Assembly (NCBI RefSeq): GCF_014252275.1
Contig: NZ_CP059214.1
Coordinates: 187,906-251,905 of the forward strand
Source: Blattabacterium cuenoti
Lineage (GTDB): Bacteria; Bacteroidota; Bacteroidia; Flavobacteriales; Blattabacteriaceae
Reading direction: 5' to 3'
Length of the DNA stretch: 64,000 nucleotides
Below are positions 1-64,000 of the stretch, in pieces. The stretch's first letter is position 1; the number at the start of each line of letters is the position of its first letter. The notes beneath the pieces are model-generated. The model was given only the letters and a program-made list of their open reading frames with translations, ran no database searches and was not told the origin of the DNA. The position numbers were made by a program, and so were the translations under genes.

Positions 1-368
1 TAAACATTGATCCATTCTTTTAAAAGAGATGGATTATTCACTGCAATACTTCCAACAGTAGCTATATCTGCTCCACTTTCAAATACAGATTGTATATCTT
101 TTTTTGTATGAATTCCACCTCCAAAATCGATGATCATATTAGTATTTTTAGCTATATTTTCTAATACTTTCCAATGAATAACCTTTCCTTTTCTTGCACC
201 ATCTAAATCTACTAAATGAATTCTATGGATTCCATTATCTTCTAATAATAAAGCTATATCTATTGGATTATTACTATAAATTTTTTTTTTGTTAAAATTT
301 CCTTGATTTAAACGAACACACTTGTTATCCATTAAATCAATAGCTACTATAATATTATTATTTTTCAT
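1..368 (-). CDS. hisA: HisA, phosphoribosylformimino-AICAR-P isomerase (3' end outside window)
   Basis: Catalyses the Amadori isomerisation of ProFAR to PRFAR, the step before the HisH/HisF synthase in histidine synthesis. About 122 residues are visible, the N-terminal half of the usual ~240-residue TIM barrel. The reading frame runs off the left edge, so this is a window cut and not a truncation. Visible features are the first-strand acidic residue Asp11 in AIDLMD, VDLDGAR at about 53-59 and the phosphate-binding DFGGGIHT segment. The ATG at 366-368 lies 14 bases past the hisH stop, so it is the next gene of the minus-strand his operon. Family assignment is firm. Confidence 0.95.
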   Translation of the reverse strand, partial: MKNNNIIVAIDLMDNKCVRLNQGNFNKKKIYSNNPIDIALLLEDNGIHRIHLVDLDGARKGKVIHWKVLENIAKNTNMIIDFGGGIHTKKDIQSVFESGADIATVGSIAVNNPSLLKEWINV

Positions 369-382
369 TAATATACTAACGT

Positions 383-973
383 TTATAAATTCATAAAATT
401 TTCTAATATTTTATGTCCTACATAAGAAGATTTTTCTGGATGAAATTGAACAGCATAAAAATTATTTTTCTGTAATGCTGCACTATAAGGAATAATATAT
501 TCAGTTTGAGCAATAGTATCCTTCCCTAAGGGTGCATAATATCCATGAACAAAATATTGATAAATACCATCAGGTATTTTGTAAAATAAAGGGCCTTTTA
601 AATTATGAATGGTATTCCAACCTATTTTAGGAATTTTATAGGTTTTATTGTTTGATTGAAATTTTTTTACAGACAAATCAAAAATTCCCATACATGAAGT
701 ATTACTTTCTTCTGAATATTTACAAAGTAATTGCATCCCTAAACATATTCCCAATACAGGCTGTTTCAAATTGTATAAAATAGTATCTATCTTTTTTTCT
801 TTTAAATATTTCATAGCGTAATTGGCTTCTCCAACTCCAGGAAGAATAATTCTTTTTGCATTTTTTATACATTCTTGGGAGTCTGTTACAACTGCCTTTA
901 CTCCAATTCTCTCAAGAGAAAAGAGAACGGATTGTACATTTCCAGCAGGATATTTTATAATAATTGTTTTCAT
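383..973 (-). CDS. hisH: HisH, glutaminase subunit of imidazole glycerol phosphate synthase
   Basis: Class I glutamine amidotransferase that feeds ammonia to HisF (not in the window) to make imidazole glycerol phosphate and AICAR. At 196 residues it has the usual length. The catalytic triad is visible: nucleophile Cys77 in GICLGMQLL, and His178 and Glu180 in VQFHPEKSS. The oxyanion-region glycines (PGVGEA at 45-50) are also present. It lies between hisB and hisA with short gaps, so it is probably translated from one his transcript. Confidence 0.97.
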   Translation of the reverse strand: MKTIIIKYPAGNVQSVLFSLERIGVKAVVTDSQECIKNAKRIILPGVGEANYAMKYLKEKKIDTILYNLKQPVLGICLGMQLLCKYSEESNTSCMGIFDLSVKKFQSNNKTYKIPKIGWNTIHNLKGPLFYKIPDGIYQYFVHGYYAPLGKDTIAQTEYIIPYSAALQKNNFYAVQFHPEKSSYVGHKILENFMNL

Positions 974-985
974 AAATCTTTTTTT

Positions 986-2131
986 TTATAACAACCCTTT
1001 AGAACTAGATATCTTGTTAAAAGTAATTTTTTTTACTGCCATTTTAATAGATCTAGCAAAACATTTGAAAATAGATTCTATTTTATGATGCTCATTATTT
1101 CCTAAAGCTTTTATATATAGATTGCACTTTGCATTTAAAGAAAAAGATTTAAAAAAATGGTAGAACATTTCTGTAGGAACATTTCCAATTTTTTCTCTAA
1201 AAAATTCTACGTTCCATATAAGGTCACTTCTTCCACTAAGATCTAAAGCAACTGTCGATACACAATCATCCATAGGAAGAATAAAAAATCCATACCTATT
1301 TATACCTCTTTTATTTCCTAAAGAATTACAGAATACTTTTCCCAATGTAATTGCCGTATCCTCTATAGTATGATGTTCATCAACATATAAATCACCTATG
1401 GTTTCTATATTCATATTCATAGAACTATGAATCGAAATTTGTTTAAGAAGATGATCAAAAAAACCAATATCAGTTTTTATGTCATTCTTTCCGTATCCAT
1501 AAACAGAAAGATTTATTTTTACATTAGTTTCATAAGTTTTTCTTTGCAAAAAAGATTGTCCACTGCAATTAAATCGTAAATATTCATATATTTCATTCCA
1601 TTGATCAGTTATTAATGAAATTATATTTTTTAAATTTTTTCCATTATAAAAATATTCTTCATTTTTTCTATTACCATCTTTTTTTATCCATATAGATTTA
1701 CAACCTAAATTATAGGCTAACAAAATATCGGTAAATCGATCTCCAATAACAAATGATTTCTCTATATCATATTTTTTTGTTAAATAAGAAGTTAACATTC
1801 CTATTCCTGGTTTTCTCGTAGATTTTTTTTCATGTTGAAACGTTTGATCTATATGAACAGAAAAAAATTGAATTCCTTCTGATTTCATTATATTTATAAT
1901 GTGATCATGTATCGGCCAAAAAGTTTGTTCTGGAAATTTTGATGTACCTAATCCATCTTGATTTGATACCATGACTAGTTCAAATTCAAGTTCTTTATAT
2001 ATTTTAGATAAAAAAAAGATGACTTTTGGAAGAAAGTGAACTTTTTCAATTGAATCGATTTGATGAGTACGAGGACATTCCTCAATAATAGTTCCATCAC
2101 GATCAATAAACAATATTTTTTTCTTATGCAT
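986..2131 (-). CDS. hisB: HisB, bifunctional histidinol-phosphatase / imidazoleglycerol-phosphate dehydratase
   Basis: Two-domain enzyme performing the dehydratase and phosphatase steps of histidine synthesis. The N-terminal HAD phosphatase (about 1-165) opens with DRDGT (Asp10, Asp12) and carries VIGDRFTD further on. The C-terminal dehydratase (about 195-381) shows the two metal-binding signatures DEHHTIED and NNEHHKIES. At 381 residues it is slightly longer than the ~355-375 typical of fused HisB. Its start overlaps the end of hisC by 8 bases, which suggests translational coupling. Both active sites look intact. Confidence 0.97.
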   Translation of the reverse strand: MHKKKILFIDRDGTIIEECPRTHQIDSIEKVHFLPKVIFFLSKIYKELEFELVMVSNQDGLGTSKFPEQTFWPIHDHIINIMKSEGIQFFSVHIDQTFQHEKKSTRKPGIGMLTSYLTKKYDIEKSFVIGDRFTDILLAYNLGCKSIWIKKDGNRKNEEYFYNGKNLKNIISLITDQWNEIYEYLRFNCSGQSFLQRKTYETNVKINLSVYGYGKNDIKTDIGFFDHLLKQISIHSSMNMNIETIGDLYVDEHHTIEDTAITLGKVFCNSLGNKRGINRYGFFILPMDDCVSTVALDLSGRSDLIWNVEFFREKIGNVPTEMFYHFFKSFSLNAKCNLYIKALGNNEHHKIESIFKCFARSIKMAVKKITFNKISSSKGLL

Positions 2132-3221
2132 TTTTTGAATGAGAGTAACTTTGAATCTGTTTGATTAGAAATTGATTTTCTTTATGAGTCCCTATAGTAA
2201 TCCTTAAACAATCATGACATAAATGAATGTTAGATCGATCTCGAACAAAAATTTTTTGATGCATCAAATAATGATAAAGATGTTTAGAAGAAAATTTTAT
2301 TTTTACTAGCAAAAAATTTGTTGAACTTGGATATACTTTTTCTACAATAGAAATGTTATTAAGATGGGTTTCCATATATTTTCTTTCTGAGATCAATCGG
2401 TTAAGATGATAGAAAAATAAATCTTTATTTTCGAGTGCTTTAATGGCAATTTCTTGAGAGATCATATTAATGTTATATGGATATTTTATTTTATTCATCC
2501 ATTTTATAATAGATTTAGATGCAATTCCAATTCCAATTCTTATTCCTGCTAAACCCCAAGATTTCGATAATGTTTGCATAATTACTAAATTAGGATATTT
2601 ATGAATTTTTTCTGAAAAAGAGGTTTCATTGGAAAAATCAATATATGCTTCATCTAATACAATAATTCCATTAAAATTTTTAATAATGGTTTCAATATCT
2701 TTTTTATTTAAATCGTTTCCTGTTGGATTATTTGGAGAACAAATAAAAATAATTTTACTATTTTTCTTTTGTAAAAAATTTTCAATTTTGTTCATATTCA
2801 ATTGATATTTTTCTTCAGTGAGAGGAATTTTTACCACATTTGCTCCATGAATTTTTCCACTTACTTCATACATATCATATGTAGGTGGAAAAATGATAGA
2901 ATGATCTATTCCAGGACGAGAAAATATGCGATAAACTAAATCAATAATTTCATCACTTCCATTTCCTAAAAAAATATTATGTACAGGAATATTTTTAATT
3001 TCTGATATTTTTTTTTTAAGGGATGTTTGAAAAGGATCTGGGTATCTATGATAAGAATTAGCAACAGATAATGTTGATCCAAACGCATTTTCATTGGCAT
3101 CCAAAAATATATGTTCTTTTTCTATTTTATGTTCTTTTCTTGCTGATGTATAGGGATCTACATGAATGATATTATCTCTTATTAAAGAAAATAAATCAAA
3201 ATTTGAATAGTGGTAACTCAT
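2124..3221 (-). CDS. hisC: HisC, histidinol-phosphate aminotransferase
   Basis: PLP-dependent class I/II aminotransferase converting imidazole acetol phosphate to histidinol phosphate with glutamate as donor. Its 365 residues fit the family (~350-365). Visible motifs are GNGSDEIID near residue 87, CSPNNPTGN, the cofactor Asp in VLDEAYIDF, and the Schiff-base lysine in QTLSKSWGLAGIR. It follows hisD by 11 bases and overlaps hisB. No sign of decay. Confidence 0.97.
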   Translation of the reverse strand: MSYHYSNFDLFSLIRDNIIHVDPYTSARKEHKIEKEHIFLDANENAFGSTLSVANSYHRYPDPFQTSLKKKISEIKNIPVHNIFLGNGSDEIIDLVYRIFSRPGIDHSIIFPPTYDMYEVSGKIHGANVVKIPLTEEKYQLNMNKIENFLQKKNSKIIFICSPNNPTGNDLNKKDIETIIKNFNGIIVLDEAYIDFSNETSFSEKIHKYPNLVIMQTLSKSWGLAGIRIGIGIASKSIIKWMNKIKYPYNINMISQEIAIKALENKDLFFYHLNRLISERKYMETHLNNISIVEKVYPSSTNFLLVKIKFSSKHLYHYLMHQKIFVRDRSNIHLCHDCLRITIGTHKENQFLIKQIQSYSHSKNA

Positions 3222-3232
3222 AATTTTTTTAA

Positions 3233-4525
3233 TTAATAATCTTGAACACGAATATCAACAGATTTTTTGTGTGCTAATAATCCTTCTTCATAAGATAAAG
3301 GACCAATACAATCTGATAGACTTTTTAATCCTTTTTTAGATATCTTTTGAAATGTAATTCTTTTTAAAAAACTATCAACGGATAATCCACTACAAGATTT
3401 TGCATACCCAAAGGTTGGAAGAACATGATTTGTTCCAGATGCATAATCTCCTGCACTCACTGGTGAATAATTTCCAAGAAATACGGATCCTGCGTTAATA
3501 ATTTTTTCAGACCAATAACAAGCATCTTTGCAATTAATAATTAAATGTTCGGGAGCAATTTGATTAGATAGTGAAATACACTTTTCTAAGGAAGAAAGAA
3601 TCACAATTTTACTGTTTTTTAATGATTTTTCAATAATATCTTTTTTCTTATATAGATAAGAAAATTGATTTTTTAATTCTTTTTTCACTGTATCTATCCA
3701 AAAATTTGTGTTTACTGTAAGTAAGTTAATATAACTTTTTCCGTCATGTTCTGATTGTGATAATAAATCAGAAGCAACATATTTTGGATTTGCAAATTCA
3801 TCTGCAATTATAACTATTTCTGAAGGACCTGCAGGAATATCTATAGATACGTTATTTTTTTGAGATACAATTTGTTTAGCAGTTGTTACATAAGCATTTC
3901 CTGGACCAAAAATTTTATAAACATTAGGAATGCTTTCTGTTCCATATGCCATGGCTGCTATAGCTTGTGCCCCTCCTATTTTGTATACTCGATGAATATT
4001 CATATATTTAGAAACATATAACAGAGCAGGATGAATTTGTCCTTTTTTATTTGGAGGAGTACATAAAATGATGTCCTTACATTTTGCTAATTTTGCAGGG
4101 ATTCCCAACATTAAAATTGTAGATAACAAGGGGGCATTTCCACCAGGAATATAAAATCCCACTTTTTCAATAGGGATATATTTATTCCAACAAGTAATTC
4201 CTGATGAAACGTTTATTTTTCTGCAATTTTTAGGAATGTTTTTTTCATGAAAAAATTTTATATTATTATATGCTTTTTCAACAGATGCTTTAAAAGAATT
4301 TGACAATGTTAGGGATGATTGAATAAAATCTTGTTTTCCAACCTGAAATTTATCAATATCTACTTGATCATATTTTTTACTATATTTTTTTAATGCTTCA
4401 TCTCCATGTAACTTAACATCATTTATAATCGTATTTACTACATTATAATGAAAAATATTTTGATCATAATTTCTTTTTATGATAGGATTCCATTCATCAG
4501 GATATTTTAATACTTGTTGAATCAT
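3233..4525 (-). CDS. hisD: HisD, histidinol dehydrogenase
   Basis: Zinc-dependent, NAD-linked enzyme carrying out the last two oxidations from L-histidinol to L-histidine. Full length at 430 residues. Recognisable stretches are FYIPGGNAPLLST, KIGGAQAIAAMAYG, KIFGPGNAYV, DIPAGPSEIVI, the LLSQSEHDG segment with catalytic Gln and His, the APEHL motif and SAGDYASGTNHVLPT. It follows hisG by about 20 bases in the same operon. Strong assignment. Confidence 0.98.
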   Translation of the reverse strand: MIQQVLKYPDEWNPIIKRNYDQNIFHYNVVNTIINDVKLHGDEALKKYSKKYDQVDIDKFQVGKQDFIQSSLTLSNSFKASVEKAYNNIKFFHEKNIPKNCRKINVSSGITCWNKYIPIEKVGFYIPGGNAPLLSTILMLGIPAKLAKCKDIILCTPPNKKGQIHPALLYVSKYMNIHRVYKIGGAQAIAAMAYGTESIPNVYKIFGPGNAYVTTAKQIVSQKNNVSIDIPAGPSEIVIIADEFANPKYVASDLLSQSEHDGKSYINLLTVNTNFWIDTVKKELKNQFSYLYKKKDIIEKSLKNSKIVILSSLEKCISLSNQIAPEHLIINCKDACYWSEKIINAGSVFLGNYSPVSAGDYASGTNHVLPTFGYAKSCSGLSVDSFLKRITFQKISKKGLKSLSDCIGPLSYEEGLLAHKKSVDIRVQDY

Positions 4526-4546
4526 ATGTATGATTTTCGTGTTATA

Positions 4547-5404
4547 TTATAAAACAATTTTTTCTATAGGTAGGACTAGGATATCTTGAGCTCCTAATGA
4601 TTTTAAATTTTCTATAATTCCCCAAAAATCATTTTCATTTACTACCGAATGTACAGCACTACATTCTGAATTTGCTAAAGGTAAAATAACAGGACTCTTA
4701 ATTCCTGGGAGATAAGATATAATTTTATCTAATCGATCATTAGGAACATTTAAAAGAATATATTTATTATTTTTTGCTCTTTTTACGGCTCTAATTCTGA
4801 ATAATAATTTATCCATAATAATATTTTTGGAAGAACATAAATTGAGATGAGAAGCTAAAACTGCTTCTGATTGAAGTACGGTTTCTACTTCTTTGAGTCC
4901 ATTCATAAAAAGAGTTGATCCACTGCTTACTAAATCGCAAATACAATCCGCTAATCCTATACCAGGAGCAATTTCAACTGCTCCAGATATTTCATGTATC
5001 TCTGCAGAAATACATCTTTCCATAAAAAATTCTTGAACTAAAAAAGGATAACTTGTTGCAATTTTTTTCCCATGTAAATCTTCAATATCATGATATTTTG
5101 ATGATTTCGGAATAGCAATAGATAATCTACATTTTCCAAATCCTAAAGTTTCTTTGATTTTGATTTTTTTTCTTTTTTCTAACAAAACATTTTTTCCAAC
5201 AATTCCTATGTCTGCCACCCCATCTTCTAAATATTGTGGAATATCATCATCTCTTAAAAAAAGGATTTCTAAAGGAAAATTCATGGCCGTTGTTTTTAAT
5301 TTATCTATTCCTATATTAATCTCAATACTGCAATCTTTCAACATTTTTATAGAGTCTTCATAAAGACGACCTGATTTTTGAATAGCTATTTTTAGTTTAT
5401 CCAT
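4547..5404 (-). CDS. hisG: HisG, ATP phosphoribosyltransferase (long form)
   Basis: First committed enzyme of histidine synthesis, joining ATP and PRPP. At 285 residues it is the long HisG form with a C-terminal ACT-like regulatory domain (about 210-285), so HisZ should not be needed. The N-terminal start MDKLKIAIQKSGRLYEDS, the DDDIPQYLEDGVADIGIVG segment and the phosphate-binding GSTLFMNGLKEV stretch are visible. First gene of the operon: a leader of about 90 bases upstream holds an 11-bp inverted repeat. Whether feedback by histidine survives cannot be judged from sequence alone. Confidence 0.97.
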   Translation of the reverse strand: MDKLKIAIQKSGRLYEDSIKMLKDCSIEINIGIDKLKTTAMNFPLEILFLRDDDIPQYLEDGVADIGIVGKNVLLEKRKKIKIKETLGFGKCRLSIAIPKSSKYHDIEDLHGKKIATSYPFLVQEFFMERCISAEIHEISGAVEIAPGIGLADCICDLVSSGSTLFMNGLKEVETVLQSEAVLASHLNLCSSKNIIMDKLLFRIRAVKRAKNNKYILLNVPNDRLDKIISYLPGIKSPVILPLANSECSAVHSVVNENDFWGIIENLKSLGAQDILVLPIEKIVL

Positions 5405-5424
5405 ACCATAATAGGGAAAAAAGG

Positions 5425-5453
5425 ATAAAAGCTTACAAGTGATAAGCTTTTAT
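5425..5453 (-). promoter_or_regulatory. Leader hairpin upstream of hisG
   Basis: A perfect 11-bp inverted repeat (ATAAAAGCTTA / TAAGCTTTTAT) with a 7-base loop ends 20 bases before the hisG start codon. Its place in the 5' leader of the his operon suggests a role in translation, RNA stability or attenuation. No histidine-rich leader peptide is visible, so classical His attenuation is not supported. In AT-rich DNA such a repeat can also arise by chance. Confidence 0.4.
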
Positions 5454-5499
5454 TTAGCAATCTTACATTTCTTTGATGCATTTCATTCATGCATTCTTA

Positions 5500-5507
5500 C
5501 AAAGATA
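5500..5507 (-). promoter_or_regulatory. Candidate -7 promoter element for the his operon
   Basis: TATCTTTG on the minus strand matches the Bacteroidota -7 consensus TAnnTTTG and lies about 95 bases before the hisG start. The same octamer occurs upstream of trpE. No convincing -33 TTG partner is seen at the expected distance, so this is only a candidate. Confidence 0.35.
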
Positions 5508-5564
5508 AAAACAATTTTTAAAATTTTATAATGAACCTTGTAATAAACGAATTTTAAGAAAAAA

Positions 5565-6368
5565 ATGAAAATTGTTAGTTATAATATAAATGGAATTAGA
5601 TCTGTGATTAGAAAAGGATTTGTAAATTGGATAAATATGTATCATCCAGACATAATATGTTTACAGGAAATTAAAGCATTTCCTGAACAAATAAATACTA
5701 GTTTATTTGAACATTTGAAATATTATTGTTATTGGTTCCCCTCTCAAAGAAAAGGATATAGTGGAGTTGCAATTTTATCAAAAAAAAAGCCATTGTATAT
5801 AAAATATGGAATAGGATTAGAATCTATTGATAAAGAGGGAAGAGTATTACGTATAGATATCAATTTTGATAAAAAAAGAATATCAATTATTAATATATAT
5901 CTTCCATCAGGAAGTAATATGGAAAAACGATTATCTTTCAAATTTTTTTTTATGAAGAAATTTTTTTCTTATATAAAAAAATTAAAAAAAAACATGAAAA
6001 ATATTCTTATATGTGGAGATTTTAATATTTGTTATTCAGATATAGATATTCACGATCCTGAAAATAATCAAAATATTTCTGGATTTTTACCTCAAGAAAG
6101 AAAATGGATCGAAAATTTGGTAAGATTGGGATTTATAGATAGTTTTAGATTCTATGTCAAAACAAGAAACCATTACAGTTGGTGGAATTATCGTTTTAAT
6201 GCGAGAAAAAAAAATAAGGGATGGAGAATTGATTATATTATGGTAAGTCATATTTTGGAAAAATATATGAAAAATGCTTATCTTTTACCAGAGATCTATT
6301 ATTCAGATCATTGTCCAATGGTATTAGAATTATCTTCTTCGTTCGATTTCGATGGTAAAATGACCTGA
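5565..6368 (+). CDS. xth: Exodeoxyribonuclease III (Xth family AP endonuclease)
   Basis: Mg-dependent AP endonuclease / 3'-exonuclease of base-excision repair. Length 267 fits ExoIII (~250-270). Family landmarks in order are SYNINGIRS at the start, ICLQEIKA with the metal-binding Glu, GYSGVAILSKK, CGDFNICYSDIDIHDP, the RIDYIMVS motif and the C-terminal YYSDHCPMVLEL with catalytic Asp and His. It is divergent from hisG. Its last 8 bases, including the stop, lie inside the oppositely oriented tRNA-Lys gene, so the C-terminus is fixed by tRNA sequence. Confidence 0.96.
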   Translation: MKIVSYNINGIRSVIRKGFVNWINMYHPDIICLQEIKAFPEQINTSLFEHLKYYCYWFPSQRKGYSGVAILSKKKPLYIKYGIGLESIDKEGRVLRIDINFDKKRISIINIYLPSGSNMEKRLSFKFFFMKKFFSYIKKLKKNMKNILICGDFNICYSDIDIHDPENNQNISGFLPQERKWIENLVRLGFIDSFRFYVKTRNHYSWWNYRFNARKKNKGWRIDYIMVSHILEKYMKNAYLLPEIYYSDHCPMVLELSSSFDFDGKMT

Positions 6369-6433
6369 CTGGGATTCGAACCCAGGACCCTTACATTAAA
6401 AGTGTAATGCTCTACCAGCTGAGCTACCAGGTC
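6361..6433 (-). tRNA. tRNA-Lys (anticodon UUU)
   Basis: A complete 73-base cloverleaf on the minus strand. The acceptor stem GACCTGG pairs with TCAGGTC (one G-U pair), followed by discriminator A. The D-arm contains TAGCTCAG...GGTAGAGC, the anticodon loop is CTTTTAA, and the T-arm is CTGGG-TTCGAAT-CCCAG. CCA is not encoded. The 3' end overlaps the xth stop region on the other strand. Confidence 0.96.
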
Positions 6434-6474
6434 CTTCATAAAACAAATATACTCATAAATTTTATGTTTTTTTT

Positions 6475-6984
6475 ATGAAAATCACTTTAATCGGATATAT
6501 GGGAAGTGGAAAAACTTGTATAGGAAAAAAATTATCAAAAAAAATAAACATTAATTTTTTTGACTTAGACAGTATTATCGAAAGTCATCAAAAAATATCC
6601 ATATCAAATCTTTTTAAGAAAAAAGGAGAACCTTTTTTTAGAAAAATAGAACATAATATTTTAAAAACATTTCTTCAAAAAAATGAAAAATATATTTTAT
6701 CTGTAGGTGGAGGAACTCCTTGTTTTTATAATAATATTCAATTATTAAATAAATATTCAAAAACTTTTTATTTGATAGTAAATACGTATACGTTATTTAA
6801 ACGATTACTTTTAGATAAAGAGAAAAGACCATTAATTTCTCATTTTCAAAATGATGATTTATTTCAATTTATTATAAAAAATTTATCAAACAGAATAGGT
6901 TTCTATAACCAATCTATCAAAAAGATAGATGCAAACAACAAATCTCAAAATCAAATAGTGGAAACTATTATAAAACATCTTTAA
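6475..6984 (+). CDS. aroK: Shikimate kinase
   Basis: Phosphorylates shikimate at the 3-hydroxyl with ATP, feeding chorismate and thus the trp operon nearby. At 169 residues it has normal length. It shows the P-loop GYMGSGKT (about 7-14), shikimate-binding FFDLDS, the FRKIE segment, the SVGGGTP motif and the lid EKRPLI. aroA at 26895-28133 supplies the next step of the pathway. Probably the first of a plus-strand run with tilS and serC. Confidence 0.96.
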   Translation: MKITLIGYMGSGKTCIGKKLSKKININFFDLDSIIESHQKISISNLFKKKGEPFFRKIEHNILKTFLQKNEKYILSVGGGTPCFYNNIQLLNKYSKTFYLIVNTYTLFKRLLLDKEKRPLISHFQNDDLFQFIIKNLSNRIGFYNQSIKKIDANNKSQNQIVETIIKHL

Positions 6985-7003
6985 AACAAACAAACGTATA
7001 ATT

Positions 7004-8335
7004 ATGAACAACGTATTGTATAATCGTTTAATTTCAGATGTAAAAAATTTTCTTTTGAATTATAAAAATGTTTGTATTGCTGTGAGTGGTGGTTTGGATA
7101 GTATGGTCCTTTTTAATTTACTTCTTGACCTTCCTTCCATTCAATTCGAAGTTGTTCATTGTAATTTTCAGTTAAGAAAACATGAATCTGATCAAGATGA
7201 AGTATTTGTAAAAAGATTTTGTTATGAAAAAAAAATTCCATGTCATGTAAAAAAATTTGATACGTTATCTTTTTCAAAAAACAATCATATTTCTATACAA
7301 ATGGCAGCAAGAAAATTGAGATATGATTGGTTTAATCAATTATTAAAATCACAATCATATGAATGCATTTTATTGGCACATCATTTTGATGATTCTATAG
7401 AAACTTTTTTTATTAACATATTCAGAGGAACAGGAATTAGAGGGTTATTAGGGATTCCTAATAAAAATAAGAAATTTATTCGTCCTCTATACAATTTTAC
7501 TAAAAAAGAAATATTCCTTTATGCAAAACAAAAAAATATTTTTTGGAGAGAAGACAGTAGTAATAGTAATAAAAAATATTTAAGGAATAAAATACGTTTC
7601 AATTTTCATCAATCATCTTTTTATTCATATCCATTTTATAATGGATTGAAAAAAACAATGAATCATCTAAAAAAGGAAAATATGATAATAAATCAAGAAA
7701 TCAAAAAAGTCTATCATTCCGTAACTTTATCAATCAAAAAAAATCCTTTTATTTGGAAAATATCTTATCAAAAAATCAAAATGTTGAATCCTCTATCTTA
7801 TTATTTGTTTAAATTATTTTCTCCTTACGGATTTCGTGACATAAAAAGTATTGAACGATTGATATATTCCCAGTCGGGAAGACAAATTGTTTCTCATAAA
7901 TATCGAATGATTAAAAATAGAGATCATTGGATTATGTTTGATAAACATATGTTATCAGAAAATCAAAAAAAAATATTTTTTATTCACAATTTTAAAGAAA
8001 TTAAATATTTCAATTTTCCTTTAAAAATTAAATTTATTGTAAATCCTAATATAAAATATAAAAAAAATATTTTTATTGTAGATTTTGAAAAAATTCAGTT
8101 TCCTTTATTAATAAGAACATGGAGAAAAGGAGACTTTTTTGTACCTTCTGACATAATTGGAAGAAAAAAGTTGAGTAAATATTATAAAGATAGGAAATTT
8201 TCTTTACTCAAAAAAGAACAAATATGGTTATTAATTAATGGTAATAAAGATATTATTTTAATTATAAAACACTGTTTAGATCATAGATATAAAGTAACAA
8301 AAAAGACAAAAAATACCTTAGGGATTATCTTTTAA
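7004..8335 (+). CDS. tilS: tRNA(Ile)-lysidine synthase
   Basis: Attaches lysine to C34 of the CAU-anticodon tRNA-Ile so that it reads AUA, essential in an AT-rich genome where AUA is frequent. The N-terminal PP-loop domain holds SGGLDSM near residue 29, a conserved LAHHFDD segment and the FRGTGIRGLLGIP signature. The C-terminal region (about 330-443) resembles the TilS tail with RTWRKGDFF and LSKYYKDRK. Length 443 is typical. Confidence 0.95.
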   Translation: MNNVLYNRLISDVKNFLLNYKNVCIAVSGGLDSMVLFNLLLDLPSIQFEVVHCNFQLRKHESDQDEVFVKRFCYEKKIPCHVKKFDTLSFSKNNHISIQMAARKLRYDWFNQLLKSQSYECILLAHHFDDSIETFFINIFRGTGIRGLLGIPNKNKKFIRPLYNFTKKEIFLYAKQKNIFWREDSSNSNKKYLRNKIRFNFHQSSFYSYPFYNGLKKTMNHLKKENMIINQEIKKVYHSVTLSIKKNPFIWKISYQKIKMLNPLSYYLFKLFSPYGFRDIKSIERLIYSQSGRQIVSHKYRMIKNRDHWIMFDKHMLSENQKKIFFIHNFKEIKYFNFPLKIKFIVNPNIKYKKNIFIVDFEKIQFPLLIRTWRKGDFFVPSDIIGRKKLSKYYKDRKFSLLKKEQIWLLINGNKDIILIIKHCLDHRYKVTKKTKNTLGIIF

Positions 8336-8361
8336 TAGTCTTTTAAAAAATTATTCTCTGT

Positions 8362-9429
8362 ATGAAAAAAATGCATAACTTCAACGCAGGACCATCCATT
8401 TTACCAAAAGAAGTGATTCAACAATCGGCAAAATCTGTCTTAAATTTTAATAAATCAGGATTGTCTTTGCTTGAAATATCACATAGAAGTAAAGATTTCT
8501 GGAAGATTCTTGAAAAATCTACGCATTTAGTAAAATTAATTATGAAACTAGATGATAATTACTCTGTGTTATTTTTGCAAGGCGGAGCTACATTGCAATT
8601 TTCTATGGTTCCTTATAATTTAATGAATCAAAAAGCTGCTTATCTAAATACAGGAATATGGGCAAAAAAGGCCATAAAAGAAGCAAAACTTTTTGGAAAA
8701 GTAAATGTATTATTTTCTGGAGAACATAAAGGATATAATTATATTACAAATAAATATGTAGTTCCAGAAGAAATGGATTACTTTCATTGTACATCTAATA
8801 ATACCATTGTAGGTTCACAAATGAAAATATTTCCAAATACTTGTGTCCCTATAGTTTGTGATATGTCTTCAGATATTTTTAGTAGAAAATTAAATTTTCA
8901 AAATTTTAGTTTAATTTATGCCTCTTCTCAGAAAAATATCAGTTCTTCTGGGATGACAATAGTAATTATAAAACATGAAATATTGGAAAAATATAAAAAG
9001 AATATTCCTTCTTATATGGATTATAAAATACATCTTAAAAATCATGGAATATTTAACACTCCGAATGTTTTTTCTATTTATACTTCTATGTTAACTTGTG
9101 AATGGATTATTCAACAAGGAGGATTAGAAGTATTAGAAAAACATAATAAATATAAATCGAAACTTTTATATGAAGAAATAGATAGAAATACTTTTTTTGA
9201 AAATAAAATAAATAAAGAAAATCGTTCGTGCATGAATGTTACATTTTTTTTGAAAGAAGAAAAATTGAAAAAAGAATTTGATAATATGTGGAAGTTCGAA
9301 AATATTGTTGGTTTAGAAGGATATCGAATATTTGGAGGATATCGAGCAAGCATGTATAATGCACTTCCATTAGAAAGTGTTCATGTATTAATTAATGTAA
9401 TGAAAAAATTTGAAGAAAAATTTTCATGA
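8362..9429 (+). CDS. serC: Phosphoserine aminotransferase
   Basis: PLP enzyme converting 3-phosphohydroxypyruvate and glutamate to phosphoserine; in some bacteria it also acts in PLP synthesis. Its 355 residues fit SerC (~355-362). Visible are the N-terminal NFNAGPSILPKEV, FLQGGATLQFSMVP, the DMSSD segment, the cofactor lysine in YASSQKN and the C-terminal EGYRIFGGYRASMYNA. Its last four bases overlap the next gene (ATGA), so the two are probably cotranslated. Confidence 0.95.
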   Translation: MKKMHNFNAGPSILPKEVIQQSAKSVLNFNKSGLSLLEISHRSKDFWKILEKSTHLVKLIMKLDDNYSVLFLQGGATLQFSMVPYNLMNQKAAYLNTGIWAKKAIKEAKLFGKVNVLFSGEHKGYNYITNKYVVPEEMDYFHCTSNNTIVGSQMKIFPNTCVPIVCDMSSDIFSRKLNFQNFSLIYASSQKNISSSGMTIVIIKHEILEKYKKNIPSYMDYKIHLKNHGIFNTPNVFSIYTSMLTCEWIIQQGGLEVLEKHNKYKSKLLYEEIDRNTFFENKINKENRSCMNVTFFLKEEKLKKEFDNMWKFENIVGLEGYRIFGGYRASMYNALPLESVHVLINVMKKFEEKFS

Positions 9430-10064
9430 AAATAGAAGATCAATACCTTTTTATAAAAAACAAAATACCATCATTTGTTAAAATTTTAGTTGTATCAAAA
9501 AATCAGAAAATTACTTCTTTAGAAAAATTGTATAACATAGGACAAAAAGATTTTGGGGAAAATTATACTCAAGAAATGATAAAAAAATATCATACTTTAC
9601 CCAAAGATATACGATGGCACATGATTGGAAAAATTCAAAGTAATAAATTAAAATATTTTGTTCCATTCATTCATTTGATTCATAGTGTTCAAAAATTGAA
9701 ACATATCAAAATGATTAATAAAATAGGATGTAAAGAAAATCGTGTTATTCATTGTTTGTTACAAATAAAAATTTGTGAAGAAAAAAGTAAATCAGGAATT
9801 ACTTCTCATGAAGCTTATGAAATATTAAAACGAAGTCAAAATATGAAATATATCAAATTCGTTGGATTAATGGGGATGGCCTCAATGGGAGACATGAAAA
9901 AAGTATCTCAAGAATTTTCGTATCTTCAAAAGATATATAATGATTATAAAACATTATACCAACATAACGTACTATCCATGGGAATGAGTAGAGATTATCA
10001 TATTGCTATAGAAAAAGGAAGTACATTAATTCGATTGGGAAATGTAATATTTAACAACAAATAA
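9426..10064 (+). CDS. YggS-family pyridoxal-phosphate homeostasis protein
   Basis: Fold-type III PLP-binding protein of the YggS/PLPBP family, thought to buffer free PLP; it has no firmly known catalytic reaction. 212 residues, slightly shorter than the usual ~220-230. Characteristic segments are VVSKNQ with the PLP lysine near residue 21, KDFGENYTQE, RWHMIGKIQSNK, IHSVQ, GLMGMASMGD and LSMGMSRDY with IRLGNVIF at the end. It overlaps serC by 4 bases and is convergent with trpA. Confidence 0.93.
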   Translation: MKIEDQYLFIKNKIPSFVKILVVSKNQKITSLEKLYNIGQKDFGENYTQEMIKKYHTLPKDIRWHMIGKIQSNKLKYFVPFIHLIHSVQKLKHIKMINKIGCKENRVIHCLLQIKICEEKSKSGITSHEAYEILKRSQNMKYIKFVGLMGMASMGDMKKVSQEFSYLQKIYNDYKTLYQHNVLSMGMSRDYHIAIEKGSTLIRLGNVIFNNK

Positions 10065-10074
10065 ATTTCTATTC

Positions 10075-10842
10075 CTAAATAATGGAATTTATATAACTTT
10101 TGATACTTTTTTCTAATTGTTTTTCATCAATAGATTGAATAAAATTACTGCCGATGATTCCTCCGTTCGAATATTTACATACTGTTTGAAAAGATTTTTT
10201 ATCACTAATTCCAAAACCAATTAATTTTGGAATTTTAATTGGCAATTTTTTGATGCGTTGAAAAAATAATATTTGTTCACTACCAAAATGATTTTTATTT
10301 CCTGTAATTGAATTAGAAGATACTAAATATAAGAATCCACTAGTGAGTTTACTTAAAGATAAAATTCTTTCATAGCTGGTGTTTGGAGTGATAAGGAAAA
10401 TCATAGATAATGAATATTCTTTAAATAATACTTGATACTTATTTACAAACAAATCTGACGGAAGATCAGGAATAATTAATCCAGATATACCTGATTCTTT
10501 ACATTTTTTTAGAAATTTTTTTTCTCCAAACTGATATATTTGATTAAAATATCCCATAAGAATAATAGGAATGTTTATGTATTTTTTGATCGCATGGAAC
10601 TGATGAAATAACAGTGAAACATTCATTCCATTTTTTAATGATATTTTATTACTGTTTTGTATTACCCCTCCATCTGCCAAAGGATCGGAATAAGGAATTC
10701 CTACTTCTACTAAATCCACTCTAAGATCTTGTAATATTCTTAATATTTTTTCTGTACTGTCAATTTTAGGATATCCTGCGGTAAAATAAATACATAAAAT
10801 ATTTTTATTTTTTTTGTTAAATAAATAATTTAATTTATTCAT
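10075..10842 (-). CDS. trpA: Tryptophan synthase alpha subunit
   Basis: Cleaves indole-3-glycerol phosphate to indole and G3P; indole is channelled to TrpB. 255 residues, near the usual 255-268. Catalytic Glu lies in VDLVEVGIPYSDPLADG and the conserved Asp in GLIIPDLPSDL. The phosphate-binding end shows IGFGISDK and IIGSNFIQ. Last gene of the trp operon, overlapping trpB by 4 bases, consistent with 1:1 synthesis of the complex. Confidence 0.97.
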   Translation of the reverse strand: MNKLNYLFNKKNKNILCIYFTAGYPKIDSTEKILRILQDLRVDLVEVGIPYSDPLADGGVIQNSNKISLKNGMNVSLLFHQFHAIKKYINIPIILMGYFNQIYQFGEKKFLKKCKESGISGLIIPDLPSDLFVNKYQVLFKEYSLSMIFLITPNTSYERILSLSKLTSGFLYLVSSNSITGNKNHFGSEQILFFQRIKKLPIKIPKLIGFGISDKKSFQTVCKYSNGGIIGSNFIQSIDEKQLEKSIKSYINSII

Positions 10843-12029
10843 AAAACCTGAAATTTTTTAAAAAATTTTTCATATGTATGAATATCTTTATCTCCTCTAC
10901 CGGATAAAGTAATAACGACAATATCATTCTTTTTGAATGAAATTTTTTTTAATGCAGACAAAGCATGAGCACTTTCCAAAGCAGGAATAATTCCTTCTAA
11001 TTTCATCAATTCGTATGCTGATATCAAAGCTTCTTCATCAGTAGAATTTATGAAAGTAGCTCTTTTTTTTTCAAAAAGATTTGCATGCATTGGCCCAATT
11101 CCAGGATAATCTAATCCAGGAGATATAGAATAAGCAGGAAGAACTTGTCCATCTTTATCTTGTAGTAGCATCGTCATGCTTCCATGTAATATTCCTTTAG
11201 ATCCACAACAAATAGATGCAGCATTTTTTTTTGTTTTTATTCCAAGTCCAGCTGCTTCTACTGCTATAAGTTTCACTGATTTATTATTTAAAAAATGATA
11301 AAAAGATCCTGCAGCATTACTTCCACCTCCTACACAACTAATGATATAATCAGGATTTAAATATCCTTTTTCTTCTATTTGTAATTGAATTTCTTCGCTT
11401 ATAATTGACTGAAAATCACAAACTATCTGAGGATATGGATGAGGCCCTACGGTTGATCCAATGAGATAATAACTTTCATGATGATTAATCCAATAACGAA
11501 TAGATTCATTTACTGCATCTTTTAAAGTTTTATTTCCACTAGAAACTGATACTACTTTAGCTCCAAGCATTTTCATTCTAACTACATTTGTTTGTTGACG
11601 AAGGATATCTAATTCTCCCATAAAAATAATACATTTAAAATCCATTAATGCACATATTGTTGCAACGGCAACACCATGTTGGCCAGCACCTGTTTCAGCA
11701 ATAATATGTTTTTTACCTAATTGTTTTGCAATCAAACTTTGTCCGATTGCATTATTGATTTTATGTGAACCGGTATGGTTTAAATCTTCTCTTTTTAAAA
11801 AAATTTTTGCATTGTATATTTCGGAATATTTTTTACAGAAAAAAAGAGGCGTTGGTCTACCAACATAATTTTTTAATATTTTTCTATACAATTTTTGAAA
11901 ATCATGATTTTTTTTACATTTCTGATTGTATGTATTTATCAGTTCATTAATATTATGATTTAACATTTCTGGAATAAATGATCCTCCAAATTTCCCGTAA
12001 AATCCATTTTCGTCAACAAAATATTTCAT
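10839..12029 (-). CDS. trpB: Tryptophan synthase beta subunit
   Basis: PLP-dependent condensation of indole with serine to tryptophan. 396 residues, full length. Motifs: GRPTPLFFCKKYSE, the Schiff-base lysine in LNHTGSHKINNAIGQ, AETGAGQHGVA, the GGGSNAAG phosphate-binding loop, and LSGRGDKD near the C-terminus. It overlaps trpF upstream and trpA downstream by 4 bases each. Confidence 0.98.
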   Translation of the reverse strand: MKYFVDENGFYGKFGGSFIPEMLNHNINELINTYNQKCKKNHDFQKLYRKILKNYVGRPTPLFFCKKYSEIYNAKIFLKREDLNHTGSHKINNAIGQSLIAKQLGKKHIIAETGAGQHGVAVATICALMDFKCIIFMGELDILRQQTNVVRMKMLGAKVVSVSSGNKTLKDAVNESIRYWINHHESYYLIGSTVGPHPYPQIVCDFQSIISEEIQLQIEEKGYLNPDYIISCVGGGSNAAGSFYHFLNNKSVKLIAVEAAGLGIKTKKNAASICCGSKGILHGSMTMLLQDKDGQVLPAYSISPGLDYPGIGPMHANLFEKKRATFINSTDEEALISAYELMKLEGIIPALESAHALSALKKISFKKNDIVVITLSGRGDKDIHTYEKFFKKFQVL

Positions 12030-12640
12030 AAACTTCTTATTTCTTTTATAAAAATTTCTAACATTTTTTCATTCTTCTTTCCAGGAAAAATTTCAAATTT
12101 ACTATTAATATCAATGCCAAATATTTTTGGATGTGATATTTTTTTTATTTTATCAATATCTTTTAAACTAATCCCACCACTTAAGAAAAATTTTATATTT
12201 CCATCATATTCTTGAATTCTTTCCCATTGAAATTTTTTTCCGCTTCCTCCATTGTTATCCCATAAAAAATAAGAACAAAAAGGAATGTATTCTATTATTT
12301 TTTTAAAAGAAAAAAAATTATGTATTTTAAAACTTTTAATGATTTTAAATCCTTTTTCAAATAATTTTCTACATAAACAAGGAGATTCCATTCCATGTAA
12401 TTGGATAAAGTCTAATTTATTTTTCTTGTATATTTCAACTATTAAATTTTCATTTTCGTTAACAAAAACCCCCGTTTTAAATATATTTTTTGGAATATTT
12501 GGAACAGAAAAAGATTTACCAACAAATCTAGGAGATTGATCATAAAATATAAATCCAATAAAATCAGGATATAAATGAGATATCTTATTAATATTATATT
12601 TTAATCCACATATTTTTATTTTTAATAATCGATTATGCAT
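12026..12640 (-). CDS. trpF: Phosphoribosylanthranilate isomerase
   Basis: Amadori isomerase between TrpD and TrpC. 204 residues, standard for a stand-alone TrpF. The catalytic Cys sits in KICGL near residue 11, DFIGFIFYDQSPRFV follows, then a conserved FIQLHG segment, and LSGGIS marks the phosphate site. The general-acid Asp is expected at GIDINSKFE near the end. It is not fused to TrpC, unlike the enteric arrangement. Confidence 0.96.
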   Translation of the reverse strand: MHNRLLKIKICGLKYNINKISHLYPDFIGFIFYDQSPRFVGKSFSVPNIPKNIFKTGVFVNENENLIVEIYKKNKLDFIQLHGMESPCLCRKLFEKGFKIIKSFKIHNFFSFKKIIEYIPFCSYFLWDNNGGSGKKFQWERIQEYDGNIKFFLSGGISLKDIDKIKKISHPKIFGIDINSKFEIFPGKKNEKMLEIFIKEIRSL

Positions 12641-12663
12641 TTCTTCATCAAAAATTATATTAT

Positions 12664-13446
12664 TTAATTTTCTAAGGATTGAATAAAATTTTTACAAACT
12701 TCTCCTGGATCCCTATTCTTCATAAAATATTCTCCAATCAAGAATCCTTGAAATCCTATTTTTCTTAGTTGCATAATACGATTTTTATTATTAATTCCAC
12801 TCTCTGCTATCTTTATGTAATCTTTCGGAATTTTCGAACATAGTTCGAAACAAAGATGATGATCTACGAAAAAATTATTTAAATCTCGATTATTAATTCC
12901 TATAAAATCTATATAATCTGTAATATTCTCTAATTCATGCTCATTATGTACTTCGAATAATACTTCTAGTCCAAGATTTTTAGCAAGTTTTGAAAAATTT
13001 TTGATTTCTTCTTTTTTTAAAAATTTTGATATTAATAAAATCACATCTGATCCTATCGATTTGGATTCTATAATTTGATATTCATCAATAATAAAATCTT
13101 TTCTTAACAAAGGGATATTTAATAACATTCGAGATGTTTCAAGGTTTTCATTTTTACCAGAAAAAAAATGAAAATCTGTTAAAATTGATACTCCGCAAAC
13201 ACCTGCATTTTCATAATCTTTAACTACCTTTTCTAACTTAATATTCTTATTAATTATACCTTTAGAAGGAGATTTGATTTTAAATTCTGCAATAATTCCT
13301 GTATTACTTTTTACGATCGATTTTTTAAGCGAAAACGTTTTTCTTTTAAAAAAAGAATGTTTTTCTAACTTTTGAATTGGATTGATTTTCTTCCTAATTT
13401 GAACTTCCTTTTTTTTTGTATACAAAATTTTTTCAAGAATATTCAT
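12664..13446 (-). CDS. trpC: Indole-3-glycerol phosphate synthase
   Basis: TIM-barrel enzyme closing the indole ring from CdRP. 260 residues, normal. Key segments are IAEFKIKSPSKG with the catalytic lysine, VSILTDFHFFSG, LLRKDFIIDEYQI with a second catalytic Lys, VLFEVHNEHEL with catalytic Glu, IGINNRDLNNF, AESGI and GFLIGEYFMK. Its start overlaps the end of trpD by 4 bases. Confidence 0.97.
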   Translation of the reverse strand: MNILEKILYTKKKEVQIRKKINPIQKLEKHSFFKRKTFSLKKSIVKSNTGIIAEFKIKSPSKGIINKNIKLEKVVKDYENAGVCGVSILTDFHFFSGKNENLETSRMLLNIPLLRKDFIIDEYQIIESKSIGSDVILLISKFLKKEEIKNFSKLAKNLGLEVLFEVHNEHELENITDYIDFIGINNRDLNNFFVDHHLCFELCSKIPKDYIKIAESGINNKNRIMQLRKIGFQGFLIGEYFMKNRDPGEVCKNFIQSLEN

Positions 13447-14438
13447 ACACTTAAAAATTTTTTTAAAACATTTTTTGCTCTTCCACTGGTTAGAGCATAT
13501 TCCGCTTTATTATAATTTTCTTCAAAACTATCACAATTCATAATATTCAAAGCAAAGGTTGCATTCGTTAAAACCACTGTATTTTGAAAAATACTTCCTT
13601 TTCCTGATAAAATATTTATGAATGTTCGAACATTATCTTTTATATTATTTCCTCCTCTTAATTCAAAAGGATTTACATTCACATGTTTTTTATTAACTAA
13701 TTGTTCCATATAATAATATCGTTCTCCTCTAGAAGTATAACATTTAACATCATTAGTAAGTGTAATTTCATCGTATCCATCTACGCTATGAATAATAGAA
13801 TAATTACTATCCATTTCTTGATACAAATAATTATAAATTCTTGCTAATTCTAAGTTACTTACTCCTAATAGCTGATTTTTTGGATATCCTGGATTCAATA
13901 ATGGACCAAGTACATTAAAAATAGTTCTTACCCCTAAATTTTTCCTTACATCCATCATATGATTCAAACATGGATGAAATATAGGAGAATGTAAATAACA
14001 AATTCCTACTTTATCCAATTGGTATTTTAATTTATCTTCTTGATTTGTAAATTGACATCCGAGTTCTTTCAATAAATTTGAAGATCCTGTTGTGGATGTA
14101 TATCCAAAATTTCCATGTTTGATTACCTTTTTTCCTGTTCCTGCAACAATAAAACAAGCTAAAGTGGAAATATTAAAGGTATTCTTTCCATCTCCTCCTG
14201 TTCCAACAATGTCAATAGCATTAAAATCATTAAAATTTAACTTAATAGATAACTCCATTATTGCTTTTTTAAATCCTTTTATTTCTAATAACGTTGGATT
14301 TCTCATATTATATACAGATATAATAGCGATAGATTGAGTAGTATTTATTTTTCCATTTGATAGTTCTATAATAAGATTTTTTGCCTCAGATTCTGTTAAA
14401 GTTTTTTCTTCAAAAAGATGTTTTAATACTTGATTCAT
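13443..14438 (-). CDS. trpD: Anthranilate phosphoribosyltransferase
   Basis: Transfers the phosphoribosyl group of PRPP to anthranilate. 331 residues, typical. PRPP/Mg-binding motifs GTGGDGKNTFNIST and KHGNFGYTSTTGSSNLL are present, as are the FLF-like HPCLNHMMDVRKNLGVRT stretch and NVLGPLLNP. It stands alone, not fused to TrpG, and lies between trpG and trpC in the operon. Confidence 0.97.
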   Translation of the reverse strand: MNQVLKHLFEEKTLTESEAKNLIIELSNGKINTTQSIAIISVYNMRNPTLLEIKGFKKAIMELSIKLNFNDFNAIDIVGTGGDGKNTFNISTLACFIVAGTGKKVIKHGNFGYTSTTGSSNLLKELGCQFTNQEDKLKYQLDKVGICYLHSPIFHPCLNHMMDVRKNLGVRTIFNVLGPLLNPGYPKNQLLGVSNLELARIYNYLYQEMDSNYSIIHSVDGYDEITLTNDVKCYTSRGERYYYMEQLVNKKHVNVNPFELRGGNNIKDNVRTFINILSGKGSIFQNTVVLTNATFALNIMNCDSFEENYNKAEYALTSGRAKNVLKKFLSV

Positions 14439-14456
14439 AAGTAATTATCATTTGAA

Positions 14457-15029
14457 TTAATTGAGCCAATTATCTATTATTTTTTCTCCATATGGAGTTA
14501 AAAGAGATTCTGGATGAAATTGAACTCCACATACATCATAAAATTTATGACGTAGTGCCATAATCTCTCCATTATTACCAACAGCAGTTATTTTCAATTC
14601 TTTGGGAAAATTTTTATGAGAAATAATCCAAGAATGGTAACGTCCGACTATAATCTCTCTAGGTAATTTTTTAAAAAGAATTTCTTCAGAATCAATAATT
14701 TTTATTACACTGGATATTCCGTGATATACTTTTTTTGTATTAATTAATTGAGCTCCAAATACTTCGCCAATAGCTTGTTGACCCAAACAAACACCAAAAA
14801 TACTCTTAGTTGATGCAAAGGTTTTTACAAGAGGTTTTAAGATATGAGCTTCATCGGGGATTCCCGGCCCTGGAGAGAGAATAATCTTATTGTATTTCTC
14901 CACATCTGATAAATTAATTTCATTATTTCTTGATACTTTTACAGAATTTTTAGTTAATTTTTTAACTACATAAACAAGATTATAAGTAAAAGAATCATAG
15001 TTGTCTAAAATTAATATTTTCTTCATCAT
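14457..15029 (-). CDS. trpG: Anthranilate synthase glutaminase subunit
   Basis: Glutamine amidotransferase supplying ammonia to TrpE; such subunits may also serve PabB. 190 residues. It shows DNYDSFTYNLV at the N-terminus, LSPGPGIPDEA, nucleophile Cys near residue 80 in GVCLGQQAIGE, and His/Glu in VQFHPESLLTPYG. It lies 6 bases after trpE, so stoichiometric synthesis is likely. Confidence 0.97.
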   Translation of the reverse strand: MMKKILILDNYDSFTYNLVYVVKKLTKNSVKVSRNNEINLSDVEKYNKIILSPGPGIPDEAHILKPLVKTFASTKSIFGVCLGQQAIGEVFGAQLINTKKVYHGISSVIKIIDSEEILFKKLPREIIVGRYHSWIISHKNFPKELKITAVGNNGEIMALRHKFYDVCGVQFHPESLLTPYGEKIIDNWLN

Positions 15030-15035
15030 AATACT

Positions 15036-16442
15036 TCATATAAATTTGGCTAATTCTATAGATTTAAACAATGCCATCAGTTTATTATTCACTTCTTCGT
15101 ATTCTGTTTTTTCTTTTGAATCAGCTACAACCCCAGCTCCAGCTTGGAAAAATAGAATATTATCTTTGCTAAGAAAAGAACGAATTGCAATAGCCGTATT
15201 GACATATGAATTTTTCATTCCAAAAAATCCAATAGCACCTCCATATATTCCTCTGTTTTGATTTTCTATTTCATCTATTAATTTCATGGCTTTATATTTA
15301 GGTGCTCCTGAAAGTGTTCCCGATGGAAAAGTATCAACAAATACTTTGATAAATGATACATTATTTTCTAATTTTCCAGAAACTTGGGATACCATATGTA
15401 ATACATGCGAATAATATTGAATTTCTTTAAATTTTTCTATTTTTATATCAGAAGAGTTCTTACTTAAATCATTTCTAGCTAAATCCACTAACATAACATG
15501 CTCTGAATTCTCTTTGGGATCGTTTAAAAGAATATTCGATAGTTTTTTATTTTTTTTTTTATTTTTCGTTTTTCTTATAGTTCCTGCTATAGGATTAATA
15601 TAAGCAATTCCATCATCAATGATTAATTGAGATTCAGGAGAAGAACCAAATAATTTGTAATCTCCATAATCAAAATAAAATAGATATGGAGATGGATTAA
15701 TGAACCGTAATGCACGATATACATTAAATTCATCTCCTTTAAATTTTTGTTGAAATTGACGAGATAAAACAATTTGAAAAACATCTCCTCGTAAACAGGA
15801 ATCTATTCCTTTTTTTACCATACTTTTATATTCATTTTCCGTAACATTCGAAGATCGAACACCAACAGGTCTAAATGGATAATATGAAAATTTATTCTTT
15901 TTTGCTATATCTATCAGTTGATCAATTTTTGTTGTTTTTTCGTTATCCATTTGGTGTTCAATAAAATGTAATTCGTTATAGAAATGATGAAAAACAATTA
16001 AATTCTTATAAAATACTAATCGTATTTGAGGAATATTATATGACTTTTGAATCGGAACATGAAATGCAATTTTTTCAAAATATTGAATACTATCATAAGA
16101 TAAATATCCATATAAACCAGAATAATAAATCGAATAATTATCGATATGAAATTTATCTAGAAAATCTTCTATCAAATTTTTTATATGTAATTTATTTTTT
16201 ATAAAAACGTGTTTATGTACCTTATTTGGATATAAAATTTTCAATACATTATCATGTAAAATCAATTCTGATATTGGATTTAAACAAAAAATAGAAGAAT
16301 TATTTTTAAATAATTTAGAATCATGAAATTCTAAAAGTAACGTATTTGGGAAAATGTCTCTTAACTTTAAATATAATTCTATAGGTGTAATACTATCCAT
16401 AAAAATTTTTTTCTGAATAGTTTTAAAATTAAATTTAAACAT
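15036..16442 (-). CDS. trpE: Anthranilate synthase component I, with altered feedback motif
   Basis: Converts chorismate to anthranilate, the first step of tryptophan synthesis. I choose the ATG at 16440-16442 (468 residues) because the next 14 residues and TPIELYLKLRD look like the family start; the open frame continues upstream to 16514 without recognisable similarity. The chorismate-binding domain is intact: NPSPYLFYFDYG, GSSPE, PIAGTIRKT, HVMLVDLARND, FPSGTLSGAPK, GGAIGFFG and QAGAGVVADS. The tryptophan-sensing motif, normally LLES, reads LLLEF, with Phe39 (TTT at 16326-16328) where enteric enzymes have Ser40. Enteric S40F is feedback-resistant, so a deregulated enzyme is inferred. Confidence 0.95.
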   Translation of the reverse strand: MFKFNFKTIQKKIFMDSITPIELYLKLRDIFPNTLLLEFHDSKLFKNNSSIFCLNPISELILHDNVLKILYPNKVHKHVFIKNKLHIKNLIEDFLDKFHIDNYSIYYSGLYGYLSYDSIQYFEKIAFHVPIQKSYNIPQIRLVFYKNLIVFHHFYNELHFIEHQMDNEKTTKIDQLIDIAKKNKFSYYPFRPVGVRSSNVTENEYKSMVKKGIDSCLRGDVFQIVLSRQFQQKFKGDEFNVYRALRFINPSPYLFYFDYGDYKLFGSSPESQLIIDDGIAYINPIAGTIRKTKNKKKNKKLSNILLNDPKENSEHVMLVDLARNDLSKNSSDIKIEKFKEIQYYSHVLHMVSQVSGKLENNVSFIKVFVDTFPSGTLSGAPKYKAMKLIDEIENQNRGIYGGAIGFFGMKNSYVNTAIAIRSFLSKDNILFFQAGAGVVADSKEKTEYEEVNNKLMALFKSIELAKFI

Positions 16443-16579
16443 GCTTTTATGGTTATTATTGATGAATAAAAGACTTTCTATTTGAAATGAATAGCCTGAA
16501 AACAAGGATTGCAAAAGAACAATAGGGAAATCTATTTGCTTTTTTGAGTTTGATAATAAATCACAATCGTCTTTCTATT

Positions 16580-16587
16580 CAAAGATA
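16580..16587 (-). promoter_or_regulatory. Candidate -7 promoter element for the trp operon
   Basis: TATCTTTG on the minus strand matches the Bacteroidota TAnnTTTG element and is identical to the one upstream of hisG. It would give a leader of roughly 130 bases before trpE. No clear -33 element at proper spacing, so confidence is limited. Confidence 0.35.
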
Positions 16588-16734
16588 AGTATTTTTTTTA
16601 TCTTACTTCATTATGTTCGTTTTTACAATCTCTCATAAATGCACAAAAAATTGTATTAGTGAAAAATATTTTTTACTTTAAATGTTTATCATAAAAAAAG
16701 AAGAACAATCGATTTGAATATTAAATAATATTTA

Positions 16735-16762
16735 TGAACATCGATAAAATGTTCAATTTTTT
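16735..16762 (+). terminator. Terminator-like hairpin with T-run before gcvH
   Basis: TGAACAT and ATGTTCA form a 7-bp stem with a 7-base loop, followed directly by A and seven T. On the plus strand this resembles an intrinsic terminator, yet no plus-strand gene precedes it for over 6 kb. It could end a small RNA or act as an attenuator in the gcvH leader, ending about 27 bases before the gcvH ATG. Confidence 0.3.
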
Positions 16763-16788
16763 TATATTTTTTATAATTAAATAATAGT

Positions 16789-17196
16789 ATGAATTTCGAT
16801 AATGTTATGAGATATAGTAAAAATCATGAGTGGATTAAATTAATTAATCAAGAAAATGTAGGAAACAATAAATATGCATATATAGGAATTACTGCATTTG
16901 CAAAAAAAGAATTAGGAGATATCGTTTATTTAGATATTGAAGAGGAAATTCTAGGAAAAACAATGAATAAAAACGAAGTATTTGGAACGATTGAAGCAGT
17001 CAAAACAGTATCAGATTTATTTATTCCAATATCAGGAATTGTATTAGAAATCAATGAACAACTAATATCTCAACCAGAAATTCTTCATAAGGATCCCTAT
17101 GAAGAATGGATGATTAAAATAAAAATCTTAGATATAAATGAATATCATGGATTAATGTCTTTCCAAGAATATGAGGAATATACAAAAAAAACATAA
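16789..17196 (+). CDS. gcvH: Glycine cleavage system H protein
   Basis: Small lipoyl-carrier protein shuttling the methylamine group between glycine decarboxylase, T protein and dihydrolipoamide dehydrogenase. 135 residues, normal length. It shows the HEWIKL start, IGITAFAKKELGDIVYLD, and the lipoylated lysine Lys72 in GTIEAVKTVSDL. It sits 13 bases before ccoI, possibly on one transcript, though the functions are unrelated. The other gcv genes are not in the window. Confidence 0.96.
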   Translation: MNFDNVMRYSKNHEWIKLINQENVGNNKYAYIGITAFAKKELGDIVYLDIEEEILGKTMNKNEVFGTIEAVKTVSDLFIPISGIVLEINEQLISQPEILHKDPYEEWMIKIKILDINEYHGLMSFQEYEEYTKKT

Positions 17197-17209
17197 TGTT
17201 TAATTTTTT

Positions 17210-19438
17210 ATGATAAGAAACAAATGTTATAAAATTCTTGATGATAAACAAGTTTCTGTTAAACTCATTGATTTTCATCATGAAAATGTTACAAAAATTC
17301 ATTTTTTTATTCCCAATATTCATTGTAGTTCTTGTATATCTACATTAGAAAATTTATACAAAAAAAACGAATATATATTGGATTCAATAGTAGATTTTCC
17401 AAACAAAAAAATTTGGATTACTTTCAATAATAAATTTTTAAAAATCAGTGATATTGCAAAATTACTGAATAAAATTGGGTATCCTCCTTCTACTGATTTT
17501 GCTTCAATAGCAAACCATCAAAAAAAAAACGAAATTTTTTTTTATCGTAATTTCATCGGAAAACTAGCTATTTCATTTTTTTGTTTTGGAAACGTTATGC
17601 TTCTTTCATGTCCGGAATATGTTGGATCTTATCAAGATCCTTGGTATTATGATAATCGATATTTTTTTCGTTATTTTATGTTTTTTCTCTCTTTACCAGT
17701 ATTCGTTCTATTTTTTATAGAACACATAAAATATGCTTTTTTAGGATTGAAAAAACATATTGTAAATATGAACTTACCCATATCTGTAGGAGTAATCGTT
17801 TTATTCTTTTGGAGTTGTTATGAAATATGTTTTGATTTAGGATCTGGATATTTTGATAGTCTTTGTGGATTCTCTTTTTTTTTATCAATAAGTAAATTAT
17901 TTCAAGTACATACCAATAGTAGAATTTTTTCTTTTAAAAGAAATTATAAATCCTTTTATCCTATTTTAATTACAAAAATCGATAACTATGGAAAAGAAAA
18001 AGAAATCCTACTTTCCTCTTTAAAAGAAGGAGATATTATTCTAATTAGAAATCAAGAAATTGTTCCAGCAGATTCTTTATTAATCAAAGGAAATGCAAGT
18101 ATAGATAATAGTTTTATTACAGGAGAATCCTATTTGATAAAAAAGAAAGTTGGTGAGCATATCTATGCTGGTTCTAAACAGAAAGGAGAGAGAATTTATT
18201 TGAAATTGATCAAGGATGTAGATCATAGTTATTTAAGTGCTTTATGGAATAAGAGTAAAAAAAACATAAAAAAAGACATCTACTTAAATTCAATAGTAAA
18301 CATATTGGGAAAATATTTTATAATCTTTGTTTTTTTGATATCATTATTCACAGGAATATATTGGAGTATATTTAATACAAATAAAATATTTTATACAATT
18401 TTTTCTGTTTTAATTATTACTTGTCCTTGTGCTTTATCTCTTTCTAGTCCATTAATATTTGGAATGATAATCAATTTTTTATCTAAAAAAGGATTTTATA
18501 TTAAAGATATTTTTACCATGGAACAAATCTCTTATATAGGAACTTTGATTTTTGATAAAACAGGAACGTTGACTGATCCTAATAAATATCGTATTCATTT
18601 TGTAGGACATTTAAATAGATATGAAAAAATACTAGTTTCTTCTTTATTAAGAAATTCTACCCATCCTTTAAGTCAACGACTTTTAAAAGAATTATCAATC
18701 AACACTTATGTTTCCATTAAAAATTTTAGAGAAATAGAAGGAAAGGGATTAGAATGTTATGTAGAAAATATGCTCATTAAAATCGGTTCTACGAAATATT
18801 TAAACATAAATATTGATAATGAACAAAATAATAAAACAGTTGTAGCAATATCAATCAATCATAATTTATTAGGATATTTCTCATTTCAAAATTATTATCG
18901 AAAAGGAATAAAAAATATTTTTCAATCATTAAAACAATACAAAATAGTTATTTTATCTGGAGATAATAATGATAAAGAAAAAAACCATTTAAAATCGATC
19001 CTTCCTAAATCAAGTAAAGTATTTTTTAATCAAAATCCGGAAGATAAATTGAATTATGTAAAAAAATTACAAAAAAATGGAGAAAAAGTCATGATGTTTG
19101 GAGATGGAATTAACGATTGTGCTGCATTGAATCAAAGTAATATAGGAGTTGCAGTATCTGAAAATCCTACCAATTTTTTTCCTAGTTGTGATGCTTTTTT
19201 ACAATCAGATTGTTTACATAAAATTTATTTATTTTTAAAAATATCAAAAATCTCTACTAAATTAGTTATATTTAATTTTTTGATTAGTTTTTTTTATAAT
19301 GTTTGTGGAATTATCTTTGCCGTAACAGGAAATTTAAAACCTATTATTGCTTCTTTTCTCATGCCTTTAAGTTCTATTTCTGTGATTATTTTTTCTATTG
19401 TATCAACTTGGATAGTTTCAAAAAAATTGACATATTAA
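17210..19438 (+). CDS. ccoI: Copper-exporting P1B ATPase of the cbb3 oxidase cluster (CcoI/FixI type)
   Basis: Heavy-metal P-type ATPase believed to deliver copper for assembly of the cbb3 oxidase. 742 residues. An N-terminal HMA-like domain carries CSSC (Cys39, Cys42). Several membrane segments follow from about 115 on. The transport-site CPC is Cys405-Pro-Cys407, the phosphorylation site is DKTGT (Asp449), HP occurs in STHPLSQRL, and the hinge motif is GDGINDCAALN. It lies 5 bases before ccoS, which supports the Cco role over general copper detoxification. Confidence 0.92.
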   Translation: MIRNKCYKILDDKQVSVKLIDFHHENVTKIHFFIPNIHCSSCISTLENLYKKNEYILDSIVDFPNKKIWITFNNKFLKISDIAKLLNKIGYPPSTDFASIANHQKKNEIFFYRNFIGKLAISFFCFGNVMLLSCPEYVGSYQDPWYYDNRYFFRYFMFFLSLPVFVLFFIEHIKYAFLGLKKHIVNMNLPISVGVIVLFFWSCYEICFDLGSGYFDSLCGFSFFLSISKLFQVHTNSRIFSFKRNYKSFYPILITKIDNYGKEKEILLSSLKEGDIILIRNQEIVPADSLLIKGNASIDNSFITGESYLIKKKVGEHIYAGSKQKGERIYLKLIKDVDHSYLSALWNKSKKNIKKDIYLNSIVNILGKYFIIFVFLISLFTGIYWSIFNTNKIFYTIFSVLIITCPCALSLSSPLIFGMIINFLSKKGFYIKDIFTMEQISYIGTLIFDKTGTLTDPNKYRIHFVGHLNRYEKILVSSLLRNSTHPLSQRLLKELSINTYVSIKNFREIEGKGLECYVENMLIKIGSTKYLNINIDNEQNNKTVVAISINHNLLGYFSFQNYYRKGIKNIFQSLKQYKIVILSGDNNDKEKNHLKSILPKSSKVFFNQNPEDKLNYVKKLQKNGEKVMMFGDGINDCAALNQSNIGVAVSENPTNFFPSCDAFLQSDCLHKIYLFLKISKISTKLVIFNFLISFFYNVCGIIFAVTGNLKPIIASFLMPLSSISVIIFSIVSTWIVSKKLTY

Positions 19439-19443
19439 TACTT

Positions 19444-19587
19444 ATGGATATAATAATAATCATGATTTTATCAAGTGTTTCTCTGGGTGGTTTTTTCCTT
19501 ATACTTTTTCTTATTAGTTTATTCTATGGAAAACAATTTGATGACTTTGATTCTCCAAAAATGAGAATTTTAATGGAAGATGAATAA
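19444..19587 (+). CDS. ccoS: CcoS, cbb3 oxidase maturation protein
   Basis: A 47-residue single-membrane-segment protein with the CcoS pattern: a hydrophobic N-terminal helix ending in FYGKQFDDFDSPKMRIL and an acidic tail. CcoS is needed for cofactor insertion into cbb3 oxidase. I take the ATG at 19444, the first that gives the CcoS-like N-terminus; an earlier in-frame ATG at 19303 lies deep inside ccoI. Position between ccoI and ccoNO supports the call. Confidence 0.88.
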   Translation: MDIIIIMILSSVSLGGFFLILFLISLFYGKQFDDFDSPKMRILMEDE

Positions 19588-19616
19588 TTCAAAAAAAATA
19601 AAATATTTATTTTATA

Positions 19617-21818
19617 ATGAAATCAAAAATCTATTATTATAATAATAGTATTGTAAAAGCCTTTTTATACGCTACGATGTTTTGGGCTTTCTTTAGTTTT
19701 CTGGCCGGATTATTTATTGCTTTATTATTATTCTGTCCAAGAATTCCTGAGTTTATATTTGGAGATCATTTGCAAGATACAAAAGGAATTTTTGGATTTG
19801 GGAGATGGAGAATGTTGCATACTAATACAGCAATTTTCGCTTTTGTAGGAAATGTAATTTTTACTGGATATTATTACGCATTGCAACGTTTATTAAAAAC
19901 TAGAATTTTCAGTGATATTCTTAGTTGGATTCATTTTTGGGGATGGCAAGCATTTATTGTTTCTACTTGGATAACATTTTTATTAGGAATAAATACCAGC
20001 AAGGAATATGCAGAACATGAATGGCCAATAGATATTTTAATCTTTTTAATTTGGATCATTTATGGAATCAACGTTATAGGTAGTATTTTAAAAAGAAGAA
20101 TTAAGCATTTATATGTTAGTATTTGGTTCTTGTTAGGTACTTGGGTTGCAATGGCAATGCTTCATATATTCAATAATCTAGAACTTCCCATATCCCTTTT
20201 ATCTTTTAAAAGTTATTCCATTTATGCAGGAGTACAAGATGCCTTAATGCAATGGTGGTATGGACATAATGCTGTTGCATTTATTTTGACTACTCCTATT
20301 CTCGGACTTATGTATTATTTTGTTCCAAAATCTTCTAATCAACCTATTTTTTCTTATAAACTATCTATTGTACATTTTTGGTCATTAATATTTATATACA
20401 TATGGGCTGGACCTCATCATTTAATGTATACATCTTTGCCTAATTGGGCTCAAATGTTAGGAACAATTTTTTCTATTATGTTGATTGCTCCTTCTTGGGG
20501 AGGAATGTTGAATGGTCTTTTAACATTAAGAGGGGCATGGGATAAGGTAAAAAAGGATCCTATCCTTAAATTTTTTGTTGTTGGAATTGCTTGTTATGGA
20601 ATGGCTACTTTTGAAGGACCCATGTTAGCAACTAAAACGTTAAATTCCATTGCTCATTTTACTGATTGGGTCATTGCTCATGTTCATTTAGGTACTTTGG
20701 GATGGAATGGATTTATGGCATTTGGAATAATCTATTGGATAACCAAAAAATTATGGAATACGAATTTATATTCTAAATCGTTAGCAAATTTTCATTTTTG
20801 GATGGGCGTGATAGGAATTATTCTATATATATTTCCCATGTATATCGGATCGATTATACAATCTTTAATGTGGAAAAGATTTAATCCGGATGGTACGTTA
20901 TTACACAAAAACTTCTTAGATTCTGTAATGGCTATTATTCCATTTTATAAAATGAGATTTATAGGAGGATTAATTTATTTCATAGGATTTTTATCTATGA
21001 TATATAATGTATTAAAAACAATTTATAATGGTCATTTCGTTGATAATGAAAAATTTCAATTCTATGTTGATCCTAATATTGAAGAAAAAAATGAAGGATT
21101 TCATAGTTGGTTAGAAAAAAAACCAATACAATTAACTATTTTTTCTTTTCTCGCTGTTGCTATTGGTGGTTTTATAGAAATTATTCCTACTATAATTATT
21201 AAGTCTAATGTTCCTACAATACATAATGTGAAACCATACAGTGCATTAGAACTAGAAGGAAGAGATTTATTTGTAAGAGAAGGATGTAATGGATGTCATA
21301 GTGCTCAAGTTCGTCCTTTTAGAGATGAAGTTGTTCGTTATGGAGAATATTCTAAAGCTGGTGAATTTGTATATGATCATCCATTTTTATGGGGTTCTAA
21401 ACGTACTGGTCCAGATTTAGCGAGAGAAGGAGGAAAAAATCCAAGTTCTTGGCATTATAATCATATGTTAAATCCTAGATCAACCTCTCCTGGTTCTATT
21501 ATGCCAAGATATCCATGGTTAATATCTAATAAACTAGATCGATCTAATACAGAGAAAAAAATGAAAGCTATGATGAAATTAGGAGTTCCATATAATGAAA
21601 AATATATAAAAAATCTTTATAAAGACATGGATGAACAAGCAAAAAAGATTGTTTTTAACATTTATAAAGAATATCCAAAATTGAGAGAAGAAATAATAAT
21701 GCAAGAAAAACGAGAAAAAGAAAAATTTATTCCATTAGAACAACGAGAAATTATTGCTTTAATTTCTTATTTACAAAGATTAGGAACCGATATAAAAACT
21801 TCTAATCATTCAAAATGA
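19617..21818 (+). CDS. ccoNO: Fused cbb3 cytochrome c oxidase subunits I and II (CcoN-CcoO)
   Basis: Catalytic core of the high-affinity cbb3 oxidase, fused in one 733-residue chain as is common in Bacteroidota. The CcoN part (about 1-480) has about a dozen membrane segments, a haem-ligand His in RMLHTNTAIFAF, WWYGHNAVAF, the CuB pair in GPHHLMY, and HVHLGTLGWNG. After a linker and one more membrane segment, the CcoO part carries a mono-haem site CNGCH (Cys557, Cys560, His561) with GPDLAREGG and a Met-containing MPRYPW axial-ligand segment. It overlaps the next gene by 4 bases. Confidence 0.96.
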   Translation: MKSKIYYYNNSIVKAFLYATMFWAFFSFLAGLFIALLLFCPRIPEFIFGDHLQDTKGIFGFGRWRMLHTNTAIFAFVGNVIFTGYYYALQRLLKTRIFSDILSWIHFWGWQAFIVSTWITFLLGINTSKEYAEHEWPIDILIFLIWIIYGINVIGSILKRRIKHLYVSIWFLLGTWVAMAMLHIFNNLELPISLLSFKSYSIYAGVQDALMQWWYGHNAVAFILTTPILGLMYYFVPKSSNQPIFSYKLSIVHFWSLIFIYIWAGPHHLMYTSLPNWAQMLGTIFSIMLIAPSWGGMLNGLLTLRGAWDKVKKDPILKFFVVGIACYGMATFEGPMLATKTLNSIAHFTDWVIAHVHLGTLGWNGFMAFGIIYWITKKLWNTNLYSKSLANFHFWMGVIGIILYIFPMYIGSIIQSLMWKRFNPDGTLLHKNFLDSVMAIIPFYKMRFIGGLIYFIGFLSMIYNVLKTIYNGHFVDNEKFQFYVDPNIEEKNEGFHSWLEKKPIQLTIFSFLAVAIGGFIEIIPTIIIKSNVPTIHNVKPYSALELEGRDLFVREGCNGCHSAQVRPFRDEVVRYGEYSKAGEFVYDHPFLWGSKRTGPDLAREGGKNPSSWHYNHMLNPRSTSPGSIMPRYPWLISNKLDRSNTEKKMKAMMKLGVPYNEKYIKNLYKDMDEQAKKIVFNIYKEYPKLREEIIMQEKREKEKFIPLEQREIIALISYLQRLGTDIKTSNHSK

Positions 21819-22000
21819 GTTTTTTTAAAAATTATTTTAGAGGAGAGAAACATATCGGGATCTTTCAATCCATTATTCTGGTAATTTTTCTTTTGTTTTT
21901 TTCTTTTATATTATTTTATGTTTTTTCAAAAAGTAAAAAATATTACGAATATATTAGTTTTATTCCTTTAGATAAAAAAAAAGAAAATCATGAGGTATAA
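21815..22000 (+). CDS. Small membrane protein in the CcoQ position
   Basis: 61 residues with one strong membrane segment (about 18-39) between short basic ends. Its place between ccoNO and ccoP, overlapping both neighbours by a few bases, is that of CcoQ, which stabilises the complex in proteobacteria. Sequence similarity to CcoQ is too weak to assert by eye, so the call rests on size, topology and position. Confidence 0.7.
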   Translation: MSFFKNYFRGEKHIGIFQSIILVIFLLFFSFILFYVFSKSKKYYEYISFIPLDKKKENHEV

Positions 22001-22877
22001 AATTTCATCTTTCATTATGATTCCTTCTTTTTTATCTGTGATTATATTTGCTTTATACACTTTTCTTCGAAGTTATAATCGATTGGGATACATGACTGAT
22101 CCTATTACTATATTTTTTATCATTGTAGTAACAATTTTATTAATTATTTTAGAATCTATTAATCATCTTATTTTCAAAATTCAACTACGATCTATTTCTG
22201 AAAAAGAAAAAAAGAAAATTTTAGAAAAAAATGAAGGAAATTATTTATATACTTTTTATAAATTTTTATTTTATGATCCGAAAATATTGAATAAAGGAGT
22301 AAGAAAAATTGATCATGGATTTGATGGAATTTTGGAATTAGATAATCAATTACCAGTCTGGTGGGTCCATCTTTTTTGCATTACCGTAGTATTTTCCTGT
22401 ATATATTTTTTTTCTTATTTTTTGTTTGATTTTTCTGATCCATATAAAGAATATGATTATTCATACAAAAAACAATTACAAGAAATAAAAATTTTTGAAA
22501 AAAATACCCCTCAAACATCTTTATCGACCTCTTCCTTTAAAAAAAATATGGTAAATGAAGGACAAAAACTTTTTGAAGAAAATTGCTCTACTTGTCATCA
22601 ATCAGATGGAAGTGGAAATATAGGGCCAAATTTAACAGATAACTATTGGATTAATCGAGTAGAAAAAGATCTTTACAAAAATATATTTTCTATGATATGG
22701 AACGGAAGTAAAAAAAACCCAACTATGCGTGCTTTTGGAAAAACTGGAGAAATCAAGGGAAATGATATTGAAAAAATATCGAGTTACGTATATTTTATTA
22801 ACAAAAAAATTGAAAAACCTATCAAACAAAAAGATCCTCAAGGAACAAAAATATTGGAATGGGAATCAAAAAAATAG
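21990..22877 (+). CDS. ccoP: cbb3 cytochrome c oxidase subunit III (CcoP)
   Basis: Membrane-anchored c-type cytochrome that passes electrons to CcoO/CcoN. 295 residues with two N-terminal hydrophobic segments (about 7-24 and 41-58) and a third at about 122-145 preceded by the CcoP-like GFDGILELDNQLPVWWV. The C-terminal cytochrome domain has one haem site, CSTCH (Cys199, Cys202, His203), then GPNLTDNYW. Proteobacterial CcoP has two such sites; only one is seen here. Confidence 0.93.
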   Translation: MRYKISSFIMIPSFLSVIIFALYTFLRSYNRLGYMTDPITIFFIIVVTILLIILESINHLIFKIQLRSISEKEKKKILEKNEGNYLYTFYKFLFYDPKILNKGVRKIDHGFDGILELDNQLPVWWVHLFCITVVFSCIYFFSYFLFDFSDPYKEYDYSYKKQLQEIKIFEKNTPQTSLSTSSFKKNMVNEGQKLFEENCSTCHQSDGSGNIGPNLTDNYWINRVEKDLYKNIFSMIWNGSKKNPTMRAFGKTGEIKGNDIEKISSYVYFINKKIEKPIKQKDPQGTKILEWESKK

Positions 22878-22899
22878 TTGAATATTTATTTTTTAATTT

Positions 22900-23349
22900 A
22901 TGAAAATTAAATTCAATTGGGGTATTGGAATATCATTATCTATAATTTGTTTTATGATATTTATTCTATATATGGCTTTTTTCTTTCCAAATGTTGAAAG
23001 TCAACTGATTTCTAATAAATATTATGAAGATGAAATAAAATATCAGGAAATTATAAATGAAAAGAACAACGTATTGAATTTTCCAGAAAAAGTAAAAGTT
23101 ATGATTTTATATAATGGAATTGAGATTCGATTTCCTTATGATTATGAAAATACAGTTCAAGGCTTTGTTAAGTTACTTCGATTTTCTTCGAAAGATTTAG
23201 ATATCACAAAACATTTTTGTATTATAAAATATTGCGAAAAAAAAATTTTTATTCCAAAACATCAACTAAAAAGAGGATATTATAAACTTATAATTCGATG
23301 GAAATCAAATAATAAATTTTTTTTTGAAAAAAATTTATTTTGGGAATGA
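22900..23349 (+). CDS. ccoH: FixH/CcoH-family cbb3 assembly protein
   Basis: 149 residues with one N-terminal membrane segment (about 7-30) followed by SNKYYEDEIKYQEIINEKNN, the typical FixH juxtamembrane pattern, and a small beta-rich periplasmic domain. FixH/CcoH helps assemble the cbb3 oxidase. It directly follows ccoP; the ferredoxin-like ccoG often found between them is absent. Last gene of the cluster, followed by a short hairpin. Confidence 0.87.
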   Translation: MKIKFNWGIGISLSIICFMIFILYMAFFFPNVESQLISNKYYEDEIKYQEIINEKNNVLNFPEKVKVMILYNGIEIRFPYDYENTVQGFVKLLRFSSKDLDITKHFCIIKYCEKKIFIPKHQLKRGYYKLIIRWKSNNKFFFEKNLFWE

Positions 23350-23356
23350 AAAATTG

Positions 23357-23375
23357 TACTTGTAATGTACAAGTA
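23357..23375 (+). terminator. Hairpin after the cco cluster
   Basis: TACTTGTA / TACAAGTA form a perfect 8-bp stem with a 3-base loop just after ccoH, followed by an AT-rich stretch but no long T-run. It may be a weak terminator or an RNA 3'-end stabiliser; the next gene starts 18 bases later on the same strand. Confidence 0.4.
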
Positions 23376-23392
23376 TCATTAAAATTTGGTGT

Positions 23393-25684
23393 ATGAAAAA
23401 AATGAAAAAAAAAATTAATGATTTGCGTGAAGAATCTTTAAAATATCACAGTAAATTCCCTCCTGGAAAAATACAAATTTCTCCAACAAAAAAATATAAT
23501 AGTCAAAAAGATTTATCTCTTGCTTATTCACCGGGCGTTGCAGAACCATGCAGAGAGATAGTGGCTTCTCATAAAAAAGTATATAAATATACTTCTAAAG
23601 GAAATCTGATTGCTGTCATCACCAACGGTTCTGCAGTTTTAGGATTGGGAAATATAGGGGCATTGGCATCTAAACCAGTTATGGAAGGAAAAGCGTTATT
23701 ATTCAAAATTTTTTCTGATATTGACGTGTTTGACATTGAAGTCAATGAATCAGATCCAGAAAAATTTATAGAAATAGTAAAATCGATATCTCCTACTTTT
23801 GGAGGAATTAATTTAGAAGATATTAAAGCTCCAGAAGCTTTTCAAATTGAAAAAAGATTAAAAGAAGAATTAGATATTCCTGTGATGCATGACGATCAAC
23901 ATGGAACTGCTATTATTTCAGGAGCTGCTTTGATCAATGCTGTAGATTATGTTAATAAAAAAATTAATAATATAAAGATAGTGGTGAATGGTGCTGGAGC
24001 AGCGGCTATTTCTTGTACAAGAATATACAAAAAGTTAGGAGTTAACCATAAAAATATTTTCATGTTTGATAGTAAAGGATTATTACATGTTTCAAGAAAT
24101 GATTTAAATGATGAAAAAAAAGAATTTTGCATAGATACATATCCTATTCAAAATTTGAAAGAATCCATTAAGAATGCGGATGTATTTGTAGGATTATCTG
24201 TTGGAGGAATATTAACATCAGATATGTTAAAAAGTATGGCAAAAAATCCTATTGTTTTTGCTATGGCAAATCCTGATCCTGAAATTGACTATAATCTCGC
24301 TTTAAAAATTAGACCTGATATTGTTATGGCTACAGGACGAAGTGATTTTCCAAACCAAGTAAATAATGTTCTAGGATTCCCTTACATATTTAGGGGAGCT
24401 TTAGATGTTCAATCTAGTGTAATTAACGATGAAATGAAACTTGCTGCAGTATATGCAATTGCTAATCTTGCTAAAGAACCTGTACCAGAACAAGTAAATA
24501 TTGCCTATAACAAAAAAAATATTTCCTTTGGAAAGGATTATATTATTCCTAAACCTCTTGATCATCGTTTAATTACTTGTGTATCTACTGCAGTAGCTAA
24601 AGCTGCAATAAATTCAGGAGTAGCGAAAAAAAAAATATTAGACTGGAATGTATATAAAGAGCAATTATTAGATAGGATTTCTTATGAAAGTAAAATGATT
24701 AGAACAATTAAACATAGAGCTCGTAAGAATCCTAAAAGGGTAGTGTTTTGCAATGGAGAAGAATATAACGTTCTAAAATCAGTACAAATTCTTATTGAAG
24801 AAGGAATTATTTATGATCCGATAATATTAGGAAATGAATCCATTATAAAAAAAACGATTATAAATAATAATTTATATATTAAATCTAAATATATTTTCGA
24901 TCCAAAAAAAGAAGAAAATAAAAAAAAAATCAAACATTATGCTTCTATTTTTTGGAATAAAAAAAAGAGGGAAGGAGTTACTTTCGATGAATCGATTATA
25001 AAGATGAGAGATGGTCAATATTTTGGATCTATGATGTTAGATCAAAAAGAATCTGATATATTCATTACAGGATATTCCCAAAAATTTTCCTCAAGTTTGA
25101 AAACAGTGGTCAAAGTTTTAGGAATTAAAGATTCGAAAAAAAAGATTTCTTCTATGATGATAATCTTATCCAAAAGAGGATTTCTATTTTTTGCAGATAC
25201 CGAAGTGATTAAAAATCCAACAAGTGAAGAATTATCTCAAATTGCTATTATGGTTTCTCGTGTGGTTAAAAAACTTGGAATTGAACCGCATATAGCTATG
25301 TTATCATGTCAAAATTTTTCATCAAATAATAAAACTTCCTCAAAAGTTGCTAATACAGTATCTTTTTTACATGATCAATATCCTAATTTGATAGTAGACG
25401 GCGAAATACAACCTGATTTTGCTTTAAATGAAAGACTACAGAAACGTTCATTTCCATTTTCAAAACTAGTTCAAAATAAATCAAACATATTTATTTTTCC
25501 AAATATTGAATCAGGTCATTTAACATACAAATTTATCAAAGGATTGGAAAATTTCAAAGTTATAGGTCCTTTTATGCTAGGAATTAGAAAGCCTGTACAT
25601 ATAATGCCTATGCATGCTGATATAGAAGAAATTGTAAATCTAACGACTTTAGCAGTAATAGATGCACAACTTAGAGAAGATTAA
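23393..25684 (+). CDS. maeB: Malic enzyme with phosphotransacetylase-like C-terminal domain
   Basis: Oxidative decarboxylation of malate to pyruvate, giving NAD(P)H. 763 residues, the long MaeB form. The N-terminal catalytic half (about 1-420) shows LAYSPGVAEPC, the AVITNGSAVLGLGNIG motif, a catalytic Lys in MEGKALLFK, HDDQHGTAI and the nucleotide-binding VVNGAGAAA. The C-terminal third (about 430-763) is a phosphotransacetylase-like domain, known as regulatory in such fusions. An in-frame ATG three codons downstream is an equally possible start. It ends 1 base before the end of convergent murI. Confidence 0.95.
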   Translation: MKKMKKKINDLREESLKYHSKFPPGKIQISPTKKYNSQKDLSLAYSPGVAEPCREIVASHKKVYKYTSKGNLIAVITNGSAVLGLGNIGALASKPVMEGKALLFKIFSDIDVFDIEVNESDPEKFIEIVKSISPTFGGINLEDIKAPEAFQIEKRLKEELDIPVMHDDQHGTAIISGAALINAVDYVNKKINNIKIVVNGAGAAAISCTRIYKKLGVNHKNIFMFDSKGLLHVSRNDLNDEKKEFCIDTYPIQNLKESIKNADVFVGLSVGGILTSDMLKSMAKNPIVFAMANPDPEIDYNLALKIRPDIVMATGRSDFPNQVNNVLGFPYIFRGALDVQSSVINDEMKLAAVYAIANLAKEPVPEQVNIAYNKKNISFGKDYIIPKPLDHRLITCVSTAVAKAAINSGVAKKKILDWNVYKEQLLDRISYESKMIRTIKHRARKNPKRVVFCNGEEYNVLKSVQILIEEGIIYDPIILGNESIIKKTIINNNLYIKSKYIFDPKKEENKKKIKHYASIFWNKKKREGVTFDESIIKMRDGQYFGSMMLDQKESDIFITGYSQKFSSSLKTVVKVLGIKDSKKKISSMMIILSKRGFLFFADTEVIKNPTSEELSQIAIMVSRVVKKLGIEPHIAMLSCQNFSSNNKTSSKVANTVSFLHDQYPNLIVDGEIQPDFALNERLQKRSFPFSKLVQNKSNIFIFPNIESGHLTYKFIKGLENFKVIGPFMLGIRKPVHIMPMHADIEEIVNLTTLAVIDAQLRED

Positions 25685-25685
25685 A

Positions 25686-26507
25686 TCAGATCAATGTCCT
25701 TTTTATAAAAATATTATTTCGAAAAAGACTTCGTACTTTTTTTTCAAAAAAATTCGAAATAGAACTAGATGTGTAGAAAATATTATAATTATTCCATGAT
25801 GGATGAATACACAATAATCCTTTTTCTTCTAGTTTATTTTTTATTTCTTGTACAACAATTCTTGGTATATCAATTAAATAAACTTTTCCATGATAAAAAT
25901 GTTCAATTTCTTTTTTAAGAAATAAATAGTGAGTACAAGCCAATAAAATTGCATCAATTGATTGGATACGATTCAAGTAATTTTTTAAAAAAAATTTGAT
26001 TATTTTCATATCCGTTCCTTTCTCAATTAAAAGAGCTAATGAAGGAATGGATAATGAAAAAATATTTAAATGATTATAATATGATCGTATTTTTTCCTCA
26101 TAAAAATTTGAATAAATAGTAGCTGGTGTTGCAATGATCCCTATTTTTTTAAAAGAAAGAAAGATATTATTCTTTATCACAGGATTTATAACATCAAAAA
26201 TCAGTATTTTCCTTTTAAATTTATCTTTAATAATCTCTAACGCATTGGATGTAATAGAATTACATGCAATTACAATTGCTTTACATTTTTTTTCGTAAAA
26301 AAAAGCAACCATTTTCATAGAATTTTCAATAATAAAATCTCTAGATTTATTTCCATATGGCATATTTTTAGTATCCCCATAATAAATAAGAGTTTCATTA
26401 GGCATATGGATTTTGATTTCTTTTGCTATAATTAACCCTCCAATGCCAGAGTCAAAAATTCCTATCGGTTCTTTATTTGAAAAACAATTTGATGCATATT
26501 TATGCAT
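25686..26507 (-). CDS. murI: Glutamate racemase
   Basis: Makes D-glutamate for peptidoglycan, used by MurD. 273 residues. It shows IGIFDSGIGGL with the conserved Asp, YYGDTKNMPYG, catalytic Cys in VIACNSITS and the second catalytic Cys in LLACTHYLFLK. Full set of catalytic residues, normal length. It lies 11 bases after rpsT on the minus strand. Confidence 0.95.
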   Translation of the reverse strand: MHKYASNCFSNKEPIGIFDSGIGGLIIAKEIKIHMPNETLIYYGDTKNMPYGNKSRDFIIENSMKMVAFFYEKKCKAIVIACNSITSNALEIIKDKFKRKILIFDVINPVIKNNIFLSFKKIGIIATPATIYSNFYEEKIRSYYNHLNIFSLSIPSLALLIEKGTDMKIIKFFLKNYLNRIQSIDAILLACTHYLFLKKEIEHFYHGKVYLIDIPRIVVQEIKNKLEEKGLLCIHPSWNNYNIFYTSSSISNFFEKKVRSLFRNNIFIKRTLI

Positions 26508-26518
26508 TGTAAAAAATA

Positions 26519-26752
26519 TTATCGTAATTTTTTGATCAATTGTTTTTTTAGTCTAGAAGACTTATTTATATGTATAATATTTTTTTTCGATAATTTATCT
26601 ATCATAGAAATAACTTTAGGAAAATCCTTGTGATTTTTTGTTTTTATTATTTTTTTTATAGCAGTTTTCGTGCTTTTATAAAGATATTTATTTCTTTTAC
26701 GTTTTATATGATTTTGTCTTATTCTCTTTAAAGAAGATAAATGATTTGCCAT
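26519..26752 (-). CDS. rpsT: 30S ribosomal protein S20
   Basis: 77 residues, very basic, matching S20: the ANHLSSLKRIRQNHIKRKRNK start, TKTAIKKI in the second helix, and the KGIIHxNKxxRxKS-like segment near the end, here NIIHINKSSRLKKQL. Slightly shorter than the usual ~83-87 residues. It binds 16S rRNA early in 30S assembly. Upstream is tRNA-Glu on the same strand. Confidence 0.93.
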   Translation of the reverse strand: MANHLSSLKRIRQNHIKRKRNKYLYKSTKTAIKKIIKTKNHKDFPKVISMIDKLSKKNIIHINKSSRLKKQLIKKLR

Positions 26753-26774
26753 AAATCAATTGTTTTTTATTTTG

Positions 26775-26846
26775 CAGCCCATAGGGGAATCGAACCCCTC
26801 TTTCCAGGATGAAAACCTGACGTCCTAACCAATAGACGAATGGGCC
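26775..26846 (-). tRNA. tRNA-Glu (anticodon UUC)
   Basis: A 72-base cloverleaf on the minus strand. The acceptor GGCCCAT pairs with ATGGGCT (one G-U pair), discriminator G. The D-arm holds CGTCTATTGGTTAGGACG, the anticodon loop TTTTCAT reads UUC, and the T-arm is GAGGGG-TTCGATT-CCCCT-like. CCA is not encoded. Confidence 0.95.
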
Positions 26847-26894
26847 ATTTATTTTTCAAAGAGATATAAATATACAAGTATTTTATTTTAGGAT

Positions 26895-28133
26895 TTATTT
26901 TGTTATGGAAAATCCTAATTTTTTTAAATCTTCCCAAAATTTGGGATAAGACTTATCAACTACATTGGGATGATCTATTTTTAATAACATGGATTGCAAT
27001 GCAAATGCAGAAAAGGACATAGCCATTCTATGGTCTTCATATGTATTAATTTTAATTACTGATTTTTTATTTTTCTGAATAAAATCAGTAATTTCTAAAC
27101 AAGAATTTGTGATATTTATAATCACTCCAAACTTCATAAGCTCATTTTTTAAAGCTAATAAACGATCTGTTTCTTTGATTTTTAAAGTTTCTAATCCCTT
27201 TAATAAACATTTAATTCCAATTGATGCGCAAGTTATTGCAATGGTTTGTGCAATATCGGGTGTTTTATTAAGATCAAGTTCAATAAATTTTTTATAATTG
27301 ATACGATTTTCTTTTGTCAAAAGAATTTCATTATTATGAAAAATCGTGTTAATTCCAAAATACTTTTTATATATATGAGATACGTTTTTATCTCCCTGTA
27401 AACTACAGTTTTTATATGAACGTAAAACAATTTTACTTTTACTTGATATTGCAGCCATAGAATAATAATATGAAGCTGAACTCCAATCTGATTCTATATG
27501 AAAAGAGATTTTTTTATGTATTTCTCCTGGATAAATATGAATTATTCTGTTTTTCCATAAGGCTTTGATTCCTGATAATCTTAATATATCAAATGTCATT
27601 TTGATATACGGAAGAGATGTAATATGATTTTCTAAAAAAATTTTTAATCCGTTAGTAAATTTACTAGCGATCAACATAAGAGAACTTATATATTGACTAC
27701 TTACATTGGCTTTTACATAAATAGACCCTCCTAAAATCTTATTCCCAATAATTTTTATCGGAGGAAACCCTTCTTTTTCTAGATAAGAAATATTTGATCC
27801 TAAATTTTTTAACGCATTAACAAGAACAGAGATAGGTCTTTCTTTCATTCTATTTGATCCTGTTAAAATTGTTATTTTTCCTTCTTTGATAGAAAAGAAA
27901 GAAGTTAAAAAACGCATTGCAGTGCCTGCATGTTTTATATCTAATACTTTTGAAGAACTATACAAACTTTTTTTTAAAACATTAGTATCTTCACAATCGG
28001 AAAGATTCTCCAAATGAATTTTCTTTTCATAAAGTGCCTGTAAAATTAAAAATCGATTAGAAATACTTTTTGATCCTGTAATAGATAATGATCCGTATAA
28101 GGATTTTTCCTTTTTAGAAATATAGAAAGACAT
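26895..28133 (-). CDS. aroA: 3-phosphoshikimate 1-carboxyvinyltransferase (EPSP synthase)
   Basis: Joins PEP to shikimate-3-phosphate, two steps before chorismate. 412 residues, a little shorter than enteric AroA (~427). Seen are TGSKSISNRFLIL at the N-terminus, HAGTAMRFLT, MKERPISVLVNAL, a TPDIAQTIAI catalytic Asp segment, LKIKETDRLLAL, the YEDHRMAMSF motif and the final conserved KSYPKFWEDL. Together with aroK it keeps the shikimate route working for tryptophan. Confidence 0.96.
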   Translation of the reverse strand: MSFYISKKEKSLYGSLSITGSKSISNRFLILQALYEKKIHLENLSDCEDTNVLKKSLYSSSKVLDIKHAGTAMRFLTSFFSIKEGKITILTGSNRMKERPISVLVNALKNLGSNISYLEKEGFPPIKIIGNKILGGSIYVKANVSSQYISSLMLIASKFTNGLKIFLENHITSLPYIKMTFDILRLSGIKALWKNRIIHIYPGEIHKKISFHIESDWSSASYYYSMAAISSKSKIVLRSYKNCSLQGDKNVSHIYKKYFGINTIFHNNEILLTKENRINYKKFIELDLNKTPDIAQTIAITCASIGIKCLLKGLETLKIKETDRLLALKNELMKFGVIINITNSCLEITDFIQKNKKSVIKINTYEDHRMAMSFSAFALQSMLLKIDHPNVVDKSYPKFWEDLKKLGFSITK

Positions 28134-28170
28134 AAATTATTTTAATTTTTCATTTTATTATAATCCTTAT

Positions 28171-29151
28171 TCATCTATCATGAGTATTTTTTTCTTTTTT
28201 TAATAAAATATCTTTTACTTGATCAATAATTGTTAAACGATCAATTTTATATTTTTTTAAAAGTTCATTTGGTTTTCCACTTTCTCCAAATGTATCCTGA
28301 ACCGCTACAAAATTTTGTGGAATAGAAAGATTTTTACTTGTGATCAATCTTGCAATACTTTCTCCCAATCCTCCAAAATAATTATGTTCTTCTGCCGTAA
28401 TAATACATTTGGTTTTTTTTATGGATTTTATAATTGTTTCTTCATCGAGAGGTTTAATAGTATGTACATTAATTACTTCACATTCTAATCCTTTTTTTTC
28501 ATATAAAAATTTAGAAGCTTCTAAGGATTCCCAAACTAAATGTCCAGTACATACAATAGTAACATCTTTTCCTTTTGTCAAAAGAAAAGCTTTTCCAATC
28601 TCAAATATCTGATTTTCCTCTGTAAAGTTTGCAACAGGTGGACGACCAAAACGTAAATAGATCGGTCCCAAATAATTAAATGCGGCTATTGTAGCAGCAT
28701 ATGTTTGATTGTAATCACATGTATTAATGACGGTCATTCCTGGTAACATTTTCATCATACCAATATCCTCTAAACTTTGATGTGTTGCCCCATCTTCTCC
28801 AAGGGTTAATCCAGAATGCGATGCACATATTTTCACATTTTTTTTTGAATAAGATACCGATTGACGTATTTGATCATATACTCGAGAAGTGGCAAAATTA
28901 GCAAAAGTTCCTGCAAAAGGGATATATCCACCAATACTTAATCCTGCTGCTATTCCGATCATATTTGCTTCTGCAATTCCTATTTGAAAAAATCTTTTAG
29001 GAAACTTTTCGGAAAAATCATTCATAAATAAAGAGCTAGTAAGATCTGCACATAATGCCACTACTTGTTCATTTTTTTTACCTAAATCGGATAAAGCTTT
29101 TCCAAATCCTGCTCTTGTTTCTTTTAATCCTTTATTTTTATATTTTTTCAT
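28171..29151 (-). CDS. Transketolase C-terminal subunit
   Basis: Pyrimidine-binding plus C-terminal domains of transketolase (about 326 residues), encoded apart from the TPP diphosphate-binding part just upstream. Visible are ETRAGFGKALSDLGKKN, ALCADLTSS, FQIGIAEANMIGIAAGLS, SHSGLTLGEDGATHQ and the C-terminal TAEEHNYFGGLGES. Such split transketolases are widespread in Bacteroidota. It would make erythrose-4-phosphate and ribose-5-phosphate for aromatic and histidine synthesis. Confidence 0.94.
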   Translation of the reverse strand: MKKYKNKGLKETRAGFGKALSDLGKKNEQVVALCADLTSSLFMNDFSEKFPKRFFQIGIAEANMIGIAAGLSIGGYIPFAGTFANFATSRVYDQIRQSVSYSKKNVKICASHSGLTLGEDGATHQSLEDIGMMKMLPGMTVINTCDYNQTYAATIAAFNYLGPIYLRFGRPPVANFTEENQIFEIGKAFLLTKGKDVTIVCTGHLVWESLEASKFLYEKKGLECEVINVHTIKPLDEETIIKSIKKTKCIITAEEHNYFGGLGESIARLITSKNLSIPQNFVAVQDTFGESGKPNELLKKYKIDRLTIIDQVKDILLKKEKNTHDR

Positions 29152-29173
29152 AAAAATTGTAAATTATTTTTTA

Positions 29174-30034
29174 TCACATTATTGGAAAATCAACTAATGA
29201 ACTTTCTGGAAGTTGATTTAACGCTTTTTTTAACTCTTCATTATTAGGATGTTTTCCATGCCAAGAGTGATCTCCTTTCATAAAATCTACACCATACCCC
29301 ATTTGTGTATGTAAGAGAATCATTACTGGTTTTCCTTTATTTGTTCTTTTTTTTGCTTGTTTTAAAATATTAATAACATTTTTTATGTTATTTCCTTCTA
29401 ACTCTTCTAATACATCCCAATCAAAAGATTCAAATTTACTTTTTAAGTTTCTCATAGGTAAAACTAAATCGGTTGGCCCATCAATTTGTTTTCCATTATA
29501 ATCTATTGTTGCAATATAATTATCGATGTTTTTTGATCCAGCATATAAAACTGCCTCCCATATTTGTCCTTCGTTTAATTCTCCGTCTCCATGTAAACTA
29601 TAAATAATAGAATCAACTTCATTTTGAAGTTTTTTTGATAAACATGCTCCGATAGCCACTGACATTCCTTGTCCTAGGGATCCAGAAGAAATACGTATTC
29701 CTGGTAGGTTTTCATATACAGATGGATGCCCTTGTAATCGAGAATTAATTTTTCTAAAAGAAGAAAGTTCTTTAACTGAAAAAAAACCTGATCGAGCTAA
29801 TACACTATAGTATACAGGAGATATATGTCCATTAGAAAGGAAAAAAAGATCTTCCCCTTTTCCATCCATTGTAAATTTTTTTGAGTTATAATTCATAATC
29901 TCAAAATATAAAGCGACAAAATATTCAACACAACCTAAAGATCCTCCAGGATGTCCAGATTTTGCATTGTGAATCATTCGTAAAATATCTCTTCTTACTT
30001 GACGACATAAATCATTTAAATAACGTTCATTCAT
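29174..30034 (-). CDS. Transketolase N-terminal subunit
   Basis: Thiamine-diphosphate-binding half of a split transketolase, 286 residues. It has the conserved HNAKSGHPGGSLG, FFLSNGHISPVYYSVLA, the TPP/Mg motif LHGDGELNEGQIWEA followed by IDYNGKQIDG, and HTQMGYGVDFM near the end. It lies 22 bases before its partner on the same strand, so the two chains are surely co-expressed. Divergent from smpB. Confidence 0.95.
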   Translation of the reverse strand: MNERYLNDLCRQVRRDILRMIHNAKSGHPGGSLGCVEYFVALYFEIMNYNSKKFTMDGKGEDLFFLSNGHISPVYYSVLARSGFFSVKELSSFRKINSRLQGHPSVYENLPGIRISSGSLGQGMSVAIGACLSKKLQNEVDSIIYSLHGDGELNEGQIWEAVLYAGSKNIDNYIATIDYNGKQIDGPTDLVLPMRNLKSKFESFDWDVLEELEGNNIKNVINILKQAKKRTNKGKPVMILLHTQMGYGVDFMKGDHSWHGKHPNNEELKKALNQLPESSLVDFPIM

Positions 30035-30116
30035 TTCTAAAATAAAATTTTTTTAACTATTATTTTTTAATGATAGTTTCTTTATTTTTTATAAGGAACA
30101 AAATTAATAATTAATT

Positions 30117-30563
30117 ATGAGTATTCTAAATAGAAAAGCTAAATTTCAGTATCATTTTTTAGAATATTATATAGCTGGAATACAATTATTTGGAACAGAA
30201 GTCAAATCTATAAGACAAAATAAGGTAAATATTACTAATAGTTTTTGTTATATGAAAAATAGAGAATTATACTCAGCAAATATGTACATTGATGAATATA
30301 AATTTGGTACAGCATCTAATCACTTAGTAAACCGAGAAAGAAAACTTTTATTAAAAAGAAAGGAGTTGAATAAAATTGAAAAGAGATTGTTTAATCCAGG
30401 ATTAACTCTAGTCCCTTTAAAACTTTTCTTTAACGACAAGGGATATATCAAATTAAAAATTGTTTTAGCTAAAGGAAAAAAAGAGTATGATAAACGTGAA
30501 ATTTTGAGAAAAAAAGATGTCCAACGAGACATGCAACAATTTATTAAAAAATACAAAAATTGA
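30117..30563 (+). CDS. smpB: SsrA-binding protein SmpB
   Basis: Partner of tmRNA in trans-translation. 148 residues, normal. Family landmarks: NRKAKFQYHFLEYYIAGIQLFGTEVKSIR at the start, SFCYMKNRELYSANMYI, RERKLLLKRKEL, LVPLKLFFNDKGYIKLKI and the basic tail KGKKEYDKRE. tmRNA itself is not seen in the window. Confidence 0.96.
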   Translation: MSILNRKAKFQYHFLEYYIAGIQLFGTEVKSIRQNKVNITNSFCYMKNRELYSANMYIDEYKFGTASNHLVNRERKLLLKRKELNKIEKRLFNPGLTLVPLKLFFNDKGYIKLKIVLAKGKKEYDKREILRKKDVQRDMQQFIKKYKN

Positions 30564-30676
30564 TTGAATGATATTTCACGTTTAAAATATGAAAAACGAT
30601 ACGAAAATAGAACAAAAAAAATTCATTTGAATAATTTTATATCTTCGTAAGAGTTATAGAAAAATTTTAGTCTTTT

Positions 30677-32362
30677 ATGAAAAACGTAAATTTTTTTATT
30701 GTTTTATTGTTTACTTTTTTTTCATCTGTCTTTTCTAAAGATTTAATCGTGAAAACGAAAACAAATACCCATAAGAATGGGATTAAAAAAAAAGAGAAGG
30801 AAGATGGTTATTTAATTAAAGTAGGAACTTCTGATATAAATTATTTTCCTACGGATTTATCTCCTGCAGTGAAAGATATTTTTCAAGGATTCTCTAATCA
30901 AAAAAATAATTTTATCATTCCAAAAATTTCTAACGTTGGATTAGGATATAAAAATAAACATTTAGGTTTTTTCTTGGATGTATCATCAGGAATGATAACT
31001 AATGATAGATGGAAAATCAAGAATGCAAATTTTTTAAAAATTAGTAATGGGATCCATGTTTATCCTTTTACTCATCCTTACAATATGATTGATCCCTATT
31101 TTAGATTAGGAGGTGCATTTCATAAATTTGATGGATATAATGGTAAAGAATATGTAATTTCTTCTACGAAATGTTTTATGACTGATAGAAATAAGTTTCT
31201 AGTATTGGATGGAGGTTTAGGAATTAATTTCTGGATTATTCCTAATATGGGATTAAACATTCAAAGTACTTATAATCATATTTTTGCAAGACAATCTAGA
31301 GATTATCTTGATTTTTGGAAACATAACATAGGATTGATTTTTAAATTTGGTAATACAATGAAAATCAATCGTTTAATAATAAAAAATGGAAAAAAAGGAA
31401 CGTCATTGATAAAAAAATATGTACAAACAAATTTGAAAATTAATCAAAAAAAATATCCTTTTTTTATTCCTATAGGTTCAATTTATGAAAAAATAAATCC
31501 TATAGAAAATCATTTATATATAGATCGTCATAAAACAAATCAATCCGATTCTATTCCTCAAAGGATTCCTCATCAATCCAAAAATACTTTCTATAATCTT
31601 AATCATGATTCTTACAATTTTACAAAATTGAAAAAACGAGAAATTATTTTTCCTAAAAAACGAAAAATGATTTGTAGTAAAAAAATTTATAGAATTGAAA
31701 GGATTGATTCCCTTTACAGAAATAAAGAAGATCAAAAAATTATTTCAAATAATGATAAAATCGAATCCATTTCAATCCATCAAAATCAAGGATCAGATAG
31801 GATAAGAGATCCTATACTATTCTATAATAATGATTTAGAAAAATGTCTGTTTCATAGAGAACTTACAAAGTTTAATCTCGGGTCTTCTTCGATTCCAGTA
31901 CAAAAGACCGAATCTGGAACACCACAAGTCCAAGGAACCGAGCACCCCTTGGTCGGAACTTCTTCGATTCCAGTACAAAAGACTGAATCTGGAACACCAC
32001 AAGTCCAAGGAACCGAGCACCCCTTGGTCGGAACTTCTTCGATTCCAGTACAAAAGACCGAATCTGGAACACAAGTCCAAGGAACCGAGCACCCCTTGGT
32101 CGGAACTTCTTCGATTCCAGTACAAAAGACCGAATCTGGAACACAAGTCCAAGGAAAAGGAAAAAAACCGTTAGGCTCCTCGAGGATCCAACAAAGAACA
32201 AAATCCGTACGAGGACGAGGAAAAGGAAAAAAACCGTTAGGCTCCTCGAGGATCCAACAAAGAACAAAATCCGTACGAGGACGAGGAAAAGGAAAAAAAC
32301 CGTTAGGCTCCTCGAGGATCCAACAAAGAACAAAATCCGTACGAGGACGAGGAAAAAGTTAA
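30677..32362 (+). CDS. Outer-membrane barrel protein with long repeat-bearing C-terminal tail
   Basis: 561 residues. A signal peptide (about 1-20, ending SVFSKD) and an OmpA-like beta-barrel (about 45-235, with VGLGYKNKHLGFFLDVSSG and a NPSYDP-like glycine/aromatic pattern) suggest an outer-membrane protein. The usual OmpA peptidoglycan-binding domain is not recognisable. Instead a polar linker (about 240-400) leads to a polar 25-residue repeat in four copies (about 403-492) and a very basic 22-residue repeat in three copies (493-558). Repeat DNA is about 45-51% G+C by my count, far above the rest. The exact function is unknown; the repeat tail would be periplasmic if the barrel is OmpA-like. 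Confidence 0.8.
   Translation: MKNVNFFIVLLFTFFSSVFSKDLIVKTKTNTHKNGIKKKEKEDGYLIKVGTSDINYFPTDLSPAVKDIFQGFSNQKNNFIIPKISNVGLGYKNKHLGFFLDVSSGMITNDRWKIKNANFLKISNGIHVYPFTHPYNMIDPYFRLGGAFHKFDGYNGKEYVISSTKCFMTDRNKFLVLDGGLGINFWIIPNMGLNIQSTYNHIFARQSRDYLDFWKHNIGLIFKFGNTMKINRLIIKNGKKGTSLIKKYVQTNLKINQKKYPFFIPIGSIYEKINPIENHLYIDRHKTNQSDSIPQRIPHQSKNTFYNLNHDSYNFTKLKKREIIFPKKRKMICSKKIYRIERIDSLYRNKEDQKIISNNDKIESISIHQNQGSDRIRDPILFYNNDLEKCLFHRELTKFNLGSSSIPVQKTESGTPQVQGTEHPLVGTSSIPVQKTESGTPQVQGTEHPLVGTSSIPVQKTESGTQVQGTEHPLVGTSSIPVQKTESGTQVQGKGKKPLGSSRIQQRTKSVRGRGKGKKPLGSSRIQQRTKSVRGRGKGKKPLGSSRIQQRTKSVRGRGKS
31884..32156 (+). repeat. Tandem repeat A, 75/75/72 bp, four copies
   Basis: Copies begin at 31884, 31959, 32034 and 32106; the last is partial. 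Units 1 and 2 differ by one silent base; units 3 and 4 lack one CCA codon (GTPQVQ becomes GTQVQ). The period is a multiple of three, so the reading frame is kept, and the antisense strand is also open. My base count gives about 51% G+C for a unit. Confidence 0.97.
32153..32350 (+). repeat. Tandem repeat B, 66 bp, three identical copies
   Basis: Three copies at 32153, 32219 and 32285, identical by eye, encoding 22 residues rich in Lys and Arg (core PLGSSRIQQRTKSVRG). They follow repeat A with no spacer and end 12 bases before the gene's stop. About 45% G+C by my count. The sequence resembles repeat A with small indels (PL..G.SS, Q.(K/R)T.S), which suggests a common origin. Confidence 0.97.
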
Positions 32363-32465
32363 GGAAAGAAAACATCAGACAATCTTCTAAAAAAGAATGA
32401 AAAATAAAGATTTGTATCTTTTATTCTTTAATTCGAGGAATATTAAAACTTATAAAAATGTTTTT

Positions 32466-33272
32466 TTATTCCTTGTTTTTTTTTATATAAAAAGAAATTA
32501 ATATACTTAATTCGTATAAAAATAATAGTGGAATTATTACTATAATTGTACTAAATATATCTCCTGGGGTAATGGCTGAAGCAATAATTAGTATAATAAA
32601 AAAAGCGTATTTTCTATACTTTTTTAAAAAAATATGTGATATTAATTCCATCTTAGTCAACAAGTATATAAAAAAAGGAAATAAAAATGTAATTCCCATA
32701 GACAATACAGAATGTATAATCAATGAAATATAATCTGATAAATCAAATATGTTTTTCGGAAAATTGCTAATTTTAAAAGAATAGCCAAAATGAATAAGAA
32801 ATGGAAATAAAATATAATATCCAAAAAAAATTCCTAAAAGGAATAAAAAAGAAATTGAGATCATCATCCATTTTGAATATTTTTCTTCTTTTTTAGATAG
32901 ACCTGGTTTTATAAATGTCCATAATTCATAAAAAATATAAGGAGAAGATATTATTATTCCTCCAATAATACACGTACACATGTACATATTAAATTGACCA
33001 AATATTTTTCTATTTTGAATTTCTAGATCATTAGATAAAAATGTAACAGGGATAAAAGGAAATAATGGAATTTTTTTTATTATTTTATAAAAAATTTTGT
33101 AAGTAATAAAATTTTTTTTTGCAGGTCCAAAAATAATTTGATCAAATATTATTTTTTTATTATACATTAAAAAAATCGTACAAATGGCAATGACACATAA
33201 ACAATGTATTAAATGTTTTCTTAATTCTTCAATATGTTTCCATAACGGAAACTCTTTTTTTTTATTATGCAT
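32466..33272 (-). CDS. tatC: Sec-independent protein translocase TatC
   Basis: Core receptor of the twin-arginine translocase, inner membrane. 268 residues with six membrane segments. Family features: FPLWKHIEELRKHLIHCL at the N-terminus, PYIFYELWTFIKPGLSKKEEKY after the second helix, and ASAITPGDIFSTIIVIIPLLFLYELS at the end. TatA/B are not in the window. It is convergent with the outer-membrane protein gene and divergent from ychF. Confidence 0.95.
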   Translation of the reverse strand: MHNKKKEFPLWKHIEELRKHLIHCLCVIAICTIFLMYNKKIIFDQIIFGPAKKNFITYKIFYKIIKKIPLFPFIPVTFLSNDLEIQNRKIFGQFNMYMCTCIIGGIIISSPYIFYELWTFIKPGLSKKEEKYSKWMMISISFLFLLGIFFGYYILFPFLIHFGYSFKISNFPKNIFDLSDYISLIIHSVLSMGITFLFPFFIYLLTKMELISHIFLKKYRKYAFFIILIIASAITPGDIFSTIIVIIPLLFLYELSILISFYIKKNKE

Positions 33273-33307
33273 AATATTATGAATATAATAACATCAATTC
33301 AAAAACC

Positions 33308-34303
33308 ATGAAATGCGGAATTATTGGTCTTCCAAATACAGGTAAATCAACATTTTTTAATATACTTTCTCGATCTAATGTTTTATCAGAAAATTTTCCA
33401 TTTTGTACAATTGAACCAAATTATGGAACGATAAAAGTTCCAGATAAAAGGTTAAAAATTTTACAAGAAATAGTAAATCCCATGAAAATTATTCCATCTG
33501 AAATAAAAGTTATAGATATTGCAGGATTAATTAAGGGAGCACATAAAGGTGATGGATTAGGAAATAGATTCTTATCTCATATTAGAGAAACTGATGGAAT
33601 CGTTCATATGATCCGTTTTTTTAATGATGAAAATATATCTCATGTAGAAGGAACTATCGATCCTATTAGAGATAAAGAAATTGTTGATTTAGAAATGCAA
33701 TTAAAAGATTTAGAAACAATAGAAAAAATATTAAAAAAAGAAAAAGGAAAGTACAAAAATCTTCTAAAAGATCTTTATTGTTTTCTAAAACAAGGAAAAA
33801 ATATAAGAATGTTTCCATTCCATAGTCATTACGAAAGAAAATATATCAAACATACTTTTCATTTTTTAACAGAAAAACCTGTTATTTATATAGCAAATAT
33901 AAATAAGAATATAAATTCTTCATCTTTGAAGAGATTCGAAGAATCTCTTCAAAATGACAAATCTAATGTTTTTATTTTTCCTATGAAAAATCCTTCTTTT
34001 GATAAAATAGAAAATGTAATTAAACAATTAATGAATTTATTAACATTGCAAAACTTTTTTACAGTAGGAAAACAAGAGATTAGGTCATGGAATATTCCTA
34101 TTCCATGTACAGCCTATGAAGCATCCTCTGTAATACATACAGATTTTCAAAAAGGATTTATAAAAGCAGAAATTATACATTATCATGATTATATCAAATA
34201 CAAATCAGAAGAAAAAATAAAAAAGCTTGGAAAAATATTCTTAGCAGGAAAAAAATCTCTTATTCGAGATGGAGATATTATCCATTTTCGTTTTAATCGA
34301 TAA
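33308..34303 (+). CDS. ychF: YchF/OLA1-type ribosome-binding P-loop NTPase
   Basis: Obg-related NTPase with ATPase activity that binds ribosomes. 331 residues against the usual ~363-366; the shortening falls mainly in the coiled-coil middle region (about 115-185). It has GIIGLPNTGKSTFFN (P-loop), FPFCTIEPNYG, the G3 motif DIAGLIKGAHKGDGLG, and a C-terminal TGS domain (about 247-331). The NxxE specificity motif reads NINK here. Ends 4 bases before the end of the convergent peptidase gene. Confidence 0.94.
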   Translation: MKCGIIGLPNTGKSTFFNILSRSNVLSENFPFCTIEPNYGTIKVPDKRLKILQEIVNPMKIIPSEIKVIDIAGLIKGAHKGDGLGNRFLSHIRETDGIVHMIRFFNDENISHVEGTIDPIRDKEIVDLEMQLKDLETIEKILKKEKGKYKNLLKDLYCFLKQGKNIRMFPFHSHYERKYIKHTFHFLTEKPVIYIANINKNINSSSLKRFEESLQNDKSNVFIFPMKNPSFDKIENVIKQLMNLLTLQNFFTVGKQEIRSWNIPIPCTAYEASSVIHTDFQKGFIKAEIIHYHDYIKYKSEEKIKKLGKIFLAGKKSLIRDGDIIHFRFNR

Positions 34304-34307
34304 ATAA

Positions 34308-35393
34308 TTATACAAAAAATTTATCCATATTATTATTTATTCTTAATAAAGCTTCATAGATTAACAATATCGTTTTTTCTACATCTTGTTTATGTACCAT
34401 TTCCACTGTAGTATGCATGTATTTTACAGGAACGGATATTAATGCAGATAATACTCCTTTTCCTGAATAAGCAATTACATCTACATCTGTTCCTGTAGAT
34501 CTTGATGCAACTAATCTTTGGTATTCTATTTTTGCATTGTTTGCTGAATCGATAATCATTTCTCTAATATCTTTTTTGATAGATGGAGAATATGTAATAA
34601 CTGGACCTGATCCACACAAAATATCTCCTTCAATTCGTTTACTTATCATACTATTTGATGTATCATGAGTGACATCAGTTACAATAGCTATATGAGGTTT
34701 AATAGTGTTCGCTATAATTTTTGCTCCTTTAAAACCTATTTCCTCTTGTACAGAGTTTGCAACGTACAATCCAAATTGTAAATCAATCTTGTTTTTTACC
34801 AACATTTTTGCCACTTCTGCAATAAGAAATCCTCCAATTTTATTATCCAAAGATTTAGATACAAAGTAATTTTTATTCATAACAAAAAATTGATCAGGAT
34901 AAGTAACTATACATCCTACATGTACCCCCATCTTAAGAACTTCTTCTATACTATCCGCACCAATATCAATAAATATATTGTCTACACTCGGATATTTTTC
35001 TTCTAATGATTTCCTTATATGAATAGCTGGCCAACCAAATACTCCATCTATAATTCCTTTTTTTGTATGAATCGAAACTTTTTTAGATAAAGTTATTTGA
35101 TGATCAGATCCACCATTATGAGAAACGTGAATAATTCCATTTTTTTCAATATAATTAACATACCATGAAATTTCATCCGCATGTGCTTCAATAAGTAATC
35201 TATATGGACTATCAGAATTTATAATTCCTACTGCTGTTCCATATAAATCCATTTGTACTTTTTCTACATATGGAGTAATATACTTTACCCATATTTTTTG
35301 TCCTTCCTCCTCTTCTCCTGTTGGTGCTATACTATTTAAATATTTTTCAATAAATTTTAATGCATTTTTATCAATTACGTAATTTTTTTTCAT
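34308..35393 (-). CDS. M42-family metallo-aminopeptidase
   Basis: Tetrahedral-type aminopeptidase of the M42 (glutamyl aminopeptidase/endoglucanase M-like) family, 361 residues. Two-metal ligands are visible in order: His in IEAHADEISW, Asp in KSLDNKIGGF, Glu pair in SVQEEIGFKGA, Asp in VTDVTHD and His in KYMHTTVEMV. Probably trims peptides in the cytoplasm. Its start overlaps the end of dapF by 23 bases. The exact substrate cannot be inferred. Confidence 0.92.
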   Translation of the reverse strand: MKKNYVIDKNALKFIEKYLNSIAPTGEEEEGQKIWVKYITPYVEKVQMDLYGTAVGIINSDSPYRLLIEAHADEISWYVNYIEKNGIIHVSHNGGSDHQITLSKKVSIHTKKGIIDGVFGWPAIHIRKSLEEKYPSVDNIFIDIGADSIEEVLKMGVHVGCIVTYPDQFFVMNKNYFVSKSLDNKIGGFLIAEVAKMLVKNKIDLQFGLYVANSVQEEIGFKGAKIIANTIKPHIAIVTDVTHDTSNSMISKRIEGDILCGSGPVITYSPSIKKDIREMIIDSANNAKIEYQRLVASRSTGTDVDVIAYSGKGVLSALISVPVKYMHTTVEMVHKQDVEKTILLIYEALLRINNNMDKFFV

Positions 35394-36213
35394 AATTTTT
35401 TATATCATATAAAGATCCTTTAAATACGCATTCTACATATCCTGTCAGATAAATATTTTTATACTTATTTTTTTCTTTTTTTAAAGAAACCCATAAAGGA
35501 CCTCCTAACGTATGAACTTTTAATGTTTCTAAATGAGAATTAATTTTATTTGTTTCATATGATGCAATAACTGATGCAGTCACCCCTGTACCACAAGATA
35601 ATGTTTCATTTTCTACTCCTCTTTCATAAGTACGTACCTGCAACGTATTGTTATTTTTTATGCTTACAAAATTAACATTAACTCCGTTTTTTGCATACAT
35701 TTTTTGATATCTTATTTTTCTACCTTCTTTATAAACATTAATATTTTTCATGTTTTCTTCTTCTACAAATAAAACATAATGAGGAGATCCTGTATCTAAA
35801 AATACGTGATCTTTTTCAATTTGAATTAATTCTTTTTTTAAATCAAGAAGTTTAATGGAAACTAAATTATTTTTTTTCACTAATCCTTCATGAAATCCAT
35901 TTATAGATCGAAAATAAATTTCATTTATTTTATTATTATTGATAATATAATTTTTGTAAAAAAAAACTGCGCATCTTCCTCCATTTCCACACATTGTCCC
36001 TTTCTTTCCATTCGAATTATAGTAATCAAAATAAAAATCACTTTGAAAATCTTTTTTAATTAAAATAATTCCATCTGAACCAATCCCTAAATGTCTATCG
36101 CATAATTTTTTCAGAAATGAATCATTATCTAGGTAATTAGAATGATTTTCCATACAATTTATAATAATAAAATCATTTCCCGTTCCATGCAATTTAAAAA
36201 AATCCAATTTCAT
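35371..36213 (-). CDS. dapF: Diaminopimelate epimerase
   Basis: Converts LL- to meso-diaminopimelate, used by MurE here and as lysine precursor. 280 residues. It starts FFKLHGTGNDFIII, has the two catalytic cysteines in MCGNGGRC and LSCGTGVTAS, and conserved NGVNVNFV and RTYERGVENET. All expected residues are present. The MurE in this window has the DNPR signature of DAP-adding ligases, consistent with a meso-DAP cell wall. Confidence 0.97.
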   Translation of the reverse strand: MKLDFFKLHGTGNDFIIINCMENHSNYLDNDSFLKKLCDRHLGIGSDGIILIKKDFQSDFYFDYYNSNGKKGTMCGNGGRCAVFFYKNYIINNNKINEIYFRSINGFHEGLVKKNNLVSIKLLDLKKELIQIEKDHVFLDTGSPHYVLFVEEENMKNINVYKEGRKIRYQKMYAKNGVNVNFVSIKNNNTLQVRTYERGVENETLSCGTGVTASVIASYETNKINSHLETLKVHTLGGPLWVSLKKEKNKYKNIYLTGYVECVFKGSLYDIKNYEKKLRN

Positions 36214-36340
36214 AACACATTACAAATCTTTGAGATAGGAGTAGAAATTTAACATTTTTTTTTTCTACAATTCAAAATAATATATTTATGAATATGCATA
36301 TAAATATAACATCATAATCGAAAAAAATTACAAATAAATT

Positions 36341-37549
36341 ATGAGAAATGTGTTTTTTTATGTTTTATTAAGCAGTGTAATAACTTCTTTTTTGAGTATT
36401 TCTATATATAGAAACTACGAAAAAAAAGAAAAAAAATTCCTTCCATGGAATCCTGTATATGCATTTCAAAAATCACAAAATATTCCATTAAAAACTTCTT
36501 TATTTAGTCATAGTCATTTTTATTTTCCTGATTTTACAGAAATAGTCCAAAAAAATATTAATGCCGTTGTTAAAGTAAAAAATTATTCTAAAAGGAATAG
36601 GATCTTATCTCCATTTGATTTCTTTTTTGGTTTTCCCGATGATTTCAGTAGAAGAAAATGGGGGAAAAAACATGATATTTATGGATTTCATGGGTCAGGA
36701 GTGCTCATTTCATCTGATGGATATATTGTAACGAATCATCATGTGATTCATAACGCTGAAAGCATTGAAGTTATCCTTAACGATCAAAGAATATATCCTG
36801 CTCAACTCATAGGTTCAGACCCAAGTACAGATGTGGCACTTATCAAAATTCATGAAACAAATTTACCTTTTGTTGCTTTTCAAGATTCTAATCAAGTTCA
36901 AGTAGGAGAATGGGTAATTGCTATTGGTAATCCATTTGATTTAAACGCTACTGTTACTTCGGGAATTATTAGTGCAAAAAATAGAAACATAGGAATACTG
37001 AATGAAAAGGCTTCTCCTTCCTCATCTATCGAATCTTTTTTTCAAACGGATGCGGCCGTTAATCCTGGAAATAGTGGAGGCCCCTTATTAAATATGAATG
37101 GAAAACTTATTGGAATTAATACTGCAATCTCTTCTTCTTCCGGAAATTTTATAGGATATAGTTTCGCGGTCCCATCTAATTTGGTTTTGAAAGTAGTAAA
37201 AGATATAAAAACATACGGATCGGTACAACGTGCATTTTTAGGAGTTAAAGGAGGGGATATGAAAGATATTTACTCCTATCTTAGGAATAAAAATCAAACA
37301 ATATCAAAAAACTTCAATGTACAACAAGGATTTTTTATTGGAGAAGTGATTGATCATAGTAGTGCATATGATGCAGGACTGCAAACAGGAGATGTTATTA
37401 AACGTATTGATGGACATTTAATAAATAACTCCTCAGATCTTATTTTCATGATAGGGATGAAACATCCAGGAGATATCATCGTATTAGAAATTGTTCGAAA
37501 AAAAGAAATAAAATATTTGTCTGTAGTTTTAAAACGTATTAAAAAATAA
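36341..37549 (+). CDS. DegP/HtrA-family periplasmic serine protease
   Basis: Envelope quality-control protease. 402 residues, with an N-terminal membrane or signal segment (about 3-21). The trypsin-like domain has catalytic His134 in TNHHVIHNA, Asp in DPSTDVALIKI and Ser245 in GNSGGPLL. One PDZ domain follows (about 300-398, GFFIGEVIDHSSAYDAGLQTGD). Do-type DegP of Bacteroidota usually has two PDZ domains and ~470-500 residues, so this copy resembles DegS-type layout or has lost PDZ2. Confidence 0.93.
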   Translation: MRNVFFYVLLSSVITSFLSISIYRNYEKKEKKFLPWNPVYAFQKSQNIPLKTSLFSHSHFYFPDFTEIVQKNINAVVKVKNYSKRNRILSPFDFFFGFPDDFSRRKWGKKHDIYGFHGSGVLISSDGYIVTNHHVIHNAESIEVILNDQRIYPAQLIGSDPSTDVALIKIHETNLPFVAFQDSNQVQVGEWVIAIGNPFDLNATVTSGIISAKNRNIGILNEKASPSSSIESFFQTDAAVNPGNSGGPLLNMNGKLIGINTAISSSSGNFIGYSFAVPSNLVLKVVKDIKTYGSVQRAFLGVKGGDMKDIYSYLRNKNQTISKNFNVQQGFFIGEVIDHSSAYDAGLQTGDVIKRIDGHLINNSSDLIFMIGMKHPGDIIVLEIVRKKEIKYLSVVLKRIKK

Positions 37550-37570
37550 ATGAAAAATTAAAAGATATCA

Positions 37571-37585
37571 TCCATCAACGATGGA
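37571..37585. terminator. Short hairpin between convergent deg gene and tgt
   Basis: TCCATC / GATGGA form a 6-bp stem with a 3-base loop in the gap between two convergent genes. Position suits a bidirectional terminator, but there is no strong T-run, so support is weak. Confidence 0.3.
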
Positions 37586-37632
37586 CCATCTGATTTTATC
37601 GAATTTTTCATCTTAATATACAAAGAAATAGA

Positions 37633-38757
37633 TTATAAACGTTTTGTTAAATTGGGCGTGATAGAATTTTTCCATAATAGGAAATCATTGTTCATAATGT
37701 GTTTTCTTGATTGACTTATTAATTTATAATAAAAAGAAAGATTATGGATAGAAATAATTTCTTTTCCTAAATTTTCTTTTGATAAAAAAAGATGTCTTAT
37801 ATAAGATTTATTATATAATGTATCAACATAAGAATCCCCATTTTTGTCTAAAAAGGAACAATCGTATTTCCATTTTTTATTTTTAATATTTAAAATCCCA
37901 TTCCAAGTAAATATCATTCCGTGACGTCCATTTCTTGTAGGAATAACACAATCAAACATATCAATTCCCATAGAAATTCCTTCTAAAAGATCTGTGGGAT
38001 TACCTATTCCCATTAAATATCTAGGTTTTTCATGAGGTAAAATATCTGTTAATACATTAATCACATTATATGCATCTTTTTTGGATTCTCCCAACCCTAA
38101 TCCTCCAATAGCATATCCATCAGCTTTGATCGTATTCATATTCTTTATATATTTTTTCCTTAAATCAGTATAAATACTTCCTTGTATCACAGGAAAGAAT
38201 CCTTGTTTATGTGGATACAATTCATTTTTTTTTTCTAAAAAATAAGAACATCTTTTAAGCCAAAACAGGTTTTTATCCACAGATTGTTCTGCTTCTGAAT
38301 AACTGCATGGATATGATGGACAATCGTCAAAAGACATAATTATATCTCCTCCTATCATTCGTTGTATTTCCATCGATTTTTCTGGAGAAAAAAAATGAGA
38401 AGATCCATTTAATAAAGACTTAAAATATACACCATTATCCGTTATTTTATTGATTTTTTTCATCGAAAAAACCTGATATCCCCCGCTATCTGTTAAAATA
38501 GGTTTTTTCCAATTCATGAAGGGATGGATTCCCCCTGTTCTTCGAATAATATCAATTCCCGGTTGAAAATATAAGTGATAAGTATTCCCTAAAATAATAT
38601 CTGATATTTTATATAAATCTTGTATGGGCGTTGATTTCACATATCCTTTTGAAGCAACTGGCATAAATGTAGGAGTCTGTATATTTCCATGATCAGTTTG
38701 TATCAATCCTAATCGTGCTTTAGAAAAACAATCTTTTTTTATTAAATAAAATTTCAT
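37633..38757 (-). CDS. tgt: tRNA-guanine(34) transglycosylase
   Basis: Exchanges G34 of GUN-anticodon tRNAs for a queuine precursor. 374 residues. Catalytic segments are intact: ILTDSGGYQVFSM, SFDDCPSYPC, GGLGLGESK, YLMGIGNPTDLLEG and the nucleophile Asp in FDCVIPTRNGRHG. The usual CxCxxC zinc ligands (E. coli CDCYTC) are replaced by GDSYVD just before LYNKSYIRHL, while IHNLSFYY with its His is kept. This may be a trait of the lineage. It sits directly upstream of, and divergent from, the dcw cluster. Confidence 0.94.
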   Translation of the reverse strand: MKFYLIKKDCFSKARLGLIQTDHGNIQTPTFMPVASKGYVKSTPIQDLYKISDIILGNTYHLYFQPGIDIIRRTGGIHPFMNWKKPILTDSGGYQVFSMKKINKITDNGVYFKSLLNGSSHFFSPEKSMEIQRMIGGDIIMSFDDCPSYPCSYSEAEQSVDKNLFWLKRCSYFLEKKNELYPHKQGFFPVIQGSIYTDLRKKYIKNMNTIKADGYAIGGLGLGESKKDAYNVINVLTDILPHEKPRYLMGIGNPTDLLEGISMGIDMFDCVIPTRNGRHGMIFTWNGILNIKNKKWKYDCSFLDKNGDSYVDTLYNKSYIRHLFLSKENLGKEIISIHNLSFYYKLISQSRKHIMNNDFLLWKNSITPNLTKRL

Positions 38758-38815
38758 AAATTTTTCGAAAATTTTTGAAAAAAATAATTATAAATCATAT
38801 TCAATATAAAAAAAA

Positions 38816-39691
38816 ATGATCATGAAATATTATCATCAACCTGTCCTTCTTAAAGAAAGCGTAGAAAATTTTCTTACGGATAAAAATGGTGTATATATAG
38901 ATGCTACTTTTGGTGGTGGTGGACATTCTTCTTATATTCTAGAAAATTTAGACGAAAAAGCAATGTTGATCGCTTTTGATCAGGATAAAGAGGCAGTCAT
39001 GAAAAATTGTATTAAGGATCCTCGTTTACATCTATTTCATGCTAATTTTATTCATGTAAATGAAATTTTAAAAAAAAAAAATATAAAACAAGTAACAGGA
39101 ATACTCCTGGATTTAGGGTATTCATCTTTTCAAATAGATAATCCATCAAGGGGATTTTCTAACAGATATGATTGTATTTTAGATATGAGAATGAATCAAG
39201 AAAATATTTATTCTGCTCAAGATATTATAAATAACTATTCCAAAAGAAAATTATCAAAAATTTTCAAAGAATACGGAGATTTTAAAAACGCTAGTCGCAT
39301 AGCTGATAGAATCATGAAAAAAAGGAATAAAAAAAGAATTATTACTTCTTTTGATTTAATGAACATTTTTTACATTAATGGATCTTTCTCAAAAAGAAAA
39401 AGATTTTTCTCACGTTTATTTCAATCTATACGAATCGAAGTTAATGATGAAATTAATATTTTAAAAAGTTTTTTGTTAAAATCTTCTACCATTCTTTTGA
39501 AAGGTGGTAGAATTGCCGTAATTTCCTATCATTCTATTGAAGATCGTATTGCAAAACTTTTTTTCAAAATAAAAAATCAGGATATTCCCTTTAGAATGAT
39601 TCACAAAAAAGTGATTAAGCCAAAAATCAAAGAAATTAAGACAAATTCCAGATCTAGAAGTGCAAAATTAAGAATTGCAGAAATTATATAA
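38816..39691 (+). CDS. rsmH: 16S rRNA (cytosine1402-N4)-methyltransferase RsmH
   Basis: SAM-dependent methylation of C1402 in 16S rRNA. 291 residues. It has YYHQPVLLKE at the start, the SAM motif DATFGGGGHSSYIL, AFDQDKEA, LLDLGYSSFQIDNPSRGFS, the DMRMNQ segment, and VISYHSIEDRIAK near the end. An A12 run at 39070-39081 is in frame. It opens the dcw cluster; mraZ, often upstream, is absent. An ATG six bases downstream is an alternative start. Confidence 0.96.
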   Translation: MIMKYYHQPVLLKESVENFLTDKNGVYIDATFGGGGHSSYILENLDEKAMLIAFDQDKEAVMKNCIKDPRLHLFHANFIHVNEILKKKNIKQVTGILLDLGYSSFQIDNPSRGFSNRYDCILDMRMNQENIYSAQDIINNYSKRKLSKIFKEYGDFKNASRIADRIMKKRNKKRIITSFDLMNIFYINGSFSKRKRFFSRLFQSIRIEVNDEINILKSFLLKSSTILLKGGRIAVISYHSIEDRIAKLFFKIKNQDIPFRMIHKKVIKPKIKEIKTNSRSRSAKLRIAEII

Positions 39692-39693
39692 AC

Positions 39694-40002
39694 ATGATGA
39701 ACATGAAAAAAAATATAATTATAAGAATTTTAACAGGAAAGTTTTTGGTGGATAAAAATGCTTATCAAGTTTGGTACTTCCTGATTTATATCACGTTTTT
39801 ATCTTTTATTAGTATTACTAATTCGCATTTAACTGTTTACCAAATACAAAAATGTCTATGTATGAAAAAGGAAGTCGAAGAATTGCATGCTGAATATGCG
39901 GATGTACATCATACATATATGAAAATGAAGTTTTTTTATTTTCTTCATAAAAAAGATCCTAACATCTTGAAAACATTTCAACAATCTACATCTATGATGT
40001 AG
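39694..40002 (+). CDS. ftsL: FtsL-like division protein
   Basis: 102 residues with a cytoplasmic N-terminus, one membrane segment (about 28-45) and a predicted periplasmic helix, the layout of the Bacteroidota FtsL-like family found between rsmH and ftsI. FtsL normally forms a complex with FtsQ/FtsB and helps activate FtsW-FtsI. It starts 2 bases after rsmH. Sequence similarity of FtsL proteins is always low, so position carries weight. Confidence 0.85.
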   Translation: MMNMKKNIIIRILTGKFLVDKNAYQVWYFLIYITFLSFISITNSHLTVYQIQKCLCMKKEVEELHAEYADVHHTYMKMKFFYFLHKKDPNILKTFQQSTSMM

Positions 40003-40049
40003 ATGAAAATAAATAATCAAAACAAAGAATACTATAAAAAATAAATCTT

Positions 40050-41102
40050 ATGATGAAGGAGGCTATGAACGATGGAAATGACATCATCATGAAATATGAA
40101 GAGGAAAGAATCATCCATGAATTATTATATAGATCATATTCTCTTGCTTTTTTATATCTATGTTTTTCTTTAGTTCTTATATCTCATTTATTATATCATC
40201 AATTTTTCGTAAAAAATAAGAAAATAATAAGAATCGTCCATAGAACCATACGATTGATCAAAAATCATCGTGAACAAGCAAAAGAAAATTTTTTTTGTGA
40301 AGGACATGCTATGTTGTTTATCTATGGAAAAAAATATAACATATTTGTTGATTTTCAATCAATTTCCAATGTAGTATTTTCAGATAATGTCAAGGAATTA
40401 TCTCGTTCATTATCCTGTTTATTTCATCAACCAAAAAGTATCATTTATAAACGACTTTGGAAAGAAAAAAAGAAAGGGAACAGGTATTTTTTTTTAGCAA
40501 AAGGTCTAGATTATAGATATTTTAAAACATTACAAACCCTTCCAGTTTTTCAAAATAAATTGATAAAAAAGGGATTGATCATACAAAAAAAAACATATGA
40601 AATTCCATGTTTAAAAAACAGTGGATTACATAAGGATTTTCCTATTCAAGATGAAAGAATACTCATAAAATTTTCGACACTATTTCATCGATATATGAAT
40701 GGGGAATATGGGAAAAAAATAGAAAAATGGATTATTTACAATATCCTATGGAAAGGATTACAGTGGAAAAATTTCATTATAAATTCAATCAATAAAACGT
40801 ATCCATCATATCCGAATACAATCCATTTATCTATAGAAGATGGAAAATATGATCATAATGATCATCTTCTATTTCGAGAATTGTTTATTGAGAAAACATA
40901 TCATGGAGAACACATTATTATACATCATGAAAAAAATTATCATAAAAACGTTCCTACAATTATTCATATAAGTAAAAAAGATATTTTTTTTCAAAAAAAT
41001 AAGAAAAAAAATATCTTCCCTTTATATCATATAGAATCTAATAAATTAGACCATCTAGGACATGTCTTTAATAAACAAGATGTTATCTATTTCAATGAAT
41101 AA
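40050..41102 (+). CDS. ftsI: FtsI (PBP3) remnant lacking the transpeptidase domain
   Basis: 350 residues in the ftsI position between ftsL and murE. One membrane segment (about 30-50) is followed by a region that resembles the pedestal domain of Bacteroidota FtsI (YKRLWKEKKKGNRYFFLAKGL, FKTLQTLPVF, GLIIQKKTYEIP, YMNGEYGKKIEKWI). The conserved R-G-x-I-x-D-x-x-G segment is degraded. The chain ends around the first strand of the transpeptidase domain; no SxxK, SxN or KTG motif exists here or in the 256 bases downstream. It cannot be a D,D-transpeptidase. Either a decaying gene or a structural leftover. Confidence 0.75.
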   Translation: MMKEAMNDGNDIIMKYEEERIIHELLYRSYSLAFLYLCFSLVLISHLLYHQFFVKNKKIIRIVHRTIRLIKNHREQAKENFFCEGHAMLFIYGKKYNIFVDFQSISNVVFSDNVKELSRSLSCLFHQPKSIIYKRLWKEKKKGNRYFFLAKGLDYRYFKTLQTLPVFQNKLIKKGLIIQKKTYEIPCLKNSGLHKDFPIQDERILIKFSTLFHRYMNGEYGKKIEKWIIYNILWKGLQWKNFIINSINKTYPSYPNTIHLSIEDGKYDHNDHLLFRELFIEKTYHGEHIIIHHEKNYHKNVPTIIHISKKDIFFQKNKKKNIFPLYHIESNKLDHLGHVFNKQDVIYFNE

Positions 41103-41358
41103 GTCTTAAGGTGTTGAACGAAAAGAAATAAAATTAATAATCTATTTTCATGAAGAAAATGATGATAAAATTTCTTATAAATTCTTTCTATTCATCATTT
41201 CTTTTTTGAACATCATGTAATGATAAAAATATAAATCATAAGATGATTATTAGAATATAAAATCCAATTTATGGATTAGATGGATAAATATTGAACGATA
41301 ATCTATAGAATTATTTCTTCAACGTTATTATGAAATTCACAATTATAGAAGAAAGAAC
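41103..41358. other. Gap after truncated ftsI, likely eroded DNA
   Basis: 256 bases with no recognisable gene where roughly 1 kb of FtsI transpeptidase coding sequence would be expected. I find no transpeptidase motif in any frame, so the domain appears deleted rather than frameshifted. The promoter for murE may lie here. Confidence 0.55.
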
Positions 41359-42813
41359 ATGAAAAAATCATTAAGATTAGTTTTAAAAAATGTAAATATT
41401 TTAAAAAAAATAGGTACATGTGAGGATAAATATGTTTTTGGGATTTCTATCCATTCTAATATGGTCAAGAAAAATATGATTTTTGTTGCAATTCAAGGAA
41501 AAAAAATAGATGGTCATATTTTTATTATCGATGCAATCAGAAAAGGAGCAAATACTATTGTTTGTGAACAGCTTCCTTTACATATCCATTTAAATGTAAT
41601 GTATGTATTAGTTTTGGATTCGATAGAAGCTTTAGGAATGATCTCTTCTAATTTTTATGAAAATCCTACAAAAAAGATAAAATTGATAGGAATCACGGGA
41701 ACTAATGGAAAAACATCTGTTGCTTTTTTATTACATAAGTTATTTTCTAAAATGGGAGAAAAAAATATTCTTATATCCACAATAGGAATTAAAATTTTGT
41801 CCAAGGAATATGAAACGATCCATACCACTCCGAATATTATCGAAATAAATAAATATTTATATTTATCAATCAAAAAACAGTGTAAATATGCTTTTATGGA
41901 AGTAAGTTCACATGGAATTCATCAAAAAAGAATCAGTAGATTATTCTTTCAAGGAGGAGTATTTACGAATATCACACACGATCATCTAGACTATCATATA
42001 TCGTTCGATCACTATTTATTGACGAAAACCTTGTTTTTCAAAAATTTATCAAAAAATTCTTTTGCTTTAATTAATTATGACGATGTCCATGCTTCTCATT
42101 TTAAGAAAGATATTTCTGCTAAAATATATTCTTATGGATTGAAAAATCATTACGATTTTCATGTTAAAATATTGCATCAAGATTTTCATGGTACTCAATT
42201 ATTAATTGATAAACATCCAATTTTGATTCAGCTAATCGGAAAGTTTAATGCTTATAATATATTATCGAGTTATGCGGTTTCTATATTATTGGGAATAGAG
42301 AAACATAAAATATTAAAAATATTACAAGAAATCTCTTCAATCAAGGGACGTTTCGAACAATTTGAATCGTATTCAGGAATTCGTATTATTGTTGATTATG
42401 CTCATAATCCTAATGGATTAGAAGAAGTTTTAACGACCATTGAAAAAATGAAACAAAATGATGAAAAATTAATATGTGTTATAGGATGTGGAGGAAATCG
42501 AGATAAAAAAAAACGTTCTTTAATGGGAAAGATTGCTTATGAAAAATGTGATGTATCTATTTTTACTTCCGATAATCCTAGAGAAGAAGATCCTAATGAA
42601 ATTATAAAAGATATGAAAAACTTTCAATCATGTGTCAAAAACCATTCAATTTTAACTATTGTGAATAGAAGAATTGCCATAAAAAAAGCAATTCAAATAG
42701 CAAATAAAAAAGATGTTGTTTTAATTGCCGGAAAAGGTCATGAAAATTATCAAGAAATTAAAGGACATCGTTATGCATTTAATGATATGAATGTGGCCAA
42801 AGAATTCCTTTAA
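41359..42813 (+). CDS. murE: UDP-MurNAc-tripeptide synthetase (meso-DAP adding)
   Basis: Mur ligase adding the third stem residue. 484 residues. P-loop GITGTNGKTS, MEVSSHGIHQKR, DHLDYHISFDHY, IVDYAHNPNGLEE and the DNPR motif (SDNPREEDP) that marks specificity for meso-diaminopimelate are all present, plus AGKGHENYQ at the end. It looks fully functional. Confidence 0.97.
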   Translation: MKKSLRLVLKNVNILKKIGTCEDKYVFGISIHSNMVKKNMIFVAIQGKKIDGHIFIIDAIRKGANTIVCEQLPLHIHLNVMYVLVLDSIEALGMISSNFYENPTKKIKLIGITGTNGKTSVAFLLHKLFSKMGEKNILISTIGIKILSKEYETIHTTPNIIEINKYLYLSIKKQCKYAFMEVSSHGIHQKRISRLFFQGGVFTNITHDHLDYHISFDHYLLTKTLFFKNLSKNSFALINYDDVHASHFKKDISAKIYSYGLKNHYDFHVKILHQDFHGTQLLIDKHPILIQLIGKFNAYNILSSYAVSILLGIEKHKILKILQEISSIKGRFEQFESYSGIRIIVDYAHNPNGLEEVLTTIEKMKQNDEKLICVIGCGGNRDKKKRSLMGKIAYEKCDVSIFTSDNPREEDPNEIIKDMKNFQSCVKNHSILTIVNRRIAIKKAIQIANKKDVVLIAGKGHENYQEIKGHRYAFNDMNVAKEFL

Positions 42814-42836
42814 AAAAAACATTATAATATAAAACA

Positions 42837-44012
42837 ATGGGAACTATCAATCATGTTATAGAATTGTTTCATCAACATTCTCTCTTTTATAGATCTTTTA
42901 TTGCTTTTTTTTTTTCGTTTTTTATATCTTTCATCTTTTATGAAAAGATTATTCTTTTTAACAAAAGCAATCGCATATCTGAAAATATTCGATTTCTTGG
43001 TATTTTAGGAGAAAAAGATAAACAAAATGTACCCACTATGGGAGGATTGGGGATGATCTTATCTACATTCATAGCAACCCTACTTTTTTCTTCTTTGAAC
43101 AATGTTTATATTTTTTTACTAATCATTGTGATGTTAATGACAGGATGTGTTGGATTTTTAGATGACTATATAAAAATAAAATATCACAAAAAAGGTTTAA
43201 GTGTTATTTCTAAAATTCTGGGGCAAATAGTTATTGGAACTGTTGTAGGAACCATGATGTACTTTCATCCCGATATATCTCCTCAAAATCAAGAGAATAT
43301 TTATAATAAAAAGAAAGATTCATATGGATTTCAAACAGATATCCCCATATTCTTTATGCATCATTCCAAGAAATCATTTGATTATTCTTATATATTGAGT
43401 TGGTATTCTAGCGAATTAAAAAAATATACATGGATCATTTTTATTCCTATAATTATTCTTAAAATGATATTTTTTTCTAATGGATCTAATATAACTGATG
43501 GAATAGACGGATTAGCGACAGGCATTTCATTCGTAATTTTTATCATCTTGTCTTTATTTTCTATAATCTCTAGTAATTCTATGTATTCTAAATATTTTCA
43601 TATTATGTATATTCCTCATTCAAAAGAAATTATTGTATTTTCTTTGGCTTTTTTAGGAACTTTAATGAGTTTTTTTTGGTATAATGCATATCCTGCCCAA
43701 ATTTTCATGGGAGACACCGGTAGCCTAACCATAGGAAGTCTCATTACCACCTTATCTATAATCAATAGAAAAGAATTTGTATTGTCTATTTTATGTGGAA
43801 TTTTTTTTATAGAAAACATTTCTGTACTAATACAAGTATTGTATTGGCAGTTTTCTAAAAGAAAATATGTTATAGGAAAAAAAGTATTTCTTATGGCTCC
43901 TATTCATCATCATTTTCAAAAATTAGGATATCATGAAAACAAAATTTTTCATCGTTTTTTTATTATACAGATCATTCTTTCGTTACTTTCTATTTTTGTT
44001 TTATTAATGTAA
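42837..44012 (+). CDS. mraY: Phospho-MurNAc-pentapeptide transferase
   Basis: Integral membrane enzyme making lipid I. 391 residues with about ten membrane segments. Signatures: PTMGGLGM, GFLDDYIKIKYHKKGLS with the Asp pair, SNITDGIDGLATG, FMGDTGSLTIG and the MAPIHHHFQK loop. It is longer than enteric MraY (360) because of a cytoplasmic insert near 150-180, common in Bacteroidota. Confidence 0.97.
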   Translation: MGTINHVIELFHQHSLFYRSFIAFFFSFFISFIFYEKIILFNKSNRISENIRFLGILGEKDKQNVPTMGGLGMILSTFIATLLFSSLNNVYIFLLIIVMLMTGCVGFLDDYIKIKYHKKGLSVISKILGQIVIGTVVGTMMYFHPDISPQNQENIYNKKKDSYGFQTDIPIFFMHHSKKSFDYSYILSWYSSELKKYTWIIFIPIIILKMIFFSNGSNITDGIDGLATGISFVIFIILSLFSIISSNSMYSKYFHIMYIPHSKEIIVFSLAFLGTLMSFFWYNAYPAQIFMGDTGSLTIGSLITTLSIINRKEFVLSILCGIFFIENISVLIQVLYWQFSKRKYVIGKKVFLMAPIHHHFQKLGYHENKIFHRFFIIQIILSLLSIFVLLM

Positions 44013-44024
44013 TTCATTCTATAT

Positions 44025-45379
44025 ATGAAAAAAGAATTAATAATAATATTAGGAGGAGGAGAAAGTGGAATTGGTGCTTCTCTTTTGGCCCTAAAAAATG
44101 GATTTAAAATATTTTTATCCGATTCCGGAAAAATTTCCAATAAATACAAAAAAATTTTGTATAAATATCAGATTCCTTTTGAAGAAATGGGGCATTCTGA
44201 AGATTTTATTCTAAAAAATGCTTTTCAAGTGATTAAAAGTCCAGGAATATCTAGAAATAATGCTTTTATCAAAAAAATTGATTCGTTAGGGATTCCTTTA
44301 GTATCGGAACTAGAATTTGGAAAAAGTTTTCTAAAAAATTCTTATATCATCAGTGTCACAGGAAGTAATGGTAAAACTACAACAAGTACGATAATATACA
44401 ATATCCTAAAAAGTGATAAAAAGTTTTGTGTAGGATTAGCGGGAAATATTGGAAGAAGTTTTTCTAAAGAATCTATAAAAAAAAAAGTTTTTATGTATTA
44501 GAAGTAAGTAGTTTTCAGTTGGATGACTGTTTTCATTTTCGTTCAAATATTGCCATAATGTTGAATATTACAAGAGATCATTTAAATAGATATAATAATA
44601 ACATAGAAAATTATGTAAATTCTAAATTTAGAATAGCTATTTTTCAACATAAAAACGATATATTGATATATAATTATGATGATCCTATTATTAGAAATGG
44701 ATTAAAAAAATTTTTGTTAAAATCTATATGCATTCCCTTTTCTATTAAAAAAGAGTTAAATTTTGGAGCATATTTAAAACAAGATAAAATATACATTCGT
44801 AATAAAAAACGTTTATCCAAATATTTGTTAAAAAATATTTCTTTATCAGGAGATCATAATGTATATAACATAATGGCATCGTTAATTGTATCTGATATTT
44901 TGAATGTACAAAGAAAATCTATTTGCTCTGTGATTCATCATATGACTGGACTTCCCCATCGAATGGAAAAATTTTTTCATATGAATGGAGTGTTGTTTAT
45001 TAATGATTCCAAATCAACCAATGTACATTCTGCTTGTTGTGCATTAAAAAGCTTAAATAATCCTATTATATGGATCGCAGGGGGAAAAGATAAGGGAAAT
45101 GACTATAAAGATTTAATTCCATTAGTGAGCAAAAAAGTTAAAGTGATGATTTGTTTAGGAACACATAATCATAATATTTACAATTTTTTTAAAAAAATTG
45201 TAAATATTATATTGGAAACAAATAGTATGAAACAAGCTGTAAGGATGGCATATAAATATGCTTCTCAAGGAGATAGTATATTATTATCTCCTTCATGTTC
45301 GAGTATGGATCTGTTTAAAGATTATAGAGAAAGAGGAAATGAGTTTAAAAAAGAAGTCAAACAACTTTTTTATGAGTAA
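44025..45379 (+). pseudogene. murD: MurD, D-glutamate ligase, interrupted by a frameshift at an A10 tract
   Basis: Two frames together give a full-length MurD (~451 residues). The first part (44025-44501) has the N-terminal Rossmann domain and P-loop VTGSNGKTTTST. At 44477-44486 a run of ten A (ATA-AAA-AAA-AAA) shifts the frame to a stop at 44499-44501. The second frame resumes at once with YVLEVSSFQLDD and runs through NITRDHLNRY, INDSKSTN, WIAGGKDKG and the end at 45379. One added A would restore the gene. MurD is essential for peptidoglycan, so transcriptional slippage or an assembly error is likelier than true loss. Confidence 0.85.
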
Positions 45380-46601
45380 GACTATTAGTACTTTTATTAA
45401 AAAGTATATTAAAGGAGATAAATATTTATGGGCTCTGATCCTATTGTTATCTCTATTTTCTTTCCTTCCAGTATATTCTGCGAATGCTTCTCTTTTAACT
45501 CATATTAATCCTCATCATCCTACTCATCCATACAATATATATGTTCCTTTATTCAAACACGCAATTTTCTTAATTATCGGATTAATTATTCTTTTTTTTA
45601 CTCATTTTATTGATCATAAATATTTTTATCATTTATCTATTTTTTTGATTCCTTTAATGGTGTTTTTATCATGGATGACTTTATGTCAAGGATTCTATAG
45701 GGCTGGGGTCCCAAGATGGTTACAGATTCCTTTCACTTCTTTATCGTTTCAAACGTCTAATCTTTCAGGATTATCTTTACTTATTTATTGTTCGAGAATT
45801 CTTTATATAAACAGACATAAACCAATTACTATTTCTAACACATTTTTTCCATTATTATTTCCTATATTTAGTGTCCTTTCTTTTATTCTTCCTGCGAATG
45901 GATCTACTTCCATTATTATGTTTATTTCTGTATTATGCTCCCTTTTCTTAGGAAGATACCCGTTTCACAAACTCATACTTGTATTGTTTATGGGAACAAT
46001 GATCTCTTGGATCTACATGTTTGTTGTAGTCAAATGTGTTGGTGGAGAAAATCATTATACCATTCAGAGGATCTACACATGGAGGCATCGTATTGAAAAT
46101 TTTATGAAGGCTCAAGAAGACGAAAATTCTCAAATAATGCAAGCAAAATCGGCTATTTTTTCCGGAAAAAAATGTGGACGTGGACCAGGAAAAAGTGTAT
46201 TTAAATTTTTGTTGCCACACATAGTTTGTGATTTTATTTATGCTCTTATTATTGAAGAATATGGATGTTCCATGGGAATTTTATTGATATTAGTCTATCT
46301 TCTTATTTTATTCAGAATTTTGATTATTTCAACGAAAGCAAACGATTATTTTGCTTCTTTGTTAGTACTATCCGTTGGGTTTCCTATTGTTCATCAAGCA
46401 TTCGTAAATATTGGTGTAAACATAGGATTAATTCCAGTGACAGGACAACCGTTACCATTAATCAGTGCTGGAGGAACCTATCTATGGGTCACTTTTTTTA
46501 GTTTTGGAATTATATTAAGTGTCAGTCGAATGATTGAGGAAAGAGATCAAATGATTGAAAAAAAATATAAGGAATATAAAAATAGAAAAGAACGATTTTG
46601 A
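45372..46601 (+). CDS. ftsW: FtsW/RodA-family peptidoglycan polymerase
   Basis: SEDS glycosyltransferase of the divisome; it normally works with FtsI. I take the ATG at 45372 (409 residues, MSKTISTFIKKYIKG), which overlaps the murD end by 8 bases; an open frame begins further upstream inside murD. About ten membrane segments, RWLQIPF, GRGPGKSVFKFLLPHIVCDFIYALIIEEYG with the conserved catalytic-loop residues, and LPLISAGGT near the end. It appears intact although its partner FtsI has no transpeptidase domain. Confidence 0.94.
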   Translation: MSKTISTFIKKYIKGDKYLWALILLLSLFSFLPVYSANASLLTHINPHHPTHPYNIYVPLFKHAIFLIIGLIILFFTHFIDHKYFYHLSIFLIPLMVFLSWMTLCQGFYRAGVPRWLQIPFTSLSFQTSNLSGLSLLIYCSRILYINRHKPITISNTFFPLLFPIFSVLSFILPANGSTSIIMFISVLCSLFLGRYPFHKLILVLFMGTMISWIYMFVVVKCVGGENHYTIQRIYTWRHRIENFMKAQEDENSQIMQAKSAIFSGKKCGRGPGKSVFKFLLPHIVCDFIYALIIEEYGCSMGILLILVYLLILFRILIISTKANDYFASLLVLSVGFPIVHQAFVNIGVNIGLIPVTGQPLPLISAGGTYLWVTFFSFGIILSVSRMIEERDQMIEKKYKEYKNRKERF

Positions 46602-47698
46602 ATACTTTTCCAAAAATACTTATTGGAAGTGGAGGAAGTGGAGGCCATGTCTATGCAGGCATTGCCATTGCGGAAGAATTGACCAAAAAAATTCCGAAGG
46701 AGAATATTTTATTTATTGGATCCAACCAGCATATGGAGATGAAAGAAATTCCTAGATCTGGATATGCCATTCAAGGCATTCGTATTTCTGGAGGAAAAAA
46801 TAAATTTCTATCCATATCAGGATTTTTATTGTTATCAGAAATAATATATAGCTCTTTTTTAGTAAATAAATTTATTAAAAATTTTTCTCCTAATATTGTG
46901 ATTGGTACAGGAGGATTTGTGACAATACCGACATTAATCGCAGCTATGAAAAATAGAATTCCTATTTTAATTCAAGAACAAAACTCGTTTCCTGGATTAA
47001 CTAATAGAATATTTTCTCGTTATGCTAAAAAAATATGTGTGGCTTATGAACAGTCCATGAAATTTTTTCCTAAAAAAAAAACAGTGTTGACTGGAAATCC
47101 AATTCGTTCAGAAATTTTTCAATTACCTAAAAAAATACAATCATGCGAATATTTAGGATTAAAACCCAATAAACCTGTTATTTTATCTTTAGGAGGAAGT
47201 CAAGGATCAAAAAGTGTGAATAATGCATGGCTCAAAGGGTTAAATACACTAATTGCATTAGACATCCAATTCATTTGGCAAACAGGAACGTATGATTTTC
47301 AACAAATTAGAAATGATAAACGTTCTCATCATTCAAATGTTCTTTGCATGGAATTTATTGAAAATATATCTATGTGTTACGCAGCGGCAGATGTTGTGGT
47401 ATCTAGAGCTGGTGCTTTAACAATATCGGAAATGTGTTTAATAGGAAAACCTTATATATTAATTCCTTTTCCATGGGCATCAGACGATCACCAAACAAAA
47501 AATGCTCAATTCTTAGAAAAAAAACAGGCAGCATGGATTCTTCCAAATGAAGATATAGAAAAGAAATTAGTGGATACAACAGTTAAATTATTGAATAATT
47601 CTTATATGAAAAAAAAAATGATGAAAAATCTTCGTTCTTTAGGAAAACCAAGAGCAAAACAAGATATTGTTCATGAAATTTTACAGATTATTCTATGA
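46598..47698 (+). CDS. murG: UDP-GlcNAc transferase MurG (lipid II synthase)
   Basis: Adds GlcNAc to lipid I on the cytoplasmic membrane face. 366 residues. The start codon appears to be TTG, overlapping the ftsW stop (TTGA), because the protein start NTFPKILIGSGGSGGHVY fits the family. Other motifs: GTGGFVTIPTLIAA, IQEQNSFPGLTNR, LTGNPIR, LGGSQGSKSVN, SRAGALTISE and IPFPWASDDHQT. Intact. Confidence 0.96.
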   Translation: MNTFPKILIGSGGSGGHVYAGIAIAEELTKKIPKENILFIGSNQHMEMKEIPRSGYAIQGIRISGGKNKFLSISGFLLLSEIIYSSFLVNKFIKNFSPNIVIGTGGFVTIPTLIAAMKNRIPILIQEQNSFPGLTNRIFSRYAKKICVAYEQSMKFFPKKKTVLTGNPIRSEIFQLPKKIQSCEYLGLKPNKPVILSLGGSQGSKSVNNAWLKGLNTLIALDIQFIWQTGTYDFQQIRNDKRSHHSNVLCMEFIENISMCYAAADVVVSRAGALTISEMCLIGKPYILIPFPWASDDHQTKNAQFLEKKQAAWILPNEDIEKKLVDTTVKLLNNSYMKKKMMKNLRSLGKPRAKQDIVHEILQIIL

Positions 47699-49074
47699 AT
47701 CTCCATCACATTGATTTTTTTTATTTTTTAGGAATTGGAGGAATAGGAATGAGTTCTTTAGCCAGATATTTTCATATCATGGGAAAAACCGTTTATGGAT
47801 ATGATAAAAACAGAACATATTTAACCAAACAGCTAGAAAAAGAAGGAATTTCGATTCATTATCATAATGACGTAAAAAGTATTCCTCAATGGATTAGATC
47901 TGAAAAATGCATGATCGTATATACTCCGGCTATTCCTTTTTGGAATCCACAATGGAAGTTTTTGAAAAAAAATGGAAAACATATTAAAAAACGATCACAA
48001 GTACTATCTCTAGTAACACAACATTCCATTTGTATTGCAATAGGAGGAGCTCATGGGAAAACAACTACATGCAGTTTATTAGCCCATATTTTATATATTG
48101 CTGGAATAAAATTTACGGCATTTATTGGAGGAATATCTAAAAATTATCAATCTAATTTAATATTAAATGGGGAAAATTTTTTTTTAGTAGAAGCGGATGA
48201 ATTTGATCATTCCTTTTTACATTTATCACCAAACATCTCATGTATAACCTCGTTTGATCAAGATCATGTAGATATTTATCCTGAAAAAACAAGTTTACAA
48301 AAAGCTTATATAAACTTTTTGAAAAAAACCAAAAAACCATATAAAAAAATACTTCTTTGCAAAGAGCAAAAAACCTATCCTATAAATAATGCAATTTATT
48401 ATTCTGTTGGAGAAAAAAATCATTATTATTCTGATTGCATTTTTATGGAAAATAATAAATGGTATTTCGATTTTCATACGCCTGAAAAAACATGGAAATC
48501 GCTACCCTTACCAATTCCCGGAATGCATAACATTAAAAATACAACCGCAGCATTAGCAATATCGGATTGTTTGAAAATCCATCCATCAAAAATAAGAAAA
48601 GCATTGTATTCGTTTAAAGGAATTGAACGACGATTTTCTATTCATTATCAATCAAATGGAAAAATATATATTGATGATTATGCTCATCATCCTACAGAAA
48701 TCAAAGAATTAATTCATACGATTAGAACCTGTTATCCAAAACAAAAAATATTAGGAATTTTTCAGCCACATCTTTTCAGTAGAACAAAATTTTTTGAACA
48801 CTCTTTTGCAAAGAGTTTAGAGAAATTGGATTTTTTAATATTATTGGATATTTATCCATCAAGGGAAGATCAAAACAATCATCCTACTATTGATTCCAAT
48901 AGGTTATTAAAAACGATCAATATGAGTGAAACCAAAAAAGAAATTTCTCGAATGTATGAGGTGTTAGATAGACTTGAATACAAAAATTTTGATATTCTGA
49001 TTACCATAGGTGCAGGAGATATAGATAAATTAATTTTTCCTATCCAACGATGGTTACGTAACAAATATGGATAA
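47695..49074 (+). CDS. murC: UDP-MurNAc-L-alanine ligase
   Basis: First amino-acid ligase of the stem peptide. 459 residues. GIGGIGMSSLARYF at the N-terminus, P-loop GGAHGKTTTCSL, EADEFDHSFLHL, DQDHVDIYP, IDDYAHHPTEIKE and GAGDIDKL at the C-terminus. It overlaps murG by 4 bases and abuts ftsQ directly. Confidence 0.97.
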   Translation: MNLHHIDFFYFLGIGGIGMSSLARYFHIMGKTVYGYDKNRTYLTKQLEKEGISIHYHNDVKSIPQWIRSEKCMIVYTPAIPFWNPQWKFLKKNGKHIKKRSQVLSLVTQHSICIAIGGAHGKTTTCSLLAHILYIAGIKFTAFIGGISKNYQSNLILNGENFFLVEADEFDHSFLHLSPNISCITSFDQDHVDIYPEKTSLQKAYINFLKKTKKPYKKILLCKEQKTYPINNAIYYSVGEKNHYYSDCIFMENNKWYFDFHTPEKTWKSLPLPIPGMHNIKNTTAALAISDCLKIHPSKIRKALYSFKGIERRFSIHYQSNGKIYIDDYAHHPTEIKELIHTIRTCYPKQKILGIFQPHLFSRTKFFEHSFAKSLEKLDFLILLDIYPSREDQNNHPTIDSNRLLKTINMSETKKEISRMYEVLDRLEYKNFDILITIGAGDIDKLIFPIQRWLRNKYG

Positions 49075-49404
49075 ATGAACAAGAATAAATTATTATTTAT
49101 TTTTTCCTTGTATATCCTTTGCATGATATTTTTTTCGTTTTCTTCTGTAAAAAATCATCGAAATAGAAAAATTCAATCAATACATATTGATGTAGATTCC
49201 AAGGGTTATTGGTTAAATAAAAATCTTCTTGATAAGATTCTATTCCAAAAAATAGAAAAAATTGATAAAAAAATCGGTCAATTATGTATATTGGAAATGG
49301 AGAAAAAATTAAATAATGATCCATTTATAAAAAAAACTGATGTTTTTTTCAGTGTGGACGGAACACTACATATAAATATTTTTCACAAAAAACCTATTTT
49401 TTAA
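49075..49404 (+). CDS. ftsQ: Truncated FtsQ (POTRA part only)
   Basis: 109 residues in the ftsQ position between murC and ftsA. A membrane segment (about 7-23) is followed by a POTRA-like region ending in the typical DGTLHINIFHKKPIF. FtsQ is normally about 230-260 residues. The TAA at 49402-49404 falls inside the normal coding path: behind it the same frame continues with DKKYYCIRYKKK, which resembles the next FtsQ segment, before a further stop. So an in-frame nonsense change, followed by decay, is the likely cause. Confidence 0.8.
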   Translation: MNKNKLLFIFSLYILCMIFFSFSSVKNHRNRKIQSIHIDVDSKGYWLNKNLLDKILFQKIEKIDKKIGQLCILEMEKKLNNDPFIKKTDVFFSVDGTLHINIFHKKPIF

Positions 49405-49706
49405 GATAAAAAATATTATTGTATCAGATACAAAAAAAAATGGAAATTATTCCATTGTTCTTAACATAAAAGAACAATGTTTTTTGATAGTCAAAGACTG
49501 GATAATAAAGAAATTATTTATCACATAAATTCTTGTTAAATTTATGAAAAATTAATGCATACATGAGAAAAGAATTCGTTCGTTATAATTTCTTATAGCA
49601 TGAAAAAAAAAACAAAACAAAAAATACCTAAATATAATTAGGTCGATATCGATAATCGAAAAGGATCGATTTGCAATATAAAGAACAAATAGTCGAAAAA
49701 AAAAGT
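49405..49706. other. Eroded ftsQ 3' remnant and ftsA upstream region
   Basis: 302 bases without an intact gene. The first ~55 bases still read like FtsQ (DKKYYCIRYKKK in frame, then MEIIPLF in the -1 frame after an A9 run, compared with the family pattern YY.D..G.KMPLS). The rest shows nothing recognisable and presumably holds the ftsA promoter. Confidence 0.6.
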
Positions 49707-51074
49707 ATGGAATATCAAGATATAGCTATTGGTCTTGATGTGGGTACCACCAAGATTGTAGCTATGGTAGGAAGGAAAAATGAATATAATAAAATTGAAA
49801 TTTTAGGAATAGGTCGATCGAAAAGTATCGGAGTACACAGAGGAGTTGTCAACAATATTACTCAGACCATTGAAGCGATCCGTGAAGCAGTATCTGAGGC
49901 AGAACATAGTTCCGGATTAAAAATCAAAGAAGTGATTGTTGGAATTGCAGGCCAACATATTCGAAGCTTACAACATAATGATTATATTACTCGATTAGAC
50001 ATTGAGAATGTTATTAATCAAAATGATATACAAAAGCTTATTGACCAAGTACATAAATTAGTAATGTTGCCTGGAGAAGAAATAATTCATGTCCTTCCAC
50101 AAGAATATAAAGTAGATGGTCAATCGGAAATTGGAGAACCTATCGGAATGTATGGAAGTCGTTTAGAAGCGAATTTTCATGTGGTGGTCGGACAAGTTTC
50201 TTCAATTCGGAATATTGGAAGATGTGTAAAAGCCGCTGGATTGAATCTATCGGGGATGACTCTCGAACCTTTAGCCTCTGCGGAGGCCGTTTTAAATAAG
50301 GAAGAAAGAGAGGCAGGTGTAGCTTTAGTCGATATAGGAGGAGGAACCACCGATATCGCCATATTTAAAGATAATATTATCCGTCATACTGCGGTCATTC
50401 CTTTTGGAGGAAATGTCATTACTGAAAGTATTAAAACAGAATGTCTCATTATTGAACGTCAGGCAGAATTGCTAAAAATTAAATTTGGTTCTTCATGGCC
50501 TGGAGAAAATAAAGATACGGAAATTGTTTGTATACCAGGATTAAGAGGACGTGATTCAAAAGAAATTTCTTTAAAACATCTCTCTCAAATTATCCATACA
50601 CGTGTATGTGAAATATTGGAACAAGTAAATGTAGAAATTAATAATTATGGAAACGAAGAACAGAAAAAGCGATTAATTGCCGGATTAGTAATGACTGGAG
50701 GTGGATCACAACTGAAACACATACGTCCTTTAACAGAATATATCACCGGAATGGATGTTCGTATTGGTTACTCAAATGAACATATTTCAGGAAATGAAAA
50801 TGGTTTTATTAGTCATCCAGAATATGCAACATCAATTGGATTAGTGATCAAAGGAATTGATGATAAAAGAAAATCTCATTCCGGAACCGATACATTCCAT
50901 AAACAAGAGAGAAATTATGAATTTTTTTCTACAAAATTTTACAACAATAAAAATCATATATCAGGAGATCATGAACATGTATATAATTCTTCTTTAAAAA
51001 AGAAAAAAAAATCAAAATCTTTTCTTGAAATTTGGGCAGATAAATTCCGTCAAATATTGAATGACATAGAATAA
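49707..51074 (+). CDS. ftsA: Cell-division ATPase FtsA
   Basis: Actin-like ATPase anchoring the FtsZ ring. I choose ATG 49707 (455 residues) since MEYQDIAIGLDVGTTKIVAM fits family starts; a TTG 36 bases upstream would extend it. Phosphate-binding GLDVGTTK, the connect-like VDIGGGTTDIAIF, and MTGGGSQL are present. The C-terminus ends in an amphipathic membrane-targeting helix (FLEIWADKFRQILND). It overlaps ftsZ by one base (TAATG). Confidence 0.96.
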   Translation: MEYQDIAIGLDVGTTKIVAMVGRKNEYNKIEILGIGRSKSIGVHRGVVNNITQTIEAIREAVSEAEHSSGLKIKEVIVGIAGQHIRSLQHNDYITRLDIENVINQNDIQKLIDQVHKLVMLPGEEIIHVLPQEYKVDGQSEIGEPIGMYGSRLEANFHVVVGQVSSIRNIGRCVKAAGLNLSGMTLEPLASAEAVLNKEEREAGVALVDIGGGTTDIAIFKDNIIRHTAVIPFGGNVITESIKTECLIIERQAELLKIKFGSSWPGENKDTEIVCIPGLRGRDSKEISLKHLSQIIHTRVCEILEQVNVEINNYGNEEQKKRLIAGLVMTGGGSQLKHIRPLTEYITGMDVRIGYSNEHISGNENGFISHPEYATSIGLVIKGIDDKRKSHSGTDTFHKQERNYEFFSTKFYNNKNHISGDHEHVYNSSLKKKKKSKSFLEIWADKFRQILNDIE

Positions 51075-52417
51075 TGAAAAACGAAGATTTTATAACAACA
51101 CAAAAAAAACAGTTTGGATTTTCTAAAAAACGATCATCTGCAATTAAAGTTATTGGTGTGGGTGGAGGTGGAAGTAATGCATTAAGTCATATGTTTGAAC
51201 AAGGAATTACTGGAGTTGATTTTATTGCATGTAATACAGATGCACAAGCATTAAATAATAATCCAGTTCCTATAAAAATTCAATTAGGAGCTTCTATTAC
51301 AGAAGGATTAGGTGCGGGTGCAGATCCAGAAATAGGAGAAAAAGCCGCCTTGGAAAGTTTAGAAGAAATAAAAAGTGTATTAGACTCGAATACCAAAATG
51401 ACCTTTATCACAGCAGGAATGGGGGGAGGTACAGGAACTGGTGCAGCACCCATTATTGCAGGAATTTCTAAAGAGAAGGGGATCCTTACGGTAGGAATTG
51501 TGACTATTCCCTTTCATTTTGAAGGAAAAATGAGGTTGAAGCAAGCACATAAAGGAATTGAATCATTAAGAAAAAATGTAGATTCCCTCATTGTGATTAA
51601 TAATGATAAACTTAGAGAATTGTATGGAAACTTAGGTTTTAAAGCAGGATTTGCAAAGGCGGACGAAGTGTTGACTACGGCAGCTAAAGGAATTGCAGAA
51701 GTGATTACGCACCATTATAAGCAAAACATTGATTTACGTGATACACGTACCGTATTGAAAGAAAGTGGAACTGCTGTAATGGGTTCGTCAGTTTCTGTTG
51801 GAGAAAATCGAGCAAAAGAAGCCGTTGTACAAGCATTAGATTCTCCCTTACTAAATGATAATAAAATCACGGGAGCTAAAAATGTTCTTCTTCTCATTGT
51901 TTCAGGAAGAATTGAAATTACTATAGATGAGATTGGAATTATTAGCGATTATATTCAAACAGAAGCAGGAAATAATGCAAATATTATTATGGGAATCGGA
52001 GAAGATGAAAAATTAGAAGAAAGTATTTCCGTTACTATTGTTGCGACTGGTTTTCCTACAGAAATACAACGAGTCATCCATCATGAAGAAGAAAAAATAT
52101 TTCATAGATTAGAAGAGCCTTATGAGCAAAAACTGACGAATAATCTATCTCAACCAACACATAAAAAAAAGTATTCAAGTAATTTTGAAGAAAATTATAA
52201 AAAAAGAAAATATTCAAAAAATTTAGGAGAAAATTATAGTCATCATAAAAAATATTCGTTAAAAGAAACCATTTTTGATCAATCTATTAATTCGAATGTT
52301 TTTCCCGAAAAAAAGCATAAAAAATATTCTTTAGAAGAAGATTTTAATCTTCCTATATCAAGAAAACAAAAGACATCAACACGTAATCGTAAAGAAAAAC
52401 ATCATAGAAATGATTAG
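51074..52417 (+). CDS. ftsZ: Cell-division GTPase FtsZ
   Basis: Tubulin homologue forming the Z-ring. 447 residues. The GTPase core (about 15-335) is intact: [10 protein letters not shown], the signature [22 protein letters not shown] and the T7 segment GFAKADEV. The C-terminal linker holds a degenerate repeat ([38 protein letters not shown]). The conserved C-terminal peptide that binds FtsA is not clear; [10 protein letters not shown] is the nearest match. Confidence 0.97.
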
Positions 52418-52466
52418 TTTTATTGTAATATGATAAACAACAAAGACAATTAAAAAAATATTATTT

Positions 52467-53873
52467 ATGGGAAATCTTCCTAAAGGAACTCGTGATTTTT
52501 CCTCAATGGAAATAATGAAAAGAAATGTTATTATTCAAACCATAAAAAAACATTTTAAACTTTTTGGATTTTACCCTATAGAAACATCTTCTATTGAAGA
52601 AATATCTACTCTTGTAGGAAAGTATGGAGAGGAAGGAAATTCGTTGATATTTAAAATTCTTCAATCAGGGAATGTTTTGAAAAACAATCTTTCCTCTTTT
52701 TTGAAAACAGATCCCCCTCATCAACTATCCGTTAATGATCATACAATAAAATTGTTGACTGAATGTATCGCTCAGAAAGCTCTTAGATATGATTTAACGG
52801 TTCCTTTTATAAGATATGTATCCATGCATCAACATGAAATTATTTTTCCTTTCAGAAGATACCAAATTCAACCTGTTTGGAGAGCTGATAAACCACAAAA
52901 AGGGAGATACCGAGAATTTTACCAATGTGATGCCGATATCATGTCTTATTCTTCTTCTTTGTGGGAAGAAATTGAACTGATAAAACTTTGTGATAACATT
53001 TTTACTGATTTAAATCTTCCTGTGATTATTTCTATTAATCATATTGAAATTCTCAAAGGATTAGCAGAAATTACGGGATTAAAAACGAGATTATGGAAAA
53101 GTTTTTTACTCTCTTTAGATAAATGGAAAAAAATAGGGAAATCTTTAGTGAAAAAGGAAATGATGCAAATGGGAGTGCCATCAAAAATTTTTGAAAAAAT
53201 TTCCTTATTTCTAGAAAAAAAAAAAGATTTTTTTGAACAAGAAAGATTATTTATTAAAGATTTTCAAGATTCTGAAAAAGGAAAGAAAGGAATGAAAGAG
53301 ATGAAATGGATTTTTCAAACGATCCAACATATGTCTTTCAAGAACATTAAATTGGAATGGAATCTTTCTTTAGCAAGAGGAATGAGTTACTATACAGGAA
53401 CTATATGGGAAATTTTTCTATGTGATCATGATTTTCATTTTTCCCTTGGAGGAGGTGGACGATATGATTTAGATCATGTATTTCAAATGAAAAACATTTC
53501 AGGAACAGGAATTTCTTTGGGATTAGATCGAATTTATTTATCTATGGAGAAAAAAAAATTATTTCAACATCTTACTTATTCTCCTTCAATGGTTTTATTT
53601 ATTAATTTTGGATATGAAGAAGTTTTGTATGCATATCGTATGATACAAGTATTAAGAAACAATGGAATATCTACACAATTATATCCTCATGCAATTAAAA
53701 TCAGCAATCAATTTCGATATGCTAATAGAAATCATATTCCCTTTGTGATTAGTTTAGGAAAAGAGGAGATAAAAAAAAAGAAAATAAAAGTGAAAAATTT
53801 AAAAGATCGAACAGAAAAAGAATATGATAACATCAATATGGTTGTTCATCAATTAGGTTCTTTCATTGAATAA
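52467..53873 (+). CDS. hisS: Histidyl-tRNA synthetase
   Basis: Class II aminoacyl-tRNA synthetase, 468 residues. GNLPKGTRDFS start, RYDLTVPFIRYV (motif region with TVP), QIQPVWRADKPQKGRYREFYQCDADI (motif 2), the histidine-A-like LARGMSYYTGTIWEI segment, GGGGRYD and GISLGLDRIYLSM (motif 3), with an anticodon-binding domain after about 380. Longer than enteric HisRS (424), as usual in Bacteroidota. Confidence 0.97.
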   Translation: MGNLPKGTRDFSSMEIMKRNVIIQTIKKHFKLFGFYPIETSSIEEISTLVGKYGEEGNSLIFKILQSGNVLKNNLSSFLKTDPPHQLSVNDHTIKLLTECIAQKALRYDLTVPFIRYVSMHQHEIIFPFRRYQIQPVWRADKPQKGRYREFYQCDADIMSYSSSLWEEIELIKLCDNIFTDLNLPVIISINHIEILKGLAEITGLKTRLWKSFLLSLDKWKKIGKSLVKKEMMQMGVPSKIFEKISLFLEKKKDFFEQERLFIKDFQDSEKGKKGMKEMKWIFQTIQHMSFKNIKLEWNLSLARGMSYYTGTIWEIFLCDHDFHFSLGGGGRYDLDHVFQMKNISGTGISLGLDRIYLSMEKKKLFQHLTYSPSMVLFINFGYEEVLYAYRMIQVLRNNGISTQLYPHAIKISNQFRYANRNHIPFVISLGKEEIKKKKIKVKNLKDRTEKEYDNINMVVHQLGSFIE

Positions 53874-53906
53874 ACGAATAACCTGATTTTCTAAAAATAG
53901 AAGAAT

Positions 53907-54526
53907 TTATTTATCTATTATATAAACAAGATAATGATTTTCTATTTTTTTATAAAACGCAGAAAATTTTTGGCTATGTGAATTGTTTATAATCCAACAT
54001 GAAACACAATCCTCTTTATGAAGATAAAAAGGAGAAACCTTGTAATGATTGATAAAACTATAGTAAAGTCCTCCGACTAATTTGTATAGACTTTCTTTGA
54101 TCCCCCATATTATATGTAAATAATCTTCTTCATAATTAGGAAGAATAAATATGGATTCATCTTTTCGAATAAATCGTTGTTGTATAGTAATAATTTTTTT
54201 ATCGGTACGCACCCTTTCGATATCAATTCCTATTTTCGAACAGCTTACGGCTACTGCCGTACGTTCATAGGAATGACTAAAAGAAATATATTTTTTTGGA
54301 TCCATTAAAAATGGTTTTCTATTTTTATCATAAAAAATTTTTTTTTTATTCCTAGACATTTCAATGCGTATCGAACTCCGAGAAACTCTCTTTTTCTTTT
54401 CTCTGTTAAAGAACACAATAATAGTTTATCTTTTTTGGATAAACTCAGTTGATTGATAGAAAAAGATCGAAGAAAATTTTTCCATTTTAAAACCAGAATT
54501 TTGGTATGAAATCTACTAAAAATCAA
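53907..54526 (-). pseudogene. 4'-phosphopantetheinyl transferase (Sfp type), frameshifted at an A10 tract
   Basis: Two overlapping frames make one Sfp-like protein of about 206 residues. The N-terminal part (from 54526, TTG start) runs to REFLGVRYALKCLGIKKK. At a run of ten A on the minus strand (plus 54338-54347) the frame is lost; one added A joins it to IFYDKNRKPFL, ISFSHSYERTAVAVS, GIDIERVR and the WGIKESLYKL motif with catalytic Glu and Lys. It normally activates acyl carrier protein. The slip context ATA-AAA-AAA-AAA is the same as in murD. Slippage rescue or assembly error are both possible. Confidence 0.8.
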
Positions 54527-54624
54527 ACTTTATTTTTCTTTCAATATAATCCTTTTTTGCAAAAATTACTTGATCATATTACATTTCTTTCTTTACACAT
54601 AAATAATATACTACATAAAATAAT

Positions 54625-55650
54625 ATGAAAAAAAAAATTGAAAAAGCATTAAAAAATGTTTTCTTTTCGGAAGGAAAAAACATTATAGAATATGGATTAG
54701 TAAAAACCATCGATTTATTAGAAGATAATCATATTGTCATTTGTTTAAAATTACCCAATCCTACCATGCATTTGAAAAAAAAAATTATCAATAATATTCA
54801 TCATTCCATTAACAAACAAATTCATGAAAAAAAGAAGATTTCGATCACCATCGAAGGCCCATCCAATGGGAAAACAAAACATTCTATAAAAAATATTCTA
54901 GCCGTAGCTTCTGGAAAGGGGGGGGTAGGCAAATCTACAATTGCATCTAATCTTGCTGTTTCTTTAGTAAAAATGGGATTTAATGTAGGATTGTTAGATG
55001 CTGATATTTACGGTCCATCTATTCCTTTAATGTTTGATATTCAAACCAAAGATTTCTCTCTTTTGCAAACAAAAAAAAATATCATTTATCCTATCAATAG
55101 GTATGGAGTAAAAATAGTATCTATTGGATTTTTTCTAAAGAATGGACAAGCTCTTGTATGGAGGGGGCCCATGGTCTCTAAAGTGATTATGCAATTTATT
55201 CATGAAACAGATTGGGGATCATTAGATTTTTTAATTATCGATTTACCTCCAGGAACAGGAGATATCCATTTATCTTTGTTACAAGAAGTTTCATTGAAAG
55301 GAATTGTGATTGTGAGTACCTCTCAAAAAATTGCTCTATCAGATGTTCATCGAACAGTCGAAATGTTTCGGATGAAATCCATTTATGTTCCAATTACTGG
55401 AATCATAGAAAATATGTCGTATTTTTTTCACGAAGAGATGAAAAAAAAATATTTTTTCTTTGGAAAACATGGAGTAAAAGACTTTTCTAAACAAATGGAT
55501 ATTTTTTTTCTTGGAGAAATTCCAATGGTTCCATCCTTACGAAAATATTCGGATTTAGGAATTCCAGCCGTTATGAAAAACGAAAAAATACGTAGTATTT
55601 TTACTACTATTACAAATAATATCCTCAATCAATTAAAATCAATTCAATGA
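54625..55650 (+). CDS. mrp: Mrp/ApbC-family Fe-S cluster carrier ATPase
   Basis: P-loop ATPase thought to carry Fe-S clusters. 341 residues. An N-terminal MIP18/DUF59-like domain (about 1-85) is followed by the deviant Walker A KGGVGKSTIASNLAVSL, DADIYGPSIPLMF, RGPMVSKVIMQFI, DLPPGTGDIHLSL and ENMSYFF. The CxxC pair found near ENMS in enteric Mrp is absent, the segment reading HEEMKKKYFFFG; this resembles other Bacteroidota members as I recall them. Confidence 0.93.
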   Translation: MKKKIEKALKNVFFSEGKNIIEYGLVKTIDLLEDNHIVICLKLPNPTMHLKKKIINNIHHSINKQIHEKKKISITIEGPSNGKTKHSIKNILAVASGKGGVGKSTIASNLAVSLVKMGFNVGLLDADIYGPSIPLMFDIQTKDFSLLQTKKNIIYPINRYGVKIVSIGFFLKNGQALVWRGPMVSKVIMQFIHETDWGSLDFLIIDLPPGTGDIHLSLLQEVSLKGIVIVSTSQKIALSDVHRTVEMFRMKSIYVPITGIIENMSYFFHEEMKKKYFFFGKHGVKDFSKQMDIFFLGEIPMVPSLRKYSDLGIPAVMKNEKIRSIFTTITNNILNQLKSIQ

Positions 55651-55858
55651 ATCTTTTATTTAATTATTGAAAATTGTGAAAATCCTTTGATCTGAAAGGT
55701 TATGATTCTCCTATCGCCTATTTCATCCTGTCCTTTCTATAGGATTTCTATTGGAATCAATAGATTTTTATGGATGGATGAAATGTTCTGATATTTCCAT
55801 GATTTTTCGAGCAATACATCGAAAATATATGATCCAAAAATTCTATATTTCTCAAGGA

Positions 55859-56878
55859 TTATCGTATCAGATGGACTTCTCGTAGGAAAGCTATGTGAAA
55901 TGTTTTTTTAACCTGATTAATAATTTGTTTAGAAAAAAAATAAATTTCTCTTCCACTTGCTCCTCCATAATTTACTAAAACAATGGGAAGTTTTTCGTAT
56001 ACTCCAACATTTCTCATTCTTTTTCCCTTCCATCCTATATGTTCAATTAAAGAACTAGCAGATATTTTTACTTTTTTTTCCCCCAAGAGATTTCCTATAA
56101 TCATTGGGTATTTCAATTTCAATTTTTCAAAAAACATTATTTCCACTATCGGATTCATAAAAAAGCTACCAACATTTCCCATCGTGATTGGATCAGGTAG
56201 TTTTTGCGATCGAATATTCATAATGGCTTGCATAAGATCATACCTATTGGGATTGGTAATGTGCATATTTTGTAGTTCTTTACGAATCCCTACATAGGAA
56301 ATATTCATTTTTTTGTTCTTTTTTAGCACAAAAAAAACAGATAAAATGAAAAATTGATTGTTATAATTATGATTTTTAAAAATAGAAGAACGATATTGAA
56401 AATTGCATTGTTCTCGATAACATTCGATAATATTTCCATGATTTATTTGGTATACTTGCACTTTGAATAAACAATCTTGTATTTCCGTACCATATGCTCC
56501 AATATTTTGTATTGGAGATGCGCCAACGGTACCAGGAATACCAAATAAATTTTCTAATCCATAAAATCCATTGTCAACAGTCCACATAACGAAATGACTC
56601 CAATTTTCTCCTGCAAAAGCTTGAACAATTCCTTGATCACGATTTTCCTCTATAATCTTTTTCCCTTTTATTTTTACTCTAATCACTACCCCTGGATAAT
56701 AATTGTTCAAAAACAAAAGATTACTTCCATTCCCCAAAATAAATTTGGGAATATATGGAAACATCGTAAATACTTTTTTTACCTCATACAAATTTTTGAC
56801 TTCTACATAATAACGTGTATAGATCTCAACACCAAATGTGTTGAATTTTTGAAGAGAAAAATTCTGTTGTATGATCAT
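55859..56878 (-). CDS. murB: UDP-N-acetylenolpyruvoylglucosamine reductase
   Basis: FAD enzyme making UDP-MurNAc. 339 residues, type I length. It begins NFSLQKFNTFGVE, with LGNGSNLLFL, the FAD-binding IPGTVGASPIQNIGAYG, YRSSIFKN, the catalytic Ser in GNVGSFFMNP and SASSLIEHIGWKG. All expected residues present. Convergent with mrp across a 208-base gap without a supported gene. Confidence 0.96.
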   Translation of the reverse strand: MIIQQNFSLQKFNTFGVEIYTRYYVEVKNLYEVKKVFTMFPYIPKFILGNGSNLLFLNNYYPGVVIRVKIKGKKIIEENRDQGIVQAFAGENWSHFVMWTVDNGFYGLENLFGIPGTVGASPIQNIGAYGTEIQDCLFKVQVYQINHGNIIECYREQCNFQYRSSIFKNHNYNNQFFILSVFFVLKKNKKMNISYVGIRKELQNMHITNPNRYDLMQAIMNIRSQKLPDPITMGNVGSFFMNPIVEIMFFEKLKLKYPMIIGNLLGEKKVKISASSLIEHIGWKGKRMRNVGVYEKLPIVLVNYGGASGREIYFFSKQIINQVKKTFHIAFLREVHLIR

Positions 56879-56965
56879 TCAAAAAATATTTGATTCATAA
56901 ACAAATACAATTTTGTTTATAAATATTGTATGATTAAATTTATTCATTATTAAAGATAATTTTTT

Positions 56966-57241
56966 ATGAAAAAAGGAGGAAGTTTTTTTTGGGGTATGAT
57001 CATTGGGACTATGGCCGGATTTTTTATGGGAATGAGGATGAAGAAAAAACAAGAGGAACCCATCAACAATACCTTTAAGGAAGCCACTGAAGAAATAAAA
57101 AATAGTTTACAAGATCTTGGAACCAAGATTGGAGAAAAAGTCAACAAAATGAAATTGGATTTGAGTGAAAAGTGGAAACAAAATAAAATAAAAAATGATC
57201 TAGATAAAATAGATCACGTAGAAGATGAATTAGGAACTTAG
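56966..57241 (+). CDS. YtxH-domain small protein
   Basis: 91 residues. A glycine-rich membrane segment (about 5-22, GGSFFWGMIIGTMAGFFMGM) is followed by a charged amphipathic helix with coiled-coil character (about 35-80). This is the YtxH/DUF-type layout common in Bacteroidota, of unknown function, sometimes linked to stress. Divergent from murB. Confidence 0.8.
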   Translation: MKKGGSFFWGMIIGTMAGFFMGMRMKKKQEEPINNTFKEATEEIKNSLQDLGTKIGEKVNKMKLDLSEKWKQNKIKNDLDKIDHVEDELGT

Positions 57242-57257
57242 AACATGAACAGAGGAT

Positions 57258-57282
57258 CCATGATAGTTCATTTCAACTATGG
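57258..57282 (+). terminator. Weak hairpin after the ytxH-like gene
   Basis: CCAT-g-ATAGTT and AACTATGG form a 10-bp stem with one bulged base and a 6-base loop, 17 bases after the stop codon. There is no T-run directly behind it, so it is only a possible terminator. Confidence 0.3.
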
Positions 57283-57426
57283 TTGGATGCTTTCTTCATA
57301 CTTCATAGAACCTTTGATAAGGAATTTCTGGGATATTCTATTTTTTATTTTTACTCTTTTTTGTCATTTAAATGAGGAAAAATGTTGCCTGTTCCCTTGA
57401 ATAAAACAACTCATCAAATTTTCATA

Positions 57427-58164
57427 ATGAAAAAATCATCCATTGTTTATGGGATTCACCCATTGATTGAAGCAATACAAGCAAATAAAAAGATTAAAAC
57501 ACTTTTTTTACAAAAAGAAAAAGGGTCCAGTGCATATAAAAAGTTAATCCAGATTTCCAGGAAAAAAAACATAAAAATTCAAATTGTTCCACAACATCAA
57601 TTTTTTAAATTAAAAAATAAAAATCATCAAGGAGTATTTGCAGAAATTGATCCTATCAAAACTTTTTCCATCAAACATCTACTTCCTTTATTTCTTCAAA
57701 AAAAAAATCCAATTTTAATTATTCTTGATCGTATTACTGATGTACGAAATTTTGGGTCAATCATTCGGACATCAGTATGTGCTGGAGCAGATGCCATTAT
57801 TATCCCCCATAAATCCAATGCTATGATCGGATCTGATACCATCAAAACATCTTCAGGTGCGGTATTTAAAATTCCCATCTGTCGAGAACAGAACATTATC
57901 AATACTATCAAATTTTTAATCAATCATGGAATCAAAATTATTTCCGCAATAGAAACATCTCCTCACGATTGGTACACAGTTGATTTTTCTGGTCCATTTG
58001 CTTTAATCTTAGGAAATGAGGAAAAAGGAATTTCTCAAAAATATTTAGAAATTTCTTGTGAAACAGTGAAAATTCCATCTATAGGAGGAATATCCTCATT
58101 AAATGTTTCAGTCGCTTGTGGGATTCTTTTATATGAAGTCTTTCGACAAAGAAAATTAAATTAG
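57427..58164 (+). CDS. rlmB: SpoU/TrmH-family RNA 2'-O-methyltransferase (RlmB-like)
   Basis: SAM-dependent 2'-O-ribose methylation, most likely of 23S rRNA G2251. I choose ATG 57427 (245 residues), because MKKSSIVYGIHPLIEAI is the family start; an in-frame ATG 45 bases upstream adds unlike residues. An N-terminal substrate-binding domain (about 4-75) precedes the SPOUT knot: ILDRITDVRNFGSIIRT (motif 1), ALILGNEEKGIS (motif 2), and IPSIGGISSLNVSVACGILLYE (motif 3). Exact RNA target is inferred. Confidence 0.92.
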   Translation: MKKSSIVYGIHPLIEAIQANKKIKTLFLQKEKGSSAYKKLIQISRKKNIKIQIVPQHQFFKLKNKNHQGVFAEIDPIKTFSIKHLLPLFLQKKNPILIILDRITDVRNFGSIIRTSVCAGADAIIIPHKSNAMIGSDTIKTSSGAVFKIPICREQNIINTIKFLINHGIKIISAIETSPHDWYTVDFSGPFALILGNEEKGISQKYLEISCETVKIPSIGGISSLNVSVACGILLYEVFRQRKLN

Positions 58165-58170
58165 TGTTGA

Positions 58171-59160
58171 CTAAAAATCACTCGTAAATTGTCTTAAAAA
58201 ACGAAGATCGTTATCGAAATAGGTTCGAATATCTTGTATTTGATGAATGATACAAGATATCCGTTCGATTCCAATACCAAAAGCAAAACCAGAATATACT
58301 TCTGAATCAATATTTACGTTTTTTAATACATGGGGATCGATCATTCCACAACCCATAATTTCTATCCATTCATTGTTATGAAATACATCAATTTCCGCAC
58401 TAGGCTCAGTAAATGGAAAATAAGATGAACGAAATCTGACTTTTTTTTTACCAAAAATCGAATGGATCATGTACTGAATTGTATGTTTTAAATCGGAAAA
58501 AGAAACGTTTTTATCAATATAAAATCCTTCCGCTTGATGAAACATAAAATGTGAATGGGAGGAAACCGTTTCATTTCTATAAACCTTTCCTATTGATAAA
58601 ATACGAACTGGAGGATTGTGTGTTTTCATATATCGTATTTGTACCGAAGAAGTATGTGTACGCAAAACAAAATTTTTTTCACCTAAAAAAAAGGTATCTT
58701 GCATATCTCTAGATGGATGCAATGGAGGGATATTTAATGCTGTAAAATTATGCCAATCATCTTCCATTTCTCTATCCTCTATATAAGAAAATCCAATATT
58801 CATAAATATTTCAATAATCCTTTCTTTTATAATCGATAGGGGATGCATGGATCCTATTTCTGAATATTCTCCAGGGATGGTAGGATCAAATTCAATTCCT
58901 TTCGAAGAAGGAAAAAAGGATTTTTTATGGACAACATGGTTGATTTTTTTTTTTACATATTTCTTTAATTCATTCAATATTTTTCCATAATCTTTTCTTT
59001 TTTCTAAAGAAAGATTTTTGATCTCCTTGAATAATTCAGTGATCATTCCTTTTTTTCTTCCTATAAATTGACCTTTGAAGGTTTCTAAATCCTGAGAGGT
59101 TTTTATTTTAAAATTTTTGATTTCTTCTTTTATTTTTTTGATTTTTTGATCATACATCAT
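58171..59160 (-). CDS. pheS: Phenylalanyl-tRNA synthetase alpha subunit
   Basis: Catalytic alpha chain of the heterotetrameric PheRS. 329 residues. An N-terminal coiled coil (about 1-85, GRKKGMITEL) leads to the class II core: HPLSIIKERIIEIFMNIGF, TFFLGEKNFVLRTHTSSVQIRYM, RNETVSSHSHFMFHQAEGF (motif 2), PFTEPSAEIDVF, and GFAFGIGIERI (motif 3). pheT is not adjacent. Confidence 0.97.
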   Translation of the reverse strand: MMYDQKIKKIKEEIKNFKIKTSQDLETFKGQFIGRKKGMITELFKEIKNLSLEKRKDYGKILNELKKYVKKKINHVVHKKSFFPSSKGIEFDPTIPGEYSEIGSMHPLSIIKERIIEIFMNIGFSYIEDREMEDDWHNFTALNIPPLHPSRDMQDTFFLGEKNFVLRTHTSSVQIRYMKTHNPPVRILSIGKVYRNETVSSHSHFMFHQAEGFYIDKNVSFSDLKHTIQYMIHSIFGKKKVRFRSSYFPFTEPSAEIDVFHNNEWIEIMGCGMIDPHVLKNVNIDSEVYSGFAFGIGIERISCIIHQIQDIRTYFDNDLRFLRQFTSDF

Positions 59161-59276
59161 ACATTAGGATTATCATGTTTCATACGAACAAATATCAAAC
59201 ATATAAAATTTTTGTATTATTTTGAAATTATGAAAATAATTTCAACTATTATGTTCTCTAAATTTTATAGATATAT

Positions 59277-59834
59277 ATGGTTTATTTAGCAGACATCATT
59301 ATATTAATTGCAGTATTGTATGGAGGGTATGATGGATATCACAAAGGATTGATTGCGCAATTCTATGTGTTTATGGTTTTCTTTCTTTTTTTCTACCAAG
59401 GATCATTTTTTTTTCAATTTTTCAGGAACTTGTTAATTAAATTTGATCACAATGATACTAGTCAAAATAGTTATTTATTGATCGTATTTCCTATCATCAT
59501 GTCCTTTTTTTCTATCATTTTCTGTACTTTATTCTTAAAAAGAATCATAGACGGATTCCTTTCTTTTACTTGCATGAAACCTATTGATCAAATGCTAGGG
59601 GGAATATTGGGAATGATCAAATATTTTATATATATATTAATATGTCTTTTTTTAATCAAAGAAACTAATAAACAATTCAACTTTTTTCCTGATATTTTTT
59701 TGAAAAATTCATTCGATAAAATATTTAAAATGATTATAGATCATAAAGAATCTTTCTATCATCAATTCAAAACATGGGATTTTCAATTTCCTATTTTTTT
59801 TGATACAGAAAAAGAGAAATTTTTTATATCATAA
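59277..59834 (+). CDS. CvpA-family membrane protein
   Basis: 185 residues with four membrane segments and the CvpA start DIIILIAVLYGGYDGYHKGLI. CvpA proteins are poorly understood; in E. coli it was linked to colicin V production and in other bacteria to envelope stress. Divergent from pheS. No signs of decay. Confidence 0.88.
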   Translation: MVYLADIIILIAVLYGGYDGYHKGLIAQFYVFMVFFLFFYQGSFFFQFFRNLLIKFDHNDTSQNSYLLIVFPIIMSFFSIIFCTLFLKRIIDGFLSFTCMKPIDQMLGGILGMIKYFIYILICLFLIKETNKQFNFFPDIFLKNSFDKIFKMIIDHKESFYHQFKTWDFQFPIFFDTEKEKFFIS

Positions 59835-59880
59835 AATATGGAAAGAAAATGATAATAACAACAAGAACCATTGAAAAACA

Positions 59881-62157
59881 TTATTCAACAAACAAAGAAT
59901 GTTTCGAAAACATATCACAATATAAATACATCATTTCTTCTATATTCTTTGTAATTTTTTTAGATGATAAAAGGAGATCTAACATTAAAAATGTATTTTT
60001 TTTTCCATATTGATCATGTCCAATTCCTACGGATTGTTGATGAATAAATGTTTCTATGTTCTGTAGGATTTGATGGGATATTCCACAAGGAAATTTAATT
60101 TCTTTACAATGTTTTTGCATGATAATTCGTTTCATCACATGAATATGTTCTAGCATGAGTTGCTCTAGAAGAAGAAGATTTCTTTTTTGTTTATACTTTA
60201 ATGGTTTATGACTATTTATAACGTGAAATAAAGGATGATACGTAAAAATATCATAGGATTCCACCATCTCTTTCATATGATTGTATATCTTTAAATAGAA
60301 GATTCCTACGAGAGGATCTCTACGGGTCGTTGTTCGAATAACTGGAATCAAAGAATTCTGTATTTCTGTAAATTTTTTTTTTACTTGAAAAAAAGTATTT
60401 CTGCTATTTTTCAGAATTTTTACATTTTCGTTTATAATTCCTTCTATAGTATTTTTATCCATATTTTCAATATATTCTAAAATAGGATATAAAAAATTCA
60501 AGGTTTTTTCTAATGTTTTTTCCAAATTCAAATCGACGATGTCGTTAGATAATTTTTCTTTTTTATCATGTGTTCGATGAGAATAATGTTGGTAACTTTT
60601 GTAAAAGATAAAAGCAATTAAGAACATCATGATCAAAAGAGCCCATGATTTAAAGAAATAGAGGAAAGTAGCGGTTAATCCTGCCATGACAAACGCCATG
60701 AGTCCAGTTAAAAACCATCCTCGTATCACTTTCATCACACCAGAAATACGATACACGGCACTTTCCCGATCCCAAGCGCGATCAGAAAACGAAGTTCCCA
60801 TAGAGACCATAAACGTTACAAACGTAGTAGATACAGGTAATTTTTGTATTGTTGCGAGGGAGATTAATATGCTAGATATTGTTAGATTTGCGGAAGCTCT
60901 TACTAAATCAAAGGCCCTATTTTTTTCGTTTTTTTTGTAATTCTTGAAATTTTTTTCGATTTTTACTAAGAGTCTTTTAGGAAATAAACGAAAAAATTTA
61001 TTTCCCAAAAATAATCCCAATCGGACCATTCCTCTGGAAAAAGAATTAGATACAAATTGTTCCGTCCCTTCTTCATGTTGACTGCTTAAATTGAGTTCTG
61101 TATTTGTAATATGTTTTGTTTTTTTGGAAAACCATAAAGTTATGATCATGATCAGTCCTGAACATATTAAAAATAAAGAGGGAACATGAACTTGTTCTGA
61201 TAAATGATTCATTGTGAATTTTTCTGCAGGAGGATATCCGTTATTTTTCCATATGTTGTAGGATTGCATACTTGCTATGGAAATTCCCACAAAGTTTACT
61301 AAATCATTTCCAGAAAACGCCATGGCAAGAGAAAACGTTCCATACAAAACAACAAATTTTAATATGTTATATCCTAAAGAAACAAAGATTTTTGAAATCA
61401 AGGCCCATGTGGAAAATAATATAAAAAAAAACGTGTACCAATGAGAATAACTCCAATCAATAACATGATGAATATAGAATAAAAACACGTTAAAAGGAGA
61501 ATGTATTTGGACTTTTAACGTATTTTGTAATCCTTTAATGATAAGAAAATACGTCATGCTACTTAATGAAATAGCCGACCATATTACTCCCGTAAATTTT
61601 AAACGGGGTTTATAATCAAAACTGAATAAAACACGAATAAAATAATGAATGAAGGATCCTGATATGAAAGAAATGATAATAGATAAAAAAATTCCGATAC
61701 TAATATTGAATGCTTTTTCTGCTCGAACATATTGTTGTAACAAATGAAAAGGTTCATGATTATATAGAATTTTGATTGTTGCAATACTAAATGCTCCTCC
61801 TAATAAACAAAAAACCATAGATACCGTGGTCGAAGTAGGTAATCCCAATGTATTAAATAAATCTAATAAAATTATATCGGAGATCATCACTGATAAATAA
61901 ATATAAATGATATCTGAAAAAGAAAAAAGGGAGGGATTAAAAACCCCTTTTCTCGCTACTTCCATCATTCCACTAGATAACAAAGCACCTAATAAAATCC
62001 CTAAACTGGAAAAAACCATTATTATTTTTCTTGAAGCAACTTGAGATCCAATCGCGGAATTTAGAAAATTTACAGCATCATTAATTAAACCAACAATCAG
62101 ATCAAATACAGATAGTAAAACAAGAATCCCGAGAACTACAGGATAAAAAAGTTTCAT
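59881..62157 (-). CDS. Pit-family inorganic phosphate transporter with PhoU-like C-terminal domain
   Basis: 758-residue inner-membrane protein. Two Pit repeats show the signature LINDAVNFLNSAIGSQVASRK (about 24-44) and GNDLVNFVGIS in the second half, with LGLPTSTTVSMVF and LPVSTTFVTFMVSMGTS as the matching STT motifs. About ten to twelve membrane segments end near residue 530, followed by a long helical PhoU-like domain (about 540-758) with no membrane segments. This fusion is usual in Bacteroidota. Likely Pi/cation symport; substrate specificity is inferred. Confidence 0.9.
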   Translation of the reverse strand: MKLFYPVVLGILVLLSVFDLIVGLINDAVNFLNSAIGSQVASRKIIMVFSSLGILLGALLSSGMMEVARKGVFNPSLFSFSDIIYIYLSVMISDIILLDLFNTLGLPTSTTVSMVFCLLGGAFSIATIKILYNHEPFHLLQQYVRAEKAFNISIGIFLSIIISFISGSFIHYFIRVLFSFDYKPRLKFTGVIWSAISLSSMTYFLIIKGLQNTLKVQIHSPFNVFLFYIHHVIDWSYSHWYTFFFILFSTWALISKIFVSLGYNILKFVVLYGTFSLAMAFSGNDLVNFVGISIASMQSYNIWKNNGYPPAEKFTMNHLSEQVHVPSLFLICSGLIMIITLWFSKKTKHITNTELNLSSQHEEGTEQFVSNSFSRGMVRLGLFLGNKFFRLFPKRLLVKIEKNFKNYKKNEKNRAFDLVRASANLTISSILISLATIQKLPVSTTFVTFMVSMGTSFSDRAWDRESAVYRISGVMKVIRGWFLTGLMAFVMAGLTATFLYFFKSWALLIMMFLIAFIFYKSYQHYSHRTHDKKEKLSNDIVDLNLEKTLEKTLNFLYPILEYIENMDKNTIEGIINENVKILKNSRNTFFQVKKKFTEIQNSLIPVIRTTTRRDPLVGIFYLKIYNHMKEMVESYDIFTYHPLFHVINSHKPLKYKQKRNLLLLEQLMLEHIHVMKRIIMQKHCKEIKFPCGISHQILQNIETFIHQQSVGIGHDQYGKKNTFLMLDLLLSSKKITKNIEEMMYLYCDMFSKHSLFVE

Positions 62158-62194
62158 AATAATAATAGTATTTAATTTTTCGAAAAAATTTTTT

Positions 62195-62794
62195 TTACAA
62201 TTTTTTTAAAAATTCCTTAACTACATGTTCTACAGAATAAGATGGATGTTTTTCCAAAAGATCCTCTAATATTCCTTCCGAATTTTTTGAGGAAAATCCG
62301 AGTACATGTAGTGCTCTCAACGCTTCTTTTTTTTTATGATAATGGGGAATTTCCCTTTTGAAGGGATTTTCTTTTCCCGTAAATTCTTTTGAAATTTTAT
62401 CTTTAAGTTCGATGATAATTCGTTTAGCGATTTTTTTTCCAATTCCTTTGACGTTGTTCAATGGTTCCACATTTCCTTTATAAATGGATTCTTGTATTTC
62501 ATGTGGCGTAAGAGATGATAATAACATGATAGCTAAACTAGGACCAATTCCATTAACGGAAATTAAATAGGAAAAAATTTTTCTTTCTATTTTTTCAAAA
62601 AAACCATATAAAACATATTGAGATTCTTTGATCAAAAGATACGTGTAGATATGAATTTTTTCCCCTACATTTTGTTTTAATAGAAAAGAATATGTATGAG
62701 AAGATATACAAATATGATATCCTATTCCATGACAATCTATAATCAAACGAGAGGAGTTTTTTTCAACTAATTTTCCTATTAAATATGTAATCAC
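62195..62794 (-). CDS. ruvA: Holliday junction helicase subunit RuvA
   Basis: Tetrameric junction-binding protein guiding RuvB. 199 residues. An N-terminal OB fold (about 1-64, IGYHICISSHTYSFL, YTYLLIKESQYVLYGF) is followed by two helix-hairpin-helix motifs (VNGIGPSLAIMLLS and VKGIGKKIAKRIIIELKDK) and a C-terminal RuvB-contact domain (about 150-199, EALRALHVLGFS). Complete. Confidence 0.96.
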   Translation of the reverse strand: MITYLIGKLVEKNSSRLIIDCHGIGYHICISSHTYSFLLKQNVGEKIHIYTYLLIKESQYVLYGFFEKIERKIFSYLISVNGIGPSLAIMLLSSLTPHEIQESIYKGNVEPLNNVKGIGKKIAKRIIIELKDKISKEFTGKENPFKREIPHYHKKKEALRALHVLGFSSKNSEGILEDLLEKHPSYSVEHVVKEFLKKL

Positions 62795-62815
62795 AATATA
62801 TCAAAAAATAAAAAA

Positions 62816-64000
62816 TCATTTTTTTCGAAAAAAAATTTGTATGGGAACTCCTGAAAAATCAAAATGATCGCGAATTTTATTTTCAATAAATCTCTTATAA
62901 GATTTATTAATATGATTAGGAAAATTCGAAAAAAATATAAATTTAGGAGTGATACATGATGGAATTTGTGTGCAATATTTAATTGTTATCAATTTTTTCT
63001 TTGAAGAAGGAGGATGTTTTTTTACAATCGGTAACATAATTTTATTTAATGTATTTGTTTTTAATTTGTTTTTTCTTAATTCTATAAGATGATAGGCCAT
63101 GGGAATGATATCCTGTATTCCATGTCTATTTTTAGCAGAAATAAAAAAAATAGGAACATTATAAAAAGGATGAATTTTTTTACGAATGAATAATTCAAAA
63201 TTTTTACGAATAGAAATCTCTTTGTTTGTGAATAAATCCCATTTATTAATGAGGATCATCATACATTTTTGATATTTTTCTACCAATCTAAAAAGAATCA
63301 TATCCTGTTTTTCCCATCCCCTCATGGCATCAATCATTAATAAACATACATCGGTATATTCTATGGTTTGGAATGTTCTTATAGAAGAATAAAATTCTAT
63401 ATTCTCTTTAATTTTTGATCGTTTTCTCAATCCAGGCGTATCGAACAACATACATGTATGGTCCAATTTTTCATACAGAACATGTAAACTATCTCTTGTA
63501 GTTCCCGCAAAATTGGTTACAATATGTTGATTATTTTCTAACAAAGAATTAATCAACGTGGATTTTCCAACATTGGGACGTCCTACTATAGTAAATTTAG
63601 GAAATCTCGAAGGGTCTTGAGGTTTTTGTTTCACTAATTTTTTTTTTTGAAATAGTTTAATCAAATCATCCAATAGATCTCCAGTTCCTCTTCCATTGAG
63701 TGCGGATACATAATAATACTTGGAGAATCCCAAATGAAAAAAATCTATATCCTTTTTATATAGGTATTTATCATTATCTACTTTATTTAAGACTAATAAA
63801 ATGATTCTATGGCATTTTCTTAGTAAACTCGCCATTTTTATGTCTGCATTTAACAATCCTATTTGCGCATCTACGACAAACAAAATCACATACGATTCGT
63901 TAATAGCCAAAGAAATTTGATGTTTTATTTCCTTTTCAAGAAGGTTGGTTTCTTTTGTCGGAAGCCCCCCAGTATCAATGATAGTAAAGGATACTCCATT
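62816..64000 (-). CDS. der: Der (EngA) double GTPase, 5' end outside window
   Basis: Ribosome-assembly GTPase with two G domains and a KH-like C-terminus. About 394 codons are visible. The frame runs off the right edge, where FTIIDTGGL (G3 of domain 1) is read upstream of the first in-window ATG, so that ATG at 63910 is not the true start. Also seen are NKVDN (G4 of domain 1), VGRPNVGKSTLINSLL, DTPGLRKRSKI and INKWDL of domain 2, and the KH-like tail (about the last 90 residues). The N-terminal P-loop lies outside. Confidence 0.95.
   Translation of the reverse strand, partial: NGVSFTIIDTGGLPTKETNLLEKEIKHQISLAINESYVILFVVDAQIGLLNADIKMASLLRKCHRIILLVLNKVDNDKYLYKKDIDFFHLGFSKYYYVSALNGRGTGDLLDDLIKLFQKKKLVKQKPQDPSRFPKFTIVGRPNVGKSTLINSLLENNQHIVTNFAGTTRDSLHVLYEKLDHTCMLFDTPGLRKRSKIKENIEFYSSIRTFQTIEYTDVCLLMIDAMRGWEKQDMILFRLVEKYQKCMMILINKWDLFTNKEISIRKNFELFIRKKIHPFYNVPIFFISAKNRHGIQDIIPMAYHLIELRKNKLKTNTLNKIMLPIVKKHPPSSKKKLITIKYCTQIPSCITPKFIFFSNFPNHINKSYKRFIENKIRDHFDFSGVPIQIFFRKK

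Follow-up and report, generated by a model that had tools for sequence, protein, structure and literature searches.

The window analysed here is a stretch of 64,000 nucleotides covering positions 187906-251905 of the single 561,052-base contig of a genome (about 561 kb) from the cockroach symbiont genus Blattabacterium. This genome belongs to the same GTDB genus as G069 and the other Blattabacterium, a genus with 48 members. On its minus strand the window carries the tryptophan operon trpEGDCFBA, which is complete, as an earlier sequence-only reading of this DNA had stated, and whose genes lie contiguous and in order from 16442 to 10075. The genes and the TrpE residues considered in this work are listed below.

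10075-10842, minus strand: trpA, tryptophan synthase alpha, identified from sequence
10839-12029, minus strand: trpB, tryptophan synthase beta
12026-12640, minus strand: trpF, phosphoribosylanthranilate isomerase, identified from sequence
12664-13446, minus strand: trpC, indole-3-glycerol phosphate synthase, identified from sequence
13443-14438, minus strand: trpD, anthranilate phosphoribosyltransferase, identified from sequence
14457-15029, minus strand: trpG, glutamine amidotransferase subunit, 190 aa
15036-16442, minus strand: trpE, anthranilate synthase component I, 468 aa, open reading frame and translation, ATG at 16442 and stop codon ending at 15036
15207-15212, minus strand: Asn411-Ser412, hairpin change found throughout the genus by alignment, with a one-residue insertion and no counterpart of E. 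coli Gly460
15984-15986, minus strand: His153, aligned to mycobacterial TrpE with M. tuberculosis His170, a dimer-interface feedback residue
16293-16295, minus strand: Ser50, second serine of LLES-X10-S (E. coli Ser51, M. tuberculosis Ser67) by alignment, conserved in 44/44 genus members
16326-16328, minus strand: codon TTT, Phe39, at the feedback-serine position of LLES (E. coli Ser40), from the sequence and alignment with E. coli TrpE

The trpE frame is also open from a TTG upstream, at 16514, but homologues align from the ATG at 16442. The best equivalog model for the protein was TIGR00564 (trpE_most), with an E-value of 1e-122 and 410 bits against a curated cut-off of 518, and a Pfam Anth_synt_I_N match scored above its cut-off. 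Identity to the TrpE of relatives was 46-76%. The TrpEs of free-living Flavobacteriia and other Bacteroidota are orthologous (42-55% identity), share the same catalytic motifs and have a complete LLES-X10-S motif. PIAGT marks TrpE and PIKGT marks PabB, and an identity as PabB was ruled out for the window protein by its PIAGT motif together with the gene context. From the 48 genus genomes 44 TrpE sequences were obtained, in which PIAGT and LARNDL are present throughout, GTLSGAPK in 43 (window included) and NPSPY in 42. The catalytic-domain motifs thus bear out the view that the rest of the enzyme is intact. No RNA leader of a known type was found near the trp operon.

The tryptophan-sensing motif of the window TrpE reads LLLEF, and its Phe39 aligns with Ser40 of the E. 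coli enzyme. Re-reading of the sequence gave LLEF for residues 36-39 and the codon TTT at 16328-16326, as first noted. The equation of this position with the feedback serine also held. E. coli TrpE S40F and C. glutamicum TrpE S38R are both in use as feedback-resistant alleles (PMC9100643). In the Serratia marcescens enzyme the residues that bind Trp include Ser40 (PMC10464499), and in Mycobacterium tuberculosis LLES-X10-S has been described as the allosteric Trp-binding motif (PMC6437058). This full motif is absent from the window TrpE, which has LLEF and retains the second Ser. A bulky residue at the Ser40 position combined with intact catalytic motifs makes the window protein resemble the S40F type of enzyme. 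The laboratory feedback-resistant TrpE variants (E. coli S40F, C. glutamicum S38R, M. tuberculosis S67A and H170N/R) concern the same motif, and S40F is the same substitution (PMC9100643, PMC6437058, PMC8379015). Unlike these laboratory-selected alleles, the Blattabacterium changes are natural, fixed in lineages and recurrent in the genus.

Variation at site 39 was examined by comparing the 44 genus sequences with 71 TrpEs of free-living Bacteroidota taken from the same order, from other orders of the class and from other classes; a smaller free-living set comprised 35 sequences. The free-living enzymes differ from those of Blattabacterium in that the site is invariantly Ser (71/71). The sequence-only reading had named this comparison as a check, and Phe proved not to be a common residue of free-living relatives. 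Within the genus the site is occupied by Ser in 15 sequences, Phe in 10, Tyr in seven, Thr in five, Ile in four, and Met, Asn and Leu in one each. Phe is therefore one of seven different replacements of the feedback Ser, and the change is not peculiar to a single genome. Phe39 is neither a sequencing error nor a singleton, because TTT is shared by five other genomes of the clade in which the window falls, and Phe occurs in 10/44 sequences across the genus. As had been noted, TCT to TTT is a single transition, and of the 15 genus members with Ser at the site, 14 indeed encode it as TCT. The replacement codons include TTT, TAT and ACT derived from TCT, further ATT, ATA, ATG, AAT and TTA, and are mostly single-base, AT-rich changes. 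At the same position six other symbionts of the family have Cys (two), Ser (two) or a deletion (two); in the latter two (G074 and G075; L125 and L126) the deletion directly follows LLLE or LLFE and removes the feedback serine.

The variability of site 39 is exceptional. The 71 free-living TrpEs share 73 invariant columns, and of these site 39 varies by far the most in the genus, with an entropy of 2.48 bits against 0.98 for the next column; 62 of the 73 never vary in the genus. It also ranks first of the 103 columns that are invariant in the 35-sequence set. Since the site had been named beforehand from biochemistry, such a pre-named column would come out as the extreme one with a probability of about 1 in 73 to 1 in 103. 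Nine other columns of the 35-sequence set are invariant for Ser, and eight of these are Ser in all 44 genus members, for which reason AT pressure alone does not explain the pattern. The other columns of the pocket (Glu39, Ser51, Asn288-Phe294 and Gly454 in E. coli numbering) are essentially invariant, being conserved in 42-44 of the 44 sequences, which speaks against a collapse of the entire pocket. A residue list that Caligiuri and Bauerle reportedly gave in 1991 guided only the choice of columns displayed. The conserved pocket columns may have a structural role, or the pocket may remain in use and bind something.

Two further positions in trpE stood out in the alignments. The hairpin that corresponds to E. 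coli TrpE 457-461, which by sequence lies near the interface between regulatory and catalytic parts, has a one-residue insertion in all 44 genus TrpEs, and the Gly lost from it never varies in the free-living set or in the six other symbionts of the family. At residue 293 (15564-15566, minus strand), in the loop after PIAGT, Gly is replaced by Lys, Glu, Asn, Ile and others in the genus. This was the second most variable column of those invariant in the 35-sequence set and dropped out when the wider free-living set was used.

Selection at site 39 was evaluated with a codon model on a fixed tree, with site rates expressed relative to the gene-wide synonymous rate. Gene-wide omega for trpE was 0.1. 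For site 39 the estimates were beta 0.5 and alpha 0.4, corresponding to a dN/dS of about 1.25, and neutrality was not rejected (p = 0.84 against 1). Setting beta to 0.1, close to the gene mean, worsened the fit by about 14 log-likelihood units. With alpha fixed at 1, a beta of 1 was worse than the best beta by about 4.6 log-likelihood units; full neutrality is thus disfavored and some constraint remains. The site is under strong relaxation with some residual constraint, and the codon model found no positive selection on it. The suggestion that the change represents adaptive deregulation for export is not borne out by this near-neutral rate. Restriction of the replacements to uncharged residues is not unusual, since charged residues were absent in 22% of simulated neutral runs. 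Only about 1% of the runs kept all residues within the observed set, a figure from which we draw no claim as the set was picked post hoc.

The history of the site was traced on a FastTree phylogeny of 3383 aligned residues from ten neighboring genes, with trpE excluded. Parsimony gave 18 amino-acid steps at site 39, and 9 changes between Ser and non-Ser, or 14 if Ser was never regained. The balance of losses and regains is uncertain because the position of the root has low support (0.58) and none of the deepest lineages has Ser. The clade of the window (G000, G020, G063, G017, G009, G010 and G028) consists of fast-evolving members with small genomes, of which six have Phe and one has Leu (TTA), and the Phe of the window is therefore probably old within this clade. 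G069, apparently strain Bge of the German cockroach, has Phe in a separate clade, where it looks to have arisen independently.

Another feedback residue shows a related pattern. Column 153 corresponds to the first His of the mycobacterial HHEGT motif, and the window TrpE has His here. Replacement of the equivalent His170 of M. tuberculosis by Asn or Arg lowers inhibition by Trp more than 100-fold or about 250-fold, respectively (PMC6437058, PMC8379015), and the roughly 250 times less Trp-sensitive H170R variant has a little altered kcat (PMC8379015). His is present in 70 of the 71 free-living sequences and lost in 12 of the 44 genus members. Column 153 is the second most variable in the genus among the 88 columns whose conservation in the free-living TrpEs is 97% or higher. 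Eleven of the 12 members without His153 also lack Ser39 (Fisher p = 0.035, uncorrected for relatedness and reflecting only about 4 changes on the tree).

The prephenate dehydratase PheA served as a comparison. Its ACT-domain segment GSLS...MTKIQSIP, which from general knowledge of such enzymes we take to be the Phe-binding motif, is retained in 23 of 24 genus members; the free-living comparison set was small, with six sequences of which two are of divergent type. Retention of this motif argues against a general decay of allosteric sites. The exception, G035 (L162), has a degenerate ACT motif, KIQY--II versus KIQSIP, with a four-residue insertion, and has lost Trp synthesis too. TrpE is lacking in five of the 48 genus genomes (G007, G025, G026, G035 and G060), and a search of these five for TrpB found none. 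The tryptophan pathway appears to have been lost in them, and such losses are described in the literature for symbionts of Cryptocercus and Mastotermes.

A related case is that of Buchnera, likewise a tryptophan-provisioning insect symbiont with an intact TrpE, encoded on pTrp plasmids. Unlike in Blattabacterium, the site in the pTrp TrpEs is Ser in 3/8, Thr in 5/8 and a bulky residue in none of the eight. The five with Thr (L211-L213, L215 and L218) have LLET instead of LLES, although the motif has been described as conserved in Buchnera. Published work regards TrpE feedback in Buchnera as retained and overcome through amplification of trpEG (PMC5054487). For Buchnera prephenate dehydratase, point changes in the allosteric site have been proposed to mitigate feedback (Jimenez et al. 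2000, as cited in PMC5054487); this concerns another enzyme and effector than the Blattabacterium changes, and Blattabacterium PheA keeps its Phe-binding motif in 23 of 24 members.

We consider a repeated natural loss or weakening of Trp feedback across Blattabacterium the best explanation for these observations, with a probability of roughly two in three. It is better described as a relaxation of the tryptophan-sensing site that recurred throughout the genus than as an adaptive change in this one strain. The purifying selection that holds Ser in free-living Bacteroidota has been relaxed across the genus, with the active site still strongly constrained, and Ser has been replaced many times, mostly through single-base AT-rich changes. 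Where the site carries a bulky residue (Phe, Tyr, Ile, Met or Leu, perhaps also Asn), tryptophan would probably bind the allosteric pocket poorly or not at all, and chorismate would keep flowing to anthranilate at any tryptophan level. A likely reason is that the host drains tryptophan, in which case the product would seldom accumulate and feedback would have stopped mattering. Counting against full loss of feedback, Ser is kept in 15 genus members and Thr in five. A more detailed version, with selection for tryptophan feedback lost genus-wide, the sensing serine lost many times independently, the dimer-interface histidine lost afterwards in some lineages, and phenylalanine feedback on PheA kept, has in our estimate somewhat better than even odds and would make the genus a natural series of allosteric decay.

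Adaptive deregulation, in line with the sequence-only reading, would mean that selection acting through the host favored export of tryptophan and so fixed feedback-resistant substitutions time after time. It would fit the parallel occurrence of Phe and Tyr in separate clades and the retention of most of the trp cluster in a gene-losing genome. It would also fit the fact that PheA keeps its Phe-binding motif and TrpE not its sensing site, which speaks against general allosteric decay. We nevertheless regard it as quite unlikely, as dN/dS at the site is not above 1 and the replacements are those that AT-biased mutation yields from TCT. Moreover, the 15 lineages that keep Ser have the same export role, and the absence of TrpE from five genomes in which TrpB was not found either argues against a uniformly strong demand for tryptophan. 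At the other extreme, the substitutions might have no functional meaning and reflect chance and AT pressure in a fast-evolving, drifting genome. The window genome does belong to a fast-evolving clade of small genomes, the replacement codons are AT-rich, and all nine genomes under 600 kb lack Ser and Thr at the site, although these nine represent only two clades. This explanation is hardly credible given that eight of the nine other outgroup-invariant Ser columns are unchanged in 44 genomes, and the ranking of columns, with site 39 as an extreme outlier, has already largely refuted it. Drift is part of the best explanation as well, but there it acts on site 39 in particular.

Feedback may instead have been kept, with a pocket that re-adapted around Phe, Tyr or Ile such that tryptophan or a related ligand inhibits with altered affinity. 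The conservation of the other pocket residues and the restricted, uncharged residue set at the site are in line with this. There is also an archaeal precedent: going by a title cited in PMC5054487 (Tang et al. 2001), the anthranilate synthase of a hyperthermophilic archaeon is inhibited by Trp without LLES, which would mean that LLES is not always needed for inhibition. We find retained feedback unlikely since the same substitution is a feedback-resistant allele in E. coli (PMC9100643), since eight different residues occur at the site and offer no common replacement to re-adapt around, and since the His170 equivalent is lost in many of the same genomes.

In the literature on anthranilate and feedback inhibition in Blattabacterium we found no report of this site; most subscription papers lay outside the scope of the search and novelty is provisional. 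Overproduction of amino acids by symbionts is usually ascribed to gene amplification or split pathways, with TrpE feedback assumed to be intact, as in Buchnera. If TrpE of Blattabacterium has indeed lost feedback repeatedly, nature would have provided enzymes with Ser, Thr, Phe, Tyr and Ile against a single genus background, and their allosteric decay could be dated and assayed. The same Phe is apparently present in strain Bge, whose host, the German cockroach, is a common laboratory insect, and this makes a test practical. It could then be asked whether the host has taken over the control of tryptophan. With both amino acids supplied by one symbiont, one enzyme would be regulated and its sister enzyme not.

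Follow-up and report, generated by a model that had tools for sequence, protein, structure and literature searches.

In E. coli, the OmpA barrel alone is reported to keep the permeability barrier, and the barrel together with the wall-binding domain to give the envelope its stiffness (PMC11648852). Other outer-membrane proteins also link membrane and wall mechanically, among them OmpM of diderm Firmicutes, through a folded SLH domain (PMC10628300), and Lpp and OutB, through covalent links (PMC12274547). The protein described here is like them in its proposed mechanical link; however, their tether is a folded domain or a covalent lysine, whereas the one we propose is a disordered cationic tail. 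Proteins of insect endosymbionts generally vary more in the length of their domains and linkers (PMC4007534). Our searches on Blattabacterium OmpA, tandem repeats and peptidoglycan, and on lysine-rich ends of OmpA, recovered no report of such tails in the openly accessible literature, an absence that is weak evidence.

The closest relatives are TSP3-bearing OmpA/OprF-type orthologues from 38 Blattabacterium genomes and from free-living Flavobacteriales. One free-living orthologue (L059) contains a signal peptide, a barrel, TSP3 repeats and an OmpA domain, as do orthologues from the same order. The ancestral architecture was signal peptide, eight-strand barrel, linker, TSP3 repeats and OmpA peptidoglycan-binding domain. 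About 20 free-living orthologues of a further family (f6, L143-L163; KKAPAKKKATKKRK type) carry a conserved Lys/Ala/Pro-rich end of 15-20 residues after the intact OmpA domain, indicating that a basic end is not foreign to an OmpA-family protein.

We analysed a Blattabacterium genome assembled as a single contig of 561,052 bases (G000) and, within it, a 64-kb stretch that we call the window. An earlier note, made from the letters of the window alone, had described a gene for an outer-membrane protein that ends in a GC-rich tandem-repeat tail and has no recognisable OmpA domain. The gene lies between smpB and tatC, as in its orthologues, and its product matches those of other genus members with tblastn E values of 1e-27 to 1e-65. 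Like the TSP3-bearing orthologues it has a signal peptide, and its barrel is ~50-60% identical to theirs. Where those proteins have TSP3 motifs and an OmpA domain, it has two tandem arrays, the last of them basic (Table 1).

Table 1. Features of the OmpA-type gene and of two separate envelope genes, with positions in the 64-kb window
Feature	Position	Strand	Basis
Whole gene, OmpA/OprF-type outer-membrane protein without OmpA domain	30677..32362	+	ORF; 561 aa; orthologue in 48/49 genus genomes; fold match to OmpA/OprF barrels
Signal peptide, residues ~1-20 (MKNVNFFIVLLFTFFSSVFS), Sec-like	30677..30736	+	Read by eye from sequence
Eight-strand beta-barrel, residues ~21-228	30737..31360	+	AlphaFold2 strands 43-225; Foldseek; weak PF13505
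Disordered AT-rich linker, residues 229-403, without TSP3 motif	31361..31885	+	Low pLDDT; no Pfam match
Array A: 75/75/72 bp plus partial fourth copy, unit SSIPVQKTESGTPQVQGTEHPLVGT, near-neutral charge	31884..32156	+	Tandem Repeats Finder
Array B: 3.1 identical 66-bp copies, unit GKGKKPLGSSRIQQRTKSVRGR, strongly basic	32152..32356	+	Tandem Repeats Finder
HtrA/DegP-like protease, 402 aa, second PDZ domain gone; separate from OmpA-type gene	36341..37549	+	
FtsI remnant, N-terminal half only, transpeptidase domain gone; separate from OmpA-type gene	40050..41102	+	

Structure prediction agreed with the assignment to the outer membrane. The AlphaFold2 model, built from seven sequences with a mean pLDDT of 46 and weak outside the barrel, has barrel strands that end near residue 225 and a pLDDT below 50 from residue 228 to the C terminus. 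Foldseek matched the barrel to OmpA (9fzc, E 2.4e-7) and OprF (4rlc, TM 0.69 by target), with Ail and OmpX also among the matches, so that the protein has the eight-strand N-terminal barrel typical of OmpA/OprF-type proteins. When solved relatives of the barrel were sought by sequence, chance matches alone turned up, unlike in the fold search, and the Pfam match to PF13505 was weak and fell below the cut-off. Pfam searches found neither PF00691 nor, unlike in the orthologues, TSP_3 in the protein, and no PF00691 in the whole genome; the position of the OmpA domain in orthologues is occupied by array B. The gene therefore encodes an OmpA/OprF-type outer-membrane protein that has lost its ancestral OmpA domain and ends in two recently expanded arrays.

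Both arrays are in frame within an open reading frame that ends at a normal stop, and the tail claimed earlier is real. Array A (period 75, 3.7 copies, 97% matches) scored 497 and array B (period 66, 3.1 copies, 100% matches) scored 410; the next independent tandem array in the window scored 108. In array A, copies one and two have 75 bp, and those that follow have 72 bp. Apart from one synonymous C/T change and the loss of one in-frame codon, copies do not differ, which supports the view that the arrays are young or homogenised, as the earlier note had supposed. The pooled units of both arrays are 48% G+C; among 1342 coding windows of equal size in neighbouring genes, none exceeds 46.8%. Most of this G+C comes from codon positions 1 and 2, reflecting Gly, Arg, Pro, Ser and Thr content; third-position G+C (0.36, reached in 5 of the 1342 windows) is above background too, as fits a young origin. 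The last ~70 residues are strongly basic, as had been noted: the final 69 contain 25 Lys or Arg and no Asp or Glu. Net charge per residue is −0.03 in array A and +0.37 in array B. The protein thus shares with the f6 orthologues, which belong to the same barrel family, a basic, Lys/Arg-rich, disordered C terminus in the periplasm. The f6 end, however, is a short KKAPAKKK-type tail that follows an intact domain, whereas here an unrelated, Arg/Gly-rich tandem array stands in the domain's place.

We considered several origins for the arrays. Spread from another source was rejected, since no DNA or protein similar to the arrays was found elsewhere in G000, in the other 48 genus genomes, or in phages or plasmids. 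Derivation of array B from the basic end of an OmpA domain (SSRI..RG.G.KKG) was unsupported, as its score was reached by 53 of 500 shuffles. Opposite the arrays run two antisense ORFs (167 and 105 aa), as expected from stop-free repeat periods divisible by three.

To place the loss in the genus, we compared 49 Blattabacterium genomes, 48 of which contain an orthologue of the gene. The PF00691 OmpA domain is present in 38, once each and always in this orthologue. The remaining 11 (G000, G006, G009, G010, G011, G014, G015, G019, G023, G039 and G040) have no OmpA domain anywhere in the genome. Orthologues with a normal OmpA domain, part of what the earlier note said would refute its claim, do occur, in 38 of the 49 genomes, but the loss recurs independently, so the absence seen here is more than an isolated quirk. 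A tree built from a concatenation of ten proteins (3585 columns, with branch support and no outgroup root) places the OmpA-less genomes in at least four groups: G000 and G009; G010, G039, G011, G023 and G015; G019 and G040; and G006 and G014. G038 keeps its OmpA domain yet groups with G000 and G009. Assuming only that the domain cannot be regained, it was lost at least four times in the genus. Most OmpA-less strains have genomes of 511-595 kb; those of G019 and G040 are 622 kb.

Comparison of the gene's 3′ end across these genomes went beyond the single-sequence view and revealed that unrelated basic tails arose convergently in the domain's place. Six of the 11 OmpA-less genomes (G000, G009, G010, G011, G014 and G039) encode long basic tails of unrelated sequence. 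The G009 protein (776 aa) ends in VRGRGR-type sequence and has one TSP3 motif left before its tail, showing that the tail stands where the OmpA domain stood. The others are of KPNKWGAKK type (G039), a 25-residue unit (G011; KGKGRKNNFSSIYKKRKNN), Asn/Lys/Arg-rich (G010) and of KKKTN type (G014). The G006 gene is partly masked and has a Lys-rich continuation in another frame, probably a seventh long basic tail. Three genomes (G019, G040 and G015) encode the barrel with a short end, and G023 has lost the gene; we rejected the idea that the G015 gene is a pseudogene, as its barrel-only ORF is intact. KSV(V)RGRGKG stretches are common to the G000 and G009 tails, which may descend from one ancestral basic tail, and the two genomes are sisters on one tree. 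The G011/G010/G039 tails and the G014/G006 tails are separate origins. In at least three lineages, therefore, unrelated long basic tails, most of them repetitive, took the place of the OmpA domain.

Across the basic tails, the constant is charge and not sequence. Net charge per residue is +0.30 to +0.51 in the tails of the six proteins, whereas their own linkers range from −0.01 to +0.07 and those of orthologues that keep the domain from −0.24 to −0.01. Among tandem arrays, all 16 in linkers were at or below +0.03 and all seven in tails at or above +0.37, with three arrays reassigned by eye (two G009 arrays that our script had sorted as linker were moved to tail, and one G006 array sorted as C-terminal was moved to linker). 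In all six tails, acidic residues were scarcer than in shuffles of the DNA that encodes the tail, with z from −1.4 to −7.1, values that are inflated by the repeat copying of one unit. Lys plus Arg in the G011 and G010 tails was within 2 sd of the shuffles. The G009 tail has 61% G+C at second positions and 7% at third positions, indicating that Arg and Gly persist against AT pressure. N:S counts among repeat copies were near the neutral expectation, with a few acidic gains in G039 and G011; purifying selection on the repeat sequence was unsupported.

We also examined genes for wall synthesis. MurG is encoded in 49 of 49 genus genomes. Of these genomes, 43 have three PF00905 transpeptidases; the other six (G000, G010, G011, G015, G023 and G039) have two. 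In the five of these six other than G000, FtsI is gone and the mraW-murE gap has shrunk to 338-481 bp. The second HtrA PDZ domain is absent in exactly the six genomes without the FtsI transpeptidase domain, all of which are OmpA-less. On the tree, these losses form two events, one in G000 and one in the G015 clade, both in OmpA-less lineages. Two events do not allow a test, but they are consistent with a weakened constraint on the remodelling of the wall. We rejected the idea that the domain disappeared through a loss of peptidoglycan synthesis, because every genome keeps MurG and at least two transpeptidases, and only the FtsI/HtrA PDZ2 erosion co-occurs.

One explanation, which we hold tentatively and at slightly under even confidence, is that the OmpA domain was lost under relaxed envelope constraint and that a fast-changing cationic tail replaced it, probably as a non-specific electrostatic anchor in the periplasm. 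As wall remodelling erodes, as the loss of the FtsI transpeptidase and HtrA PDZ2 in two OmpA-less lineages suggests, a specific, diaminopimelate-binding anchor would become dispensable, with the barrel usually kept. Tandem slippage would supply new C termini, and those rich in Lys and Arg would persist by keeping the barrel loosely attached to an anionic surface on the far side of the periplasm, either carboxylate-rich peptidoglycan, the first candidate, or anionic inner-membrane phospholipids. Because binding would depend on net charge and reach and not on sequence, the sequence could turn over rapidly. The earlier note had offered peptidoglycan, nucleic acid or host material as ligands of the tail. 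Peptidoglycan is possible; nucleic acid and host material seem unlikely, because, in the established OmpA topology, the segment that follows an eight-strand barrel with a Sec signal would be periplasmic. The contrast in charge between positions and the Arg/Gly codons kept against AT pressure favour a function for the tail. Counting against an electrostatic anchor, the barrels with short ends in three genomes and the loss of the gene in a fourth imply that an anchor is dispensable. We are more doubtful of the wider proposal that selection has repeatedly swapped a folded peptidoglycan-binding domain for a disordered, sequence-independent cationic anchor as wall remodelling erodes.

The main rival to the electrostatic anchor, and nearly as likely, is non-adaptive decay, in which a dispensable OmpA domain was deleted, slippage repeats grew at the free C terminus and the tail does nothing in particular. 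Richness in Lys and Arg would then reflect A-rich codons (AAA and AGA) and the exclusion of hydrophobic, aggregation-prone sequence. Decay explains better than an anchor both the mixed outcomes of domain loss (long tail, short end or gene loss) and the near-neutral N:S among copies. Slippage is also common in this gene, where linker repeats expand even with the domain kept, to ~37 copies in G037, and AT-rich DNA alone gives Lys-rich translations: the G010, G011 and G014 tails are 14-19% G+C, with Lys plus Arg 0.7 to 2.5 sd above shuffles. It accounts less well for linker repeats that are neutral or acidic when C-terminal repeats of the same gene are all basic, for the Arg/Gly-rich G000 and G009 tails, which run against AT pressure, and for the basic end that follows an intact domain in ~20 free-living relatives. 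A role other than anchoring appears improbable, as the tail sits in the position of the wall-binding domain and, in the generally known OmpA topology, does not face the host. Such roles could include neutralising the charge of LPS or phospholipids in the outer membrane's inner leaflet, binding periplasmic proteins, or guarding against host cationic peptides or lysozymes; the measured charge, disorder and position do not discriminate among anionic partners, and among the products that bacteriocytes of the host express are peptidoglycan-recognition proteins and lysozyme-like factors (PMC11050582). We consider it very unlikely that the arrays, or their copy number, are assembly artefacts. Although assembly can easily collapse or expand short tandem arrays whose copies are nearly identical, these keep the frame and a normal stop, their copies carry the two small differences described above, nothing similar was found elsewhere in the genome, in phages or in plasmids, and the assemblies of relatives have different but analogous tails at the same place.

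With at least four losses of the sole OmpA domain and three kinds of outcome, the genus offers replicate natural experiments in how diderm cells, as their genomes shrink, either retain or abandon the connection of outer membrane to wall. These lineages may be exchanging a folded anchor for a simple charged one. Should the basic tails function, bulk charge can replace a folded binding domain; should they have no function, they clearly exemplify the non-adaptive growth of repeats, with the positional bias in charge still needing explanation.

We also made several observations on neighbouring and related sequences. The G037 (L048) linker contains ~37 copies of a 60-bp unit in an intact 1182-aa ORF with an OmpA domain, and copies were identical in 36 of 36 compared, over the 57 bp checked. 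In the window, murD (44025-45379) is divided into two ORFs by a frameshift at an A-run (44477-44486). In 23 of the 49 genomes murD is divided in the same way, at about residue 157, and in G046 the frame is restored by a small downstream deletion. We rejected the split as a sign of lost wall synthesis because the same poly-A split occurs in 23 genomes, which suggests long-standing tolerance via transcriptional slippage and not a dead gene. In G003, G012, G022, G033 and G046, the first ~32 model positions of murG form a separate short piece, perhaps through another frameshift. The murC-ftsA interval (window 49075-49670) holds a frame of ~109 codons that ends in a stop, in an ftsQ-like position, and looks broken or truncated.

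Follow-up and report, generated by a model that had tools for sequence, protein, structure and literature searches.

Can part of FtsI be kept once its transpeptidase is gone? FtsI counts as an essential enzyme, and the prevailing view is that FtsW, like other SEDS polymerases, requires its cognate class B PBP. The question is raised by the ftsI slot in the genome of the cockroach endosymbiont Blattabacterium cuenoti (a single contig of 561,052 bp, labelled G000), of which a stretch of 64,000 nucleotides, hereafter the window, was analysed. An initial annotation had proposed that the shortened gene in this slot is either a structural partner of FtsW or in early decay.

Identity and extent of the remnant

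The gene, hereafter X350, is an open reading frame (ORF) of 350 codons that starts with ATG and lies exactly at 40050–41102 on the forward strand. It is flanked by ftsL (39694–40002) on the 5′ side and murE (41359–42813) on the 3′ side, and thus sits in the ftsI slot of the dcw cluster. The cluster looks complete, with rsmH, ftsL, X350, murE, mraY, murD, ftsW, murG, murC, ftsQ and ftsA. Both the 350-codon open frame in this slot and its end before the catalytic motifs had been noted initially, and both were confirmed: X350 ends upstream of SxxK, and SxN and KTG are absent as well.

When searched alone, X350 had zero matches in Pfam or NCBIfam, and PF03717 (PBP dimerisation/pedestal) did not exceed the Pfam cut-off. 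The generic pedestal profile is therefore blind to X350, which Pfam and NCBIfam by themselves would have left labelled as an orphan. By tblastn, X350 matched the N-terminal half of full-length FtsI in 43 of 48 congeners, each time at the corresponding locus (E 2e-28 to 4e-42; mostly 33–38% identity; query ~20–309), and a profile of congener FtsI scored it at 1.7e-47 over model positions 7–277 of 658. The profile search suggested initially thus failed with generic pedestal and transpeptidase models and succeeded with the genus profile. The whole homology corresponds to FtsI residues 1 to ~280. Judging from slot, synteny and genus profile, X350 is derived from FtsI.

FtsI of the sister genome G009 has 665 aa and comprises PF03717 (62–210, 37.6 bits), PF00905 (265–573) and PASTA (612–664). 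The last two domains are absent from X350, which consists of a transmembrane (TM) anchor, a pedestal region and the first ~35 aa of the transpeptidase region. Downstream, the transpeptidase/PASTA part was deleted at what is now a 256-bp spacer (41103–41358), in which a search for a remnant found no significant match (best frame 4.3 bits). We also considered an in-frame internal deletion sparing the native C-terminus, as the end of X350 (...VIYFNE) resembles the PASTA end (...IIYLKLEE). This was not supported: scored with a C-terminal profile against shuffles, the real tail ranked 73rd of 1001, and local alignments gave p 0.14–0.60.

A full-length FtsI in relatives together with a frameshift or assembly gap here would point to an artefact of assembly or sequencing, the true gene being full length. 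Homopolymer errors are possible in this DNA, since murD in the window is split at an A10 run. The full-length relative exists (G009), and X350 has no frameshift or gap; ~300 codons are missing and the rest is only 35% identical to relatives, which base-calling error cannot explain, and there is no third transpeptidase anywhere in the single-contig genome. We give an artefact practically no credence.

The murD gene itself (44025–45379) lies in two frames separated at the A10 run (44477–44486), and its halves, ~55–73% to congeners, are both well conserved. Slippage of the polymerase at the run, a recent frameshift or a sequencing error in the homopolymer could each account for the split. In other congeners, murE is split or shortened in G003, G020 and G008, and ftsI in G046, possibly through poly-A frameshifts or sequencing errors.

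Transpeptidases across the genus

A whole-genome search with PF00905 found two domains only in the window genome, those of MrdA and a class A PBP (PBP1a). The mrdA gene adjoins rodA and mreD; the second protein we take to be a class A PBP from its 852-codon frame and from family knowledge. Another class B PBP, which the initial annotation had advised seeking elsewhere in the genome, was thus limited to MrdA, and replacement of FtsI by such an enzyme was rejected. X350 itself has neither a PF00905 match nor SxxK, SxN or KTG, the hallmarks of FtsI as a class B PBP. Across 49 Blattabacterium genomes, three PF00905 matches were found in 43, in which the FtsI transpeptidase is kept, and two in the remaining six: the window genome, G010, G011, G015, G023 and G039. 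All six retain the class A PBP and MrdA.

Predicted fold

An AlphaFold2 model of X350 was built on 32 FtsI orthologs. Its overall confidence was poor (pLDDT 52); it contained a long N-terminal helix and a confident block at residues ~101–160 (pLDDT mostly 80–93). Foldseek ranked FtsI of the P. aeruginosa FtsWIQBL complex first (8bh1_B, E 9.6e-4) and PBP3 structures next, and VIA-align superposed model residues 91–185 on P. aeruginosa PBP3 75–154 with a moderate Z of 8.1 (79 residues, 2.1 Å). X350 is thus predicted to have the pedestal head fold; as the underlying alignment was made of FtsI orthologs, the structure match confirms the domain assignment and is not an independent test of it. In E. 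coli PBP3, the equivalent subdomain (88–165) has been described as a candidate protein-interaction module (PMC4038516).

Selection on X350

Selection was modelled with a branch-specific codon model (GY-type, F3x4), using branch lengths from murE, murC, murG, ftsA, rsmH and mraY. Averaged over the window branch, part of which predates the loss of the transpeptidase, ω of X350 was 0.29, against 0.066 on the sister branch, and ω = 1 was worse by 59.7 lnL units. Control genes on the window branch had ω of 0.01–0.06. With free branch lengths, ω was 0.126 and ω = 1 was worse by 16.9 lnL units, the branch then being saturated. Synonymous sites are near saturation and X350 is known from one genome. 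Because they include the time before the loss, such branch averages argue against prolonged neutrality, not against relaxation.

Constraint was uneven and followed the domain map, the head being kept and the linker and anchor motifs largely released. The membrane-anchor segment (residues 22–53, beginning LLYRSYSLAFLYLCFSLVLISHLL; 40113–40208, forward strand, as are the following) had ω 0.25, with 6 of 12 near-invariant positions kept, and is also the segment that survives in the stubs described below, from five other genomes. The linker (residues 54–91; 40209–40322), where the former RGNIY motif now reads KENFF, had ω 0.80, indistinguishable from 1. Best conserved was the pedestal head subdomain (residues 92–168; 40323–40553), with 24 of 32 near-invariant positions and ω 0.19. 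The former anchor motif (residues 192–234, beginning RTLGYDDHRGKAGLEG; 40623–40751) is ordinarily the part under the tightest constraint (background ω 0.025); it kept 7 of 27 near-invariant positions at ω 0.43, and LGYDDHRGK/GLEG is mostly gone, FPIQDERIL standing in its place. The membrane anchor and pedestal-like region that the gene had been said to keep thus come down to a well-kept head subdomain and the TM anchor; little is left of the RGNIY linker or of the LGYDDHRGK/GLEG anchor motifs.

Is the frame open only for lack of time? An early-stage pseudogene, its catalytic domain lost recently after long relaxation, would fit an ω of 0.29 against 0.066 in the sister lineage, the linker at 0.80, the loss of most anchor motifs, and the relaxation seen in FtsW and FtsL too. 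Against this, the 350 codons contain no stop or frameshift, although 0.05 neutral substitutions per site would be expected to give ~4 stops. In neutral simulations with the third-position composition of the strain, the probability of no stop was ≤0.017 after 0.05 substitutions per site and no frame was open from 0.1 onwards; the window branch is ~2.3 long. As frames of this length are soon broken under neutrality, chance openness is excluded. Over the 273 residues aligned to G009, only 15 whole-codon inserts were found. Nothing significant of the deleted 3′ half is left in the spacer, 75% of the near-invariant residues of the head are kept, and constrained stubs persist in all five members of another clade. 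Across the two branch-length settings ω stayed at 0.13–0.29, and residues 54–91 alone were compatible with 1. We consider an early pseudogene unlikely. X350 is not a case of ordinary decay, and the early decay proposed initially, understood as unconstrained decay, is not supported, given the rejection of ω = 1 on the window branch, the absence of stops and the concentration of constraint in the head. X350 is probably under selection at the protein level.

FtsI stubs in five other genomes

In G010, G011, G015, G023 and G039, the gap between rsmH and murE measures just ~350–490 bp, and in each it contains an ORF of 58–71 codons that corresponds to the FtsI N-terminus (for example, MRERYLLLYKSYLVSLLFIFIAILIIYNLISIQNNSDKYKKYVLKRINDLKSFRHSFFKN in G039). 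These stubs comprise the cytosolic tail, the TM helix and ~25 juxtamembrane residues, and end just upstream of the RGN motif. Their Pfam hits (TMEM156, ETRAMP and others) were sub-threshold TM-helix noise. The stubs had ω 0.16, versus 0.09 for the same segment of full-length FtsI, and ω = 1 was worse by 94 lnL units; each terminal branch of the stub clade rejected ω = 1 alone (10.6–33.6 lnL units). It is very likely that the stub proteins are under protein-level selection.

In a tree of six neighbouring proteins, the five stub genomes grouped together as a clade (bootstrap 100), and G009 was the neighbour of the window genome (98). A single loss shared by all six was rejected (AU test of one loser clade, p 0.001); therefore, the catalytic part was lost at least twice. 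Nothing supports a structural role more strongly than the five stubs, which the initial annotation did not mention.

The 5′ part of ftsI might instead be kept for the operon and not for the protein, through translational coupling, mRNA stability or avoidance of polarity on murE–ftsZ. The cluster is dense and co-directional, and the stub of G010 begins where ftsL ends, start and stop overlapping. Such effects would keep the frame open without preserving residues, and ω = 1 is rejected for the stubs and for X350 by models that already exclude stops; moreover, the window tolerates an untranslated spacer of 256 bp. We regard retention for operon reasons as highly unlikely.

Erosion of the septal complex

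In the genomes that lost the FtsI transpeptidase, FtsL, FtsB and FtsQ are either absent or trimmed of their membrane-distal parts. In the window, ftsL (39694–40002, forward strand) encodes 102 aa (PF19579, 2.8e-16) and keeps the TM segment and proximal coiled coil, with the C-terminal PPYEL tip lost (ω 0.19, background 0.07). The ftsQ gene (49075–49404, forward strand) is truncated to 109 aa from ~240 aa in relatives; the TM segment and a POTRA-like part remain, the beta domain is lost, and ω is 0.095, like the background. FtsB of the window genome has 77 aa, compared with open frames of ~104–118 in most congeners looked at. In the stub clade, FtsL and FtsB measure 81 and 58 aa in G010 and 65 and 59 aa in G039, both genomes having no FtsQ. 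G023 has an FtsL of 74 aa, an FtsB of 56 aa and an independently truncated FtsQ of 140 aa. In G011, FtsL and FtsB were not found and FtsQ has 231 aa; all three were sought in G015 and none was found.

Three further observations concern these genes. Between the shortened ftsQ and ftsA, ~265 bp (49405–49670) lie where relatives encode the FtsQ beta domain. Beside mnmG in G023 (L139, ~729–1211), a 483-bp tandem duplication with a period of 473 yields two identical shortened FtsB ORFs. Finally, FtsB of G038 has just 64 aa (L101, 1298–1492) despite a full-length FtsI, so FtsB truncation can precede FtsI loss.

The ftsW frame is open in all six genomes. In the window (45372–46601, forward strand) it is intact and keeps the Asp of the catalytic region (CDFIYALIIEEYG) and GQPLPLISAGG; its ω is 0.17 versus a background of 0.045. 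By genome, against the same background, FtsW ω was 0.089 in G010, G039 and G023, 0.141 in G011, 0.168 in the window genome and 0.208 in G015, so that FtsW evolves 2–5 times faster in the losers. RodA ω in the losers was 0.050–0.066 versus 0.064, and there was no rise in RodA, MurG, MraY or MurE. As FtsW ω is up and RodA is flat, the change is specific to the SEDS protein of division. Among the five stub genomes, those without FtsL and FtsB show the larger rise. The FtsW motif GQxLPLISAGG is lost in G015 (L055) and damaged in G011 (L054), the frame being open over ~390 codons in both, which suggests that these two FtsW proteins are non-catalytic or decaying. Since FtsW is itself relaxing, even in G011 and G015, which lack FtsL and FtsB, the whole septal complex may be disappearing, a point against the scaffold reading discussed below.

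Given the motif loss in G011 and G015, the stub there may serve something else, or the system may be further along the same road. The best alternative role is recruitment of the class A PBP: the N-terminal FtsI segment would bring this enzyme, or PBP2, to the septum and would not serve FtsW. In E. coli, PBP3 residues 1–56 (tail, TM and a short periplasmic peptide), nearly the equivalent of a stub, bind PBP1b in a two-hybrid assay (PMC4038516). In addition, the class A PBP and MrdA are kept in all six genomes, and the stub persists in G011 and G015 although their FtsW lost conserved motifs. In E. coli, however, PBP1b binding is thought to involve other regions too, and the rate changes specific to FtsW indicate FtsW as the linked partner. 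As a general account of the remnants, PBP recruitment seems to us quite improbable.

Discussion

For X350, we lean towards an FtsI that has lost its transpeptidase and is retained in the membrane as a non-catalytic scaffold for FtsW, a reading we consider somewhat probable. From known structures, we infer the step from a constrained protein to an FtsW scaffold: in FtsWIQBL, the FtsI TM helix packs on TM8 and TM9 of FtsW, and FtsL touches two pedestal subdomains, anchor and head (PMC7614612). X350 would have arisen when a deletion from the 3′ side removed the catalytic and PASTA domains, and it would still be translated. Its TM helix would lie against FtsW and its head subdomain against FtsL, and X350 would hold this septal glycosyltransferase in place or in an active state, while the remaining transpeptidases (PBP2/MrdA and the class A PBP) would take over cross-linking. 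The separate clade would have gone further, to the cytosolic tail, TM helix and juxtamembrane segment alone. With septal cross-linking no longer dependent on FtsI, the membrane-distal halves of FtsI, FtsQ, FtsB and FtsL would have become dispensable together, and the membrane-proximal core would be retained for its contacts with FtsW.

Counting against the scaffold, the linker beside the membrane seems to evolve neutrally in the window genome, although it would be expected to face loop ECL4 of FtsW. The structural partnership proposed initially is therefore upheld in part. In its favour are the independent, selected TM stubs of five genomes, the joint truncation of FtsL, FtsB and FtsQ, and the retention of FtsW. 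Conversely, ω of X350 is relaxed about four- to five-fold relative to the sister lineage, the pedestal amounts to head and TM anchor, and the FtsW contact is a putative one. More broadly, we see an even chance that two lineages independently made FtsI purely structural, as an anchor with a pedestal head in one and as a transmembrane microprotein of 58–71 residues in the other. FtsQLB–FtsI would then have been trimmed from the membrane-distal tip with FtsW kept, leaving a SEDS glycosyltransferase with a transpeptidase-less partner and septal cross-linking to PBP2 or the class A PBP. These results suggest that part of the job of FtsI is structural and can outlast its enzyme activity.

Natural, selected versions of FtsI free of catalysis would separate its enzymatic from its structural role. 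The two remnant sizes (TM with head, and TM only) offer ready-made test constructs for the part that FtsW needs. The ordered loss of FtsI and of the FtsQ, FtsB and FtsL tips is a rare stepwise record of an essential membrane machine being dismantled in an endosymbiont.

Compared with FtsI/PBP3 of the FtsWIQBL divisome core, X350 shares the ftsL–murE slot of the dcw cluster, the N-terminal TM anchor, the predicted pedestal head fold and homology over residues 1 to ~280. It differs in lacking the transpeptidase and PASTA domains and in its eroded RGN and GYDDHRGK motifs, and the stub clade keeps the tail, TM helix and juxtamembrane piece alone. The G009 protein is the full-length ortholog with the same neighbours and intact PF03717, PF00905 and PASTA. 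Our literature search found no paper naming Blattabacterium with ftsI; reports beyond its scope are possible. Where obligate intracellular bacteria have been surveyed (Wolbachia supergroups B, C and D, Buchnera of Lachninae, and others), ftsI and ftsW had the same percentage in 12 of 12 groups, being kept or lost jointly (PMC10591338), and the table of that survey does not contain the combination of a kept FtsW with a selected non-catalytic ftsI remnant. The likeness is that a host-restricted bacterium dispenses with its septal transpeptidase while RodA–PBP2 may remain (PMC10591338). The difference is that in the Blattabacterium losers FtsW stays and FtsI is decapitated, with its membrane part under selection.
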